Below, in pieces: positions 1 to 57,417 of a stretch of 57,417 nt of DNA. The first letter of the stretch is position 1; the number at the start of each line of letters is the position of its first letter. Source of the DNA: Acidobacteriota bacterium (GTDB taxonomy: Bacteria > Acidobacteriota > Terriglobia > Acidiferrales > UBA7541). Position numbers and translations under genes: made by a program. The stretch is taken from positions 1 to 57,417 of the forward strand of contig QHYR01000035.1 in assembly GCA_003223315.1 (NCBI GenBank), read 5' to 3'. A model generated the notes under the pieces. It was not told the DNA's origin. It was given only the letters and a program-made list of their open reading frames with translations, and did no database searches.

Positions 1-398
1 CCCGTGGCGCGATAATCTTTCCAGCCGGAGCCTGCCAAGTATCCCCTCACCACGCATTCGATAGGCAACGGCCGGGTCTTGCGGCATAACATGGATCGCC
101 CGGCAAGCTGCTGACGATACGCGGCAGCGGCGCCAGGAAAATCTGACGCGCTCAAGACGTGGTGGGCAACGATATCGCCGAGCGCCTCAAACCAGAAGAG
201 CGAAAGCTGTGTGAGCACAGGGCCCTTATCGGGAATCGGAGTGGGAAGCACAACGTCAAAAGCGGAAAGCCGGTCTGTGGCCACCAGCAGCAGATCGTTT
301 CCCACTTCGTAGAGGTCGCGAACTTTGCCCCTGGACAGCAGTTTGAGGCCGGGCAACTCCGTTTCCCAAACAACAGCGCTTATGTAAGGAGATGCCAC
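1..398 (-). CDS. purC: Phosphoribosylaminoimidazole-succinocarboxamide synthase (SAICAR synthetase), partial, runs off left edge
   Basis: Minus-strand translation from GTG at 398 reads VASPYISAVVWETELPGLKLLSRGKVRDLYEVGNDLLLVATDRLSAFDVVLPTPIPDKGP..., the typical PurC N-terminus (GKVRDLYE, TDRLSAFD). Absent from the ORF track, presumably because it has a GTG start and is open at the edge. Confidence 0.95.
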   Translation of the reverse strand, partial: MASPYISAVVWETELPGLKLLSRGKVRDLYEVGNDLLLVATDRLSAFDVVLPTPIPDKGPVLTQLSLFWFEALGDIVAHHVLSASDFPGAAAAYRQQLAGRSMLCRKTRPLPIECVVRGYLAGSGWKDYRAT

Positions 399-559
399 GA
401 GTGAATTTTTATCCTGGTGAAGAGGCGGGTATTCTAGCGCAGAGCTAGGCGATGTCAACAGTGAAGAAAAATTGAACGTGGAAAATTAAGTTGTAGAATG
501 GCGCCGACAAGCAAAGAAAATTCTTTACAGTCAAGCTGAAAATTTCGAGCCGTGAAATT

Positions 560-3500
560 TCAAGCTGCGTGGCTCGCGCTGGAGCGGGCTTGTTCCCAAT
601 TCACGGAAACAAGCTTGGAGACGCCGGGCTCCTGCATGGTCACGCCGTAAAGGACGGAAGCCATCTCCATGGTGCGCCGGTTGTGCGTCACCACGATGAA
701 CTGGGCATCGGCGCTCATCTCCGCCAACATCTGAGCGAAGCGGCCGACATTGGTCTCGTCCAGAGGCGCATCGACCTCATCCAGGATGCAAAACGGGCTG
801 GGCTGGTAGCGGAACACGGCGATCAACAGAGCGAGCGCCGCGAGCGCCTTTTCACCGCCGGAAAGCAGGAGCACGTTTTGCAGACGCTTCCCAGGCGGCT
901 GCGTAGCGATATCAATTCCCGCCTCTCCGGAGCTGTCGGGCTCAGAGAGGCGCATCTGTCCGGTGCCGCCCCCGAAGAGCGTTTGGAACGCTGCTGCGAA
1001 ATGCGAGTTGATGATGGCAAACGCTTCTTCAAATTTCTGACGGGAAATCTGGTCCAGTTCACCGATGGTCTGTTGGGTATCGGCAATGGATTGCAGCAGA
1101 TCGGCCCGTTCGCGCTCGAGGAAGCTGAAGCGCTGTTCACATTCGTTGTATTCTTCGAGGGCCATCATGTTCACCGGACCCATAGCCTCGGCGCGCGACT
1201 TCAAGTCTTGATACTGCACCTCAGAGGCCGCCAGATCATCCCCTTCGAGCAGCGCGTCTTGCTCGGCCATCAGGTCTTCGGGGTTGGCGTTGAGTTCGTT
1301 CAGACACGCGGCGCGGAGATGCTCTCGCTCGGCATCGTTGCGAGCGCGTTCGACCTCCTGGCGACTGCGATCTTCCCGAAGCTCGCTAAGAGTTTGCCTA
1401 CCGCCTCGGAGCGCATTGTCGACTTCGCTCGTGCGCAGGCGGACTTGATTCCATTCGCGCTCCAGATCGGCTTTTTGCCTTTCGCGGTGCTCGCGTTCGG
1501 TGCGCAGCGATTCCATCTGCAGGCGTTGCTCTTGGCTCCGGATGACGAGATCGGCTTCCTCAGCCTGGATCGTTGCTTGCTGCGCGGAAAGGGAAGATAA
1601 CCGCGCGACAAGCTCCTCACGTTCCTGTCTGATGCGCATCGAAATGGCCGTGGCGCCGGAAAGCCGCTCGGTCATGGTTGCCTGTTCGGCACGCTTGACA
1701 GCAACCTCGTCATGATGGGCCTGCGCCGACAGGCGGACCTCGCTGATGAGCGCGGTAGCTTCGGCCATATCGCATTCAGCTGCTTCGCGCCCTTTCAGGA
1801 TGGCCTCGCGTTCCACGATGGCGTGCTCGGCTTTCTGTTTGGCGGCGTGAGCGTCGCGCCGAAGGTGTTGGACATCAGACTGGCAGGCCGCCAATTCTGT
1901 ACTGAGCCGTGCCAATTCGGCGCGCGCCTGATCTCGTTCCAGGGTCGCAGCGACAACTTTCTTCCCAGCCTCGACACGCTCCAGGGTCATCTCCTCGAGA
2001 GATCGTTCCGCTTGCTGGCGTTCCGATTCCAGCCGTTCGGCGGCGGATTGCAATTCGGCCAGGGTGCCTTCCAGGCGTGAAGCTTCGGCGTCCAGCGCAC
2101 GCAGCTCACGTTTCGTAGCCAAAGGACCGGCTTCGGTCGGGCGGCCGCCTGTGACGGCGCGCCCGTGATAGCAGGTTCCATCCGGAGTCAGAAAAATGTA
2201 CGAGGGATTCTCGCGCGCCAGCCGCTCTGCGACTTCGGGCTCTTCCACAAGGAAGGCAGAGCGGAGCCGCGGCAAAAACTGCTTTGCCGCCGGGCCGAGG
2301 GGATTCCGAAATTCGACCAAACGGTCCAGGCGCGATACGCCGGATTCCTGGGGAAAAGGGGCAACAACCTCCTGTTCGCCGAGATCCAAGTTGCGCAGCG
2401 AATCGACGAAGAAGGTGGCACGACCGCCGAATTCCTCACGCAAGAGGGCGATGCCGGCACGTGCATGGTCGAAGGTTTCCACGACCACGTATTCGAGCTC
2501 GTCCCGGAGAAACTGTTCTACGGCGGTTTCGTATTGAGGCTCCACCTCGGCATAGTCGGCGAGCAAACCGACGGCCCGGAAATTCCGAGCCGCTCCCTGG
2601 CCATTGGCAGCGAACAGCTTTTGCACGGTTTCCGTGCTGTAGGAACGGTCACTCAGGACCTGTCCAAGCGCGTGGCGGCGAGCGCGCACTGCGGCAAGCG
2701 AATCGCGAAGGGCGTCACAGCGCGAGGCCACCTCGGCCTGATCGCCACGATAATTTGCGAGGCGTTGCTGTGCATCTGCCACGGAGCGCTCGAGAAGGCG
2801 GGCCCTCTCGGTTGCGCCTTGCCAGCGCAGGTCAGCCGCTTGCGAGCCCTCCCGGTAATGTAACGATTCTTCCAATAGAGCCTGCTCGGATTTTTCCACC
2901 CTTTCGAGCGCACCCGAATGATGCGCCAGCAACTGCTCGGCTTGTGCCTGCGCGTCCTGAATTCGAGCGAGGGCTTGATCGAACTCCTGGATTCGGCGTC
3001 GTGATTCCGCAATACGCGCCTCGGCAGAATGGCTGATCGCCGACAACTCTGAGGAGCGGGCCGCAAGTTCGCCCACGACGGCCTCCCATCGCGCGGCCTC
3101 CTCCTGCAGGCGCGCGACGATCGCATCCTGGGCCGCGACGCGCGATTCGACGTGCGCCAATTGTGCGGCGGCTTGTTCGCGCTCACTCGCCAATTGGCGC
3201 CCACGCTCAGCGAGTTCTTCCTGGCGCTGACGGTTGAACAGGATACGGTTTTCTGCGCGGTCCAGCTCCAGCGCAGCCTGGCCGATGAGGTTTTGATTCT
3301 GACGCAATTCGGCATCCAGTTCATAGACGCGACGGTCCAGCCGCTCCTGCTCCGCTTCCAGCTCCGCGAGAGATTGGGACTGCTTCGTTTCCATTTCGGT
3401 GAGTTCCGCAAGTCGCAGGGCGAGTCGGTCGGTCTCGAGCTCCAGCCGGCGCGCCTTGCTCGCGAGCACTATGCGAAGCAGGGTCCGCATCTGCTCGCGA

Positions 3501-4354
3501 ACCTCGACATATCGACGCGCTTTAGACGCCTGGCGCTTGAGCGATGCCAGCTGTTTCTCGACTTCCACAAAGATATCGTTGACGCGCGAGAGATTGACCT
3601 TGGAGGACTCGAGCTTGGCCTCGGCAAGGCGCTTTTTGGTTTTGTATTTCGTAATTCCGGCGGCTTCGTCGATGATCGCGCGGCGATCAGAGGGCTTGGA
3701 ACTCAGAACCTGTCCGATGCGTCCCTGTTCGATGATGGCGTACGAATCCGGCCCGAGGCCAATACCCATGAAGAGTTCCTGTATATCGCGCAGCCGAGCA
3801 GCGCGGCCATTGATGAGATAGTCGCTTTGGCCCGAGCGGTACAGCCGGCGGCCAACTACGACTTCACCGGGCCGTGCCGCAGGTCTTTGAGCCGCGCGCG
3901 GCTTTCTGGAGGTTTTATCGCCGGCAAAAGCGGTGGGTCCACTTTCGATCTCTACCGGGGTGGTTTCGGCGGATTCCGCCGCCTCAGCGAAGGGGGGCAA
4001 CCCTTCGCCTGCGTCAGGGGCAATCTCGCCGGGACTCGTGGCTGCTTGCGATTCGCCGAGTACGCGCCGCGCCGCCTCTGCCAATTCGGTGTCGACGAGA
4101 GTTAAGGTGACCTCAGCCAAACCCATAGGAGGCCGCTTCGCTGTTCCATTGAAGATGCAGTCAGCCATTCGCTCTGCGCGAAGCGTCTTATGGCTTTGCT
4201 CCCCCAGGACCCAGGAAACGGCATCGACAATATTCGATTTGCCGCATCCGTTCGGCCCGATGATGCAGCTCAGCCCGGTGCCGCTAAAGGTCAGGTGCGT
4301 TTTTTCGCAAAACGACTTAAAGCCAACCAGTTCGACTTTGCGGAGTTTGAGCAA
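560..4354 (-). CDS. smc: Chromosome segregation protein SMC
   Basis: 1264 aa; Walker A IIGPNGCGKSNIVDAVSWVLGEQ, signature LLSGGEKALAALALL, Walker B FCILDEVDAPLDETNV, long coiled coils and hinge. Confidence 0.97.
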   Translation of the reverse strand: MLKLRKVELVGFKSFCEKTHLTFSGTGLSCIIGPNGCGKSNIVDAVSWVLGEQSHKTLRAERMADCIFNGTAKRPPMGLAEVTLTLVDTELAEAARRVLGESQAATSPGEIAPDAGEGLPPFAEAAESAETTPVEIESGPTAFAGDKTSRKPRAAQRPAARPGEVVVGRRLYRSGQSDYLINGRAARLRDIQELFMGIGLGPDSYAIIEQGRIGQVLSSKPSDRRAIIDEAAGITKYKTKKRLAEAKLESSKVNLSRVNDIFVEVEKQLASLKRQASKARRYVEVREQMRTLLRIVLASKARRLELETDRLALRLAELTEMETKQSQSLAELEAEQERLDRRVYELDAELRQNQNLIGQAALELDRAENRILFNRQRQEELAERGRQLASEREQAAAQLAHVESRVAAQDAIVARLQEEAARWEAVVGELAARSSELSAISHSAEARIAESRRRIQEFDQALARIQDAQAQAEQLLAHHSGALERVEKSEQALLEESLHYREGSQAADLRWQGATERARLLERSVADAQQRLANYRGDQAEVASRCDALRDSLAAVRARRHALGQVLSDRSYSTETVQKLFAANGQGAARNFRAVGLLADYAEVEPQYETAVEQFLRDELEYVVVETFDHARAGIALLREEFGGRATFFVDSLRNLDLGEQEVVAPFPQESGVSRLDRLVEFRNPLGPAAKQFLPRLRSAFLVEEPEVAERLARENPSYIFLTPDGTCYHGRAVTGGRPTEAGPLATKRELRALDAEASRLEGTLAELQSAAERLESERQQAERSLEEMTLERVEAGKKVVAATLERDQARAELARLSTELAACQSDVQHLRRDAHAAKQKAEHAIVEREAILKGREAAECDMAEATALISEVRLSAQAHHDEVAVKRAEQATMTERLSGATAISMRIRQEREELVARLSSLSAQQATIQAEEADLVIRSQEQRLQMESLRTEREHRERQKADLEREWNQVRLRTSEVDNALRGGRQTLSELREDRSRQEVERARNDAEREHLRAACLNELNANPEDLMAEQDALLEGDDLAASEVQYQDLKSRAEAMGPVNMMALEEYNECEQRFSFLERERADLLQSIADTQQTIGELDQISRQKFEEAFAIINSHFAAAFQTLFGGGTGQMRLSEPDSSGEAGIDIATQPPGKRLQNVLLLSGGEKALAALALLIAVFRYQPSPFCILDEVDAPLDETNVGRFAQMLAEMSADAQFIVVTHNRRTMEMASVLYGVTMQEPGVSKLVSVNWEQARSSASHAA

Positions 4355-4712
4355 GGGATCCCTTAAGTTCCGCCACGCCCCGCCAAAGCAACGCCGCTTG
4401 GGCGGATACGTGTTCGGTTTCCTCGAGCGGAGGGGATGCGCGACGACAACTTTGGCGGGGCGTTTAGCAGTGACCCAGCCGTCCGGCGCTTGGATCGGCG
4501 GTTACACGCCGCACCATAACACATGGTCCAAGGAGTGTAAAGCATTGCTCGCAGCAGCTTTCTAAAACGAAATGAACGTTCGATATCTCATCGCTGAGCC
4601 GTGTTCAAGCGAATTTCAACTCGCTTGGGCGCGTTGCTGCCGTTCTAGCGCTCGGCTAGAATGCTAGCTCATCGCGAGGGCGGATGCCCTTGCACGTTTC
4701 TCAGCATATCAT

Positions 4713-6191
4713 TTGAGTAACGGGCACCCGGCCGGAGGGATGCCGCAACGATCAATGGGCGATATCGTTTTCCAAAATACGCTCGGAGGACAGAAGCAAG
4801 ACTTTGTGCCGCTGCATCCGGGCCAGGTGAGAATGTATACATGCGGCCCCACCGTCTACGACTTCGCCCATATTGGCAATTTTCGGACGTTCGTTTTCCA
4901 GGATATCCTGCGTCGCTTTCTGCGCTCGCGCGGTTTCGAGGTCATGCAGGTCACCAATTTCACCGATGTGGACGATCGCATCATCGCCAAAGCCGCGGAG
5001 GCAAAGGTCGATATACGCGATTACACGGCCAAATATATCGAGGCTTTTCTTGCGGATCAGCGGGTATTAGGTCTCAAAAAACCGGAATACATGGTGCGGG
5101 CCACCGACCATATCGAGGATATGGTTCAGCTCATCGAGCGGCTCACGGCCAAGGGCTTTACCTATGTGAGCGAGGGATCGATCTACTTTCGCATATCGCA
5201 ATTTCGCGATTACGGCAAGCTGACCCATGTGGATATGGCAGGCATCAAGGCCGGGGCGCGTGTGGATGTAGATCGCTATGACAAGGCTGATGCGCGCGAT
5301 TTCGCGCTCTGGAAAGCTCCCAAGCCGGGGGAGTTTTTCTGGGAAACGCGCATCGGTCCAGGCCGACCAGGCTGGCACATTGAATGCTCGACCATGGCCA
5401 TGAAGTATTTGGGAGAAACGATCGACATTCATTCCGGCGGCGTGGACCTTGCCTTTCCGCACCACGAAAATGAGATCGCGCAGTCTGAGGCCGCGACGGG
5501 GAAACCCTTTGTGCGCTATTGGCTTCATGCCGAACACCTCCTGGTCGACTCTCAGAAGATGTCCAAATCGCTGGGCAACTTCTATACCCTGCGCGATTTG
5601 CTCGAAAAAGGAAACAAGCCATCCACCTTACGCTTTTTGCTGGCGTCGGTCCCTTACCGGCGTCAACTCAATTTCACGCAAGAAGGTCTGCAGCAAGCGG
5701 CAAGCTCCGTCGAACGCTTGCGGAATTTTGCCATGCGCCTCAAGACCGCTAAGTTTCCGGAGGGCACTTCCGCGCTTAGCGAGAGCGCAGAGCGGGCCCG
5801 CGAGAATTTTGAAGCCGGGCTGGAAGACGATTTGAACACGGCCCAGGCTTTGGCTGCGGTGTTCGATCTGATCCGGGAAGCCAATGCGGTCATGGATCGC
5901 GGTGAATTTCGGCAAGGCGATGTAGCACCGGTGTGCAAGGCTCTGGAGTTATTTGATGCTATTTTTGCCGTTCTCCAGGATGATGACGACGAGAAACTCC
6001 GCTCCGTCGGTATAGGCGCGCGCGGCAGCGTCCCGAGCAACGAAGAAATCGAAGAGCGCGTCGCGGCGCGACAACTAGCACGCAAGACGCGTGATTTTGC
6101 AAAGGCCGATCGCATCCGCCAGGAGTTGGCCGACCAGGGTATTATTCTCGAAGACAGCAAAGATGGGATCGTTCGCTGGAAGCGCAAGTAG
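4713..6191 (+). CDS. cysS: Cysteine--tRNA ligase
   Basis: 492 aa; MYTCGPTVYDFAHIGNFRTFVFQDILRR, HIECSTMAMKYLG, KMSKSLGNF. Start is TTG at 4713 or ATG near 4755. Confidence 0.97.
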   Translation: MSNGHPAGGMPQRSMGDIVFQNTLGGQKQDFVPLHPGQVRMYTCGPTVYDFAHIGNFRTFVFQDILRRFLRSRGFEVMQVTNFTDVDDRIIAKAAEAKVDIRDYTAKYIEAFLADQRVLGLKKPEYMVRATDHIEDMVQLIERLTAKGFTYVSEGSIYFRISQFRDYGKLTHVDMAGIKAGARVDVDRYDKADARDFALWKAPKPGEFFWETRIGPGRPGWHIECSTMAMKYLGETIDIHSGGVDLAFPHHENEIAQSEAATGKPFVRYWLHAEHLLVDSQKMSKSLGNFYTLRDLLEKGNKPSTLRFLLASVPYRRQLNFTQEGLQQAASSVERLRNFAMRLKTAKFPEGTSALSESAERARENFEAGLEDDLNTAQALAAVFDLIREANAVMDRGEFRQGDVAPVCKALELFDAIFAVLQDDDDEKLRSVGIGARGSVPSNEEIEERVAARQLARKTRDFAKADRIRQELADQGIILEDSKDGIVRWKRK

Positions 6192-6221
6192 ATCAGCATC
6201 CGCAGATTCGAGGAGGCATCT

Positions 6222-7346
6222 ATGAAAGGACTGGTTGCGGCGGTATTGTTCGGGCTTCTCGCGGCCCCGGCGTTCGCACAGCAAGCGCCGCCGGCTCCGG
6301 GCATTCAGAACGCTCCGGAAATTCCTTTTGAGTCTGTGCCGTTCCTGAAGCTGACGCCTGAGCGCAATTTGGGCGAAGTTTTGGGAGTGGCGGTCAATTC
6401 CAAGGGGCACGTCGTGGTCTTGAACCATCCCGGCAGCGCGGGCACTGGTCCGGTTTACGGCGAGTCCACCACGCAAATAATGGAGTTCGATGAAAAAGGC
6501 AACTACGTCCGCGAGATCGGGCGCGGCGTTTACGGCCTGGCCTACGCGCACTCGGTGCGCTTCGACAGATACGACAATCTGTGGGTGGTGGACAAAGCGA
6601 CGATGTCAGTAATGAAGTTCGATCCGCAAGGAATGGTGGCGATGAATCTGGGGCGCCGCGACGAAGGTCCAGACGAACCGCGCTACCGGCACGCCGATCC
6701 TCCGCCAACCCCGGTGGATGGCTATTTCAACGGTTCCACCGACGTCAGCTGGGACAAAGACGATAACATCTACGTTAGCGACGGCTACTTCAATTCGGAG
6801 ATCGCCAAGTTCGATAAGCACGGATATTGGCTCAAGCGCTGGGGCGCGCCCGGCAAGGGCGGAGAACACGCTAATGAGAACCCCGGCCACTTCAGCAACC
6901 CGCACAATATCGGGATCGATCGCAACGAGAATATCTACGTTGCTGACCGCGGCAACCGGCGCATTCAAGTGTTCGACACCGAGGGCAACTTCAAGAAATT
7001 CATTTTCCTCAATGTTCCCTACGACAAGACGCGCCACCCGGTGCTGGGGAACATGCCCGCCAACCGCCCGGATGAAACGCGACCCTGGACGATCTGCATC
7101 ACCAACACGACACCGCAGTACCTCTACACCTCAGATGAGGAGCCGGGCCGCGTCTACAAGATCTCTTTGCCCGATGGCAAAATCCTCGGCGTGCTCGGCA
7201 AATCAGGCCGCGACATCGGGCAGTTTAATTGGGTGCACGGCATTGCCTGCCCCGATGAGAATACGCTCTACGTCGCGGATATGAACAACTGGCGGCTGCA
7301 AAAGCTGATTTTGCATCCCGACAAGAAGCTCGTTTCAAGCAAGTGA
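6222..7346 (+). CDS. Exported NHL-repeat / six-bladed beta-propeller protein (peptidyl-alpha-hydroxyglycine lyase-like)
   Basis: Signal peptide MKGLVAAVLFGLLAAPAFAQ; repeated NIYVSDGYFNSEIAKFDKHG / NIYVADRGNRRIQVFDTEGNF blades. Confidence 0.85.
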   Translation: MKGLVAAVLFGLLAAPAFAQQAPPAPGIQNAPEIPFESVPFLKLTPERNLGEVLGVAVNSKGHVVVLNHPGSAGTGPVYGESTTQIMEFDEKGNYVREIGRGVYGLAYAHSVRFDRYDNLWVVDKATMSVMKFDPQGMVAMNLGRRDEGPDEPRYRHADPPPTPVDGYFNGSTDVSWDKDDNIYVSDGYFNSEIAKFDKHGYWLKRWGAPGKGGEHANENPGHFSNPHNIGIDRNENIYVADRGNRRIQVFDTEGNFKKFIFLNVPYDKTRHPVLGNMPANRPDETRPWTICITNTTPQYLYTSDEEPGRVYKISLPDGKILGVLGKSGRDIGQFNWVHGIACPDENTLYVADMNNWRLQKLILHPDKKLVSSK

Positions 7347-7377
7347 GACGAGGATGATGTGATCAATTAAGCCGCAC

Positions 7378-8799
7378 TTGACGCGACGTTTCCCCTACAT
7401 AACTCCGGAGCGCGTGTACAATCGTTCTATGGCCAAAGGATCGCTTCGGACTGAAACCCTCGTTCACACAAAGCTGCCGCACCTGATCACTGCGCTGCCC
7501 GGGCCCAATGCTAAACGGGTGATCGAACAGGATCGGCGGCATATCTCGCCATCCTACACGCGCAGTTATCCGCTCGTTGCACGGCGCGGCCTGGGCGCTT
7601 TGGTTGAGGATGTCGACGGCAATACCTTTCTTGACTTCAATGCGGGAATAGCCGTGGTGGCAACCGGTCACTGCCATCCCGAGGTGGTCGCCGCGGTCCA
7701 GCGACAAGCGGCCGAGCTCATTCATATGTCCTGTACCGATTTTTACTATGAAGGTATGGTCGAACTGGCGCAGAAGCTAGAAGCGATATCACCGGGCGGC
7801 GAGCCGAAGAAGGTCTATTTCGGAAATTCGGGAACTGAGGCCATCGAGGCAGCTATCAAGCTCGCTCGATATCATACCAGGCGCGAGAAGATCATCGCTT
7901 TTTATGGGGCTTTTCACGGGCGGACCTTGGGTTCGCTTTCGCTCACTGCTTCCAAATCCGTGCAACGGACTGGATTCGGAAGCCTGCTTTCCGGTGTTTT
8001 CCACGTCCCTTATGCCAACCCTTACCGCTGTCCCTACGGACACCAGCCGCAGGATTGCTGCACGGATTGCGCCAAGTTCATTGAGCGCGAGCTTTTCAAG
8101 AAAATTGTGGACCCCCAAGAAGTGGCCGCAATTATCGTGGAGCCAATTCAGGGCGAAGGGGGATATGTTCCGGGCCCTCCGGAGTTTCTGCGAGATTTGC
8201 AGCGCATTTGCCGGGAGCATGGAATCCTTTTCATAACGGATGAAGTGCAGAGCGGCATGGGCCGGACAGGCAAATGGTGGGCGGGGGATCACGCGGACGT
8301 CGAACCGGACATTTTGTGTGTTGCCAAGGGCATCGCCTCGGGGCTGCCACTTTCTGCGACGATCGCTCGATCCAGCGTCATGGATTGGAAGCCGGGCGCC
8401 CACGCGTCAACCTTCGGCGCGAATCCGGTATCGGTGGCGGCAGCCTTGGTCACACTTCGGCTGGTTCAGGAACAATATATGGAGAATGCGCGGCGCATGG
8501 GCGAGTATATTTTTGGGCATCTCTCGAAGTGGCGCGACAAGTTCCGGATTGTTGGAGACGTCCGCGGCAAGGGTTTGATGATTGGCATCGAGATTGTAGC
8601 GGATCGGGAAACGAAAGAGCCTGCTCCCAAGCTGCGCGATGCGATTGAAAATCTGGCATTTGCCAAGGGAGTGTTGGTGCTGGGAGCAGGCGCAAATACT
8701 CTAAGGCTTGCTCCTCCGCTCGTAATCGACGAAGAGCAAGCAGATTTCGCGATGGATGCCCTCGAGGCGTGCATCCGGGAGGCGGAATCCCTGGTTTAA
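7378..8799 (+). CDS. Class III PLP aminotransferase (4-aminobutyrate/acetylornithine aminotransferase family)
   Basis: DFNAGIAVVATGHCHPEVVAAV, YFGNSGTEAIEAAIKLAR, FITDEVQSGMGRTGKWWA, CVAKGIASGLPLSA. Start may be the internal ATG at about 7429. Confidence 0.93.
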   Translation: MTRRFPYITPERVYNRSMAKGSLRTETLVHTKLPHLITALPGPNAKRVIEQDRRHISPSYTRSYPLVARRGLGALVEDVDGNTFLDFNAGIAVVATGHCHPEVVAAVQRQAAELIHMSCTDFYYEGMVELAQKLEAISPGGEPKKVYFGNSGTEAIEAAIKLARYHTRREKIIAFYGAFHGRTLGSLSLTASKSVQRTGFGSLLSGVFHVPYANPYRCPYGHQPQDCCTDCAKFIERELFKKIVDPQEVAAIIVEPIQGEGGYVPGPPEFLRDLQRICREHGILFITDEVQSGMGRTGKWWAGDHADVEPDILCVAKGIASGLPLSATIARSSVMDWKPGAHASTFGANPVSVAAALVTLRLVQEQYMENARRMGEYIFGHLSKWRDKFRIVGDVRGKGLMIGIEIVADRETKEPAPKLRDAIENLAFAKGVLVLGAGANTLRLAPPLVIDEEQADFAMDALEACIREAESLV

Positions 8800-8853
8800 G
8801 GAGCCGAATCGGAATACGCCCCAGAGCCACTGATATCCGCGAGAGCAAAACGA

Positions 8854-9327
8854 ATGCGCGTCTTCTCCAGCTTTATTTTTGGAATGGTCGAATGGGCGGC
8901 AAGGAATGGCTTGGCGCCCCAGTCCCTGCCTTCGGATGGCGGCCCACGACGACAACCTCGACATCTGATGGGCGTACGCGGCGAGACCTTCGCGTATTGG
9001 TACTTGCGGCGCCATGGCTATGTTATGGTCTGCCGCAACTTCCGCGCTCCGGGCATAAAGGGTGAGATCGATCTCGTCGGCTTTGACGGACCGGTCTTGG
9101 CCTTTATAGAAGTGAAAACAAGGACGACTAAACCCGGCCCTTCCAGCTTACCGGAGGATGCCATCACTGCGGATAAGCGGCGCTTTCTCGCGCGAATGGC
9201 AAGGCAGTTTTTGATCGACCGCAGGCTAGCCGCTGTGAACTGGCGCTTCGACGTCTTGGCGATCGAGTCCCGGGCGGGCAATCGCCCGGTCGTACGCTTG
9301 CACAAAGGGGCCTTTACTGACCAATAG
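8854..9327 (+). CDS. YraN/UPF0102 family endonuclease-like protein
   Basis: GVRGETFAYWYLRRHGYVMVCRNFRAPGIKGEIDLVGFDGPVLAFIEVKTR: conserved GEIDL...FVEVK nuclease-like motif. Confidence 0.9.
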   Translation: MRVFSSFIFGMVEWAARNGLAPQSLPSDGGPRRQPRHLMGVRGETFAYWYLRRHGYVMVCRNFRAPGIKGEIDLVGFDGPVLAFIEVKTRTTKPGPSSLPEDAITADKRRFLARMARQFLIDRRLAAVNWRFDVLAIESRAGNRPVVRLHKGAFTDQ

Positions 9328-9456
9328 GTCGCAAGCGCTCTGGCTGGGCTTTGCAGGTTCCCGGGCTCAAGCTAAAGTATCCTGCTCAGGATACAATCAA
9401 GGGTTGCTAAAGAGGCGTTCCCGGCCCCAGGTGCCGCGACACGTGAGGAGGATGCG

Positions 9457-10476
9457 TTGCCGGAGTTACGTAAGGATCCGATTACCGGTCGCTGGGTCAT
9501 TATCTCGACTGATCGCGCTAAGCGGCCGTCCGATTTTGTACGCGAAAGTGTGCGCATGGAGGGCAAGGGGTTTTGCCCTTTCTGCCTCGGGAATGAGTCG
9601 AAAACGCCGCCGGAAGTCCTGGCGTATGGACGGAACGGAGGAGGCCCGAATACACCCGGGTGGACGGTCCGCGTGGTTCCCAACAAGTTCCCCGCGCTCG
9701 GCATCGAGGGCGATCTTGACCGCCAGGGCGATGGTTTGTTCGATCGCATGAATGGCGTGGGAGCGCACGAGGTGATCGTGGAAACTCCCGATCACCAGAG
9801 CACCTTGGCCACCTTGCCGGTTCGTGCGATCGAGGATGTGTTGTGGGCTTATCGCGATCGGGTGCTGGACCTGAAAAACGACAAGCGCTTTCGTTATGCG
9901 CTGATCTTCAAGAATCACGGTGATGCAGCGGGAGCCTCTTTGGAACATTCGCATTCGCAACTGATTGCGTTGCCCATTGTGCCCAAGCGAGTCCGCGAAG
10001 AGCTCGATGCATCCAAACATTACTACCGCGAGAAAGAACGCTGCATTTTCTGCGACATGATCCGGCAGGAAACCGAATCCGGCATCCGCGTCGTCGGCGA
10101 AAACGACCAGTTCATTTCGATTGCTCCTTACGCTCCTCGTTTCCCATTCGAGCTTTGGCTGCTGCCCAAGCAGCATAGTTCTGCATTTGAGAACAATCAG
10201 AGCTCGGTCTACTCCAGCCTGGCGCGCATGCTCAAGGACACGTTGGCGCGGCTAGACACCGTGCTCGATCGTCCCGCGTACAATTTCATGCTGCACACCT
10301 CGCCTGTGGGCGAGGAGATCAATGACCACTATCATTGGCACTTCGAGATCATACCCAAGTTGACCAAAGTGGCGGGATTTGAGTGGGGAACAGGTTTTTA
10401 CATCTGCCCAACTCCGCCCGAAGAGTCAGCACGCTTTCTTCGGGAGGCGCAGGTTGCCGCTACGTCAGCAGCGTGA
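9457..10476 (+). CDS. galT: Galactose-1-phosphate uridylyltransferase family
   Basis: MPELRKDPITGRWVIISTDRAKRPSDF, CPFCLGNE, HSHSQLIALPIVP, HYHWHFEIIPKL (HxHxx motifs); TTG start. Confidence 0.9.
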   Translation: MPELRKDPITGRWVIISTDRAKRPSDFVRESVRMEGKGFCPFCLGNESKTPPEVLAYGRNGGGPNTPGWTVRVVPNKFPALGIEGDLDRQGDGLFDRMNGVGAHEVIVETPDHQSTLATLPVRAIEDVLWAYRDRVLDLKNDKRFRYALIFKNHGDAAGASLEHSHSQLIALPIVPKRVREELDASKHYYREKERCIFCDMIRQETESGIRVVGENDQFISIAPYAPRFPFELWLLPKQHSSAFENNQSSVYSSLARMLKDTLARLDTVLDRPAYNFMLHTSPVGEEINDHYHWHFEIIPKLTKVAGFEWGTGFYICPTPPEESARFLREAQVAATSAA

Positions 10477-10561
10477 AGATCTACAATCACACGCGCGCTT
10501 TTAGTGCTTAGACCGCCTGACTGACATACTCGGACGCTTTTCGATATACTGACGGGCATTG

Positions 10562-10638
10562 GGCGCGGTACCCAAGAGGCCCAAGGGAGAGGTCTGCAAA
10601 ACCTCCATTCGTGGGTTCGAATCCCACCCGCGCCTCCA
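10562..10638 (+). tRNA. tRNA-Cys (GCA), CCA encoded
   Basis: GGCGCGG TA CCCAAGAGGCCCAAGGG A GAGGT CTGCAAA ACCTC CATTC GTGGG TTCGAAT CCCAC CCGCGCC T CCA; full cloverleaf, anticodon GCA. Confidence 0.96.
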
Positions 10639-10659
10639 AATTGGGCCGATGCGCCAGTG

Positions 10660-11195
10660 TCATTCGGTCTCGCCGCCTATCGGAAAGATGCGCCGGCGAA
10701 CGTCAGGCCAGAATTCGACAAAAGCATTAACTCCCATCCGGCCTAAAATTCCCCCAATCGTCCTTAATGCTGTATCGGCGGGTTGAGTTTCGCTGCCCGC
10801 ACGCCACATGTCCGACATCACGTTGTTACCGGGAATCGCGACAAAACGAGCATATGCGGGCGCCAAATGGCTGCCGTGCCGTGGCGCTGTGAAGGTGAGT
10901 TTGATCACATTTCGCACGCGGCTGCCGAAAGATGCATCCGGCGAGCGCTCGTACCGCGGATCTTCCCCCAAATGGCGCCTAAGCTGGCCTCAACGGTATT
11001 TCCTGTGTCGATGCCGGTCAGACGTATTCCGTAGCGTTTCTCGAAAGCACCCCAGGATGGGCCATCTTCGCTCGGGCGATTCGTCGCCGTTCCGAGGCTG
11101 GCGCTCAGCACGCCTGCGATGAGGCTTTCCAGCCCAACGGTGCTCTTTATTGTCCATCGAACTCACTGCCTGGCGGTGATCGCGTGGTACGGCTT
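10660..11195 (-). pseudogene. Frameshifted remnant of a conserved acidobacterial envelope protein
   Basis: Two minus-strand frames join into one plausible protein: ...VGLESLIAGVLSASLGTATNRPSEDGPSWGAFEKRYGIRLTGIDTGNTVEASLGAIWG | GEDPRYERSPDASFGSRVRNVIKLTFTAPRHGSHLAPAYARFVAIPGNNVMSDMWRAGSETQPADTALRTIGGILGRMGVNAFVEFWPDVRRRIF. A TGA also occurs near the 5' part. Confidence 0.7.
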
Positions 11196-11408
11196 CTTGG
11201 CCACAAGCCCCTCTGTGGCCAGATGTTGCACAGGGCTTTCTTACTGACCATCAGCAGAATGGCTTTGCCCCATACGGGAAGCGAAAACACAAACAGGAGC
11301 GTCAGGTTGCAGACGAGGTTACGCACGGGAGAAGCTCACGTCTATCGGAGTCTTTTGTCATTACGCGAATGCCCATCTTTGCCGAGAGTGCATCCTGCGC
11401 TTTCGCCG

Positions 11409-12299
11409 TCAGGCGGCTTTCGATGGAGATGTGTTTCTTTGTTGCGCGACGCCGGCTGAAGCAGCGCGATTTTCGATAACGCCATTGATCACGGCCCCTG
11501 AAAGCACCGCGATTCCACTCAAATAAAACCAAAGAAGGAGAACAATAACCGCGCCTAAAGAACCATACCCAACACTGTAAGTGCCCAAAAAATGTAAATA
11601 TATCCGCAACCCGATAGACACCACCAGCCATAAGATCACGCCGGCAATTGCGCCCGGCGTCACCCAGTGCCACTGTCGATTGGGAAGATCTGGAGCAAAG
11701 TAAAAAGTGATCGCAAAGGCCAATAAGATGAGCGCCAGCGCCAGTGGCCACTGCGCAACTTTCCACGTGATGGCCAAGATATTTCCAGGCGAGAGTGCAT
11801 GGGCGATTTTGTCCCCGGCAAGCACGATGACGACGGAAATGACCAGCAGGAGCGCGATTCCCAACGTGAGTCCTGTCGCCACCGCATACTGCTTGAATAG
11901 CGAGCGGTTTTCCTTCACTTTGTAAGCGGCGTTTAGCGTGTCCATCACCGCGTTCATTCCCATGGATGCGGACCACAGCGAGGCCACAATCCCAAAGGAC
12001 ATTTTTAGCGGCCCGCTCGAATGAATGATCTCGCTGAACGTCCTGTCGATGAGTTCGAATGCGGAAGGCGGCAAGGCGCCCGCGACAAATTGAAACAGCA
12101 GCACACGGCCGCGGTCTGCAAAGCCAAAGACGCTGAGACTCGCAATCACAAAGATCAGAAAGGGGAAAAGGGCCAGGAAGAAGTAGTACGCCAGCTGGGC
12201 GGCACGGCCGAAGACGTCATCCTCGAGGATCTCCGCCCAGGTGCGCCTTGCAACATCTCTCAACGAGAGGCCGCTGAAGCTGAATAAATTTGTCGCCAT
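11409..12299 (-). CDS. YihY/BrkB-family inner-membrane protein
   Basis: 296 aa, six predicted TM helices; AAQLAYYFFLALFPFLIFVIA, LYLSGIAVLSGAVINGVIE. Confidence 0.9.
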   Translation of the reverse strand: MATNLFSFSGLSLRDVARRTWAEILEDDVFGRAAQLAYYFFLALFPFLIFVIASLSVFGFADRGRVLLFQFVAGALPPSAFELIDRTFSEIIHSSGPLKMSFGIVASLWSASMGMNAVMDTLNAAYKVKENRSLFKQYAVATGLTLGIALLLVISVVIVLAGDKIAHALSPGNILAITWKVAQWPLALALILLAFAITFYFAPDLPNRQWHWVTPGAIAGVILWLVVSIGLRIYLHFLGTYSVGYGSLGAVIVLLLWFYLSGIAVLSGAVINGVIENRAASAGVAQQRNTSPSKAA

Positions 12300-12315
12300 G
12301 GGGCACTCCAGAACA

Positions 12316-14451
12316 TCAGTTGCCGCACTGGAGGAGGTGCTTCAGTAGTCTGCTTATCGCCAGCGGCATGCATCCATCAGATGGCCTAAACTCTGCGGCG
12401 GAGCCGTAGTGATCAAGAAGCGCCACATTGAGCTGATATTCTGCTCCTACACATCCCTCGATCATGTCGTGGCTCAGCAGTACTCCTTCAGGAAGCCAGG
12501 TATCCACGAGCCGATGAAACGCGTCGATATCGTAGATTCCCTTGCCCACGAAGCTGCCTTCGCCGAAGAGATCCTGGTAGGCATCGGAGACTGCGCGGGT
12601 ATATACGTCGAAAGTAGCATCCGCGGAGAAGATGGCCGCCAGCCGCGATTTCCTTGCCGACTGCAGGTCCACGCCGGCCTTCGGCTGTAAGATGGCATAA
12701 CCGCGCTGTAACCGTTTTCCTGAACGATCAAACACAGCCCGGTTCAAGGGATGCGCGAGCGTGCCTATCAATTTTCGCGCCGCGTCCCGGGGAAGCTGCG
12801 TATCGGAATCGAGCGTGATTACGTAACGCACGTCCTTAAGCAGCGCTAGAGCGCCGGTTTTGACCGAGAACGCATCGTGCTCCGCTCGGAGAAAACCGTT
12901 GAAGTCGAGCAGCTTCCCGCGCTTGCGCTCCCAGCCCATCCAGGTGCCCTCAGAAGCGCAGTAGACCTGGCGACGATGGAAATGGAAGAAGGCGCCGCGC
13001 GACTGCTGCGCGTATTTGCGATTGAGCCGTTCGATCAATTGGGAGCAGAGGCGGATCAGAGGATCTTCGTCCGCCGGGCCGCTGCGCGAATCGACGGAAT
13101 CGGTGAGTAACGCAAAATGAAGATTCTTGTCGCGGTTTCCGAGGAACCGTACCTCCAGGGCCTCGACCATTTGGCGAGTCTGAGATTCATTCAAAAGGAG
13201 CGTGGGTACAGCTGCCACTGTGACGCAATCATCAGGAATGCCTTTAGAGAGATCGAGTTTTGGAAGAACTCGGGGCGGAAACAAAAGAGCGATCAGTTGA
13301 TTGACGATGTCAATGGCGGCTCCAGTCGCAGGCACGAGCAGCAGAGGCAAAATGACCGCCATGGAAACCGACCGACCGTCTGGACGCGTGCGAATTTGAG
13401 GGCCGATGGAAAAGAAGCGGATCAAATCGCCGAGGAAGAGCGCCTGGTCGGCCAAACCGGAAGGAGTCGAAAAGATCGCCTGGATATTCGTGCTCGTCCC
13501 GGCGATCGCTCCGGCCAGAAACGTCATGTCTCCCACGCTCAGATGGCCAGTCACTGTGCGGTAGATCACGAATGCGTAGCAGCCGTAATAACACGCCGTG
13601 CTGGCGAGACCGAGCAGAGAGCCGGCTACAAGCTTGCGCCGCGCCAGAGAAACATCCTCCTGGTGAACCTGCTGCGAGAAAGTGTCATATCGCGACGTGA
13701 AAAAACGCCCGAGGCCGAAAAGCTTGGCTTCTTTGGCACTCTCTTTGCTGGAGGCTAAAGTGCGCAAATAATCGAGCCTCCTTCTGATTGGTGTCTGGCG
13801 GAAGCGCAGCGCGTAGCCTTGAAAGGCATAATGCGTTTCCCCGAGGAAGGCTGGCACGACGCACCCAACGAGGATCACTACCAGCCAGGGCGAGAACAAA
13901 AAGACGCTGGCGGCAAGACTGACCGCGACGATCGACTGTTGGATCAACTGGCCGACCGCCCGGATCATGCTGACACGATCAATTGCCTGGACCCGCGCCC
14001 GTTCCAGTTGGTCGTAGAAATTGGGATCCTCATAGGAGGCGAGGTCGAGCTCGGCGGCGTGTTTCATAATCCGCAGGCTGCTGGACATGGTGAACCGGCC
14101 CGCGAGGACTTCATCAAGGTAGTCAACCGCGCGCGTCAGCACGACAGAGAGTCCTGCCAGAGCGAAATCCCCCACGACCAATAACCAAAAGTGTTTCGGA
14201 AGGGCGCGACTATGGGACACGTAGGCGACAACGCCATTGATAATGAGCCGAGTAATCAACAGTGCGCCGAGCGGAAGGAGGGCGGTGATTAGCCGGAAGA
14301 CCAGGCTGAGGCTGACGCAGCTCGGCGCAGAGTCCCAGAAGATCCGCATTACCGGCGGGACATTCCGCAGCGCGTACATGCGCTCTTCCCAGCCGTGATG
14401 CTTGCTCTCGGGTAGCCGCACGTGTGCCCTAACTTTGTTTAAGAGACCCAT
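12316..14451 (-). CDS. Chimeric ORF: ABC-exporter transmembrane domain (N-terminal) fused to a truncated cyclic beta-1,2-glucan synthase-like GT84 glycosyltransferase domain (C-terminal)
   Basis: N-term like type-I ABC exporter TMD (LVVSLAASVFLFSPWLVVILV...GLADQALFLGDLIRFFSIGPQIRTRPDGR) with no Walker A/B. C-term RVLPKLDLSKGIPDDCVTVAAVPTLLLNESQTRQMVEALEVRFLGN...NLHFALLTD, RYVITLDSDTQLPRDAARKLIGTLAHPLNRAVFD, GEGSFVGKGIYDIDAFHRLVD...LLSHDMIEG is NdvB/GT84-like. Confidence 0.75.
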   Translation of the reverse strand: MGLLNKVRAHVRLPESKHHGWEERMYALRNVPPVMRIFWDSAPSCVSLSLVFRLITALLPLGALLITRLIINGVVAYVSHSRALPKHFWLLVVGDFALAGLSVVLTRAVDYLDEVLAGRFTMSSSLRIMKHAAELDLASYEDPNFYDQLERARVQAIDRVSMIRAVGQLIQQSIVAVSLAASVFLFSPWLVVILVGCVVPAFLGETHYAFQGYALRFRQTPIRRRLDYLRTLASSKESAKEAKLFGLGRFFTSRYDTFSQQVHQEDVSLARRKLVAGSLLGLASTACYYGCYAFVIYRTVTGHLSVGDMTFLAGAIAGTSTNIQAIFSTPSGLADQALFLGDLIRFFSIGPQIRTRPDGRSVSMAVILPLLLVPATGAAIDIVNQLIALLFPPRVLPKLDLSKGIPDDCVTVAAVPTLLLNESQTRQMVEALEVRFLGNRDKNLHFALLTDSVDSRSGPADEDPLIRLCSQLIERLNRKYAQQSRGAFFHFHRRQVYCASEGTWMGWERKRGKLLDFNGFLRAEHDAFSVKTGALALLKDVRYVITLDSDTQLPRDAARKLIGTLAHPLNRAVFDRSGKRLQRGYAILQPKAGVDLQSARKSRLAAIFSADATFDVYTRAVSDAYQDLFGEGSFVGKGIYDIDAFHRLVDTWLPEGVLLSHDMIEGCVGAEYQLNVALLDHYGSAAEFRPSDGCMPLAISRLLKHLLQCGN

Positions 14452-14570
14452 CTTGGATCGAGCTTACATCTCGACTTGGCCGGCTGGGGTGGCGGTTCTC
14501 CTGGCTCTATTCCAGGATCGGAAATTTTCTCGCTGGACGCGACGCGGGCTGCGCAGGTCAACGAGGCTTT

Positions 14571-14783
14571 TCAGCGTTTGCTGAGCTGAGTCAGACCACT
14601 GACTGCGCCGGCTAGGAAAGCGAGGCAAATCAGCAAGAAAGCGATCCTGAGGTCGCCTGCATACCGGAAGCCATTGCTGACGCCGAGTTGTATATTGAGA
14701 TAAGACAGAAGAGAGATAACAAGCAGAAGGCCAGCAGTGAGCGCGACTCCGGTATAAGCGTGAGGCCGTCGATTCCCCTCCAT
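14571..14783 (-). CDS. Small predicted two-TM membrane protein
   Basis: 70 aa; YTGVALTAGLLLVISLLSYLNI and LRIAFLLICLAFLAGAVSGL. Confidence 0.4.
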   Translation of the reverse strand: MEGNRRPHAYTGVALTAGLLLVISLLSYLNIQLGVSNGFRYAGDLRIAFLLICLAFLAGAVSGLTQLSKR

Positions 14784-15136
14784 TTTGCCCTCCTAGCTGC
14801 TGCCTAAGGCGCTAGGAAGTGTAAATATGGCGATTCGAGCGAGTTGGGGCAATCAGCAATAGGCCCTAATGAGGATCATCGGAACAATGTATGGCCGCGT
14901 GAGACGTGCTTTCTTGGGGGCAGCTTGTAAGTTATTCGGGCGTGGTGAGCTTCGTCAAGGTACCCCGAGGGCTCAACCGAAGTCGCGGGGTCCGGAGCAG
15001 GCTGTGCCAAGTCGGAAAGAATGCTATCTTTCTTGTCAGTTATATGTTGACAGTTGCACTTCTTTCAGGAGGCTATTCATCGCAAATGGCGTTGCTTCCG
15101 GACGCAGCGTTCCCGCGACGGCTGAGACGCTTGGCT

Positions 15137-16009
15137 CTATTCGCGGGCTACGCGGCGAACGTCGCGCTCTGCGGCCACGAGCTGCATGCGCTGCAAACCG
15201 CCGAGCTGAATGCCTCGCCCGGCGAGCTCGATCTGAATCCGCCTGCGTAGTTCGCGCGCAACGTCATCCTGCCGAGTCGGCGCAGTCCGGACCTGCAGCC
15301 GCACGGTCGTTCCATTTGGCGCCAAAGACTCCACTCCAAGCACCCGCGGTCCATCCAGCAGCATAGGTGACCAGGACGGATCGGCGCGAAATTCGCTGGC
15401 CACAGCTTCCAGCGCGTTCAGCGCCTCATCCAGCGGCTGATCAGCGGCGACAATCGCATCGAGAAAGAGCTGGCCCCAATCTCGGCTCAGATTGGCCACC
15501 TTGGTAATTTCACTGTTGGGAATTGTGACCACGGCGCCCTGGGGGTCGCGCACTACGGTGCGGCGAAGTGTGAGATGTTCGACACGGCCTACGACGTCGC
15601 CGATGCGCACGATATCTCCGACCACGTATTGGTCTTCCAAAATGGTAAAAAAGCCATTGATGAAGTCGTGCACCACATGCTGCGCTCCAAAGCCGATGGA
15701 CAGGCTGGCTAACCCGGCGGCCGCCGCCACCGGCGTTATATTAAAGCCGAACTCAGGCAGGGCCATCAGAGCCGCCACGACAATGATGACGGCAGTTCCG
15801 CCGCTATAAAGAATTCCGGCCAAGGTTCGGGTGTGCTGCTCGCGCATTCTAGCGACGCGCGCGGCGGATTCACTTCCGGCAGAGGCGATCAGGCGTCGCG
15901 TTAACATTCGCAGGACGCGAACCAAAATGAGAGAGATCAGCAGAATCGTGAGCAGGCGCGTGCCGTGCCCCAGCGCAAATTCCGTCCACCTGAATACCTG
16001 GTCTGTCAT
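15137..16009 (-). CDS. Mechanosensitive ion channel (MscS) family protein
   Basis: AAAGLASLSIGFGAQHVVHDFINGFFTILEDQYVVGDIVRIGDVVGRVEHLTLRRTVVRDPQGAVVTIPNSEI. Confidence 0.93.
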   Translation of the reverse strand: MTDQVFRWTEFALGHGTRLLTILLISLILVRVLRMLTRRLIASAGSESAARVARMREQHTRTLAGILYSGGTAVIIVVAALMALPEFGFNITPVAAAAGLASLSIGFGAQHVVHDFINGFFTILEDQYVVGDIVRIGDVVGRVEHLTLRRTVVRDPQGAVVTIPNSEITKVANLSRDWGQLFLDAIVAADQPLDEALNALEAVASEFRADPSWSPMLLDGPRVLGVESLAPNGTTVRLQVRTAPTRQDDVARELRRRIQIELAGRGIQLGGLQRMQLVAAERDVRRVARE

Positions 16010-16174
16010 AACCCTTTAGCCGCGAGCATCACCCCAGGATAAGGCTCGCGCGTTAAAATAGAAGAGCGCATTATATCATTGGGCTTTGGAGCGGCCACGA
16101 AACCGCGCCAGGCGTTGCGCAATGTCAACCGCGGGATGCCCGCGCGCGTTAAACGAGTTAGGTAGGGTAGCCCT

Positions 16175-16546
16175 TTGTTGAACCCGGAAAGGATGGCCAT
16201 GTGCTCGTCGCGTAGAGTCTTCATCGGCGCTTGGCTCTCGTTCGCCGCGTCTGCCGCCGCTGTTTGGGCCACGCAGCAGGGGCTGCCTGCGTCGCAGTTT
16301 CCTCCGCCGTTTCGACCGCCAGAAACTCCGGAACTCCCGCGAAACCAGAAACGCGATCGTCTCATGCTCAAAGCGAATCGCGCTGTGATCTCCAAGGACG
16401 TCACCCGAATGTCCGAGCTGATTGACGCGTTGCAAAAACAGCTTAAGGAAAGCGACACCACGGACATTTTGTCGCTTGACGTGATTCGCAAATCCGAGGA
16501 GATCGAAAAATTGGCCCGGCAGGTGCGCGATTTAGTCCGCGGCTGA
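16175..16546 (+). CDS. Exported hypothetical protein
   Basis: 123 aa with N-terminal hydrophobic segment and charged helical C-terminus (ALQKQLKESDTTDILSLDVIRKSEEIEKLARQVRDLVRG). Confidence 0.6.
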   Translation: MLNPERMAMCSSRRVFIGAWLSFAASAAAVWATQQGLPASQFPPPFRPPETPELPRNQKRDRLMLKANRAVISKDVTRMSELIDALQKQLKESDTTDILSLDVIRKSEEIEKLARQVRDLVRG

Positions 16547-16666
16547 GACAGGCCTTCTGGCTTCTAGGTTGGTCTCAAGGACGCCGACTCCCAGCAGCGC
16601 CGGTGCGGAATTGATGGCCCGCGAAAAGCGTTTTACAATGCATTGTCCACGGCGACACCAATCTGC

Positions 16667-16743
16667 GCGCCTGTAGCTCAGTTGGATAGAGCGCTGGTCT
16701 CCGGAACCAGAGGTCGGAGGTTCAAATCCTCTCAGGCGCGCCA
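16667..16743 (+). tRNA. tRNA-Arg (CCG), CCA encoded
   Basis: GCGCCTG TA GCTC AGTTGGATA GAGC G CTGGT CTCCGGA ACCAG AGGTC GGAGG TTCAAAT CCTCT CAGGCGC G CCA; anticodon CCG. Confidence 0.96.
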
Positions 16744-16772
16744 CAACTCCTTCAGCCTCTTGAAGTTCCATC

Positions 16773-17175
16773 CTAGTTGACCGCCGCTTTCTTGTTCCCA
16801 GTTTCAGAATTGGGAACAACTGGGAACAGATCGCCAAAGTACGCCCGTTTTAAGGCGACGGCTGCCTCACGCTCCGATTGCCTCGAAGTATGCGTGTAGG
16901 TGTGTCCGCTGTGGTGCTGACGTTACTGTGCCGCAGAAGCTTTTGAGCCAGCTTCAAACGTCCAGTTCGCTCCTCCACGACGCTTCCAGCTGTGTGGCGA
17001 AACGCATGGAAACCGGAAGCGCCCTTCAAGCGCGGAATGCGGGGCCTATCTAGCGCCGGGTACAGCACGTCCCGGCGAAGAACGTCCGGGTTGAGCGGCG
17101 ACCCGTCAGGCTTAGAAAAGATGAAGTCTTCCGGGCCACTTATGGAGCGAGCGCTGTCGGTGCTCCGATATCACT
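16773..17175 (-). pseudogene. Tyrosine recombinase (phage-type integrase), degraded
   Basis: Minus-strand translation YRSTDSARSISGPEDFIFSKPDGSPLNPDVLRRDVLYPALDRPRIPRLKGASGFHAFRHTAGSVVEERTGRLKLAQKLLRHSNVSTTADT, then a frameshift to YTHTSRQSEREAAVALKRAYFGDLFPVVPNSETGNKKAAVN*. HxxR and LLRHSNVSTTxDTYTH motifs; N-terminal part not found. Confidence 0.85.
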
Positions 17176-17341
17176 TGCTTCAAGATGTCGTCAAACCAAA
17201 TGGAGTCCCGACTGGGGGGTGCAATTACACCGATTTGCGGGCACTTTCACCGGCTAGCATGGCGGGATGGACCTCCACTTTGTCCAGCGGTAACAGCCCC
17301 TGCCGACGGACCCTCAGTTCGCGGTTGTAAAATGCTTCTCC

Positions 17342-17764
17342 GTGTTGTCCCTGCCTTCTTTATCGACGCGCATGATCGTCACCTTCCGAAGCACTGCATT
17401 CAATACGTCCACACCTGAAAAGCATTTCGTAAGCCGCCGTGCTTACGGGGGTGACTTGGCCAATTGGCTTATATACGAACTAGCCCGACACGATGCCGCT
17501 GTCGAGCCTATGATTGGGCAAAAGGATGCCGGATGGATTGTTCGGTTCCGTTTCCGCGGAGCCACTTATGATTTCGTCGCCAGGTACCGAGGCCCTGATT
17601 GGGTAGGCTCGCTTGAACGCCGACGAGGTATTGTAGGTCGTCTCTTTCACGGGCAGCAGAAGAACGTAGAATTTGACGCTGTCCGGCTCATTGATGCAGT
17701 GTTGTCATCGTCCGAACTGATTTCTGATGTTCGTTGGCACTACGACGAATCCGGGTCTCTCTAA
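17342..17764 (+). CDS. Hypothetical protein, possible cargo of the tRNA-Arg element
   Basis: 140-aa ORF in the integrase-relic region; no recognised motif. Confidence 0.4.
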   Translation: MLSLPSLSTRMIVTFRSTAFNTSTPEKHFVSRRAYGGDLANWLIYELARHDAAVEPMIGQKDAGWIVRFRFRGATYDFVARYRGPDWVGSLERRRGIVGRLFHGQQKNVEFDAVRLIDAVLSSSELISDVRWHYDESGSL

Positions 17765-17905
17765 CCTTGTAATTCGGCGACAGCCTCTCTGGCAACTCCT
17801 CCGCATCGATTGACGCCTGGCACTAGACTTGCCACTATCTCGGTGCACCTAAGCGGGAATTAACGTTAAGCGATCACTCGAAAGAGTGCGGAATCAGGAG
17901 GAGTT

Positions 17906-18424
17906 ATGAGACCCAGACTGACGATTCTGCTCGTGCTAGTGACACTGATGTCCAGGACAGCGGCGGCCCAGGCGCGGCAGGCAACTTTCCCACCCGGCTC
18001 CCCGGAGAAGAACACGGAAGTGAAACCGAACGCCACAATTCGCCGTATTAACCCGCTGACGCTCAGCAAACCGAATGGCTACACCCACGTGGTGGTCGCA
18101 ACTAGCGGCCGCACGATCTACATCGCCGGACAGACGGCGGTCGATAGCTACGGGAATGTGGTCGGGCCAGGCGATTTCCGCGCTCAGGCCAAACAAGCCT
18201 TTGAGAACCTAAAGGCTGCACTGGCGGCCGCTGGCATCGGGTTCGACCAGGTGGTCAAACTCAACTACTACGTCCTCGACATGGCGAACGCGCCCGTTTT
18301 GCGGGAAGTACGCAATGGCTATCTGGCGTCCGCGTTTCCTGCGAGCACCTTGGTCGAAGTCAGGAAACTCGCGCGCGATGAGCTCATGCTCGAGATCGAA
18401 GCAATCGCCGTGAGTACAAAATAG
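17906..18424 (+). CDS. Exported RidA (YjgF/YER057c/UK114) family protein
   Basis: Signal peptide MRPRLTILLVLVTLMSRTAAAQA; IYIAGQTAVDSYGNVVGPGDFRAQAKQAFENLKAALAAAG...FPASTLVEVRKLARDELMLEIEAIA. Confidence 0.9.
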   Translation: MRPRLTILLVLVTLMSRTAAAQARQATFPPGSPEKNTEVKPNATIRRINPLTLSKPNGYTHVVVATSGRTIYIAGQTAVDSYGNVVGPGDFRAQAKQAFENLKAALAAAGIGFDQVVKLNYYVLDMANAPVLREVRNGYLASAFPASTLVEVRKLARDELMLEIEAIAVSTK

Positions 18425-18742
18425 AAAAAGACTCTTTAGAGTTAAAGCACGCTGTTCCGCCTCGCCGCCCAGCTTGAGTCGGCACGGCCCTGGGTGACCC
18501 GCCAGCCGAAGGTTTGCTGACTGTATGGATTATCGAATCGGTGTCACGAGTAGCGAAGCAGCGGAGACAGCGAATTGAACGCTCAGAGGCCATCTAGGGG
18601 GGTGTCGGCGGCGAGGCCGGTTCGGAGCCGCCACTGAACCGCGGGCCTAGGGAGGTCTGAGCGTGACCCGAGAGGGGAGCGGGAATATGGTTTTGCGCAA
18701 GGATAAAGTTGAAATCGGAAATTCCGGTTAGAGGAGGACCAT

Positions 18743-19306
18743 ATGAGTCGAAGAGTATGGACCTACGCGGCCGCTCAAGTGCTTGCATTATTTCTAGCTT
18801 TCATCCTGCTGTCCGCAGTGACCAAGGGCCGGGTGGAGGGTGCGCAAGTGCAGCGTTCCGCACCCCAGTCTTGCCCATCCGGACCTGGCGTGCAACTCGC
18901 TGCAGGAGGCAACAAAACCATCATCATGCCGCCGTCGCTGGGTGACTCCAGCGCGAGCGCCTATTCTCACGGCGTTCGGGTAGGCGACATGCTGTTCCTG
19001 GCTGGTCATACGGGAACCGCTGAAAATGAACCGACCAACTTCGACACTCAGGCCAGGCGGGCGTTCGCCCAGCTCGAGGCAGTGCTGAAAACCGCCGGCG
19101 GATCCCTAAACGACATCGTCACGATGACGGTGTTCATAACCGATGTCCGTCTTGGGCCGGAATTCCTCAAGATTCGAAAGGAAATTCTCGGTCGTGACTT
19201 CCCTGCGAGCGCGCTGATTGGCGTGAGCCGTCTGATGCCGGTCGATGGCCTGTTGGAAATCCAGGCTATTGCTGTTCTACCGTGTCGAGACACGGCCACA
19301 CGCTAA
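18743..19306 (+). CDS. Exported RidA family protein, second paralog
   Basis: N-terminal hydrophobic leader; MLFLAGHTGTAENEPTNFDTQARRAFAQLEAVLKTAGGSLNDIVTMTVFITD...FPASALIGVSRLMPVDGLLEIQAIAVL. Confidence 0.9.
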   Translation: MSRRVWTYAAAQVLALFLAFILLSAVTKGRVEGAQVQRSAPQSCPSGPGVQLAAGGNKTIIMPPSLGDSSASAYSHGVRVGDMLFLAGHTGTAENEPTNFDTQARRAFAQLEAVLKTAGGSLNDIVTMTVFITDVRLGPEFLKIRKEILGRDFPASALIGVSRLMPVDGLLEIQAIAVLPCRDTATR

Positions 19307-19512
19307 AGTAAGCCACGAACAGCACAGAGAACCAATGGATGAAAGTTCCATCCGAGCGCGTGTCGTTACAGCTCGGTGGCTATCCAAGCAACGAGCCGGC
19401 AACCGGAGTCTGTGTCCGAACTTACCCCACTCCAGGAAGGTCACTTCTGTGTTATCGCGAGAAGCAAGCTAAGGTCAGGCGGCGCCCGGCTTCACACTTT
19501 GAAATCGGCGGC

Positions 19513-21408
19513 CTATTGGCTAAAAGGGACGTCCACGGAAAACTGCGTTCGAACCGGCTCTCCTGCCAGGCGCGGCACCGTCGTTTTCCACTTGCGGGCC
19601 GCCTGCATGGCGGACTCGGAAAAGCCATAGGAATCAGGCCTTACGCGCGAGTGCGCCTCGACGATGGCTCCTCGCTGATCCACAGTCACAGAGAGCATGG
19701 CCAACCCGTTGTCCAGGCCCACCTGACGAGCCTGCAAGGGAAACTCCGGCCACGAAAAGTGAACCCACTGGACTTTGGGCGGATCCAGCACGCCGCAAGC
19801 GGCGAAGACGCCGGACCGCACGTCGGTTTTCGAATCAGGCACGCCGACGCCGCATCCGATCGCCGGCCACGGCGTCATCCCGCGCAGCGCGATGGGGATC
19901 GCCGACGAGACGTAGGCCGCCGCATCCTTGGCTCGCGGACCGCTTCCTTGGGCGATCTGCTGAAATTCCAGCCGAACGCGCAATTTCAATCCGGCAGCGT
20001 CTTTCGCCGCAACCGCTTGATGAAAGTGGGACACAGCGGCGTTGAATTGCGCATCGGGCGTTAATTTCTCAACGCTCGCAGGCTGCTCCTCGCTCGCGTT
20101 CACACCCGCCGGAGCGGTCGCGAGTGCGTTGGATACCGGCTCGGCTGCATTGGACGCCGCCGGAAGCGCTGCCTGGGCGTGGAAATGACGCCTGGCGCGA
20201 TTTGCTTCCAGCGCGATGCCGGCCAGCAGCGTCAACCCGATCGCGGCGACGGCGATTCCGCGTTGCCACAGTGGCGCGTTCACCAGCCTGGCTAAGAGAA
20301 GTTCCGCAGGGCCGCGGGATGAGGTCTTCGGCACATCGACCGGCGCCGCGATTGTCGCCGCAATGGGCACGGACGCTGGCGAGATCGCCTTGGGCGCCTC
20401 CGCCACGCCGCTCGACGCCGCGTTTCGAGCAGGCAACTTCCTCAGTGCGATCGTCTGTGCGGCTGGCGCGATTTGGGTTCTCGCGCGGCTTGCATGGCTG
20501 GCCACGGTTTGGAGTGCGTACTCGTGTGCAGCGGTGCCCGCCGCTTCGGCCGGTGGTTGCCCAGGCTTATTCAGGTGGAGTGCAGCCCAGGCGGATTTCA
20601 GTTCGAGAAGCAGCTGCTCCATGCTCTCATAGCGGGCAGCGTCATCCTTGGCCAGAGTTCTCCGTGAAATTACATCCAGTTGGAGTGGACACTCGGGGAG
20701 CAACTGGCGAAGAGGCACCGGGTCATCTTGCAAGATGCTGAGCAGCAGAGCCGCATTATTTTCTCCCTTAAAGGGGCGGCGGTAGGTCAAGAGCTCGTAT
20801 AGAACAACACCAAGCGACCAAATATCGGAACGCGCATCGGCGCGGTTTCCACGGATTTGCTGGGGCGACATGTAGCCTAACGTGCCCATCATGGTCCCGG
20901 TTTGCGTCTTAGGGTTCTCGGCCAGCCGGGCGATGCCGAAGTCCACCACCTTGACCACGCCCTCGACGGTTACGACGATATTCGCCGGCTTGATGTCCCG
21001 ATGAATCACGCCGCGCCGGTGCGCGTATTGCAGAGCGCGGCAGGTTTGCACCAGGTATCCCACTTTTTGCGCCAAGGGAACCGCGGCGCGCCGAGAGATC
21101 AGGGCATCCAGGCTTTCCCCCTCGAGGTACTCCATGGCGATGAAGGGAACTCCGTCTGCCTCGCCCAATTCGTAGATCGTAACGATATTCGGATGCTGGA
21201 AAGCACCCGCCGCTTTGGCTTCGCGGCGAAAGCGCTCCACCAGGCCCGTATCGCCAACCACAGACGCTGTAATCGTTTTGAGCGCGATGAGCCGCCCGAT
21301 CAGTGAGTCTTGCGCTTTGAATACAACACCCATGGCTCCGCGGCCTAACTCGCTCAGGATTTCGTAGCGACCAATCTTTTTCACACCGGCACTCCTGGCA
21401 ACTGCCAC
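19513..21408 (-). CDS. Transmembrane Ser/Thr protein kinase with C-terminal TonB-family domain
   Basis: Kinase: GRYEILSELGRGAMGVVFKAQD, IALKTI, HRDIKPANIVV, DFGIARL. TM: GIAVAAIGLTLLAGIALEA. C-term: GLAMLSVTVDQRGAIVEAHSRVRPDSYGFSESAMQAARKWKTTVPRLAGEPVRTQFSVDVPF resembles the TonB-family C-terminal domain. Confidence 0.9.
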   Translation of the reverse strand: MAVARSAGVKKIGRYEILSELGRGAMGVVFKAQDSLIGRLIALKTITASVVGDTGLVERFRREAKAAGAFQHPNIVTIYELGEADGVPFIAMEYLEGESLDALISRRAAVPLAQKVGYLVQTCRALQYAHRRGVIHRDIKPANIVVTVEGVVKVVDFGIARLAENPKTQTGTMMGTLGYMSPQQIRGNRADARSDIWSLGVVLYELLTYRRPFKGENNAALLLSILQDDPVPLRQLLPECPLQLDVISRRTLAKDDAARYESMEQLLLELKSAWAALHLNKPGQPPAEAAGTAAHEYALQTVASHASRARTQIAPAAQTIALRKLPARNAASSGVAEAPKAISPASVPIAATIAAPVDVPKTSSRGPAELLLARLVNAPLWQRGIAVAAIGLTLLAGIALEANRARRHFHAQAALPAASNAAEPVSNALATAPAGVNASEEQPASVEKLTPDAQFNAAVSHFHQAVAAKDAAGLKLRVRLEFQQIAQGSGPRAKDAAAYVSSAIPIALRGMTPWPAIGCGVGVPDSKTDVRSGVFAACGVLDPPKVQWVHFSWPEFPLQARQVGLDNGLAMLSVTVDQRGAIVEAHSRVRPDSYGFSESAMQAARKWKTTVPRLAGEPVRTQFSVDVPFSQ

Positions 21409-21715
21409 GGCTTGAAAGTATTTTAATCGCTGGCAAAGCGGGTCTTCTCGCGGAAGGACCGGGATGTCGCTGAGGGGTTACCCTACCAGTTCGCGTGCGC
21501 CCCCCGCCGCACAGCGTGCCGGCGTAGAGTTTCAGGCCTTCCCACGCCAGCGCCAAGCCAATCGGGCGGTACTCCTCGAGAGCGCAAGAGAACCTTGCAG
21601 AGCGCCCGATGCTGAGATCGCATATGCAGATGTACCTGCCGATCCTGGCCCGACTCGGCGGGCTGCTAGGGTATACTCACTCGATTCGCCGACGAAGTGA
21701 AGAGGATGGGACGCT

Positions 21716-22483
21716 ATGAATAAGCGATGGCACGCGCCGATAAAATTGGTCGTTCTGATCGGGGTGGTTGTGGCCTTGCCGACTGCGTCGCTGGCGCAGG
21801 GTCAGGTTCAGGTTAGGGTCATCATGTCTGGCGGCTTTTCGGCCGCCTTTCGAGAACTCCAGCCGGAGTTCGAGAAAACCACCGGCATCAAGCTCACTGT
21901 CACCCGGGGAGCGTCGCAAGGAGTCGGGCCGGATACCATTGGCGCGCAGTTGCACGTCGGCGTGCCCGAGGACGTGGTGATCATGTCCAGGGAAGGGCTG
22001 GACGAACTGATCGCGGAGGGCTGGATCGTGGCCGGAACGGATGTTGACTTGGGCCAGTCACCCCTGGGCATGAGCGTGCGCGCCGGAGCGCCCAAGCCGG
22101 ATATCAGCACGGTCGAGGCCTTCAAACGGACCATGCTTCGAGCGAAGTCCGTCACTTTTCCAAGCAGCACCACAGGCATTTATTTGGTGACCAAGCTTTT
22201 TCCGCAGCTCGGGATCGCCAAGGAAATGGCAGCGAAGACCACGAGCACCGGCGTGGCTGCCGTCGCCAAAGGAGATGCGGAGATCGCGGTGCAGCCGGTG
22301 AGCGAGCTTCTGCGCGCGCCGGGCGTGGACTTCGTTGGTACGATCCCGGCGGGAATCCAGTACGTCTCGGTGTTCTCGGCCGCGATGGTGAAAGACCCGA
22401 AGCAAGCGAAGGCGTCTAAAGAGGATCCAGAAGAGCGGCATGGAGGTGCTGGCCACACGGGGTGCTGGCCGCACGGGCTCTAG
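21716..22483 (+). CDS. ModA-like periplasmic substrate-binding protein; C-terminus probably altered by indel/frameshift
   Basis: Signal peptide; MSGGFSAAFRELQPEFEKTTGIKLTVTRGASQG...STTGIYLVTKLFPQLGI. The expected tail motif (IQKSGMEV) lies in another frame from about 22420. Confidence 0.8.
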   Translation: MNKRWHAPIKLVVLIGVVVALPTASLAQGQVQVRVIMSGGFSAAFRELQPEFEKTTGIKLTVTRGASQGVGPDTIGAQLHVGVPEDVVIMSREGLDELIAEGWIVAGTDVDLGQSPLGMSVRAGAPKPDISTVEAFKRTMLRAKSVTFPSSTTGIYLVTKLFPQLGIAKEMAAKTTSTGVAAVAKGDAEIAVQPVSELLRAPGVDFVGTIPAGIQYVSVFSAAMVKDPKQAKASKEDPEERHGGAGHTGCWPHGL

Positions 22484-22505
22484 AGGAAACTGAGCCGGCG
22501 AGGCG

Positions 22506-23174
22506 TTAGGCGTCCTTGACGGCGAGGCCGGTGCCATCGCCGATGGGGAGTTCGGTGTAGCGAAAGCCGTTACCTGGATCGCGCAGATAAGCGAGAAAGT
22601 CGGCTTGGGCCTCGCGAAGCGTGCCGGTTCCATCCACGACCACAATCGCGCCTTTTCTCAGGCGCGGAGCGATGAGCCGGAAGACCTCCAGCGAATAAGG
22701 CGGAAATCCATCCATCAAGCACATGTCGATCCCTTCCGGAAGATCCCTTAGTGTCTGCCGGGCGTCGCCTTCTCGAATGCGCACGAAGCGCGCGAGGCCG
22801 GTTTCTTCCAGGTTGCGCTGGGCCTGGGCCATCTTTTCGGCAACGAACTCGGTTCCAATGATTTGTCCTTCTGTGCCGTTGTCTCGGATGGCGGCGGCGA
22901 GATAGATGGTGGACAGGCCGTGAGAGGTTCCAAATTCCACGATGGTTTCCGCGCGGATGGAACGGGCCAGGAGATACAAGAATGCGCCCTGTTCACGGTG
23001 GATGGGGATCATCTTGTCCTTCAGAAAATTCGGTCCCCAATTGCGATTCTTCAGGTCAGGAGGGCGCGCGGCCATCTCCGCTTCCTGCACGTCGGCAACC
23101 GCATGCAAACGGCTTAAGACGGCCTCGATCCTCGAATCGCGGATCGGCGTGGTGAAACCATTCTTTTCGTTCAT
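22506..23174 (-). CDS. Class I SAM-dependent O-methyltransferase
   Basis: AETIVEFGTSHGLSTIYLAAAIRDNGTEGQIIGTEFVAEKMAQAQRNLEETGL, IDMCLMDGFPPY. Confidence 0.9.
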   Translation of the reverse strand: MNEKNGFTTPIRDSRIEAVLSRLHAVADVQEAEMAARPPDLKNRNWGPNFLKDKMIPIHREQGAFLYLLARSIRAETIVEFGTSHGLSTIYLAAAIRDNGTEGQIIGTEFVAEKMAQAQRNLEETGLARFVRIREGDARQTLRDLPEGIDMCLMDGFPPYSLEVFRLIAPRLRKGAIVVVDGTGTLREAQADFLAYLRDPGNGFRYTELPIGDGTGLAVKDA

Positions 23175-23309
23175 CTGTGAGCCCTTACGTCTGTGCGCGG
23201 GACTAGTATGATCTCGGCTGAGCCACTTGTCCTCTCGTTTCCGCTTTATTGAGTGAAGCGGGTGCGCGGCGCAGAGTCGAACGCCGCTCTAGCCGAGAGG
23301 AGAGCGACG

Positions 23310-23489
23310 ATGAGGAAACAAGCTTCGCGACTGAACGGCGGCAAAGAACCGAAGACCACGGAAACCGCGGGCGTGGCCGCGGTGGGTGAGATGTCCGCTA
23401 AAGATCGAGAATTCGAGGCACTTCTGCGGCGTGCGGCCGATTTCCAAAATGCGGATCGTAGCTGCAAGCTGAGGGGAGAGGCAAGTTAG
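23310..23489 (+). CDS. Small hypothetical protein
   Basis: ATG at 23310 preceded by GAGGAGAG Shine-Dalgarno-like sequence; no recognised domain. Confidence 0.3.
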   Translation: MRKQASRLNGGKEPKTTETAGVAAVGEMSAKDREFEALLRRAADFQNADRSCKLRGEAS

Positions 23490-23571
23490 GTTCTTCCTCA
23501 GCACGCGCCATAACTTTTTTAACGCAGCACACGCAAAACGGGCGTGTGCGGGGAGCCTCATTCCGCGGGGG

Positions 23572-24558
23572 ATGGCCCAAGCAACGCTCGATGCGCATCT
23601 GACGAAAATTAGTTGTGTCGAGGAGAGGCGGGAGGCGTACGATGCGCGAGAGGAAGGTGCAAATCGGAGATTCCGATTTGAAAATTGGAAAATGAGGGAC
23701 TTTTCCAGCGAACCGCCGGACCCGGAGACACAAGCTAGTTCCGCCAAAACTCAGCGGAAGGCGGGGGTCGTTCTCGGAGCGATCGCGTTTGGGCTGGTGC
23801 TCGTTCTCGGTTTTTTGCTTGCGAGATCGATCGGGCGGTTGAACCGGCAGATGGTGCAACTGAGTCAGCAGACGGAGGGGCTCAACCGCCGCGTCGAAGG
23901 CGCAGAGCAGCAAGCACAGTCTTTCGCTCAGCAGGCTTCGCAAGCCGTGGCCAGCGCCCAAGCGGCCGCGCAGCAGCGCGATGAAGCGAAGCAGTCGGAG
24001 GCAAATTCGGCGGCACAGGCACAATCGGCCCTGCAGGCGGCGGCTGCCGCGCAACTGCAGGCCAATCAAGCCGAGCAGAAAGCCGAAGAATATCGCAAGC
24101 AGCGCGAAGAGGAGCTTCAGACGCTACAACAGGTCCTCGGGCAAATTGCCGAAACGCACCGCACGGCACTTGGACTGGTGATGACGCTGGGCGAGAAGGC
24201 GATCCGGTTCGAATTCGATAAGTCGGACATTGAGCCTCAATACCGCGACATCTTGAACCGCATCGCGGGCGTGCTCATGACGCTCAAGGGATATTCCATT
24301 TACGTTTACGGGTATACCGATGACATCGGCACACAGGAATATAATCTGAAACTCTCCGGCCGACGCGCCCAAGCCGTGCGCGATTCTCTGGTCCAGGCGG
24401 GGATCAATCCGAGGCTTATCACTACGCAGGGATTTGGCAAATCCGACCCGCGCGTTAAGGGCGACAGCCCGCAAGCGCGTGCCGCCAATCGCCGAGTGGA
24501 GATCGGCATTGTCGATTCGACTCTGCTCTTCAGCAGCCAGCCCCTTCCCCCAAAGTAG
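23572..24558 (+). CDS. OmpA/MotB-family protein with N-terminal TM anchor and Ala/Gln-rich coiled coil
   Basis: OmpA C-term: IRFEFDKSDIEPQYRDILNRIAGVL...IYVYGYTDDIGTQEYNLKLSGRRAQAVRDSLVQAGI...KSDPRVKGDSPQARAANRRVEI. Start likely the ATG at about 23692. Confidence 0.9.
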   Translation: MAQATLDAHLTKISCVEERREAYDAREEGANRRFRFENWKMRDFSSEPPDPETQASSAKTQRKAGVVLGAIAFGLVLVLGFLLARSIGRLNRQMVQLSQQTEGLNRRVEGAEQQAQSFAQQASQAVASAQAAAQQRDEAKQSEANSAAQAQSALQAAAAAQLQANQAEQKAEEYRKQREEELQTLQQVLGQIAETHRTALGLVMTLGEKAIRFEFDKSDIEPQYRDILNRIAGVLMTLKGYSIYVYGYTDDIGTQEYNLKLSGRRAQAVRDSLVQAGINPRLITTQGFGKSDPRVKGDSPQARAANRRVEIGIVDSTLLFSSQPLPPK

Positions 24559-24789
24559 GCTTTACAGGCATTTATTGCAGCGATACTCTTGCCTCATGCT
24601 GGGCTCAGGCGCAAACCGCCGAGTAATCGACAACTCGAGGAGGTTCACATGACAGCTCGTGCTTGGATCTCGTCGGGTGTTCTGACGGTGGCGATGGCGA
24701 GCATGGAAAAGGCAAGCGCGAAAGGCCCGGAGAAAGATCCAAATTGAATCACTGTGTTATGGCCCTGCCGCAGCCCTAGGAGGCGAACC

Positions 24790-25215
24790 ATGCGAAGCCC
24801 GGCCCCTCTCGCTACCCTGCTTTTCGCTTTGATTTGCGCATTGCCCGCCGGCGCGCAGACGGCTGGTCCCAATCCAGGCGTCACGCCGGTAAGGCAGATC
24901 GACCGGGCGGAAGTTCGCGTCACACGCGTTGAACTCCAGCCGGGCGCGGTCCGCAGCGTGCATCAGCACGACGATGTCCGGTTTCATCTGTTTATTCCCA
25001 TCAGCGGCAAAATCGAATTGACCATTGGTTCCGCAAAGCCCGTGGAGGCGACGCCGGGGCAGGCGTATTTCATGCAAAGAGGCACGCCGCACGGGTTCAG
25101 GAACATGGGATCTTCGCCGGCCGCAGTGATGGAGGTTTTCGTGAAAGGCGATGTGACGACTGCCCAAGCCGGTGCTAACATCGCCCTGCACCCCTTGCAG
25201 GAGGGTCTCAGATGA
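24790..25215 (+). CDS. Exported cupin-domain protein
   Basis: ATG at 24790 after TAGGAGG; LQPGAVRSVHQHDDVRFHLFIPISGKIEL...PGQAYFMQRGTPHGFRNMGSSPAAVMEVFV. Confidence 0.85.
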   Translation: MRSPAPLATLLFALICALPAGAQTAGPNPGVTPVRQIDRAEVRVTRVELQPGAVRSVHQHDDVRFHLFIPISGKIELTIGSAKPVEATPGQAYFMQRGTPHGFRNMGSSPAAVMEVFVKGDVTTAQAGANIALHPLQEGLR

Positions 25216-26426
25216 GAATCAGACCTCGTTCCTATGTATTTCTGGTGGCAGTGACGGCCGCGGCACTCCTTGCCGCCGGCTTGGCCGGCTCAAGGCTTAT
25301 CGGCCAGACCGCTTCGAGTGGTTCGACGGCGGCACCCACGCTTAAGACTCCGTGGGGTGCTCCGGACCTTCAAGGTACATGGAGCAATACAACCGTCGTG
25401 CCCTTCGAGCGCCCCAAGGGATTCGGTGAACGGGAATTCCTGACCGACGCTGAGCACGAGAAAGCTGTCCAAGAGCTGCTCAAGCGCGATGCACTTCCCG
25501 GGCGCGACAGTCGCGAGAGTAACGGGAAGGACATTCGCGGCACGGAAAAGGACGTCGCCCGCGCGTATAACGAGCACTGGTTCGGCGATAAGCCGACCGA
25601 AGTGGGACGCCGCACGTCCATGATCATCGACCCGCCCGACGGCAGGATGCCGGCCCTGACACCGGAGGCGCGAGAGAGAATCAACAAGAAACGGGAGTAC
25701 CTGCAGGCGCTCCTGCAGGGCACTTCCGGCGGCAAGCCCGGACCCATCTCGCCGCGCCGAAACGAGCCCTCGACCGACTACAACCTCGATCGCATAAATC
25801 GCGCCGACGGTCCCGAGGACCGCGGCGGTCCCGAGCGTTGCCTATTGAATAACCTTCCGGTGATTCTTCAGGCAGGACCTTTGACGCCGGACGGAAGACC
25901 CTTCGGCAATTTCGGAGGCGTGATGCGGATCGTCGAGAGCCCTGATTCGGTGGACCTCTACTACGACGTCGGCCAGGGCTCCGGGTTCAATCGCGCGATC
26001 CCCATCACCAACCGGCTTCATCTACCAAAAGAGATTCACCAATACTGGGGCGATTCCATCGCCCGGTGGGAGGGCGATACGTTGGTGGTGGACGTCACGA
26101 ATTTCAGCCAGGAGACCGAGTTCCGCGGCTCGCGAGAGAACCTGCATTTGATCGAGCGCTACAAACGCATTGATCCGAGAACACTGCAGATCACGATCAC
26201 AGCCGAGGACCCGACAACTTGGGTGAAACCGTTTACGTTCGTGCAGGAACTGCGCAAGAACGCCGATAAACCGAACATGGTCTACGAAGGCGGGTGCCAC
26301 GAAGGCAACTACGGGCTGCTCGGCATGCTGGCGAACACGCGCGCTGCGGAGAAGGCGTTTGCCGAGGGAAAGGGTCCCGATCCGGCGCTGGAGGACAACG
26401 CGACCGGTGGTGGTGGCGACCAATAG
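25212..26426 (+). CDS. Exported protein of unknown function, acidobacterial family A (about 400 aa)
   Basis: Same architecture as 27650 and 28904: TPWGAPDLQGTWSNTTVVPFERP, YYDVGQGSGFNRAIPITNRLHLPKEIHQYWGDSIARWEGDTLVVDVTNFSQETEFRGSRENLHLIERY. Confidence 0.8.
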   Translation: MRIRPRSYVFLVAVTAAALLAAGLAGSRLIGQTASSGSTAAPTLKTPWGAPDLQGTWSNTTVVPFERPKGFGEREFLTDAEHEKAVQELLKRDALPGRDSRESNGKDIRGTEKDVARAYNEHWFGDKPTEVGRRTSMIIDPPDGRMPALTPEARERINKKREYLQALLQGTSGGKPGPISPRRNEPSTDYNLDRINRADGPEDRGGPERCLLNNLPVILQAGPLTPDGRPFGNFGGVMRIVESPDSVDLYYDVGQGSGFNRAIPITNRLHLPKEIHQYWGDSIARWEGDTLVVDVTNFSQETEFRGSRENLHLIERYKRIDPRTLQITITAEDPTTWVKPFTFVQELRKNADKPNMVYEGGCHEGNYGLLGMLANTRAAEKAFAEGKGPDPALEDNATGGGGDQ

Positions 26427-26495
26427 TTTTCGTTACGTATAAACCTACACAGAAATCACTGGGGCGCTGAGGTAGACAGACATGCTACGGGCTGA

Positions 26496-27467
26496 TTATC
26501 GTTCGTAGAGCTTGTCCCCGGCCGGTATTTTGCGCATAACGTCTATGATGATCGTGTCGCCCTCCCAGTGCTTCACCAGTTGCTTCTTGCGCAGATGGCC
26601 CAGGAAGGTTTCCTCCACCAGTTCGACACACTTGTATTCCATGAGCTGCGCGTTGGCTTCGAGCTGACGGTACAGGACCATGCTCATCTTCCACGGACGG
26701 GTGAACACGTTGGGATCTTCGATGATGACCTCGTAGCGCAGCGCGTCGGGAGTGATCGGCGTAAAGCGCTCCACGACGTGCAGCGCGTCGCTATGGAAAT
26801 CGCCGGCGCGCGAGAACCAGGTCCGGTCGTTGAAATGGCTGACGTCGACGACGAGCGTGTTGCCTTCCCAGTGACCGACCGAATGGCCCATCCAGGTATC
26901 GGCGGGCGGCGGGTCGACCGGGTCGAGGTGAATGGTGCGGCTGGCGCCGGTAAATTCGAAGGACATCTCGATCTTATTCGTGCCCTGCGTGATCTGAAAC
27001 GGATAGGGCATATACATGGCCCGCGGGATGCCCGGCATGTAGCATCGGACTTCGGGGTCGCGATCCAGCCAGTGTTCGGCGTTATCTTTCTTTTTCGCGG
27101 CGGCCTCGGGTTTGTAGGGAATTGCGTTGCCTTCGACGACGCCGGGTCCGGGCGGCACGCCGCCGACTGAGCCCAGCGCCAGGACCGGGGCGGCCAGCAC
27201 CGGGACGTCCGGGTACACTCCGGGCTGGGCGACGGCAGGACGCATCGCGTGGGCCAGCAAGTCCCAGTTGGCCGTCGTGGTGGCCTGCCAGACGCCATTC
27301 AAGTTGGGGTGGCCGTCTGGCGTACGTATTGGCCGAGTGGCCTGAGCGGCGCGCGTGGCCTGACCGGTCGTGCGGATTGCGGCCAAACAAAACAAGGCGC
27401 CCATCGCGGCGCTGGCAATCAAAACAGTGGGGCGGTTGAATCCGATTCGCATATTCGGGGTCTCCAT
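26496..27467 (-). CDS. Exported protein of unknown function, acidobacterial family B (about 320 aa)
   Basis: DGHPNLNGVWQATTTANWDLLAHA, DPEVRCYMPGIPRAMYMPYPFQITQG, HSVGHWEGNTLVVDVSHFNDRTWFSRAGDFHSDALHVVERF; paralog of 30146. Confidence 0.8.
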   Translation of the reverse strand: METPNMRIGFNRPTVLIASAAMGALFCLAAIRTTGQATRAAQATRPIRTPDGHPNLNGVWQATTTANWDLLAHAMRPAVAQPGVYPDVPVLAAPVLALGSVGGVPPGPGVVEGNAIPYKPEAAAKKKDNAEHWLDRDPEVRCYMPGIPRAMYMPYPFQITQGTNKIEMSFEFTGASRTIHLDPVDPPPADTWMGHSVGHWEGNTLVVDVSHFNDRTWFSRAGDFHSDALHVVERFTPITPDALRYEVIIEDPNVFTRPWKMSMVLYRQLEANAQLMEYKCVELVEETFLGHLRKKQLVKHWEGDTIIIDVMRKIPAGDKLYER

Positions 27468-27649
27468 GCCGTGCGCAATTTCGACATAAGGTAACGAGCC
27501 AAGAGCGTCGCGTCAACTAAGCGCGCCTCAATCTTCTGGACAGCAGCCTAGTCCTTGTTGATAATGATGCCACCTAGCGGTTTGGAGCCGCGCCAGTTGT
27601 CCGGATATGCTCTCCGTCTGGCTGTTGAGGCCGCAGCGGGAGGTGTCAG

Positions 27650-28861
27650 ATGCGCACTCGATTCCTGAAACCGATCGGAGCAGTGGCGGTCATCATCTCG
27701 GTGGTCGTGTTTTTGAAGCCGACGCAGGTGACGGTCGCGCAGGAGGGCCCAACGCCCTCCGTGAAAGCGCCGGCGTCAGCTCAAGTCCTGAAGACGCCGT
27801 GGGGCGAACCCGATCTGCAGGGTATTTGGACCGACGAATCCGACACGCCCTTACAGCGACCCGCCAAGTATGCGAACCAGGAATTTTTCACCGAGGCGCA
27901 GCGGGCCGAATTGGACAAAGAGCGATCAGAGCTGCTCGGCGGCAACAAGCGTGAGGAGCGCGGGAGCGAGTCTGACGTCGCCGGCGCCTACAACGGAGTG
28001 TTCTTGTCCGTGAAGCACACCGGCGCGCGCACGTCGCTGATTGTGGATCCACCCAATGGCCGGATTCCGGCGCCGACGCCGCAGGCTCAGAAGATTGCCG
28101 CCGCCGAGCGAGAATTTCGTCTTGCTCTGTTGCAATCGACCGAGACGTGCAAAAATAAGGAGGCGGCGTGTAACGGAGGCAAGTACGATCCGAGGCCCTC
28201 GCCGCGACGCGCAGAGCTTCCTCCTCGCTACAACTTGGCGCACATCAATCGCGATGATGGTCCGGAGGACCACTGGCCGAATGACCGCTGCTTGACCGGC
28301 GGGCTGCCCGAGTTTGGAACCGCGTTCGGCGGGAGCTTCCGCCGCATTGTGCAGACACCAGGCGGCATCTCGATGTTCTACGACGTGGGTCAGGGGCAAG
28401 GGTGGCAGCGGAACATCGTCATGAACGGAAGCCCGCACTTGCCGGCCAGCATCCGCCAGTGGTACGGCGACTCGCGGGGCCATTGGGAGGGCAATACGCT
28501 GGTGATCGACGTGACGAATTTCAGTCCGAAGACCGATTATCAGGGCTCGCGCGAGAACTTGCACCTGGTGGAGCGCTGGACGCGAACCGGGCCGAACACG
28601 CTCGAATACGCGGTCACGATCGAAGATCCGACGGTGTGGACGCGGCCCTGGATGGTCAAGCAGGAGTTCACCAAGCAGGGCGACCAGGACAACAGAATTT
28701 ATTACGAGCCTCGTTGCATCGAGGGAAACTATGGCCTCCCGGGGCTGCTGCGTGGACGGCGCATGGAAGAGCGCGCCTTTGCGGAAGGACGAGGTCCTGA
28801 TCCGGCAACCAGCGACAACGTGAAGGGTGTTGTGGCCCTCGCACAGGATCCGTTCAATTAA
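27650..28861 (+). CDS. Exported protein of unknown function, family A
   Basis: TPWGEPDLQGIWTDESDTPLQRPAKYANQEFFTEAQRAELDKER; very similar to 28904. Confidence 0.8.
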   Translation: MRTRFLKPIGAVAVIISVVVFLKPTQVTVAQEGPTPSVKAPASAQVLKTPWGEPDLQGIWTDESDTPLQRPAKYANQEFFTEAQRAELDKERSELLGGNKREERGSESDVAGAYNGVFLSVKHTGARTSLIVDPPNGRIPAPTPQAQKIAAAEREFRLALLQSTETCKNKEAACNGGKYDPRPSPRRAELPPRYNLAHINRDDGPEDHWPNDRCLTGGLPEFGTAFGGSFRRIVQTPGGISMFYDVGQGQGWQRNIVMNGSPHLPASIRQWYGDSRGHWEGNTLVIDVTNFSPKTDYQGSRENLHLVERWTRTGPNTLEYAVTIEDPTVWTRPWMVKQEFTKQGDQDNRIYYEPRCIEGNYGLPGLLRGRRMEERAFAEGRGPDPATSDNVKGVVALAQDPFN

Positions 28862-28903
28862 CCAGGTAGTTCGGTAACCACTGCAAGGGAAAGGGAGACC
28901 ATC

Positions 28904-30118
28904 ATGCGCGACTGGTTTCTACGTTCGATGATAACGGTCGCCATCGCCGCGGCCGCTGTCAGCGCGATCCTTTCGGTATCCATCACGCGGACGTCAGCTC
29001 AGGCTCCGGCTTCGGTGAAGGCTGCGGCGCCGACGTCGGCCCCGGCGCTCAAAACGCCTTGGGGCGAACCCGATCTGCAAGGCATTTGGACCGACGAATC
29101 GGACACGCCCTTGCAGCGCTCGCCCAAGTACGCGAACCAGGAGTTTTTCACCGAGGCGCAGCGAGCCGAATTGGATAAAGAACGAGCCGCGCTGCTCGGC
29201 CGGGACAGGCGTGTGGAGCGCGGGACCGAACTCGACGTGGCCGGCGCGTATAACGCGCAGTTTATGTCCGTCAAGCACACCGGCGCGCGCACGTCGCTGA
29301 TTGTGGATCCGCCCAATGGCCGGATTCCGCCGCTGACACCGGAGGCTCAGAAGATTGCCGCCGCCGAACGGGAATTTCGTCTGGCCCTGCTGCAAGCGAC
29401 CGAGACTTGCAAGAACAAGTCGGTGGCATGTAACGGCGGGAAGTACGATCCGACGCCCTCGCCGCGGCGCGCCGAACTTCCTCCTCGCTACAACACGGCG
29501 CGCATGAATCGCCGTGATAATCCGGAAGATGGCGCTTTGCCGGACCGCTGCTTGACCGGCGGGCTGCCCGAATTTGGAGGCGCGACCGGCAGCTTCCGCC
29601 GAATTGTGCAGACGCCCGGCGGCATCGCCATGTTCTATGACGTGGGGCAAGGGCAAGGGTGGCAGCGCAACATCGTCATGAACGGAAGTCCGCACTTGCC
29701 GGCCAGCGTCCGCCAGTGGTACGGCGACTCGCGGGGCCATTGGGAGGGCAATACGCTGGTGATCGACGTGACGAATTTCAGTCCGAAGACCGATTATCAG
29801 GGCTCGCGCCAGAACTTGCATTTGGTGGAACGCTGGACGCGGACCGGGCCGAACACGCTCGAATACGCGGTCACGATCGAAGATCCGACGATGTGGACGC
29901 GGCCCTGGACGGTCAAGCAGGAGTTCACCAAGCAGAGCGAGCAGGAGAACAGAATTTATTATGAACCTCGCTGCATCGAAGGAAACTATGCCTCCCCGGG
30001 GCTGATGCGGGGACAGCGCATGGCCGAGGCCGCTTTTGCGCGGGGACAAGGTCCCGATCCGGCAGTGAGCGACAATGCCACAGATTTTGTGGGCGTTGAA
30101 GACGATCCGTTGCAGTAG
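28904..30118 (+). CDS. Exported protein of unknown function, family A (tandem duplicate)
   Basis: Nearly identical to 27650 over most of its length. Confidence 0.8.
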   Translation: MRDWFLRSMITVAIAAAAVSAILSVSITRTSAQAPASVKAAAPTSAPALKTPWGEPDLQGIWTDESDTPLQRSPKYANQEFFTEAQRAELDKERAALLGRDRRVERGTELDVAGAYNAQFMSVKHTGARTSLIVDPPNGRIPPLTPEAQKIAAAEREFRLALLQATETCKNKSVACNGGKYDPTPSPRRAELPPRYNTARMNRRDNPEDGALPDRCLTGGLPEFGGATGSFRRIVQTPGGIAMFYDVGQGQGWQRNIVMNGSPHLPASVRQWYGDSRGHWEGNTLVIDVTNFSPKTDYQGSRQNLHLVERWTRTGPNTLEYAVTIEDPTMWTRPWTVKQEFTKQSEQENRIYYEPRCIEGNYASPGLMRGQRMAEAAFARGQGPDPAVSDNATDFVGVEDDPLQ

Positions 30119-30145
30119 AGCCGAAAGAAGCAAAAGGAGGAGATC

Positions 30146-31120
30146 ATGCGCGGCCGATTCCTACGTTCGACGATAACGGTCGCTATTGCCGCAGCCGTGG
30201 TCAGCGCCGTCCTTTCGGTGTCTATCACGCGGACGTCCGGTCAGGCTCCCGCTGCTGTGCGGCCGGCTCGCGTCGCCGGCAAGCCAAACTTGAGCGGCAT
30301 CTGGCAAGCCAATAACGAAGCCAACTGGGATTTGCAGGCGCACGCGGCGCTTCCCGGCGCCGTCACGCAGCCGGGAATCTATCCTTATGACTACGCGCGG
30401 GTGCCGGCAGCGCCGGTTCTCGCGCTCGGCGCCGCGGGCGCCGTACCCGGATCGCTGGGCGTCGTGCAGGGTGACGGCCAGATTCCCTATACAGCGGAAG
30501 CTTTCATGATCAAGAAGGAAAATTCGGAACACTGGATTGACCGCGACCCGGAGTTGAAGTGTTACTTGCCGGGCATTCCGCGCGCGATGTATATGCCCTA
30601 TCCCTTCCAGATCACGCAAGGTACGGACAAGATCCACATGGCCTATGAATTCTCCAATACCGCGCGCACGATCCATTTGGACAAGGTCGCAGGGCCGCCG
30701 GACGATGCCTGGATGGGCCACTCCGTGGGACACTGGGACGGAGACACGCTTGCTGTTGACGTGACGAATTTCAATGACCGCAGCTGGTTCGATCGCGCGG
30801 GAAATTTCCATAGCGACGCGCTGCACCTGGTGGAGCGCTTTACGTTAATGTCGCCTGATATCATCAGGTACGAAGTGACGATCGAGGATCCCAAGGTCTT
30901 TACGCGGCCCTGGCGGATCGCCATGCCGCTCTATCGCCGAGTGGAACCGAACATGCAGCTTCTCGAGTTTCGCTGCAACGAATTCGTCGAGGAGTTCATG
31001 TACGGAGGTCTTCGCAAGCAGCAGTTGGTGAAGCACTGGGAAGGCGAAACCATGGCGGTGGATATCACTCGCAAGGTTCCGACCGGTGACCGGTTTTATG
31101 ATTGGTACGGCGGTAAGTAA
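30146..31120 (+). CDS. Exported protein of unknown function, family B
   Basis: AGKPNLSGIWQANNEANWDLQAHAALPG, DPELKCYLPGIPRAMYMPYPFQITQG, HSVGHWDGDTLAVDVTNFNDRSWFDRAGNFHSDALHLVERF. Confidence 0.8.
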   Translation: MRGRFLRSTITVAIAAAVVSAVLSVSITRTSGQAPAAVRPARVAGKPNLSGIWQANNEANWDLQAHAALPGAVTQPGIYPYDYARVPAAPVLALGAAGAVPGSLGVVQGDGQIPYTAEAFMIKKENSEHWIDRDPELKCYLPGIPRAMYMPYPFQITQGTDKIHMAYEFSNTARTIHLDKVAGPPDDAWMGHSVGHWDGDTLAVDVTNFNDRSWFDRAGNFHSDALHLVERFTLMSPDIIRYEVTIEDPKVFTRPWRIAMPLYRRVEPNMQLLEFRCNEFVEEFMYGGLRKQQLVKHWEGETMAVDITRKVPTGDRFYDWYGGK

Positions 31121-31216
31121 TACGGAAGGGCGCCACCTATCCTAAGTGGGGATAGTCGAGCCGCCGCGGGCCACGGCGTCCATCTTGGTTCTAAACGCGG
31201 CAGGAGGCTGAAGTCG

Positions 31217-31648
31217 ATGCGAACGAAGCTTGCCAGAGTAGTCTGCGTCCTGGTTCTAGCGATCTGCGGAGGGGCCACTGGGGTGTCGGCGCACCATGCG
31301 TTTGCAGCAGAGTTCGACGCGAATAAACCAGTGAGTTTCAAGGGGACGATCACGAAAATGGAATGGGTCAATCCCCACACGTGGTTGCACGTCGACGTGA
31401 AGAAGCCCGACGGCACGGTGGAGAACTGGGCCGTTGAAGCGGGCACGCCGAATGTCCTGTTCCGGCGCGGGTTCACTAAGGAATCCTTACTGCCGGGCAC
31501 CGAGATTGTGGTCGATGGGTACCAGGCGAAAGACGGGTCGCACCGAGCCAATGGCCGGGATCTCACGTTCCCTGACGGACGGAAGTTGTTTCTCGGCTCG
31601 TCCGGTACGGGCGCTCCCTATGAGTTGACGCCTGGCCAGAAGAAATAA
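31217..31648 (+). CDS. DUF6152-like exported protein
   Basis: Signal peptide, then AHHAFAAEFDANKPVSFKGTITKMEWVNPHTWLHVDVKKPDGTVENWAVEAGTPNVLFRRGF. Confidence 0.8.
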   Translation: MRTKLARVVCVLVLAICGGATGVSAHHAFAAEFDANKPVSFKGTITKMEWVNPHTWLHVDVKKPDGTVENWAVEAGTPNVLFRRGFTKESLLPGTEIVVDGYQAKDGSHRANGRDLTFPDGRKLFLGSSGTGAPYELTPGQKK

Positions 31649-31727
31649 CCGAGACAGCGCCCCATCTTACGGGCTCGGCGCGATCGTACTTCGACTCACT
31701 GCAGCATTTCGCTGGTTTGCTTCGGGA

Positions 31728-32585
31728 TTGCGCAAGAAGTTGGATTCCGAAACCTTAAGATCAGAGAGACGTGCATTGCAAATCCGAGTTCGTTTGCCAG
31801 GTTTGCTCGCTGCTTTGCTGTTGGTGCTCTGTTATTTGGTGACCCTGCGTATCGAGGCGTCTACACGCACGGCACAACGGCCGAGTGAAGTGGGGCGCCA
31901 AGTCCACATGATTTCTTCGGAATCCCGTTCGGGAGGATGGGCTCGCTTCGTCACTTTTCCAAGAACCGCGCCACTCCAGATAGCGGCGGCGGCGGCGGGG
32001 AGTGAGGAGGCGACCGGAGGCTCTCTCCTCAATTTTTTCAGACGGATGGGAGATTCATCGTGGAGCACCGGTCTGCACGAATCGCGATATGCTTATGACC
32101 TCATCGAATCCGTTCACGTGTGGGCGTTGTGTCTTTTCTTCGGCCTGGCGGTGATGTTCGACCTGCGCCTGCTCGGTTGGACGATGCGGAGCATACCCGT
32201 ATCGGAAGTTGCCCGGCGCCTGCTACCCTGGACCGCAGTTGGTTTCGTCGTCATGGTCATCAGCGGAGCGCTGCTGTTTTCCGCCATACCTCTGCGGTCC
32301 TATCAGAATATTTTCTTCCGGGCCAAAATGATTATGCTCGTGCTGGCAGGCCTGAACGTGTGGATTTTTCATTCGGGCGTTTATCGCCGGGTGACGACGT
32401 GGGATCTGGACAGGATAACGCCAAAAGCGGCCAGGGTTGCCGGCGCCCTCTCGCTCGTGCTGTGGATCTGCATCGTTCTTTCGGGAAGAATGATTGCGTA
32501 TAACTGGTTTGACTGCGACAGACAGCCGCAACCGGCGATCATCAATTTCCTTACCAGCTGCGTGCCGGATGGATCGGACCACTGA
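31728..32585 (+). CDS. DUF6644-like multi-TM protein
   Basis: IESVHVWALCLFFGLAVMFDLRLLGWTMRSIP...GFVVMVISGALLFSA; stop/start overlap (TGATG) with the next gene. Confidence 0.65.
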   Translation: MRKKLDSETLRSERRALQIRVRLPGLLAALLLVLCYLVTLRIEASTRTAQRPSEVGRQVHMISSESRSGGWARFVTFPRTAPLQIAAAAAGSEEATGGSLLNFFRRMGDSSWSTGLHESRYAYDLIESVHVWALCLFFGLAVMFDLRLLGWTMRSIPVSEVARRLLPWTAVGFVVMVISGALLFSAIPLRSYQNIFFRAKMIMLVLAGLNVWIFHSGVYRRVTTWDLDRITPKAARVAGALSLVLWICIVLSGRMIAYNWFDCDRQPQPAIINFLTSCVPDGSDH

Positions 32586-33061
32586 TGTCCCTGCTGGCTT
32601 TCTTCCAGTGGTGTGAACAGTCGGGAATCGGCGCGGCGATACGACGATCCTCCTGGTTATTCCCCGTGATCGAGGCGATCCACCTCTTGGGCCTCGGCAT
32701 GATCGGGGGAGCCGTGTTGGTCGTCGACATGCGCCTCTTAGGCCTTGGCTTGCGGCGCCAGTCTCTCGCGCAACTGGCACGCGATGCGCAGCGATGGCTC
32801 ATCGGCAGCCTGATTGTGATGATCATCACCGGTACCCTGCTGTTCCTCTCCGAGGCGATCAAGTGTTATTACCATGCGGCGTTTTGGATGAAGATGGCGT
32901 CACTGTTTCTGGCCATCGTCTTCACGTTTACGGTGCAGCGCAAAGTGACCAGAGCCGAGGAGGCTCGAATGAGTCCGGTTTGGAGCAAGGTAGTGGCCCT
33001 GGTCTCGGTCGCGCTGTGGTCCGGCGTGGGCATCGGAGGACGCTGGATCGGATTTTCGTAG
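32585..33061 (+). CDS. DUF6644-like multi-TM protein
   Basis: FPVIEAIHLLGLGMIGGAVLVVDMRLLGLGLR...LIVMIITGTLLFLSEAIKCYYHAAFWMKM. Confidence 0.65.
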   Translation: MSLLAFFQWCEQSGIGAAIRRSSWLFPVIEAIHLLGLGMIGGAVLVVDMRLLGLGLRRQSLAQLARDAQRWLIGSLIVMIITGTLLFLSEAIKCYYHAAFWMKMASLFLAIVFTFTVQRKVTRAEEARMSPVWSKVVALVSVALWSGVGIGGRWIGFS

Positions 33062-33103
33062 AGGCGGCGTGCAACTGTCGTCAGGCTTTCGTTCAGCCGG
33101 ACG

Positions 33104-33982
33104 CTAGGCGGCGATGTGGCCGTCAGAGGGCAAGCGTTGGCGCGAGAATAGCCATCGATGCCAGGTTTCCCAGATGTTGCCGATGAGCACGCCGGCGAGA
33201 AGATAGTAGGCCGCACCCACCCACTCAAACGTCGCGTAGCTGGCCAGGGCGACCAGCACACCACACACAAGCTGATCGGGATACCTCACCGGCGAAGTCG
33301 GTGGATCGGTGAGGATGAAGAACGCAAAAAAGAGCACGGCATGGAGGTCCGGTGCTCGAAAGATTTCGGCGATTTTCCCCGGATCGCCAAGGAACGTCGT
33401 GAGCGTAAACAGCCCGAAATAGGTACCCAGAAAAACGAGTACCAAGGGAATCTTGTTGACCCGGTCGGCGATAAACGCGCCGGTCGCCACGAGCACCACC
33501 AGGGCCAATGGTGTGATCTGGGGCAAGGCGCCCCACCAACTCTGGCCTGTGTTGAAAATGTAAAATGTGGCCACCAGCGCCAGGGCCGCTGGATTGAAGA
33601 TGTTGGCCGAGCGAGTCCGGGCGATGTGCTTGCCGGCAATGGCGACCGCCGAGGTGCAAGCGGCGACATACCAAGGTTCGTGTGGGGTCAATACCATGGC
33701 CACAATCAAACCTGTGAGAACCGCTCCGCTGGGGAATTCCCAGGCGCCTTGTATCCTGCGGAGGACCAGCACGTCGATCGCGCCTGCAACCATCACGGCA
33801 GCCAGCAGGCCGGGGGCCACTAATGCGATTCCCTCACGCGGCGCGGCCAGAGCCGCCAGAATCACCAGGACGATGATGAGAAGACCCTTGGGCGTCTGGA
33901 AGAATCGCCAGATCGCCGAGCTAGTGCCGTTCCAACTTGTTGCTACGAATTTCACCCAGCCACGCATCGCACCTCCAGCCAT
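33104..33982 (-). CDS. RnfD/NqrB-like membrane protein
   Basis: PSGAVLTGLIVAMVLTPHEPWYVAACTSAVAIAGKHIARTRSANIFNPAALALVATF; multi-TM; next to ApbE and FMN_bind genes. Confidence 0.8.
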   Translation of the reverse strand: MAGGAMRGWVKFVATSWNGTSSAIWRFFQTPKGLLIIVLVILAALAAPREGIALVAPGLLAAVMVAGAIDVLVLRRIQGAWEFPSGAVLTGLIVAMVLTPHEPWYVAACTSAVAIAGKHIARTRSANIFNPAALALVATFYIFNTGQSWWGALPQITPLALVVLVATGAFIADRVNKIPLVLVFLGTYFGLFTLTTFLGDPGKIAEIFRAPDLHAVLFFAFFILTDPPTSPVRYPDQLVCGVLVALASYATFEWVGAAYYLLAGVLIGNIWETWHRWLFSRQRLPSDGHIAA

Positions 33983-34010
33983 TTCGTCAAAATAGTTGGA
34001 ACGGCACTAG
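33921..34010. repeat. Perfect 17-bp inverted repeat (CTAGTGCCGTTCCAACT / AGTTGGAACGGCACTAG), 56-nt spacer, spanning apbE stop and rnfD-like start
   Basis: Arms 33921-33937 and 33994-34010 are exact reverse complements. Confidence 0.95.
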
Positions 34011-34996
34011 TGGTATTCACGCATCCCTCGCGTCGCATATCGCTCTAGCCCCGGAGAAATGATCAGCCCATCCACAGCCAAGCGATCGAAGAGCTGCATA
34101 CCCTCGGCCGGGCCCAGGACGAAAGCCGCCGTTGCGAGCGCATCCGCCAACATGGCATTCGGCGCGATAACGGTCACGCTCACCACGGCATTGGCTGACG
34201 ATCCTGTGCGCGGATCAAGGATGTGGTGGCCGCTCTCCTGGGCGCTTCGCCTTTCATAATCACCTGAAGTGCACACCGCGCGGTCGGACAAGCGGAGCGA
34301 ATCGATCAACTCATGGTTGTTGCGGGGATGGCGGATTCCAATGGACCAGGGCTGGCCGTCCGGGTTGCATCCTCCGAGATAGAGGTCGCCACCCGCATCA
34401 ATCGCAAAATTCTTGAAGGGTCGAAGCTCGCGCGCGGCGAGATCCACCGCCAGGCCTTTGGCAACCGCGCCGAGATCAAGGATCAAGGGGCGAAGCAGGG
34501 TAATCGTTCTGCGGTCCGCGTCAAGGCGAACGTCCCGATAGCTGACAGAGATACTGGAATCGAGAGGGGTTCGGATCGTCTTGCCAGTGCGATGCTCCCG
34601 GTTGAAGCCGCGCGTTTCCATGGCGTAGCCGACCGTGGGGTCGAATGCGCCTTCGCTTTCCTCCGCGACGGCCAAGGCAAATTGCACCGCTTCGTAAAGG
34701 ATTGTGCTGACTCGAACAGGCACGCCCACGTGATTGGCGAGCTGCATCACCTCGCTGCGGGCCTCAAATCGCGTACAACACTCCTCGACCCGGTTAAACC
34801 ATTCAAACGCACGTTCGATTGCTTCCTCGCGCTGCATGGGCCGGCGCGGGCCGTCTTCGGGGCCGACCACGTGGATCGTCACGAACGTGCCCATCAAGGC
34901 GACCGTGCGGACTACGTCGTCACTCAGTCGCTTTGGACAGCGCTGCGGCGACTGCATCAGAGAATGCATAGCTGCTCTCCGTAGCTCCCGACACAT
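34007..34996 (-). CDS. apbE: FAD:protein FMN transferase (ApbE family)
   Basis: LMGTFVTIHVVG, ILDLGAVAKGLAVDLAARELRPFKNFAIDAGGDLYLGG, HHILDPRTGSSANAVVSVTVIAPNAMLADALATAAFVLGP. N-terminal start uncertain. Confidence 0.93.
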   Translation of the reverse strand: MCRELRRAAMHSLMQSPQRCPKRLSDDVVRTVALMGTFVTIHVVGPEDGPRRPMQREEAIERAFEWFNRVEECCTRFEARSEVMQLANHVGVPVRVSTILYEAVQFALAVAEESEGAFDPTVGYAMETRGFNREHRTGKTIRTPLDSSISVSYRDVRLDADRRTITLLRPLILDLGAVAKGLAVDLAARELRPFKNFAIDAGGDLYLGGCNPDGQPWSIGIRHPRNNHELIDSLRLSDRAVCTSGDYERRSAQESGHHILDPRTGSSANAVVSVTVIAPNAMLADALATAAFVLGPAEGMQLFDRLAVDGLIISPGLERYATRGMREYH

Positions 34997-35702
34997 AATC
35001 GACTTTCGGGCTCTGCCTTTCGACTACCTGTCCAGGCAAGTCGGGAAAGCCACCGCCAGGGGTTCGTGGGGCGATCCACGAACAGGAATAGCGCGTCAGG
35101 CATTGCGAGATTGCCGTGGACACGATCTTGCCTCCCTGAATCAAAACGGATGCCTCGATATCGCCATGCGGGCAGCTTCCCCACCCGAGGTAGACTCCGT
35201 CCTTGTAGCGGGTTTGCGCCGACGGTGTAGAGGGCGCCACTTGTGAATCGCTTGGCGCGCCAGGCGCCGCTTTTCGAGGAGCCGGCGGCCGTTTCTTGAC
35301 AGGAGGAGCCACAGAGCGCGAAACGGGCGGAGTTGCGTCGATTCCCGGTTTTGCGGCCCCCGGCGGCGGCACGCTGGCAATCGTGGTGGAGGTTCTCTGC
35401 TGGCGTGTCTGCGAATCAAACCGATGCGCCGCAGGGCTGGTCCGATGGTAGCCCGCGGCATAGATGGCAACGATGGCGGCAGAACTCAAGGTAATTAGAC
35501 TATTCGACATCCTCTGGCTGGGCCTTATGCGCTCTTCGAAGTAATCTCGGGAGTGAAGCGGTAGCGTCCCCGCCGCTAATCCCGCGGCCAGCAGAATGAT
35601 GGCAATGCCCGTGAATGTGCCCCACGCAGGATGACCGGCTGCGACAGACGCGCCAAAGACGGCCAGTACTATCGCTAGCAACAAGAGAGTTGATTTATCC
35701 AT
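34920..35702 (-). CDS. Membrane-anchored FMN-binding (FMN_bind) domain protein
   Basis: N-terminal TMs, Pro-rich linker, then GWGSCPHGDIEASVLIQGGKIVSTAIS...VDYVSGATESSYAFSDAVAAAL with an SGAT flavinylation motif. Confidence 0.87.
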   Translation of the reverse strand: MDKSTLLLLAIVLAVFGASVAAGHPAWGTFTGIAIILLAAGLAAGTLPLHSRDYFEERIRPSQRMSNSLITLSSAAIVAIYAAGYHRTSPAAHRFDSQTRQQRTSTTIASVPPPGAAKPGIDATPPVSRSVAPPVKKRPPAPRKAAPGAPSDSQVAPSTPSAQTRYKDGVYLGWGSCPHGDIEASVLIQGGKIVSTAISQCLTRYSCSWIAPRTPGGGFPDLPGQVVERQSPKVDYVSGATESSYAFSDAVAAALSKATE

Positions 35703-36045
35703 CTACGGAAACTTAATTTGAAATCGCTCTCGCCGGCTTTAAGGTCCAACAACCGGCCAATTGCTTGACGTGTTGAAAATCCGCGTTCCGAGTGCCACAA
35801 TCAATACCTCATGCCCGGAATTTTCCGCATGGTACTCAGCCTGGATACAAACGTCAAACACCCATGGCATCCGATCATGGCCAGAACGCCTTCTCTATTC
35901 ATCATCTGACCAATACGAATTGGGGTATCCCCAGAAGCCGCTCGCATTTATTTCGCGCCGGCCACGCCGGCAGGGAAGCACGATGTTGCGAGGTAGGGCT
36001 CAGTAGGATATGGTGTGCGGTTTCTATAATTGACTTGCCGGGGGC

Positions 36046-39000
36046 GTGACTGTGATCAGTAGAGAACGGCTCAGGGAGCTTATCGTCAGGATCCTTCTGA
36101 TCGCCAGCTTGGCTGGCGCTTCTTCTTGTTTGTGGGCGCAATCCTCAACGACGGGAGCGTTGCGGGGCACGGTCATGGATCCAGGGGGCAAAGTCGTTCC
36201 GGGTGTGCTCGTCACTCTCTTCAGCACCACGACCAGGCAAGCGCAAATCACGATGACGGACGGGAATGGCCTGTATGGGTTCTCGTTGCTTCCCCCCGGG
36301 ACCTATGACGTGATCTTTTCTGCGGAAGGATTCAAGACCTCCGCGGCGATGTCCGTGACTGTAAATGTCACGGAGTCCCCTGAGCTGGATGCCCAGCTCG
36401 AGACCGGAGCGCCGGAAGAACGGGTTACCTGCCAGTGCCAGATCAGCCAGGCGGCAACGTCCTCGAACGGCACGTTGGTGGACAGCAAGACTCTTACGGC
36501 GGTCCCGCTAACGACGCGCAACTTCACACAGGTGATGTCGATGTCTTCAGGCTCCGCCGCCAGTGTTAATAATGCCGGGTTGCTCGGAGCTGGCTCCCAG
36601 GACGTAAATGTGAACGGCAGTACGGCGGTAGGTCTCTATACTGTAGATGGCGCGGCTTCCGCAAGCACAGTCCCCAACCCTGACACGATTACAGAATTTA
36701 AGATTCAGACTTCGCAATACGACGCCGGATATGGCACCAAGGTTCCCAACACCAATCTGGTAACCCAATCGGGTCAAAATGACTTTCACGGCGATGCTTG
36801 GGAATTCGTGCGCAACGACATCTTCAATGCCAATTCCTTTTTCCAGAATGCAAACGGGCGACCCAAAGCGACCTTGAAGCAGAACCAGTTCGGCGGCACG
36901 CTGGGCGGACCCATCAAGAAAGATAAACTGTTCTTCTTTGGGTCCTACCAGGGAACCCGGCAAATAGACGGCCTGGATAACACCGCCTCCTTAGATACGG
37001 TTATTCTTCCTCTCCTCACGAACGATCGCTCGGCGGCCACCATCGGTTCGCAATTCTGTCCAGCGAATAAGCCTGCGAATGTGCGGCCTTCCTACTTGAC
37101 CTTTGCGGGAGGAGTCGGTGCGGACCCGGCTGGTGTTGGGGAGGTGGCCTGCGACGGCCACAACATCAATCCCGTGGCCCTGAAGATACTGCAGTTGAAG
37201 CTGCCCGATGGCAGCTATCTGATCCCCACGCCTCAAACCATCCTGTCCAGCGGCGTGAATGCGGGTCTCGGGCTTTCCGCTTTTAGTCTTAAGTCCTCCT
37301 ATGATGAAAACCAATATCTGGCAAACCTTTCCTACGTCATTTCCAAAAATCACACGCTCACCGGCCGTCTCTACTACGCCACAGCTCACTTGTACAGAGC
37401 CTTCGGCTCCTTTTTTCTGCGTGCCCCGGAGACTCCGCCCACTCCGGGCTTTCCGGTGATACAGGACGACACGAACTTGATCACCAGCGCGCAACTCAGT
37501 TCGGTGTTGACACCGAACATTGCCAATGAAGCGCGCATGACTTTCACGGTCAATCGTTCCGACCCGACGCTTCCCGGCCTGCCTTCCGCGGCTTCCGTAG
37601 GCATGAAGCCGGCCAATCCGTTGGCTCCGCTGTTGCCGGATATCATCATGCGGGGACCGCTGGGAGACTTTCAGGCGGGGAATGTCCTCAGTGATTTTCT
37701 GAACTACAGCAAAACGTTTACCTGGGCGGACACTCTCTCCTGGACTCACGGCAGGCATACCACTCGTACTGGGGTCTTTGCTTTAACAGAGCCTTTGGAA
37801 TCGTCCAACATCAGTCTGGCTCGAGGAAGGCTTGCCTTTCAAAACTTCACTGATTTCTTGCTGGGACTGAGCGCGGCCCAGAACGGCAGTCCTCAGGGAC
37901 TCAGCAATATTCAATCCATTGAAGCCAATGAAGGCACGGGGCCAACGGGTAACGTCATACTTTTGCTGCGGTCCAACCATCTGGCCGCGTTTGTGGAGGA
38001 CGACATTAAAGTCAGTGGGCGCCTTACCCTCAATCTGGGTCTGCGCTGGGAATACCTGCCATCTTCGTTTAGCCGAGCCCACGACCTCGGCAATGCTTGG
38101 ACCTCGCTCCTCCAGACTGTGCCCATCCCGCCTGCTTCCGGCACGTATGCTGGAATCACCGTGCCGCCCGGCTACGATCCGAACCAAATCAATCCCTACA
38201 CGGGCCAACCCTTCGGGCCGCCTCCTCCCGGGGTGGTCGTACGACCCAACAATGGTTTCTACGAGAATGGCGCTCCGTGGGATACTTTCGCTCCGCGCTT
38301 CAGCTTTGCATGGCAACCCGGAAGCAAGCAAAGCCGCCTGGCCGTGCGCGGCGGCTATGGATGGTTTTATCAACCTCTCAGCGATAGGGGAAATGCGACG
38401 GGTACTCCATCGGAGAATATTCAGCCCTTCGCTCAACTTATCGGTAGTGGGGGAGCCAGCAATGGCGCCTCCACACTGCAAAATCCGTTCCCGCCGACGA
38501 CGCTCGGCTTCACGCTGCGAACCCCCACCTCACATCTGGATGACCGCACCATCGGACCCCACTTCGAAAATCCGAAGCTGCAGCAATGGAACCTCAACGT
38601 GCAGTATGCGCTCGCTAACAATTTAACTCTCGACCTCGGTTATGTTGGATCGCACGGCAACAATCTCTTTCTGCTGCATGGTTCGAACCAGCCCTTCCTG
38701 GCGACATCCGGCCAGCCGGTGAACTGCGGGCTGCCCAATACTGCGACGGGTTTGGGTGTGACTCCCGCTATCTTCGCCACGCTGGGTGTCGATGCATCGG
38801 GCTGCGTCACCACGAATACCTCCACCAACGCCTACCTGCGCGTCCCCATCGTCGGCGAGACGCCGACGGGTTTGCTCGCGCATCAGTATCTCGGCGGCTC
38901 CTGGTACCACAGCGCGCAGGCCACGCTGCGGCAGCAGGTGACCCACCGTCTCAGTTTTCAATTCGCTTATACCTTTTCCAAAGCTTTGGCCAACACCACG

Positions 39001-39624
39001 GTGTACAACGACCAGACAAATCTTGCTCTGGACTGGGCGCCGACGAATTTCGATCGGCGGCACCGCATGATTACAAACTTTAGCTACGATCTGCCCAGCC
39101 TGCTGAGAAAGGGATTCGTGGGCGCCGCCTCGCGCGGCTGGTCCATCTCCGGAATCGTCATCGTGCAAGGTGGAACGCCGGTGACTCTCACCGACAAAAA
39201 TGGCAGCGCGGTTTACGGTTTCGCCGGAACGGCTACCATCACAGTTTGTCCCGGTGCAACATACGGAGATCTCGTGACCTCTGGCGCTACCACGTCTCGT
39301 TTGCATAGTTGGTTTAATAAGTCGGCGATCTGCCCTGTTCCGGCAGTCGGCTCCGACGGGTCTTCGGGATACGGGAATACGGGTCAAGGCATCGTCAGGG
39401 GGCCGGAGCAGTTCAATACGGATGTCTCCATCGGCAAGACCACCACCGTGGGCGGACTGCGGGAAAACGCACAACTGGCGTTCCGCACGGAGTTCTACAA
39501 TGCTCTCAACCACCCCCAATTCGCCAACCCCGGAACAAATTTTGGCACCGCAAGCTTCGGCGTCATTACCCAAACCTCGGTGGCTCCTCGGCTCATTCAG
39601 TTCGGTTTGAAGTACATTTTCTAG
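36046..39624 (+). CDS. TonB-dependent receptor, Oar-like, N-terminal carboxypeptidase-regulatory-like domain
   Basis: 1192 aa; GALRGTVMDPGGKVVPGVLVTLFSTTTRQAQITMTDGNGLYGFSLLPPGTYDV, plug-like YTVDGAASASTVPNPDTITEFKIQTSQYDAGYG, C-terminal RLIQFGLKYIF. Confidence 0.92.
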   Translation: MTVISRERLRELIVRILLIASLAGASSCLWAQSSTTGALRGTVMDPGGKVVPGVLVTLFSTTTRQAQITMTDGNGLYGFSLLPPGTYDVIFSAEGFKTSAAMSVTVNVTESPELDAQLETGAPEERVTCQCQISQAATSSNGTLVDSKTLTAVPLTTRNFTQVMSMSSGSAASVNNAGLLGAGSQDVNVNGSTAVGLYTVDGAASASTVPNPDTITEFKIQTSQYDAGYGTKVPNTNLVTQSGQNDFHGDAWEFVRNDIFNANSFFQNANGRPKATLKQNQFGGTLGGPIKKDKLFFFGSYQGTRQIDGLDNTASLDTVILPLLTNDRSAATIGSQFCPANKPANVRPSYLTFAGGVGADPAGVGEVACDGHNINPVALKILQLKLPDGSYLIPTPQTILSSGVNAGLGLSAFSLKSSYDENQYLANLSYVISKNHTLTGRLYYATAHLYRAFGSFFLRAPETPPTPGFPVIQDDTNLITSAQLSSVLTPNIANEARMTFTVNRSDPTLPGLPSAASVGMKPANPLAPLLPDIIMRGPLGDFQAGNVLSDFLNYSKTFTWADTLSWTHGRHTTRTGVFALTEPLESSNISLARGRLAFQNFTDFLLGLSAAQNGSPQGLSNIQSIEANEGTGPTGNVILLLRSNHLAAFVEDDIKVSGRLTLNLGLRWEYLPSSFSRAHDLGNAWTSLLQTVPIPPASGTYAGITVPPGYDPNQINPYTGQPFGPPPPGVVVRPNNGFYENGAPWDTFAPRFSFAWQPGSKQSRLAVRGGYGWFYQPLSDRGNATGTPSENIQPFAQLIGSGGASNGASTLQNPFPPTTLGFTLRTPTSHLDDRTIGPHFENPKLQQWNLNVQYALANNLTLDLGYVGSHGNNLFLLHGSNQPFLATSGQPVNCGLPNTATGLGVTPAIFATLGVDASGCVTTNTSTNAYLRVPIVGETPTGLLAHQYLGGSWYHSAQATLRQQVTHRLSFQFAYTFSKALANTTVYNDQTNLALDWAPTNFDRRHRMITNFSYDLPSLLRKGFVGAASRGWSISGIVIVQGGTPVTLTDKNGSAVYGFAGTATITVCPGATYGDLVTSGATTSRLHSWFNKSAICPVPAVGSDGSSGYGNTGQGIVRGPEQFNTDVSIGKTTTVGGLRENAQLAFRTEFYNALNHPQFANPGTNFGTASFGVITQTSVAPRLIQFGLKYIF

Positions 39625-39775
39625 ATGTGCCGGGCATCCTGGCGCAGGGTTCTCATTTGCGGTGACACGAAGGTCTACCAATAGCGGCCTCGAACCCGTG
39701 GCAGCATAGACAACGCGGCCAGATCGTTTGCAAACCGCCGCAGAACAGCCGTCAGACTTCGAAAGCGGGTGCGCC

Positions 39776-40660
39776 TTAACTCTTTTTCGTCAGCTCGTTG
39801 TAAACCACAGTTGTATACGACGGGAACTGTGGCGCGCCGGGAGCGGCGGGCGTATCGGTTTCACCAAGCGCTTGTTTGACCTGGTCCAATGATTTGCCCT
39901 GCGCGACCAGCTTCTTGATCTCTTCGTGTCTGGCCTGCACTTTCGCGAGCCTCTGCTGCACATCAGCCTTGGTCTGCAGATCGCCATGGCCAGGAACGTA
40001 GGAGTCGGCGTTCAGCGAGGTAAGCCCTTTCACCGTCTGTATCCAGCCTTCTGAGGAGCCATTCTTTTCCGCATGAATGAGCGTATAGGGCTGGTTCGTG
40101 GTGATGATGTCCCCGGTGAATACGATTTTCTGTTCCGGCAGGTAAACCATGAGATCGCCGCTGGTATGCGCGGGCGCGTAATGGAGCAGATTGAGCTTCA
40201 CGCCATTAATGGTTAGATTTTCCTTATTCGCCACAGTCTTATTGGGCAGGCGATCTTGCGGGGCCGGATTCCGCGAACTGGCGGATGCCTCCATTTCCTT
40301 CTTGCAGCTTTCCTGGGAAATGATGGTCAAGCCGGCCGGAAATGCGGCGAGGCCGTTTACATGATCGCCATCGCTGTGCGTGAGGATGACGGTGGTTACC
40401 GGTTTAGGCGTGATTTTGGCGATCTCGGCGAGCATCTCCTTGGCCGATGCCGGAGTCGTTTTTGCGTCAATCACGATAACGCCATCCTTGCCCACGATGA
40501 TGCCGGTATTCCCCCCGGCGCCTCCTTGCGTCCAGTACACCCCGCCAGTCAAGGGCTTCACCGAGAGCGGCGGGGGTTGCTGCTGGGCATTCGCGAGGCC
40601 GGTAAATGCGACCGCGGCGAGAGCAATCGCGAAGACAAGACCAATTTTTTTAGCTGTCAT
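39776..40660 (-). CDS. MBL-fold metallo-hydrolase, exported
   Basis: Likely start ATG at 40660 (MTAKKIGLVFAIALAAVAFTGLANAQ); VILTHSDGDHVNGLAAFPAG, HYAPAHTSGDLMVYLPEQKIVFTGDII, YVPGHGDLQ. The ORF-track start at 41080 is probably too far upstream. Confidence 0.9.
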   Translation of the reverse strand: MTAKKIGLVFAIALAAVAFTGLANAQQQPPPLSVKPLTGGVYWTQGGAGGNTGIIVGKDGVIVIDAKTTPASAKEMLAEIAKITPKPVTTVILTHSDGDHVNGLAAFPAGLTIISQESCKKEMEASASSRNPAPQDRLPNKTVANKENLTINGVKLNLLHYAPAHTSGDLMVYLPEQKIVFTGDIITTNQPYTLIHAEKNGSSEGWIQTVKGLTSLNADSYVPGHGDLQTKADVQQRLAKVQARHEEIKKLVAQGKSLDQVKQALGETDTPAAPGAPQFPSYTTVVYNELTKKS

Positions 40661-40992
40661 GGAAGTTTCCTTTCCTCCGCTAAATTTCTCGTCGCAGATA
40701 ATGGGCGACGCGGATTTCCTGATCAGCGAGCATTCTACGCTCAGACAATCCAGGGCACAATCGGCTGTCTGGGGGGAGAAATCGCGCAATTTGGTGCCCG
40801 CAAGACTGTAACGAGACCGCGTATATGTCAAGCGACCCGATTTCGCTTGTGATTGCGCCTCAGCAGCGCACCAAGCAAAGCTCCAAGCTCCAAGGTTGAC
40901 ACCAGAAGACGACTCGCATATGGTCTGCCTCAGATACCAGTGGAAATCGGGAACTCGGTCAGGAATTGGGCTGAAACTAAGAAGAGGACACC

Positions 40993-43119
40993 ATGCCTGT
41001 ACTGAAAGCGAAGGTAAATTTCCGAGGGACGCTGAGAGTTCTCTGGCGCGGGCTTGCGCATCTGAGCATCGCCAGCGCAATCGTGACGGCTGCGATTCTG
41101 TCTGTCACTTCCGCTGCCGATGCGGGCATCACAAAAATCCAGATCATTTCGCGGGGGCCGGCGTTCGGTGGGTATTCATTTGCTAAGGTCGGCGCCTACG
41201 AACGGATCATCGGCAAGGGATTCGGCGAAGTCAGTCCGACCGACCGCCACAATGATGTGATCGTTGACCTCGGCCTTGCGCCGCGTAACGCCAACGGCAA
41301 AGTGGAGTACTCCTTCGATTTTTACATTCTGAAGCCGGCCGATCTGAGTAAGGGCAATCACAAAGTTTTCTACGAAGCTCCGAACCGCGGCAGTAAGCTT
41401 TTTGGCAATTTCAATCGATCGACGGGCGGCAATGACCCCTCGACATCCAGCGATCCAGCCGGCACGTTCCTGGCACCGCAAGGGTACACGATGGTTTGGA
41501 GCGGCTGGGACTTCGGGGCTGGGGCCGACAACTCCAATTTCAACCTGACGATCACGCTGCCGATCGCGAAGAATCCTGATGGTTCCTCCATCAGCGGGCC
41601 GGCCTATGAGTACATCGTCAGTCCGGGCGCTTCTTACACGTTGAACTACCTGCCGGCGACTCTGGACCAGACGAAGGCGACGCTGACCCATCGCGTTCAC
41701 TTGGATGACGTGCCACAAGTGGTCGCGGCATCCGGCTGGGAGTATACGAATAACGGCAGTGCCATCCGGTTGCTTCCCGCGGGTACAACTTTTATCGCGA
41801 ATGACATTTATGAATTTTTGTACCCGGCGAAAGACCCCAGGGTCAATGGAATCGGCTTCGCCGCAGTCCGAGACTTCAATTCATTTCTGCGTTACGCGAC
41901 AGCGGACAGCGCCGGCACGATGAATCCGCTGGCCGGAGACGTGACGCGGATTTACACGTTCGCAGTTTCGCAGCCGGGCCGGATGCTGAATGACTTTCGC
42001 AACCTGGGATTCAACGAGGATGAAAATGGCAGGATCGTTTTCGACGGCCTGTTGCAATGGATCGCCGCCGGGGATGGAATCAACATGAACTATCGTTTCT
42101 CCCAGCCGGGGCGCACCGAACGCAATCGCCAGGATCAGTTGTACATCGAAGGAGTGTTTCCGTTCGCCCACCAGCGGTTGACTGATCCGATCAGCGGCAA
42201 GACGGCCGGCCGCTACGACAAGTGCGCCAAGACGAAAACGTGCCCGCTCGGCATGGAGGTCTATTCCGCGAACGAATATTGGGTGAAGGCGGCGTCTCTC
42301 TTCACCACCGACCCTTCCGGCAAGATGGATCTTCCCGACCACCCGATGGCGCGCTACTACTTCATTTCCAGCGAGCAGCATGGCACAGGCAACCCCACAG
42401 CAAAAGGTAACTGCCAGCAGTTCCAGAATCCGCTGGATTCGGCGCCGGTGCTGCGCGCGTTGTGGGTCGCGCTGGACGAATGGTCAACGAAGGGCATCGC
42501 ACCGCCGCCCAGCGCGGTTCCTCGTTTGGCTGAAGGCACACTTGTGACGCCGTTGCCGCAGAGCAGGGTAGGCTTCCCGAAGATTCCGGGTGTCACCTAC
42601 ACAGGGCTGATGTCCACGCGATACTTGCTCAACTACGGTCCGCAGTTCTACAGCACGGGGGTCATGAAAATCAATCCACCAGCCGTCAGACCGCCCATCT
42701 TTAACAATCCGGAGAACGGGCCGATTTATCCGAGTTATGTGCCGAAGACCGACGCCGACGGCAACGACATCGCCGGTGTCCGCTTGCCCGACGTGACGGT
42801 GCCGCTCGCCACCTACACGGGCTGGGCTCTGCGATCGGGGCCGCAGGCGAACGACGGCTGCGAAGCGGCGGGACAATACATACCGTTCCCGAAGACCAAG
42901 GCCGAGCGCATGAATTCTGGCGATCCACGATTATCGGTCGAGGAACGGTATCCGTCTTTGTCGGCGTATTCCTCCGCAGTTGAAAAGGCCATAGACGAAA
43001 TGATTGCAAAACGGCTGATGCTGCCGGAAGACGGGGCGTCGAATGTGAACCGGCTTTTGCGGGTGGGGACGGCGACAGGCGCCCTCAAGTCGGACGCGTC
43101 CTCCGGGGACATCCATTAG
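40993..43119 (+). CDS. Alpha/beta-hydrolase-domain-containing exported protein (Abhydrolase_10-like)
   Basis: 708 aa; APQGYTMVWSGWDFGAG, YYFISSEQHGTGN, VALDEWSTKGIAPPPSAVPRLAEGTLV. Confidence 0.75.
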   Translation: MPVLKAKVNFRGTLRVLWRGLAHLSIASAIVTAAILSVTSAADAGITKIQIISRGPAFGGYSFAKVGAYERIIGKGFGEVSPTDRHNDVIVDLGLAPRNANGKVEYSFDFYILKPADLSKGNHKVFYEAPNRGSKLFGNFNRSTGGNDPSTSSDPAGTFLAPQGYTMVWSGWDFGAGADNSNFNLTITLPIAKNPDGSSISGPAYEYIVSPGASYTLNYLPATLDQTKATLTHRVHLDDVPQVVAASGWEYTNNGSAIRLLPAGTTFIANDIYEFLYPAKDPRVNGIGFAAVRDFNSFLRYATADSAGTMNPLAGDVTRIYTFAVSQPGRMLNDFRNLGFNEDENGRIVFDGLLQWIAAGDGINMNYRFSQPGRTERNRQDQLYIEGVFPFAHQRLTDPISGKTAGRYDKCAKTKTCPLGMEVYSANEYWVKAASLFTTDPSGKMDLPDHPMARYYFISSEQHGTGNPTAKGNCQQFQNPLDSAPVLRALWVALDEWSTKGIAPPPSAVPRLAEGTLVTPLPQSRVGFPKIPGVTYTGLMSTRYLLNYGPQFYSTGVMKINPPAVRPPIFNNPENGPIYPSYVPKTDADGNDIAGVRLPDVTVPLATYTGWALRSGPQANDGCEAAGQYIPFPKTKAERMNSGDPRLSVEERYPSLSAYSSAVEKAIDEMIAKRLMLPEDGASNVNRLLRVGTATGALKSDASSGDIH

Positions 43120-43236
43120 TCGGTACATTCCTAGCAGAGAAACAGGCGTACAATCGTGGCCAATTTTGAAGTCAAATAGCAGATTCCGGTTTGTTCTGGG
43201 ATGGCGCCGCCCTTCTGATGAAGGAGGTTTGACAAA

Positions 43237-44160
43237 ATGCGAAGCTTTGCGATTGTCAGCATTGCGCTGTTGGCGACGCTGCTAGCCCTCAGGCCGGTCG
43301 CGTTTGCGCAGCAAGGGGGCCCGGGCCAAACCGCGGATGCAAAGCCTCCACGGCCGGGGTTGGAGGTGCCCTTAGTGACTCCGGGACCGGGCTGGAAGGC
43401 CTGTCCGCACTGCGAGAACGAAGCTTATGCGGCGGAGGGCCGCAAGAAGGCGAACGTAGATACGCGCCCGTTTGATGTGCATGATATATCGGGAGTTTGG
43501 AACGGCAATCCCAATGACCTGACGATGAATGGCATTCCGCTGAATATGGCAGCGGTTCCGTCCTTCACTCCTTACGGACAGAAGTTATTCGAGGCCAACC
43601 AGAGCGACTCGCCCCAGTGGAATTCAAAGGATCCTCACAATATTTGTGATCCTATGGGTTGGCCACGGTCGCTAACATTCAACTTTGGATTTCAGTTCGT
43701 TGTATTGCCAGACCGCGTTTTACAATTCTTTGAGTGGGGTCATACGTGGCGGGACATCTGGACTGACGGGCGCAAACTGCCGCCGAATCCTCCGATTCCG
43801 CGATACTTAGGATATGCTGTCGGCAGGTGGGAAGGAGATACCTTCTTCGTGGAGTCGAATGGCTATGACGAAAGGTCCTGGCTTGCTCAAACTCCGGTTC
43901 AGCGTAGTGGAACCGGGAAACCGGGCGGCTATCCGCATAGCGACGAAATGCGGATCGAGGAGCGTTACAAGCGACTCAACTATGGAGTGCTTCAGGTAAC
44001 GCTGACGATTACCGACCCAAAGGTATATACGGCGCCTTGGACGACAACCGGCAGGGTTGCACTGATTCCCAATACTGAGCTGGCGGAAAATTTCTGCGTG
44101 CCTTCTGACAGCATTAATTTTAACAATGAGAATACGATACCCACAGTTCCGAAACAGTAA
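43237..44160 (+). CDS. Exported protein of unknown function, distant family-B relative
   Basis: [108 protein letters not shown]. Confidence 0.75.
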
Positions 44161-44209
44161 GGGTTGTCCTCGAATCTTTAGTGGCAATCTAAACAAGAGG
44201 AGGGGAAGT

Positions 44210-44653
44210 ATGTTGCGATTTATGCTCACGGTTGCAGTGCTGGCTGCTCTCGTTCTATTACCTATGTTGACCTCTCCTGTGCTGGCACATCACGGGAACG
44301 CAGCGTGGTCGACAAACGAGGTGACCCTAAAGGGTACTGTTGTGGACTATATTTGGAGAAATCCTCATGTGTTGCTCGTCTGGACCACAAAGGATGACAG
44401 CGGCAAAGCTGTGCAGTGGACCGGCGAAGTCGCTTCTCCAGAGTCCATGATGGCTGACGACGGTTGGACCAAACAGACGTTCAAGCCCGGCGATGAAATT
44501 GTTCTGGTCCTCCGCCCAGCGAAGTCAGGTGTACCCAATGGGGTGATCGACCAGATCAAGAGAGCCGATGGGACGGTGGTCATGCGGTACTCGCGGCAAG
44601 CCGGGTCCGGGTTAGCTTTACGATTCAACAGCTGGAAGGTCAGCCGAAGCTAA
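44210..44653 (+). CDS. DUF6152-like exported protein
   Basis: [97 protein letters not shown]. Confidence 0.8.
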
Positions 44654-44670
44654 CTCATTGCAAAGAAAAG

Positions 44671-44713
44671 TGGGCCCCCTAGGATTTGAACCTAGGACCA
44701 ACGGATTGTGAGT
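44671..44713 (-). repeat. tRNA 3'-half fragment, direct repeat of the tRNA(CAU) at 56949-57022 (candidate att site)
   Basis: TGGGCCC-c-CTAGGATTTGAACCTAGGACCAACGGATT-g-TGAGT matches 56949-56991 with 2 mismatches, including a 29-nt exact core (44679-44707 = 56957-56985). The tRNA 5' half is absent. Confidence 0.9.
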
Positions 44714-44942
44714 GCGTGCTTAGCGGTATGCACGAACCGGTTCTCCGCCATCAATTTGGACTCCAACTCGTTTCCTCCTGAAGAATTACATCTTTGATGT
44801 TGGATTCGTTTACCAAGACCCGAATTATCCACAGGTGGCTACATCACCGGCCAGGAGACAAGGGAACTCCAGAGCACGTGATCATCCTCCAGGAATCAAC
44901 TGTTTGTATGTCAGGAACTTAAAGAGCAGACCGTTCAACCTC

Positions 44943-47831
44943 ATGGAAACGCTGCACCATATAATCGATTCTAGAGAAGTCTCTCCAGGTAAGAGTTTTC
45001 TGAGGCGAATCGGCAAATACGAGATCCTCCGCGAGCTGGGTCGCGGCGCAATGGGTGTGGTCTATCTAGCGCGCGATCCGTCGATTGGCCGGCTCGTGGC
45101 AATCAAGACCATCACCTCAGCGGTTGTTTCAGACTCAGATCATCTTGATCGTTTCCGGCGCGAGGCTCAGGCGGCCGGCGGTCTGCACCACCCCAACATC
45201 GTGACCGTCTATGAGATGGGTACGGAGGACGGAGTGCCGTATCTGGTCATGGAATACCTGGACGGCGAAGGCCTGGATCGTTTGATTGAACGGCGCACGG
45301 CCATTCCGTTTCTCGAGCAATTCAGTTATATCGTTCAGCTGTGCCGCGCGCTGCAGCATGCGCACGAAAATCGTGTAGTTCACCGCGACGTCAAGCCCGC
45401 GAATATTGTGGTGAAGAGGGATGGAACGATTCGCGTAGTGGACTTTGGAATCGCGCGTCTGGTGGACACCACACGCACCCAAACTGGTGTGATGATGGGC
45501 ACGATCAGCTACATGTCTCCGCAACAGCTTAACGGCCAGCGAGCGGATGCGCGCTCCGACATCTACGCAACTGGCGTGGTCGCTTACGAGGTGATTGGAG
45601 GAAAAAGACCTTTCGCCGGCGAGAATCATGCCGCGCTGATTGTTGGCATCCTATCCCGCACCCCTGAGCCGCTGGCCCAGATCGCCCCAGGCTGCCCACC
45701 CGGCCTGATCGCGATTATCGAACGGGCGATGCACAAAGAGGATGTGCAGCGCTATCAGAGCATGGGCATGATGCTGGCCGAGCTCGAGCTAGTCTGGAAG
45801 CAAGAACAGGAACGCGGCGTCAATCAACTGATGGAGCAAGCGCGGAATCTTCTCGAAAACGAAAACTATTCGGAAGCGCGCAAGCAACTAGATCAAATCT
45901 TGCGGATCAACCGGGAAAGCGCGACCGCAGCGGTACTGCTGGAAGAACTTCGCTCCGCTCGCAACGGATTGGTGCTGCAAGAGGAAGTGGCTGAACTCAT
46001 CACGCGCGGGAGAAAATCGCTCGAGCAGAACCTCTTCAGTGACGCCATCGCCAACGCCAATTCCGCTCTCCACCTTGACCCAAAGTCCAAAAGCGCGCGC
46101 GATCTGCTGTCGGACGCGCGAAAGATCGAGGCCGCCGCAAATCGAGCGTCGGATGAACTTTTGGAGGCCACATTACAAAGATCAGCCAATGTCCGCGCGG
46201 CGAGTTCGCCTGAGAGTTCCGCAGAATTTGCCGAGGCTGGACCGGTCACGGCTACACACCGCAGCAGCCCCGTCCGCGCAGACTCCCGCACGGGATCACA
46301 GAGACGGATGTTTACCCGAACGATTGTGGCGCAGAAGCCTGCGAGCCAACGAAACAAGCTTGTTTTTGGATTCGCTGCCGTAATAATCGGTTCAGTATTG
46401 CTGGCCGCGCTCGTTTATGGATGGAGCTGGCGAAAGAATTCGACACTCTCTTTAGGCAACAGTTCGCCAATACCATTGAGGTCGAGCACGCCGGTACTCC
46501 CGAGTATTGAAGAGCAGCAGCACACCCTGATCGCGCAAGCACATCAGGCCGCGGATGCGAATGACTATTCGACGGCTCTGCAGAAGCTTGACCAGGCCCA
46601 ACAGCTCAAGGGTCCGCTCGATACATTGGTCGTGGATTTGCGCCATAAATTCGCAATTGAACAGCAGGACCTAGGCGCGCGCGATGTGGCACGCCAAGAA
46701 CGGGACCTGTGGACCCAAGGATCAAGAGCCCTGGCGCAAAATCGCTTCGACCAAGCCGAGCAAGCATTCAAACAGATACTCGCGCTCCCGGAAGGAGGCC
46801 GGCGCCGAGCGGAGGCGCAGCAGCAGCTCGATGAGGTGCTGCCTCGAAGACGGGAAGAAGAACAGGTCTTTGCGGAAGCACAGCAGCTTGCGGGGAAAGT
46901 TGATGCCGGCAGCTTGCAGCAAGCCGCAAAGCTATTCGACTCGGTAATCGCCGCGAACGGTCCGCGACATGATCAAGCGCGGCAGTTGCAGGCCGAGCTG
47001 CGAGACAAATTGACGCCAATCAACTCCAAAAGCCGCGCTGACCAGAGCGCAGCGGATGGCTCCGAGCGCACGCACTTCTCGCAGCTGGAAGACCAATTTC
47101 GCCAGGCACAACAGCGCGGTGACGATTCGAGCCGGCAACTGCTTCGCGATTTGCTGCCGCAATTCCGCTCCATCGCCGATGCGGGAGGTCCCCTGAGCAA
47201 TAGCGCGCGAAATTACACGGACAATCTCGTTCCCGCCGCGCTTAAGGACCTGGACTTGAGGGCCGCTAAGGCCAGCGATGCCGCGGACGCCGCGCGGTTT
47301 AATGATGCTACATCGCACTTTCGGCGAGCGGTTGACGCACATGATGCGACCGCCCTGCGTTCCGCGGTGTTACAGGAATTTCAGGCTATCGCTACCGCGG
47401 GCGGTCCTAGAGCGGCCGAGGCCAACCGCTACGTGTCTTCGCTAATTCCCGCCGCGATCCACGATGCGATGCCCTGGCCGGTAATTGGGTGCCCAGCGAG
47501 CGCTCTGGGGCTCAGCCCGACCATCAAACCGGGTGATCTGGTTGCCTGCGGGATGCTGGATAGCCCGAAGTTGAAGTGGGTTCAATTTGCTTGGCCGGAA
47601 TTTCCGGCTGGCGCAAGCGCAGCCGGGCAGTCTTCCGGTCTGGCGATGCTGTCCATAGCCGTGGATGAAGATGGAAACGTAACGGATGTGCGGCCGCGCG
47701 GGATTAAGGATTCTTATGGGTTTGTCGAAGCTGCCGTCTTAGCTGCCCGCCGCTGGAAAACAAATCCTCCGCGCGCTCAGGGCAAAAGCGTGAAAACATC
47801 GTTCGCTGTGGACGTTTCCTTCACGCCCTGA
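44943..47831 (+). CDS. Transmembrane Ser/Thr protein kinase with TPR-like repeats and C-terminal TonB-family domain
   Basis: IGKYEILRELGRGAMGVVYLARD, VAIKTITSAV, HRDVKPANIVV, DFGIARL; TM KLVFGFAAVIIGSVLLAALVYGWSW; C-term GLAMLSIAVDEDGNVTDVRPRGIKDSYGFVEAAVLAARRWKTNPPRAQGKSVKTSFAVDVSF. Preferred start 44943 (ORF track gives 44835). Confidence 0.9.
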   Translation: METLHHIIDSREVSPGKSFLRRIGKYEILRELGRGAMGVVYLARDPSIGRLVAIKTITSAVVSDSDHLDRFRREAQAAGGLHHPNIVTVYEMGTEDGVPYLVMEYLDGEGLDRLIERRTAIPFLEQFSYIVQLCRALQHAHENRVVHRDVKPANIVVKRDGTIRVVDFGIARLVDTTRTQTGVMMGTISYMSPQQLNGQRADARSDIYATGVVAYEVIGGKRPFAGENHAALIVGILSRTPEPLAQIAPGCPPGLIAIIERAMHKEDVQRYQSMGMMLAELELVWKQEQERGVNQLMEQARNLLENENYSEARKQLDQILRINRESATAAVLLEELRSARNGLVLQEEVAELITRGRKSLEQNLFSDAIANANSALHLDPKSKSARDLLSDARKIEAAANRASDELLEATLQRSANVRAASSPESSAEFAEAGPVTATHRSSPVRADSRTGSQRRMFTRTIVAQKPASQRNKLVFGFAAVIIGSVLLAALVYGWSWRKNSTLSLGNSSPIPLRSSTPVLPSIEEQQHTLIAQAHQAADANDYSTALQKLDQAQQLKGPLDTLVVDLRHKFAIEQQDLGARDVARQERDLWTQGSRALAQNRFDQAEQAFKQILALPEGGRRRAEAQQQLDEVLPRRREEEQVFAEAQQLAGKVDAGSLQQAAKLFDSVIAANGPRHDQARQLQAELRDKLTPINSKSRADQSAADGSERTHFSQLEDQFRQAQQRGDDSSRQLLRDLLPQFRSIADAGGPLSNSARNYTDNLVPAALKDLDLRAAKASDAADAARFNDATSHFRRAVDAHDATALRSAVLQEFQAIATAGGPRAAEANRYVSSLIPAAIHDAMPWPVIGCPASALGLSPTIKPGDLVACGMLDSPKLKWVQFAWPEFPAGASAAGQSSGLAMLSIAVDEDGNVTDVRPRGIKDSYGFVEAAVLAARRWKTNPPRAQGKSVKTSFAVDVSFTP

Positions 47832-47865
47832 CGTGATTTAGCCTTCGACGGCCAGAAATCTCCGC

Positions 47866-50800
47866 CTAAAAGGTGAATCTAAGCGCCGCTTGCAGCCGGC
47901 GGCTGCTGGTATTCATGTAGTTTGTGCTCAGGAAGAGAGCGCCGGCTGCCGGATCAAACGCGTCCAGAGAATTTTCCGGAATCAGGCCGCTCACACGCGA
48001 GGGTGTCGGCGAGGACGCACTGCCGCCGCCGAACGCGAGCGCCGGCACCGCCTGAGCTGCAGCGCTAAACACATTGCCGATAGGAACTCCGGGATTGGCT
48101 TTGTTCAGCAGGTCATAAGCCTCTAAACGGAACTGCAGCACCGCTCGTTCGCCTAACTTAAAGTCTTTGATGACGGAAAGATCCAGGTTGATGATGTGCG
48201 GCCCGACGAGGATATTGCGTCCAGCGTTTCCAGCCACAAACGTTTCATTGGTGTTGCCCATGGGGACCGTGAATGGCTGGGAGGCGGTAACCCCGAGCGG
48301 GTTCTGGACAAAGTGAGCGGTTGCCGGGTCAATAGGATTACCAGCCAGATCTTTGTACCCTTTGGAGACGTTGATGCAGCTCGGATCCCTAATTATAGCC
48401 ACGGAATTGAGCGGAGCTGCCGGATTGCCAATGCTCGGGCGATCGTTAGTCAAGATGCCGTCGCCGTTGGCGTCAATGCACGCGGCATAGCTGTTCAGTG
48501 GGCTGAAAGGCTGGCCGCTCTGGCCAGACAAAATACCGCCAAGAATCCAGCCGCCAAGCACGGCCTGCCGCGCACCCGAGGACGGACCAGGCAGCGACCA
48601 CAGGGCGCTGAGGGAACCGCGATGCCGTCGGTCAAAGGATGAATTACCGCGTTCTCCGGCGTGAGCATTGGTGGAATCTTGGGCGAAAGGCGTACTGATC
48701 TCCACAAAGCCTGCTTCCTGACGAACTTGTTTGAAGCCGCGGACGCGGCGCAGCTCCGGACCAAAAATTTCGCTAGAGGTGTCAATCATGTGGCTCAATG
48801 TATACGAACCCGTAAAGGCCAGACCGCGAAAAAATCCAGGACGAGTGTAACGCTTGGTAGCCGAGACCTGCAGGCTGTGATAGCTCGAACGGGCACCGCT
48901 GTTGACAACAGTGATTTCTTGATGATTGGGATCGAGACGAGGTTTGGCCACCGCGCAGGGACCCGGCTGAGCCACGCAAATGTTTTCGATTCGCCACCCC
49001 TGTCGCGGATTAACATCCAACCGTTCGTAAAGCCTTGTGCTCTCGTTCCCGGTGTAGGTCACTTGGAAGAGAAAATCCCTGCCAATCTGACGCGCAAGGC
49101 TAAGACCGAAATTCTGCGCCAGCGGCTGGCGGAGGTTCGGAGAAATGCCCACCTGGTTGGTGCAATCTGCATAGGTGGGACCCGAACCATTTGTGGGCAC
49201 TAAGCCATCACAATTGTTGAAATGAGTCAGAACATCGCTCGGATTGAAGGGCGGCTGCGGATACACGTTTGTGGGTTGACCAGCAACGAAGGGTGAAATC
49301 TGGCCGGACTGCCAAGCTGCGAGCGGAATATTGAAAGGTGTCGAGTTGTAATAAATGCCGTAACCGCCGCGCAAGGCCATTCGTTGGCCGAGGCTTAAGG
49401 CAAACCCCGCACGCGGGCCGAAATCCATGTTATCTGGTTCGATTTTTGAACCAAAGCTTGGATTAAGCTCGGCAATGCGGTTGGCCGGCTGCCCGAAATT
49501 TTCGTAGCGTAGCCCGATGGTGAAAGTCAGCCATGGTTTTGCACGAATATCGTCTTGCACAAAATAGAAGTGGCTGAACAGTCGAATCGGAAGTACCTCG
49601 CCGCCTTGGCCTCCAAAATTGGGAAATGTTTGAAACGCAAACAAACGGTCATTGTCGACGAAAGATTGAAAACCCGGCTTTCCAGCCGAGCCGAAATAAA
49701 AGTACTCGCCGAGGTCGCCGTTGATGTCGCTAATGCCGCTGAGCGTTTGCACTAGATTCACGCCAAATTTCACGCTGTGGCGTCCAGCGGATATCGAGAA
49801 GTTGTCTTGCAACTGATAGAGGTTGCTTCGGATTTGTCTCGGTCGGGAATCAAGACCCAAGGTGAAAACACTTCCCGCCGCCGGGAAGTCGGACAGGAAT
49901 GGGTTCGTGGCCCCAGTGGTGCTTCCCGGGGCTGTGCCCAACGCAAAATCGTCGAGCACGGTGATGGCCGGCAGCGTTTCTCTCGAAGACTCGCTTTGAT
50001 TCAAGGCTCCAGCCTGGGACGCAATGCGGCTGTAGGAAAGGCGCAGCTCGTGGAGCGCATGAGGCCAGGCATGAGTCCAAAATGCTCCAACATTTTGAGT
50101 GCGTTGCGCCAGAACGTCATTGAAGCCAGGCAGCAGTCCGGCATCGAAGAAAGCCACCTCCACGGGCGAAGCGCCGACGCTGCGAGGGGTCCGGACGTCG
50201 TCCAACAAGTAGCGCGCAGAGAAATCGTCTTTCTGGCTGAGCCGACGATCCAAGCGGAGAGACAGCTGCTGGTCGTGCAAGTCAAAGGCCCCGGCATTGG
50301 GCACCAGATACGTGCCGAAACTAACATTCTGAAGATTGAGCGGGACACTTCCCGTCGTGCACGGATTGCTGGCGGGAAGGCCTGGAATAAACCCGACGCA
50401 AGGCGCCGAGCTGACGGGAAGTGAACTCACTGTCGGGTTGTCAAGATACGCCAAGAGCGTTCTCGTTGGGGTCATGCGTGATAGCGTATTCAGGCCACCC
50501 ACTGTGGGCAGAGTGGCGATCTGGGGGTACAAGGCAGTCAGATCATTATGCATTCGGTCGTTTTGGTAGGATCCGAAGAACCACGTCGAGTCCCGCCGAA
50601 TCGGGCCGCCAAGGCTCATTCCAAGAACGTTCTCATTCAAGGGTACAGGAGCTGCCAGGCCGGCTGCGCGTTCCGTGAGGCTGGTGGCGTTGAGCGCGTC
50701 GCGCTGTGCAAACCAGAAAGCGCTGCCATGCCATTCATTGCCCCCGCGCTGGGTAATGATGTTAACGACTCCGCCGGAATGGCGGCCAAACTCGGCTTTG

Positions 50801-51498
50801 TACAGGCTGGTCAGAATGCGATATTCAGCGACAAGGTCGGTGTTGGTGAATTGCGTGGCAGCGCCGCCGAATAACGGTTCATTGTTGTCCACGGAATCGA
50901 TGACGAAATTGACGTCGCGGCCCCGCGAGCCATTTACCGCAAAAGGCACCAGTGTGCTGGCAAAACTGAAAGTGCGCGAGCTGATCACGCTGGGAGCCAA
51001 GAGGGCCAGATTGTTTACGTCACGCGTCAGAATGGGAAGCTCTCTGATTTGTCTTCCCTCGAACTCGCTGCTTTGCGCGGGTGTGTCTGTTTCCGTCAGG
51101 TCAGTGACGGCAGCATTCACTTCCACTTTTTCGCTTCCCACTTGGGAAACGCTAAGGGTCACGTCCTCGAGATGCACGCCTTCCGCGACCCCAACGCGCA
51201 CGCCGGGAACCTTTGCGGAGTTGAAACCTGCGGCGAGAATAGTTAGATCGTACAGCCCTGGCGGGATCTCCGAGGCCTGGTAGCGTCCTTCATCGTCCGT
51301 ACTAATCGCGCGGATCTGTCCGGTCGACGTGTTGACGACTTGAATGAGCGCGGCGGGTACGGCATCGCCCCGCGGATCGTGAACTTGCCCGATAATGCCG
51401 CCTCCCACACTCTGGGCGCTGCTGCTTCCGGAACCAAAGACACTCAGCCAGAAAATTAGCAGTAGTCGTCGACGCATGGCATGCCCCCTCGAAACCAC
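47866..51498 (-). CDS. TonB-dependent receptor, Oar-like, N-terminal carboxypeptidase-regulatory-like domain
   Basis: 1210 aa; GGGIIGQVHDPRGDAVPAALIQVVNTSTGQIRAISTDDEGRYQASEIPPGLYDLTI, FVIDSVDNNEPLFGGAATQFTNTDLVAEYRILTSLYKAEFGRHSGGVVNIITQRG, C-terminal RRLQAALRFTF. Confidence 0.93.
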   Translation of the reverse strand: MVSRGHAMRRRLLLIFWLSVFGSGSSSAQSVGGGIIGQVHDPRGDAVPAALIQVVNTSTGQIRAISTDDEGRYQASEIPPGLYDLTILAAGFNSAKVPGVRVGVAEGVHLEDVTLSVSQVGSEKVEVNAAVTDLTETDTPAQSSEFEGRQIRELPILTRDVNNLALLAPSVISSRTFSFASTLVPFAVNGSRGRDVNFVIDSVDNNEPLFGGAATQFTNTDLVAEYRILTSLYKAEFGRHSGGVVNIITQRGGNEWHGSAFWFAQRDALNATSLTERAAGLAAPVPLNENVLGMSLGGPIRRDSTWFFGSYQNDRMHNDLTALYPQIATLPTVGGLNTLSRMTPTRTLLAYLDNPTVSSLPVSSAPCVGFIPGLPASNPCTTGSVPLNLQNVSFGTYLVPNAGAFDLHDQQLSLRLDRRLSQKDDFSARYLLDDVRTPRSVGASPVEVAFFDAGLLPGFNDVLAQRTQNVGAFWTHAWPHALHELRLSYSRIASQAGALNQSESSRETLPAITVLDDFALGTAPGSTTGATNPFLSDFPAAGSVFTLGLDSRPRQIRSNLYQLQDNFSISAGRHSVKFGVNLVQTLSGISDINGDLGEYFYFGSAGKPGFQSFVDNDRLFAFQTFPNFGGQGGEVLPIRLFSHFYFVQDDIRAKPWLTFTIGLRYENFGQPANRIAELNPSFGSKIEPDNMDFGPRAGFALSLGQRMALRGGYGIYYNSTPFNIPLAAWQSGQISPFVAGQPTNVYPQPPFNPSDVLTHFNNCDGLVPTNGSGPTYADCTNQVGISPNLRQPLAQNFGLSLARQIGRDFLFQVTYTGNESTRLYERLDVNPRQGWRIENICVAQPGPCAVAKPRLDPNHQEITVVNSGARSSYHSLQVSATKRYTRPGFFRGLAFTGSYTLSHMIDTSSEIFGPELRRVRGFKQVRQEAGFVEISTPFAQDSTNAHAGERGNSSFDRRHRGSLSALWSLPGPSSGARQAVLGGWILGGILSGQSGQPFSPLNSYAACIDANGDGILTNDRPSIGNPAAPLNSVAIIRDPSCINVSKGYKDLAGNPIDPATAHFVQNPLGVTASQPFTVPMGNTNETFVAGNAGRNILVGPHIINLDLSVIKDFKLGERAVLQFRLEAYDLLNKANPGVPIGNVFSAAAQAVPALAFGGGSASSPTPSRVSGLIPENSLDAFDPAAGALFLSTNYMNTSSRRLQAALRFTF

Positions 51499-51572
51499 CG
51501 TGTGGGATTTCTATAGATTCGGAAACTTAGCCTGAGAATAATGGAGAAACTGTTCTGGCTGCATGTTTGTCG

Positions 51573-51597
51573 CGCATTAGCTAATAGCGCTAATGCG
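51573..51597. promoter_or_regulatory. Palindromic operator-like element upstream of the TonB-dependent receptor gene
   Basis: CGCATTAGC-TAATAGC-GCTAATGCG, 9-bp perfect arms, 75-100 bp upstream of the 51498 start. Confidence 0.4.
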
Positions 51598-51895
51598 TCG
51601 GCGGCAACTGCGAACGCTGGGCCGGAAATCACTAGATCGAAATGTTAAAAAGCCGGGGGTGAGCTGCGGAGACGGCACGCGGTTCACCTCTGCGCTTTAC
51701 GTTCAAGCGCAGCCTTCGCCCACTGCTCGGCTTCGTTTAGTGGTAAGACGGCGTCTGGGCAATGCCATAGCGGCGGAATGTGTCAATAAGTCTATGGCAG
51801 TGCCAAACGGATGAGGCGCCACTGGACCGAAGTACAGGTTACGCTTAGGCCGCTGCAGAAGCCGCGGCAGATCGACGTCTGCGACACTGGAGAGG

Positions 51896-52966
51896 ATGTC
51901 GCGACGACTCTGGATGAGAAGCTTGTGGCTGCTGGGCGCCTGTGTCGCGTTGGCCCAGGTCAGGATGCCAGCACAGGAGAGCGCATTTGTGCCTCGGCCG
52001 CTAACGCTGCGAGAAGGCGAGATCATTGTCAACGCCGTTTGGGAGCGCGAGCGGCAAACGGACAGACGGCCGGACTGTTCGCATCTGGTCCACGAAGTGT
52101 ACACGCTCGCTGGCTATGCTTATCCGTACGCCGATTCCTTTGACCTCTATGCTGGAGTGCATAGTTTTGTTCGGGTAGCAAAGCCACAACCCGGTGATCT
52201 GGTCGTTTGGCGGGGGCATGTGGGCATCGTGGTGAACCCTGCAGAACGCTCCTTTTACAGCTCAGTTACCTCGGGCCTGCGCACAGAGATCTACGATGCT
52301 CCGCAGTGGCGAAAGCGAGGCGCTGCCCGGTTCTATCGTTATGCGGCTGGGACACGCGGCAATCTCACTGCGGCGAATGAGCGACTGCCACGAATTACGA
52401 AGGAGCCGGCGCGAGTCATAACCGCACCAGCGGCAACGACAGTGGTCCCCGATCTGGAATTAGCCTCAAGCGGACCGCAGTTGGAGATTCCGTCCAGTAT
52501 CCGAGTGGCTGCTTCGCGGGATAGACCTACAGAAGCGGAAATCGCTGGAGCAGTCTCCGAGCTGAATAACGGAACCGGTAACATCCTGCGAGAGGAGGAC
52601 CTTTCCAGGCTAGACCGTAAGGTGATCGTCTACAGCAGCCTCAGCGTTGATCGTACCGAATTTAAGGGAAACCGAGGTTCGGCGCAGGCGCGAATCAAAT
52701 CGCAGGTGATTTTGCTAGCGGAAAGCATCGAGCGAAAGCCGCACTACGAAAAGTTTCGATGGGAACTTCGGCGGGTGAACGGCGGTTGGGAAGTGCTCGT
52801 ACCGAAGGACCGCGTCTATGTGCCCCGCGATGTCGCCGTTCGCATGCTAGCCGCACGACTTGCATCGCTGGCGCAAGATTCAGGAGTTTCTGGTTCGGAT
52901 TCTTCCCTCCGTCAACAGGCCCAAATCGTCCGCGCTCTGAGCGCACTATTCGAAGAGGGTCCCTAG
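51896..52966 (+). CDS. NlpC/P60-like cell-wall peptidase with variable C-terminus
   Basis: PDCSHLVHEVYTLAGY (catalytic Cys context), AKPQPGDLVVWRGHVGIVV (His motif). Confidence 0.75.
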   Translation: MSRRLWMRSLWLLGACVALAQVRMPAQESAFVPRPLTLREGEIIVNAVWERERQTDRRPDCSHLVHEVYTLAGYAYPYADSFDLYAGVHSFVRVAKPQPGDLVVWRGHVGIVVNPAERSFYSSVTSGLRTEIYDAPQWRKRGAARFYRYAAGTRGNLTAANERLPRITKEPARVITAPAATTVVPDLELASSGPQLEIPSSIRVAASRDRPTEAEIAGAVSELNNGTGNILREEDLSRLDRKVIVYSSLSVDRTEFKGNRGSAQARIKSQVILLAESIERKPHYEKFRWELRRVNGGWEVLVPKDRVYVPRDVAVRMLAARLASLAQDSGVSGSDSSLRQQAQIVRALSALFEEGP

Positions 52967-53054
52967 GCAGCGGTTTGCCGTTTCTCGGGAGTTGCGCAAA
53001 CCTAGCTTGTCTCTGCGGATTCGGCCTGCTAGCGCGAGAAGTGCCAACCTGCAC

Positions 53055-54008
53055 CTACACCAGTGTATTGCTGAGCGTCCCAACCTGCTCAACCCACACG
53101 CGCACCACATCGCCCGACTTCAGGAATTCTTTCCTCGCCAAGCCTACGCCCGCCGGCGTTCCCGTAAGAATCAAATCCCCCGGATGAAGTGTGAGCCGGG
53201 TGGAAAGATGGGCGATCTGCTCAGCGAGAGAGAAGATCATTTTGCTTGTGTGAGAATCCTGCTTGAGCACACCGTTCACCCACAGCTTAATACCCAGGCG
53301 CTGCGGGTCGGGAATTTCTTTCGCGGGAACGATCCAGGGACCCAAGGGGCAAGCGCCATCGAAACTTTTCTGGCTAATCCAATCGTACCGGAACGGCGAA
53401 CTTTCCGGAACGTTCGGCCGCACAGTGAAATCGCGCGCAGAGAGATCATTGGCGACTGTGTAGCCGGCAACATAGGCAAGGGCGCTTTCCACCGGAACAT
53501 TCTTTGCGGCGCGGCCGATGAACGCCGCCATTTCCGCCTCCCAATCAAGCATTTCGGCGCACGCAGGCAGGGGAATGCGGGCATCCGTCTGCACAACCGT
53601 GCGAGAAGCCTTGATAAAGTGCCACGGCGTGAGCCCCGCCTTACGGGGATCCGGCTCTGCTTTCAGATTGAAAACCCGGGCCATCTCACTCAGGTGATCG
53701 GAATAATTGGCGCCCGCGCAGAAGATAGTTGGGGGGTAAAGAACCGGCGCGAGCAGCCGGACTTTTGCGAGGGGAGAGCTTGGTGTGGCGCCGCTTCCCA
53801 TCGTTGCAACGGCCCTCTCAATTAGCGCCTCTGCTTCCGCCCAATCATCCAGCACGCCCAGCATCGTGGCATAGGATGGTTTGTCGGTGAGTTCAGCCAA
53901 ATCGAAAACAGAGTCATGGAAGACGGCGCCGGCGCGGGGTCCCTGCACCGTTTTGTAAGTCACGAGTTTGTAGTGGGTAGTGTTCCGCTCATGGTCCGCC
54001 ATTTGCAA
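53055..54008 (-). CDS. Fumarylacetoacetate hydrolase family protein
   Basis: APVLYPPTIFCAGANYSDHLSEM, WEAEMAAFIGRAAKNVP, GYTVANDLSARDF, GDLILTGTPAGVG. Confidence 0.93.
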   Translation of the reverse strand: MQMADHERNTTHYKLVTYKTVQGPRAGAVFHDSVFDLAELTDKPSYATMLGVLDDWAEAEALIERAVATMGSGATPSSPLAKVRLLAPVLYPPTIFCAGANYSDHLSEMARVFNLKAEPDPRKAGLTPWHFIKASRTVVQTDARIPLPACAEMLDWEAEMAAFIGRAAKNVPVESALAYVAGYTVANDLSARDFTVRPNVPESSPFRYDWISQKSFDGACPLGPWIVPAKEIPDPQRLGIKLWVNGVLKQDSHTSKMIFSLAEQIAHLSTRLTLHPGDLILTGTPAGVGLARKEFLKSGDVVRVWVEQVGTLSNTLV

Positions 54009-54065
54009 TCCTCATCGGCCCTTTTTGTCTGCGCTGTTTCTTCAGCCGCCGCAGTACGCGCGGAC

Positions 54066-54950
54066 TTACTTGTACATCTCGTCAGTCGGCATGATGCCCC
54101 ACAGATTGGCGGCGTCCGGGTCCTTGGCCCACACTTTCGGACGTTGCGGATTGTCGCGATGCCATGGCCGCGGCTCGAAATAGCCGAGCTCCTCGTTCAT
54201 GCGGTCAAGCTCGGCGAAGAGCTCAGTGATCAGGCCGGCCGGACTGCGATGATAGGTGAATAGGTTGTGGCCGATGCCGTGCCGGCCGGGTCCCCAAATG
54301 AGCTTGTAGCCGTTGACGCTGAGGAAATCGCACGCCGTCTGCATGTGGCCCCAGTCGCGCAACTCGAACGCGGTGTGGAAGTGACGGTTCGAACCCGTCT
54401 CCACCAGATTGATGGTGTGATGGTCTGGCCCGCAGCGCAAGAACGAGAAGAAGTCGCCCATCCAGTCAGATTCGCGAAAACCGAGAACGTCGCAATAGAA
54501 TTTTGTCGTGTGCTTGACGTCGGTGACGTGGAACGCTACGTGGCCGAGCTTGTGCGGCACGATGCCCTTGGCCTGAAATTTCTGGTGCGAGAAGTCGGCG
54601 CGCTGGAATACCTCGATCACCGTGCCCTTCGGGTCCTCGAAGGTCAGTAGCTCCGAGATCGAGGGCTCCGGACCCTTGTTGCGCTGTGTCTTGATGCCGT
54701 GGCCCCGCACCTGCTTCTCGAATGCGTCGAGATCATCGCCCTCGCCGATTTGGAAGGCAACGCGCACGCACTGCGCCTGTGAGCCTTTGCGCAAGACGAC
54801 GGAATGATGATCGACTGTGTTGGCGAGAAACGTGGCGTCCTTTTCCTTGCCGACCAGCGTCATGCCGAGGACGTTGGTGTAGTAGTCGGTCTGCTGTTCC
54901 ACGTCCGGCACTTCATAGCTGGCGTGGGCGATCTTGCGCACACGGATCAT
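54066..54950 (-). CDS. VOC-family extradiol (catechol-type) dioxygenase
   Basis: Two VOC repeats; LGHVAFHVTDVKHTTKFYCDVLGFRESDW, HFHTAFELRDWGHM, GLITELFAELDRM (H-H-E metal-ligand pattern). Confidence 0.88.
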   Translation of the reverse strand: MIRVRKIAHASYEVPDVEQQTDYYTNVLGMTLVGKEKDATFLANTVDHHSVVLRKGSQAQCVRVAFQIGEGDDLDAFEKQVRGHGIKTQRNKGPEPSISELLTFEDPKGTVIEVFQRADFSHQKFQAKGIVPHKLGHVAFHVTDVKHTTKFYCDVLGFRESDWMGDFFSFLRCGPDHHTINLVETGSNRHFHTAFELRDWGHMQTACDFLSVNGYKLIWGPGRHGIGHNLFTYHRSPAGLITELFAELDRMNEELGYFEPRPWHRDNPQRPKVWAKDPDAANLWGIMPTDEMYK

Positions 54951-54962
54951 GCGAATTCTCCT

Positions 54963-55868
54963 TTACGTTTCGTTCGTCGTGCCTTCGTTTTTTGTTTTCG
55001 AACGCGGCAACGAACCGATGACGTCGACCATCTTCGCGCCGTCGAACTCGCCGAAACCCATGGCCATGAAACGCTCGTAAAGCGCTGCGGCGCAATCGAG
55101 CATCGGCGTGGCCACGCCGACGCTGTCGGCGAAATCCCCGATCATACCGACATAATGCTGCAATCCGGGCACGGTGCCCTGCGCCGGCAGAAAGCGCCGC
55201 TCCGCCATCCACGGCGCGCGGATGCCGAATTGCATCGAGCCGCCGCTGCCGCTGGCGATCGCCTGGATCATCAGCGGCACGTCGACCCCGGCTTTGAGCC
55301 CGAGCGCCATGGCCTCCGCGGTCGCCGCTATATGGATCACAACCAGAAGATTATTGACCAGCTTGACGCGGCTCGCGGCGCCGAATTCGCCGAAATAAAG
55401 GCACGTATCGGCAAAGCCCGCGACCACGCCTTCGAGCTTCTTGCATGCCGCGGCGTCGCCGGCGAGATAGATCACGCCCTTCTTCGCCGAAACCATGCCC
55501 GGTGTGCCGGAGACTTCGCCGTCGATGAAAGTAGCGCCCTTCTGCGCCAGCGGCGCGATCTGGCGTTGCTTGTCAGGCAGCGGGTGCGAACCGAGCTCGA
55601 CCACGATCTGCCCCGGCCGGGCGGTGTGGACGAGACCTCGCGGACCCTGCACCACATCATCGAGCGCCTCCATCGACGGCAGGCACGAGAATACGATGTC
55701 GGCTTGCGCGCCGACGTCGGCCGACGATCGCGCCGGCACGCCGCCGATTCTTTCGAATTCGGCGAGCGAGCTGCGGCGATAGCCGACGACGCGCCGGCCG
55801 CTCTTGATGAGGTTCTCCGAGATCGGCATGCCGATCTTACCGACACCTACAAAACCGATGGTCTCCAT
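54963..55868 (-). CDS. NAD(P)-dependent 3-hydroxyisobutyrate dehydrogenase-family oxidoreductase
   Basis: METIGFVGVGKIGMPISENLIKSGRRVVGYRR, FIDGEVSGTPGMVSAKKGVIYLAGD, ASRVKLVNNLLVV. Confidence 0.92.
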   Translation of the reverse strand: METIGFVGVGKIGMPISENLIKSGRRVVGYRRSSLAEFERIGGVPARSSADVGAQADIVFSCLPSMEALDDVVQGPRGLVHTARPGQIVVELGSHPLPDKQRQIAPLAQKGATFIDGEVSGTPGMVSAKKGVIYLAGDAAACKKLEGVVAGFADTCLYFGEFGAASRVKLVNNLLVVIHIAATAEAMALGLKAGVDVPLMIQAIASGSGGSMQFGIRAPWMAERRFLPAQGTVPGLQHYVGMIGDFADSVGVATPMLDCAAALYERFMAMGFGEFDGAKMVDVIGSLPRSKTKNEGTTNET

Positions 55869-55886
55869 TTCCGCCTCACACCTTAA

Positions 55887-56009
55887 TCACGCTACTTCTA
55901 CCCATTGATCGGAGAAATTCACGCGCAGCCCCAGCGTGCCTTCCGTCGGCTTTCCGGAAACTGGCTGACCCGTGTGCCTTTTCATCGGGCCGATAGGGTC
56001 TTCCCGCAT
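55887..56009 (-). CDS. Short ORF / possible C-terminal remnant at head of catabolic operon
   Basis: MREDPIGPMKRHTGQPVSGKPTEGTLGLRVNFSDQWVEVA*, 40 aa, 18 nt upstream of the 55868 start; not in the ORF track (below its length cut-off). Confidence 0.35.
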   Translation of the reverse strand: MREDPIGPMKRHTGQPVSGKPTEGTLGLRVNFSDQWVEVA

Positions 56010-56070
56010 ATCTGACTCCCTGGTCTGGGCACAATCGCTCTAGCGCCAATCGGTGATCTCGTCACTCGCA

Positions 56071-56556
56071 CTAGCCTCGCCAGTCAAACGCCGAGACCTG
56101 CACTCGGAGGCCATCAGGATCGCTCACGGAGAAGTTGTCGCTGGCGTTGCCCTGCACGCCTTCGATGCCCGCGCTCTTGACCGTGGTCCTCAGCCGTTCG
56201 GCGTCGAAATCCTCAACGCCGATGCAGAAGTGGTCGATGCGCCTAGGTTGGTTGCTTTTCTGCAAGATGATCAACCCGCCGCCTGGCAGATCAAATCCAT
56301 GGTTGTCCGGCCCTTGGACCCGTCGCGTTGGGGAGAAGCCAAACAGGTTTCGATAGAACGCCTCCGAACGCGCAATATCGGAAACCCGCACGTTCACATG
56401 GTGCAGGTTCCGACCCTTCATCAGACTGCCAGATGTCGTTTGCGCCTTGACTGCCAACGGCGTTGTCGCCACGAGGGCAAGCGCGTGCAACAACTGCCGT
56501 CTGGTCAAGGTTCCACGTTCGTAGGAACGGACGAGCGCGTCAATGTCTCTGATCAT
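56071..56556 (-). CDS. VOC-family protein with Tat-like/exported N-terminus
   Basis: TRRQLLHALALVATTPLAVKAQT leader; NLHHVNVRVSDIARSEAFYRNLFGFSPTRR, IDHFCIGVEDFDAERL, VSDPDGLRVQVSAFDW. Confidence 0.85.
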   Translation of the reverse strand: MIRDIDALVRSYERGTLTRRQLLHALALVATTPLAVKAQTTSGSLMKGRNLHHVNVRVSDIARSEAFYRNLFGFSPTRRVQGPDNHGFDLPGGGLIILQKSNQPRRIDHFCIGVEDFDAERLRTTVKSAGIEGVQGNASDNFSVSDPDGLRVQVSAFDWRG

Positions 56557-56948
56557 CGCTACTCCTTGTTACGTCGTTGGATATCATCGTGGCCGGAATT
56601 TCGCAGGAATCCAGGATACTACGGAGCTGGATCTCGTGAGTGGTGGCACACCAAAGGGCAACACAAGATATTGCATAGTGCATTGACCCGTTCTCAAAAA
56701 CTGTTGGCGGTGAGGTTTCCCAATAGATCCCGATAAGTCGGCTCCTAAGAAAGTGGCAACGGGTGGCAAGCTAACGAGGTCGACCAATCGCGGTGGGTGA
56801 ATGAAAATCGCGGGGACGACCTTGCGCCCGTTCGGAATCAAATTCGCGCCCAGACGGTGTAAGCTTTCTCGCACAGCCGCTTTCGAGTCCCGTGACTGAT
56901 CGCAAACACTGTAAGAACGATTGTCTCGTAAGTCGTTACAGGAGAGTG

Positions 56949-57022
56949 CTGGGCCCGCTAGGATTTGAACCTAGGACCAACGGATTATGAGTCCGCTGCT
57001 CTGACCGCTGAGCTACGGGCCC
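56949..57022 (-). tRNA. tRNA with CAU anticodon (elongator Met or Ile2)
   Basis: GGGCCCG TA GCTC AGCGGTCA GAGC A GCGGA CTCATAA TCCGT TGGTC CTAGG TTCAAAT CCTAG CGGGCCC A; no encoded CCA. Confidence 0.94.
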
Positions 57023-57054
57023 CCTGTGCTCACAACATACTACAAGACCAAAAC

Positions 57055-57199
57055 TTAATGGACAAAAGTCGCCTCCTGCTGAGGAGCGCCATTTTGTTCG
57101 GTGGCAGTTGTGGTGGCAGTTGAATTGGCTTTCTGAGGCACGGGAGAAGCGGCTGCCAAGCGCTCGACCGCTGCTAGTTGATGCTGAGGAGCTAAGTGT
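57055..57199 (-). pseudogene. C-terminal tail of a tyrosine recombinase, cut by an IS insertion
   Basis: Minus-strand translation HLAPQHQLAAVERLAAASPVPQKANSTATTTATEQNGAPQQEATFVH*; HLAPxHQLAAVERL is the sequence that typically follows the catalytic Tyr in this integrase type. The IS end abuts at 57200. Confidence 0.7.
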
Positions 57200-57417
57200 T
57201 GACCTGCCCCCCGAAATTTAGTCCATGTGAAATGTGACTTCTCCGTTTACTGATCGGACCTGCTTTTTGGTACCAACTCTAGGGTGAGTTTTCGGCTGCT
57301 TGTAATCCAATGAGGTTGCGGCTAGCCGCAACCTCATTGGCGAATTCGTTCGGCGTCCTCTCCCCGAGAGCCCTGTGAGGACGGCTCTCATTATATTCCT
57401 TCCGCCAAGCCTCAATG
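57200..57417 (-). mobile_element. IS3-family insertion sequence, partial (runs off right edge)
   Basis: Terminal TGACCTGCCCCCCGAAATTTAGTCC at 57200; minus-strand ORF (stop 57279) IEAWRKEYNESRPHRALGERTPNEFANEVAASRNLIGLQAAENSP*, typical of IS3 OrfB C-termini. Confidence 0.9.

Follow-up and report, generated by a model that had tools for sequence, protein, structure and literature searches.

Can the cytoplasmic domain of a Ser/Thr kinase be coupled to an outer-membrane receptor by a TonB-type domain carried on the same chain? The question is raised by a locus on contig QHYR01000035.1 of an Acidobacteriota bacterium (assembly GCA_003223315.1; the window, as used here, is the whole analysed stretch of 57 417 nucleotides), in which the gene of a receptor-like kinase ending in a TonB-family domain (K) converges on that of a TonB-dependent receptor. 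The signals of known TonB-dependent receptors are relayed by anti-sigma factors. The original prediction, made from the letters of the window, held that this layout could let K sense or gate the transporter. The conserved neighbourhood of the two genes in distant relatives, described below, suggests that in this soil bacterium a signal passes from receptor to kinase across both membranes.

Domain architecture and fold of K

K is encoded on the forward strand from the ATG at 44943 to the stop at 47831 (962 residues). A tRNA-remnant-like sequence that was not called by ARAGORN lies directly upstream of the gene (44670–44760). The N-terminal part of K is a Hanks-type Ser/Thr kinase domain (residues 26–271, 45018–45755; Pfam PF00069, E = 1.6e-51), in which the VAIK lysine, HRD and DFG catalytic residues are all intact in the translation. 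The match to the PASTA-kinase model NF033483 is confined to residues 24–313 and reaches 318 bits, compared with the required >450, and the search of Pfam and NCBIfam profiles revealed no PASTA domain in K, which is therefore not a PASTA kinase. On the cytoplasmic side, a weak TPR-like segment (residues 296–332, 45828–45938) resembles TPR_2 and TPR_16; both lie below the Pfam cut-off (TPR_2 at 21.6 bits), and the cytoplasmic repeats that had been read from the translation are therefore only suggestive.

A single strong hydrophobic segment, the transmembrane helix (residues 473–491, 46359–46415), separates the kinase from the TonB domain and puts the membrane between them; given a cytoplasmic kinase, the TonB domain faces outwards, which argues against a cytoplasmic C-terminus. 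An AF2 model of the whole periplasmic part displays a stalk of ∼12 helices (46506–47465), of TPR/BamD type according to Foldseek, followed by the TonB tip, with an overall pTM of only 0.35. Between the stalk and the tip lies a segment with two cysteines (47472–47606; PWPVIGC...LVACGMLDSPKLKWVQFAWPEFP). The expectation that this would be a conserved two-cysteine motif holds for K, its paralogue K2 and a protein from G003, to which the cysteines are confined; in the other members the segment reads W..P...G.LV....DGGLK and contains no cysteine.

The C-terminal domain (residues 885–961, 47595–47825) belongs to the TonB family by both profile and fold. PF03544 (E = 4.7e-9, 37 bits; cut-off 24.6) and TIGR01352 (E = 1.3e-8, 35 bits; cut-off 27.1) match above their curated cut-offs, and the AF2 model of the last 150 residues, built on a 9-sequence alignment, shows a helix–strand–strand–helix–strand arrangement (pLDDT 68.7, pTM 0.63). 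In a Foldseek comparison of the tip with the PDB, TonB or TolA C-terminal domains account for every one of the best 21 matches, with FoxA-bound TonB at the head (E = 1.2e-3, prob 1.00); a sequence-only comparison again finds TonB domains as the closest chains, weakly (E of 0.02 and up). These results confirm the predicted architecture of K, in which a Hanks-type kinase, one transmembrane helix and a periplasmic stalk of TPR-like helices share one chain with a genuine TonB C-terminal domain.

An energy-transducing TonB protein would carry an N-terminal transmembrane helix with the histidine of the SxxxH motif for ExbB/ExbD. The helix of K contains no histidine and no SxxxH motif, and the motif is likewise absent from the paired kinases (see below) that have a whole transmembrane helix. 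It is present in three of the five TonB/TolA-like proteins of the source genome and is a soft criterion, as two ordinary TonB-like proteins of that genome are without it too. The missing motif makes it more likely that K acts as a reader of the receptor, a sensor, rather than as an ExbBD-driven transducer.

The convergent receptor

The predicted neighbour is indeed an Oar-like TonB-dependent receptor of 1210 residues, encoded on the reverse strand at 47866–51498, 34 bp from K. Pfam identifies an N-terminal CarboxypepD_reg domain (51154–51396; PF13620, E = 1.6e-15), a weakly matching plug (50770–51090; PF07715, E = 0.02) and an OMP_b-brl_4 barrel, and no STN signalling domain. A candidate TonB box, EKVEVNA (51112–51132), was assigned from its position between the CarboxypepD_reg domain and the plug, from the consensus and from the clade alignment, in which a V-x-V-x-A-like stretch is kept at this site. 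The plug has RELPILTRDVNNL in place of the LPLNGR of the compared paralogues. No FecR/ECF sigma pair turned up among those window genes close to the receptor that were scanned. The window has another receptor, at 36046. The open reading frame at 563–4501 was considered as a receptor and rejected, as it encodes an SMC protein.

In the receptor tree, the window receptor falls into a clade with a support of 100/100, apart from 12 other receptors of the source genome; it is 42–63% identical to its clade orthologues, compared with ∼24% for other receptors. Phylum-wide sampling met this clade only here, and the clade is therefore rare.

Conservation of the gene pair

The source genome contains 53 matches to the OMP_b-brl_4 barrel, which, as some genes are hit in several pieces, correspond to 40-odd receptors; kinase matches number ∼14. 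With such numbers adjacency alone is unimpressive, and the question becomes whether it is conserved elsewhere. Orthologues were searched with the receptor and not the kinase as the query, which left the kinase neighbours a free outcome. A GTDB scan yielded nine receptor loci, and G026, G574, G580, G592 and G596 came from searches at class and family level; in the tree, every one of these receptors falls in the clade with 100/100 support. The immediate neighbour of the receptor is a TonB-tipped kinase or a truncated remnant of one in 11 of the 13 readable clade loci (those with the relevant flank present, two further loci that end at contig edges being left out), which span seven genera and two families. 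The neighbour, a kinase or a stalk with a TonB tip, is convergent in the window and in L077, L078, L075, L080, L081, L082, L083 and L096; since the contig ends ahead of the kinase domain in L075, L081, L082 and L096, the neighbour was counted there from the stalk and the tip. A tandem arrangement of kinase and receptor is found in L084 and L085, in which the tip is below Pfam detection and has a profile match of 93.6%. The L094 kinase lies two genes from its receptor, and in G053 (L079) the receptor is unlinked to a kinase, with a kinase–TonB_C protein, sister to that of L094, encoded on another contig. For G574, one of the contig-edge loci, a kinase-type tip occurs in a 239-residue open frame near the start of another contig. 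In L083, the receptor and kinase genes are both truncated at one junction (5781–6101), either by a deletion or by an assembly error. The adjacency of the genes, mostly convergent, is not in itself proof of contact and speaks against simple co-transcription at most loci.

From the counts of the source genome, a kinase neighbour is expected by chance for ∼0.7% of receptors, a rate at which 11 of 13 would have p ∼ 1e-22 on the assumption, which does not hold, that the loci are independent. As a control, the flanks of 16 other receptors of the source genome were inspected, and a kinase, without TonB_C, adjoins just one of them. Among 151 genomes of the class taken in a single draw, the tip model (A6; E below 1e-30) matched in six, the receptor clade was present in eight and both in five (hypergeometric 5e-7), with the model built partly from the genomes tested and the genomes themselves related. 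The abundance of receptor genes and the dependence of loci within a genus could be taken to mean that the adjacency of K and its receptor is mere chance, or inherited synteny without function. We regard this as highly improbable, given that the pairing has been kept over this range of genera and families while the genes beyond it change, that both convergent and tandem orientations occur and that the own-genome background is 1 in 16. The hypothesis of coupling thus passes the genomic test of a conserved pairing with a rare receptor clade; physical coupling and its direction are inferred.

Related kinases and other TonB_C proteins

An association with receptors across genomes, as the original prediction expected, holds for the orthologues of the window receptor and does not extend to every kinase–TonB_C protein. 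The paralogue K2 (19513–21408, reverse strand) combines a kinase domain, a transmembrane helix, the two-cysteine segment and TonB_C with a short stalk; it shares 45% identity with K across the C-terminal 210 residues and has a homologue in G003 (L048). No receptor lies next door to K2, to the G003 copy or to the copies in g12, so the TonB tip can serve without a receptor neighbour. The rule that every kinase–TonB_C protein adjoins a receptor is contradicted by K2, L048, L052, L055 and L056. The architecture is broader than receptor pairing and the fusion alone does not imply it. In the kinase tree, paired and unpaired kinases are not separated and all fall in a broader group, with L080 unplaced.

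Several relatives depart from the architecture of K. Two kinases with a K-like stalk (L045, 4122–6443; L046, 4381–6579) have no TonB_C. The L046 kinase, on contig C245, follows a different receptor at a distance of 247 bp and was discarded as support for the pairing, as it is without TonB_C and no receptor lies near the homologues of this kinase in G001, G003 and G034. A 1716-residue kinase of the K group in G015 (L053, 3466–8613) has a C-terminal end that resembles NTF2 in place of TonB_C. Two other proteins of the source genome carry TonB_C: one joins it to a transmembrane segment and a PilZ domain, a further cytoplasmic signalling domain, in one chain (L007, 1–1749, contig C193), and the other to a transmembrane helix and a pseudokinase-like domain with HGH for HRD and SDG for DFG (L058, 3184–4722, contig C129).

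The existence of kinase–TonB_C proteins without receptor neighbours, and of TonB_C ends on PilZ and pseudokinase proteins, would also suit a tip that binds some other target, such as peptidoglycan or another envelope protein, K then being an envelope-stress kinase and the receptor its regulatory target or a passenger. PASTA kinases, which bind muropeptides (PMC13147305), lend this some plausibility. The conserved partner, however, is one receptor clade and not any receptor or envelope gene, and we consider such a role for K quite unlikely.

Proposed mechanism and the wider module in relatives

We favour the interpretation that K and the convergent receptor are probably a dedicated pair that signals across the envelope, the receptor being the docking site of the TonB tip. 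The TonB box to which the TonB domain binds in known systems lies between the N-terminal domain and the plug of the receptor (PMC11658791). The Oar-like barrel would sense or transport something at the outer membrane, and the tip of the K stalk would dock on the TonB-box/plug region. The docked state may then alter K in its conformation or oligomeric state and thereby switch the cytoplasmic Ser/Thr kinase. Docking, an outside-to-inside direction, the activity of the kinase and its targets are all presumed in this scheme.

Most clade receptors have a giant lipoprotein-like gene beside them, encoding 1.1–2.7 thousand residues (L077, 4853–9601; L079, 3891–9857; L080, 4009–9753; L081, 3–8063; L085, 13754–18712). 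These genes are mostly without Pfam matches; He_PIG Ig-like repeats are found in L077. The lipoprotein is absent from the source genome and from G015, the receptor of which is nearest to that of the window, and both genomes keep the receptor–kinase pair, G015 as truncated genes. The lipoprotein bears on a scheme with the opposite direction, in which the kinase gates the receptor and phosphorylation or stalk movement would allow the tip to compete with or replace TonB, switching transport or export. The gene pairing and the tip fold also fit inside-out control of this kind, the source genome has ordinary TonB proteins to compete with, the Oar receptor of Myxococcus is a TonB-dependent exporter of a protease (PMC6434023), and most clade receptors have the lipoprotein gene next to them. 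Nevertheless, we found no precedent for such control, and two genomes keep the pair although the lipoprotein is missing from them; we therefore judge gating by the kinase to be unlikely.

In the favoured signalling pair, further components can be proposed from the relatives. In L084, L085 and L094, the gene ahead of the kinase encodes a PP2C phosphatase (scored by Pfam in L084 and L094, and assigned in L085 from the same sequence motif). On one contig of G564, the lipoprotein, receptor, kinase and PP2C genes lead to two FHA-DUF4123 genes, PAAR, VgrG, ClpV and TssF, and then to TssC, TssK and TssL. In G053, VgrG comes after the T6SS core, and then FHA genes, the lipoprotein and the receptor; in G014 a related giant kinase adjoins TssM and PP2C genes with no receptor. 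Acidobacterial T6SS clusters with FHA-DUF4123 fusion proteins are represented by L133 and L134 (G564) and L132 (G053). The sheath gene VipB was not found in the source genome (G000) or in G001, G003, G004, G015, G016 and G024. The linkage to T6SS, PP2C and FHA genes that marks a PpkA/PppA/Fha module is thus present in G564 and, in part, in G053 and G014, but not in the source genome. In the relatives, the PP2C encoded beside the kinase would reset phosphorylation and the FHA proteins would read it; in those of family f6, the module in or near the T6SS cluster would amount to a threonine-phosphorylation-type trigger. The simplest reading is that a PpkA-type kinase/PP2C/FHA trigger carries a receptor-docking tip in one lineage, while the family of the window keeps the pair without a T6SS. 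We put forward only tentatively the fuller proposal of a class of outer-membrane-to-cytoplasm signalling in which the TonB-type domain is no energy transducer but a receptor-state reader wired directly to a Ser/Thr kinase, and in which the receptor–kinase–PP2C–FHA module of the relatives, with its giant lipoprotein, triggers the T6SS.

Comparison with known systems

Our literature searches for kinase–TonB fusions or their pairing with receptors found no paper describing them; domain databases may list the architecture. The closest parallel in layout is FecA–FecR–FecI signalling (PMC11658791, PMC11637429), which likewise runs from an outer-membrane TonB-dependent receptor through a single-pass periplasm-spanning protein to the cytoplasm. 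Here, in contrast, the receptor carries CarboxypepD_reg, with no STN found, and the place of the anti-sigma factor in the membrane is taken by a Ser/Thr kinase tipped with a TonB-type domain. If our interpretation is correct, TonB-dependent receptors would have a second signalling route, through a TonB domain joined to a Ser/Thr kinase.

K shares a Hanks kinase, one transmembrane helix and an extracytoplasmic sensor part with the PknB/PknS-type receptor kinases (PMC13147305), but it has no PASTA domains and its TPR-like stalk ends in a TonB C-terminal domain. This would represent a periplasmic input for eukaryote-like kinases, the ligands of which are mostly unknown. The fold of that domain and its periplasmic location are those of the TonB energy transducer, from which K differs in its cytoplasmic kinase, in a helical stalk instead of a Pro-rich linker and in the absence of SxxxH from the transmembrane helix. 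The window receptor has the PF13620 N-terminal domain, plug and barrel of Myxococcus Oar (PMC6434023); the neighbours of the Oar gene are exbB/exbD, whereas that of the window receptor is a kinase. Such pairing could help to match the receptors of acidobacterial genomes, which number in the dozens, with their partners.

The relatives of family f6 resemble the T6SS PpkA–PppA–Fha system (PMC10482370) in having a membrane Ser/Thr kinase, PP2C and FHA beside T6SS genes. In the Pseudomonas pathway the signal is started by the outer-membrane protein TagQ (PMC10482370); in the relatives, a TonB-type tip and a TonB-dependent receptor replace TagQRST, and the source genome, which is without the T6SS sheath gene, keeps the kinase and receptor only. 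If the proposal holds, the outer-membrane event that triggers firing would become directly testable in the T6SS-bearing relatives.
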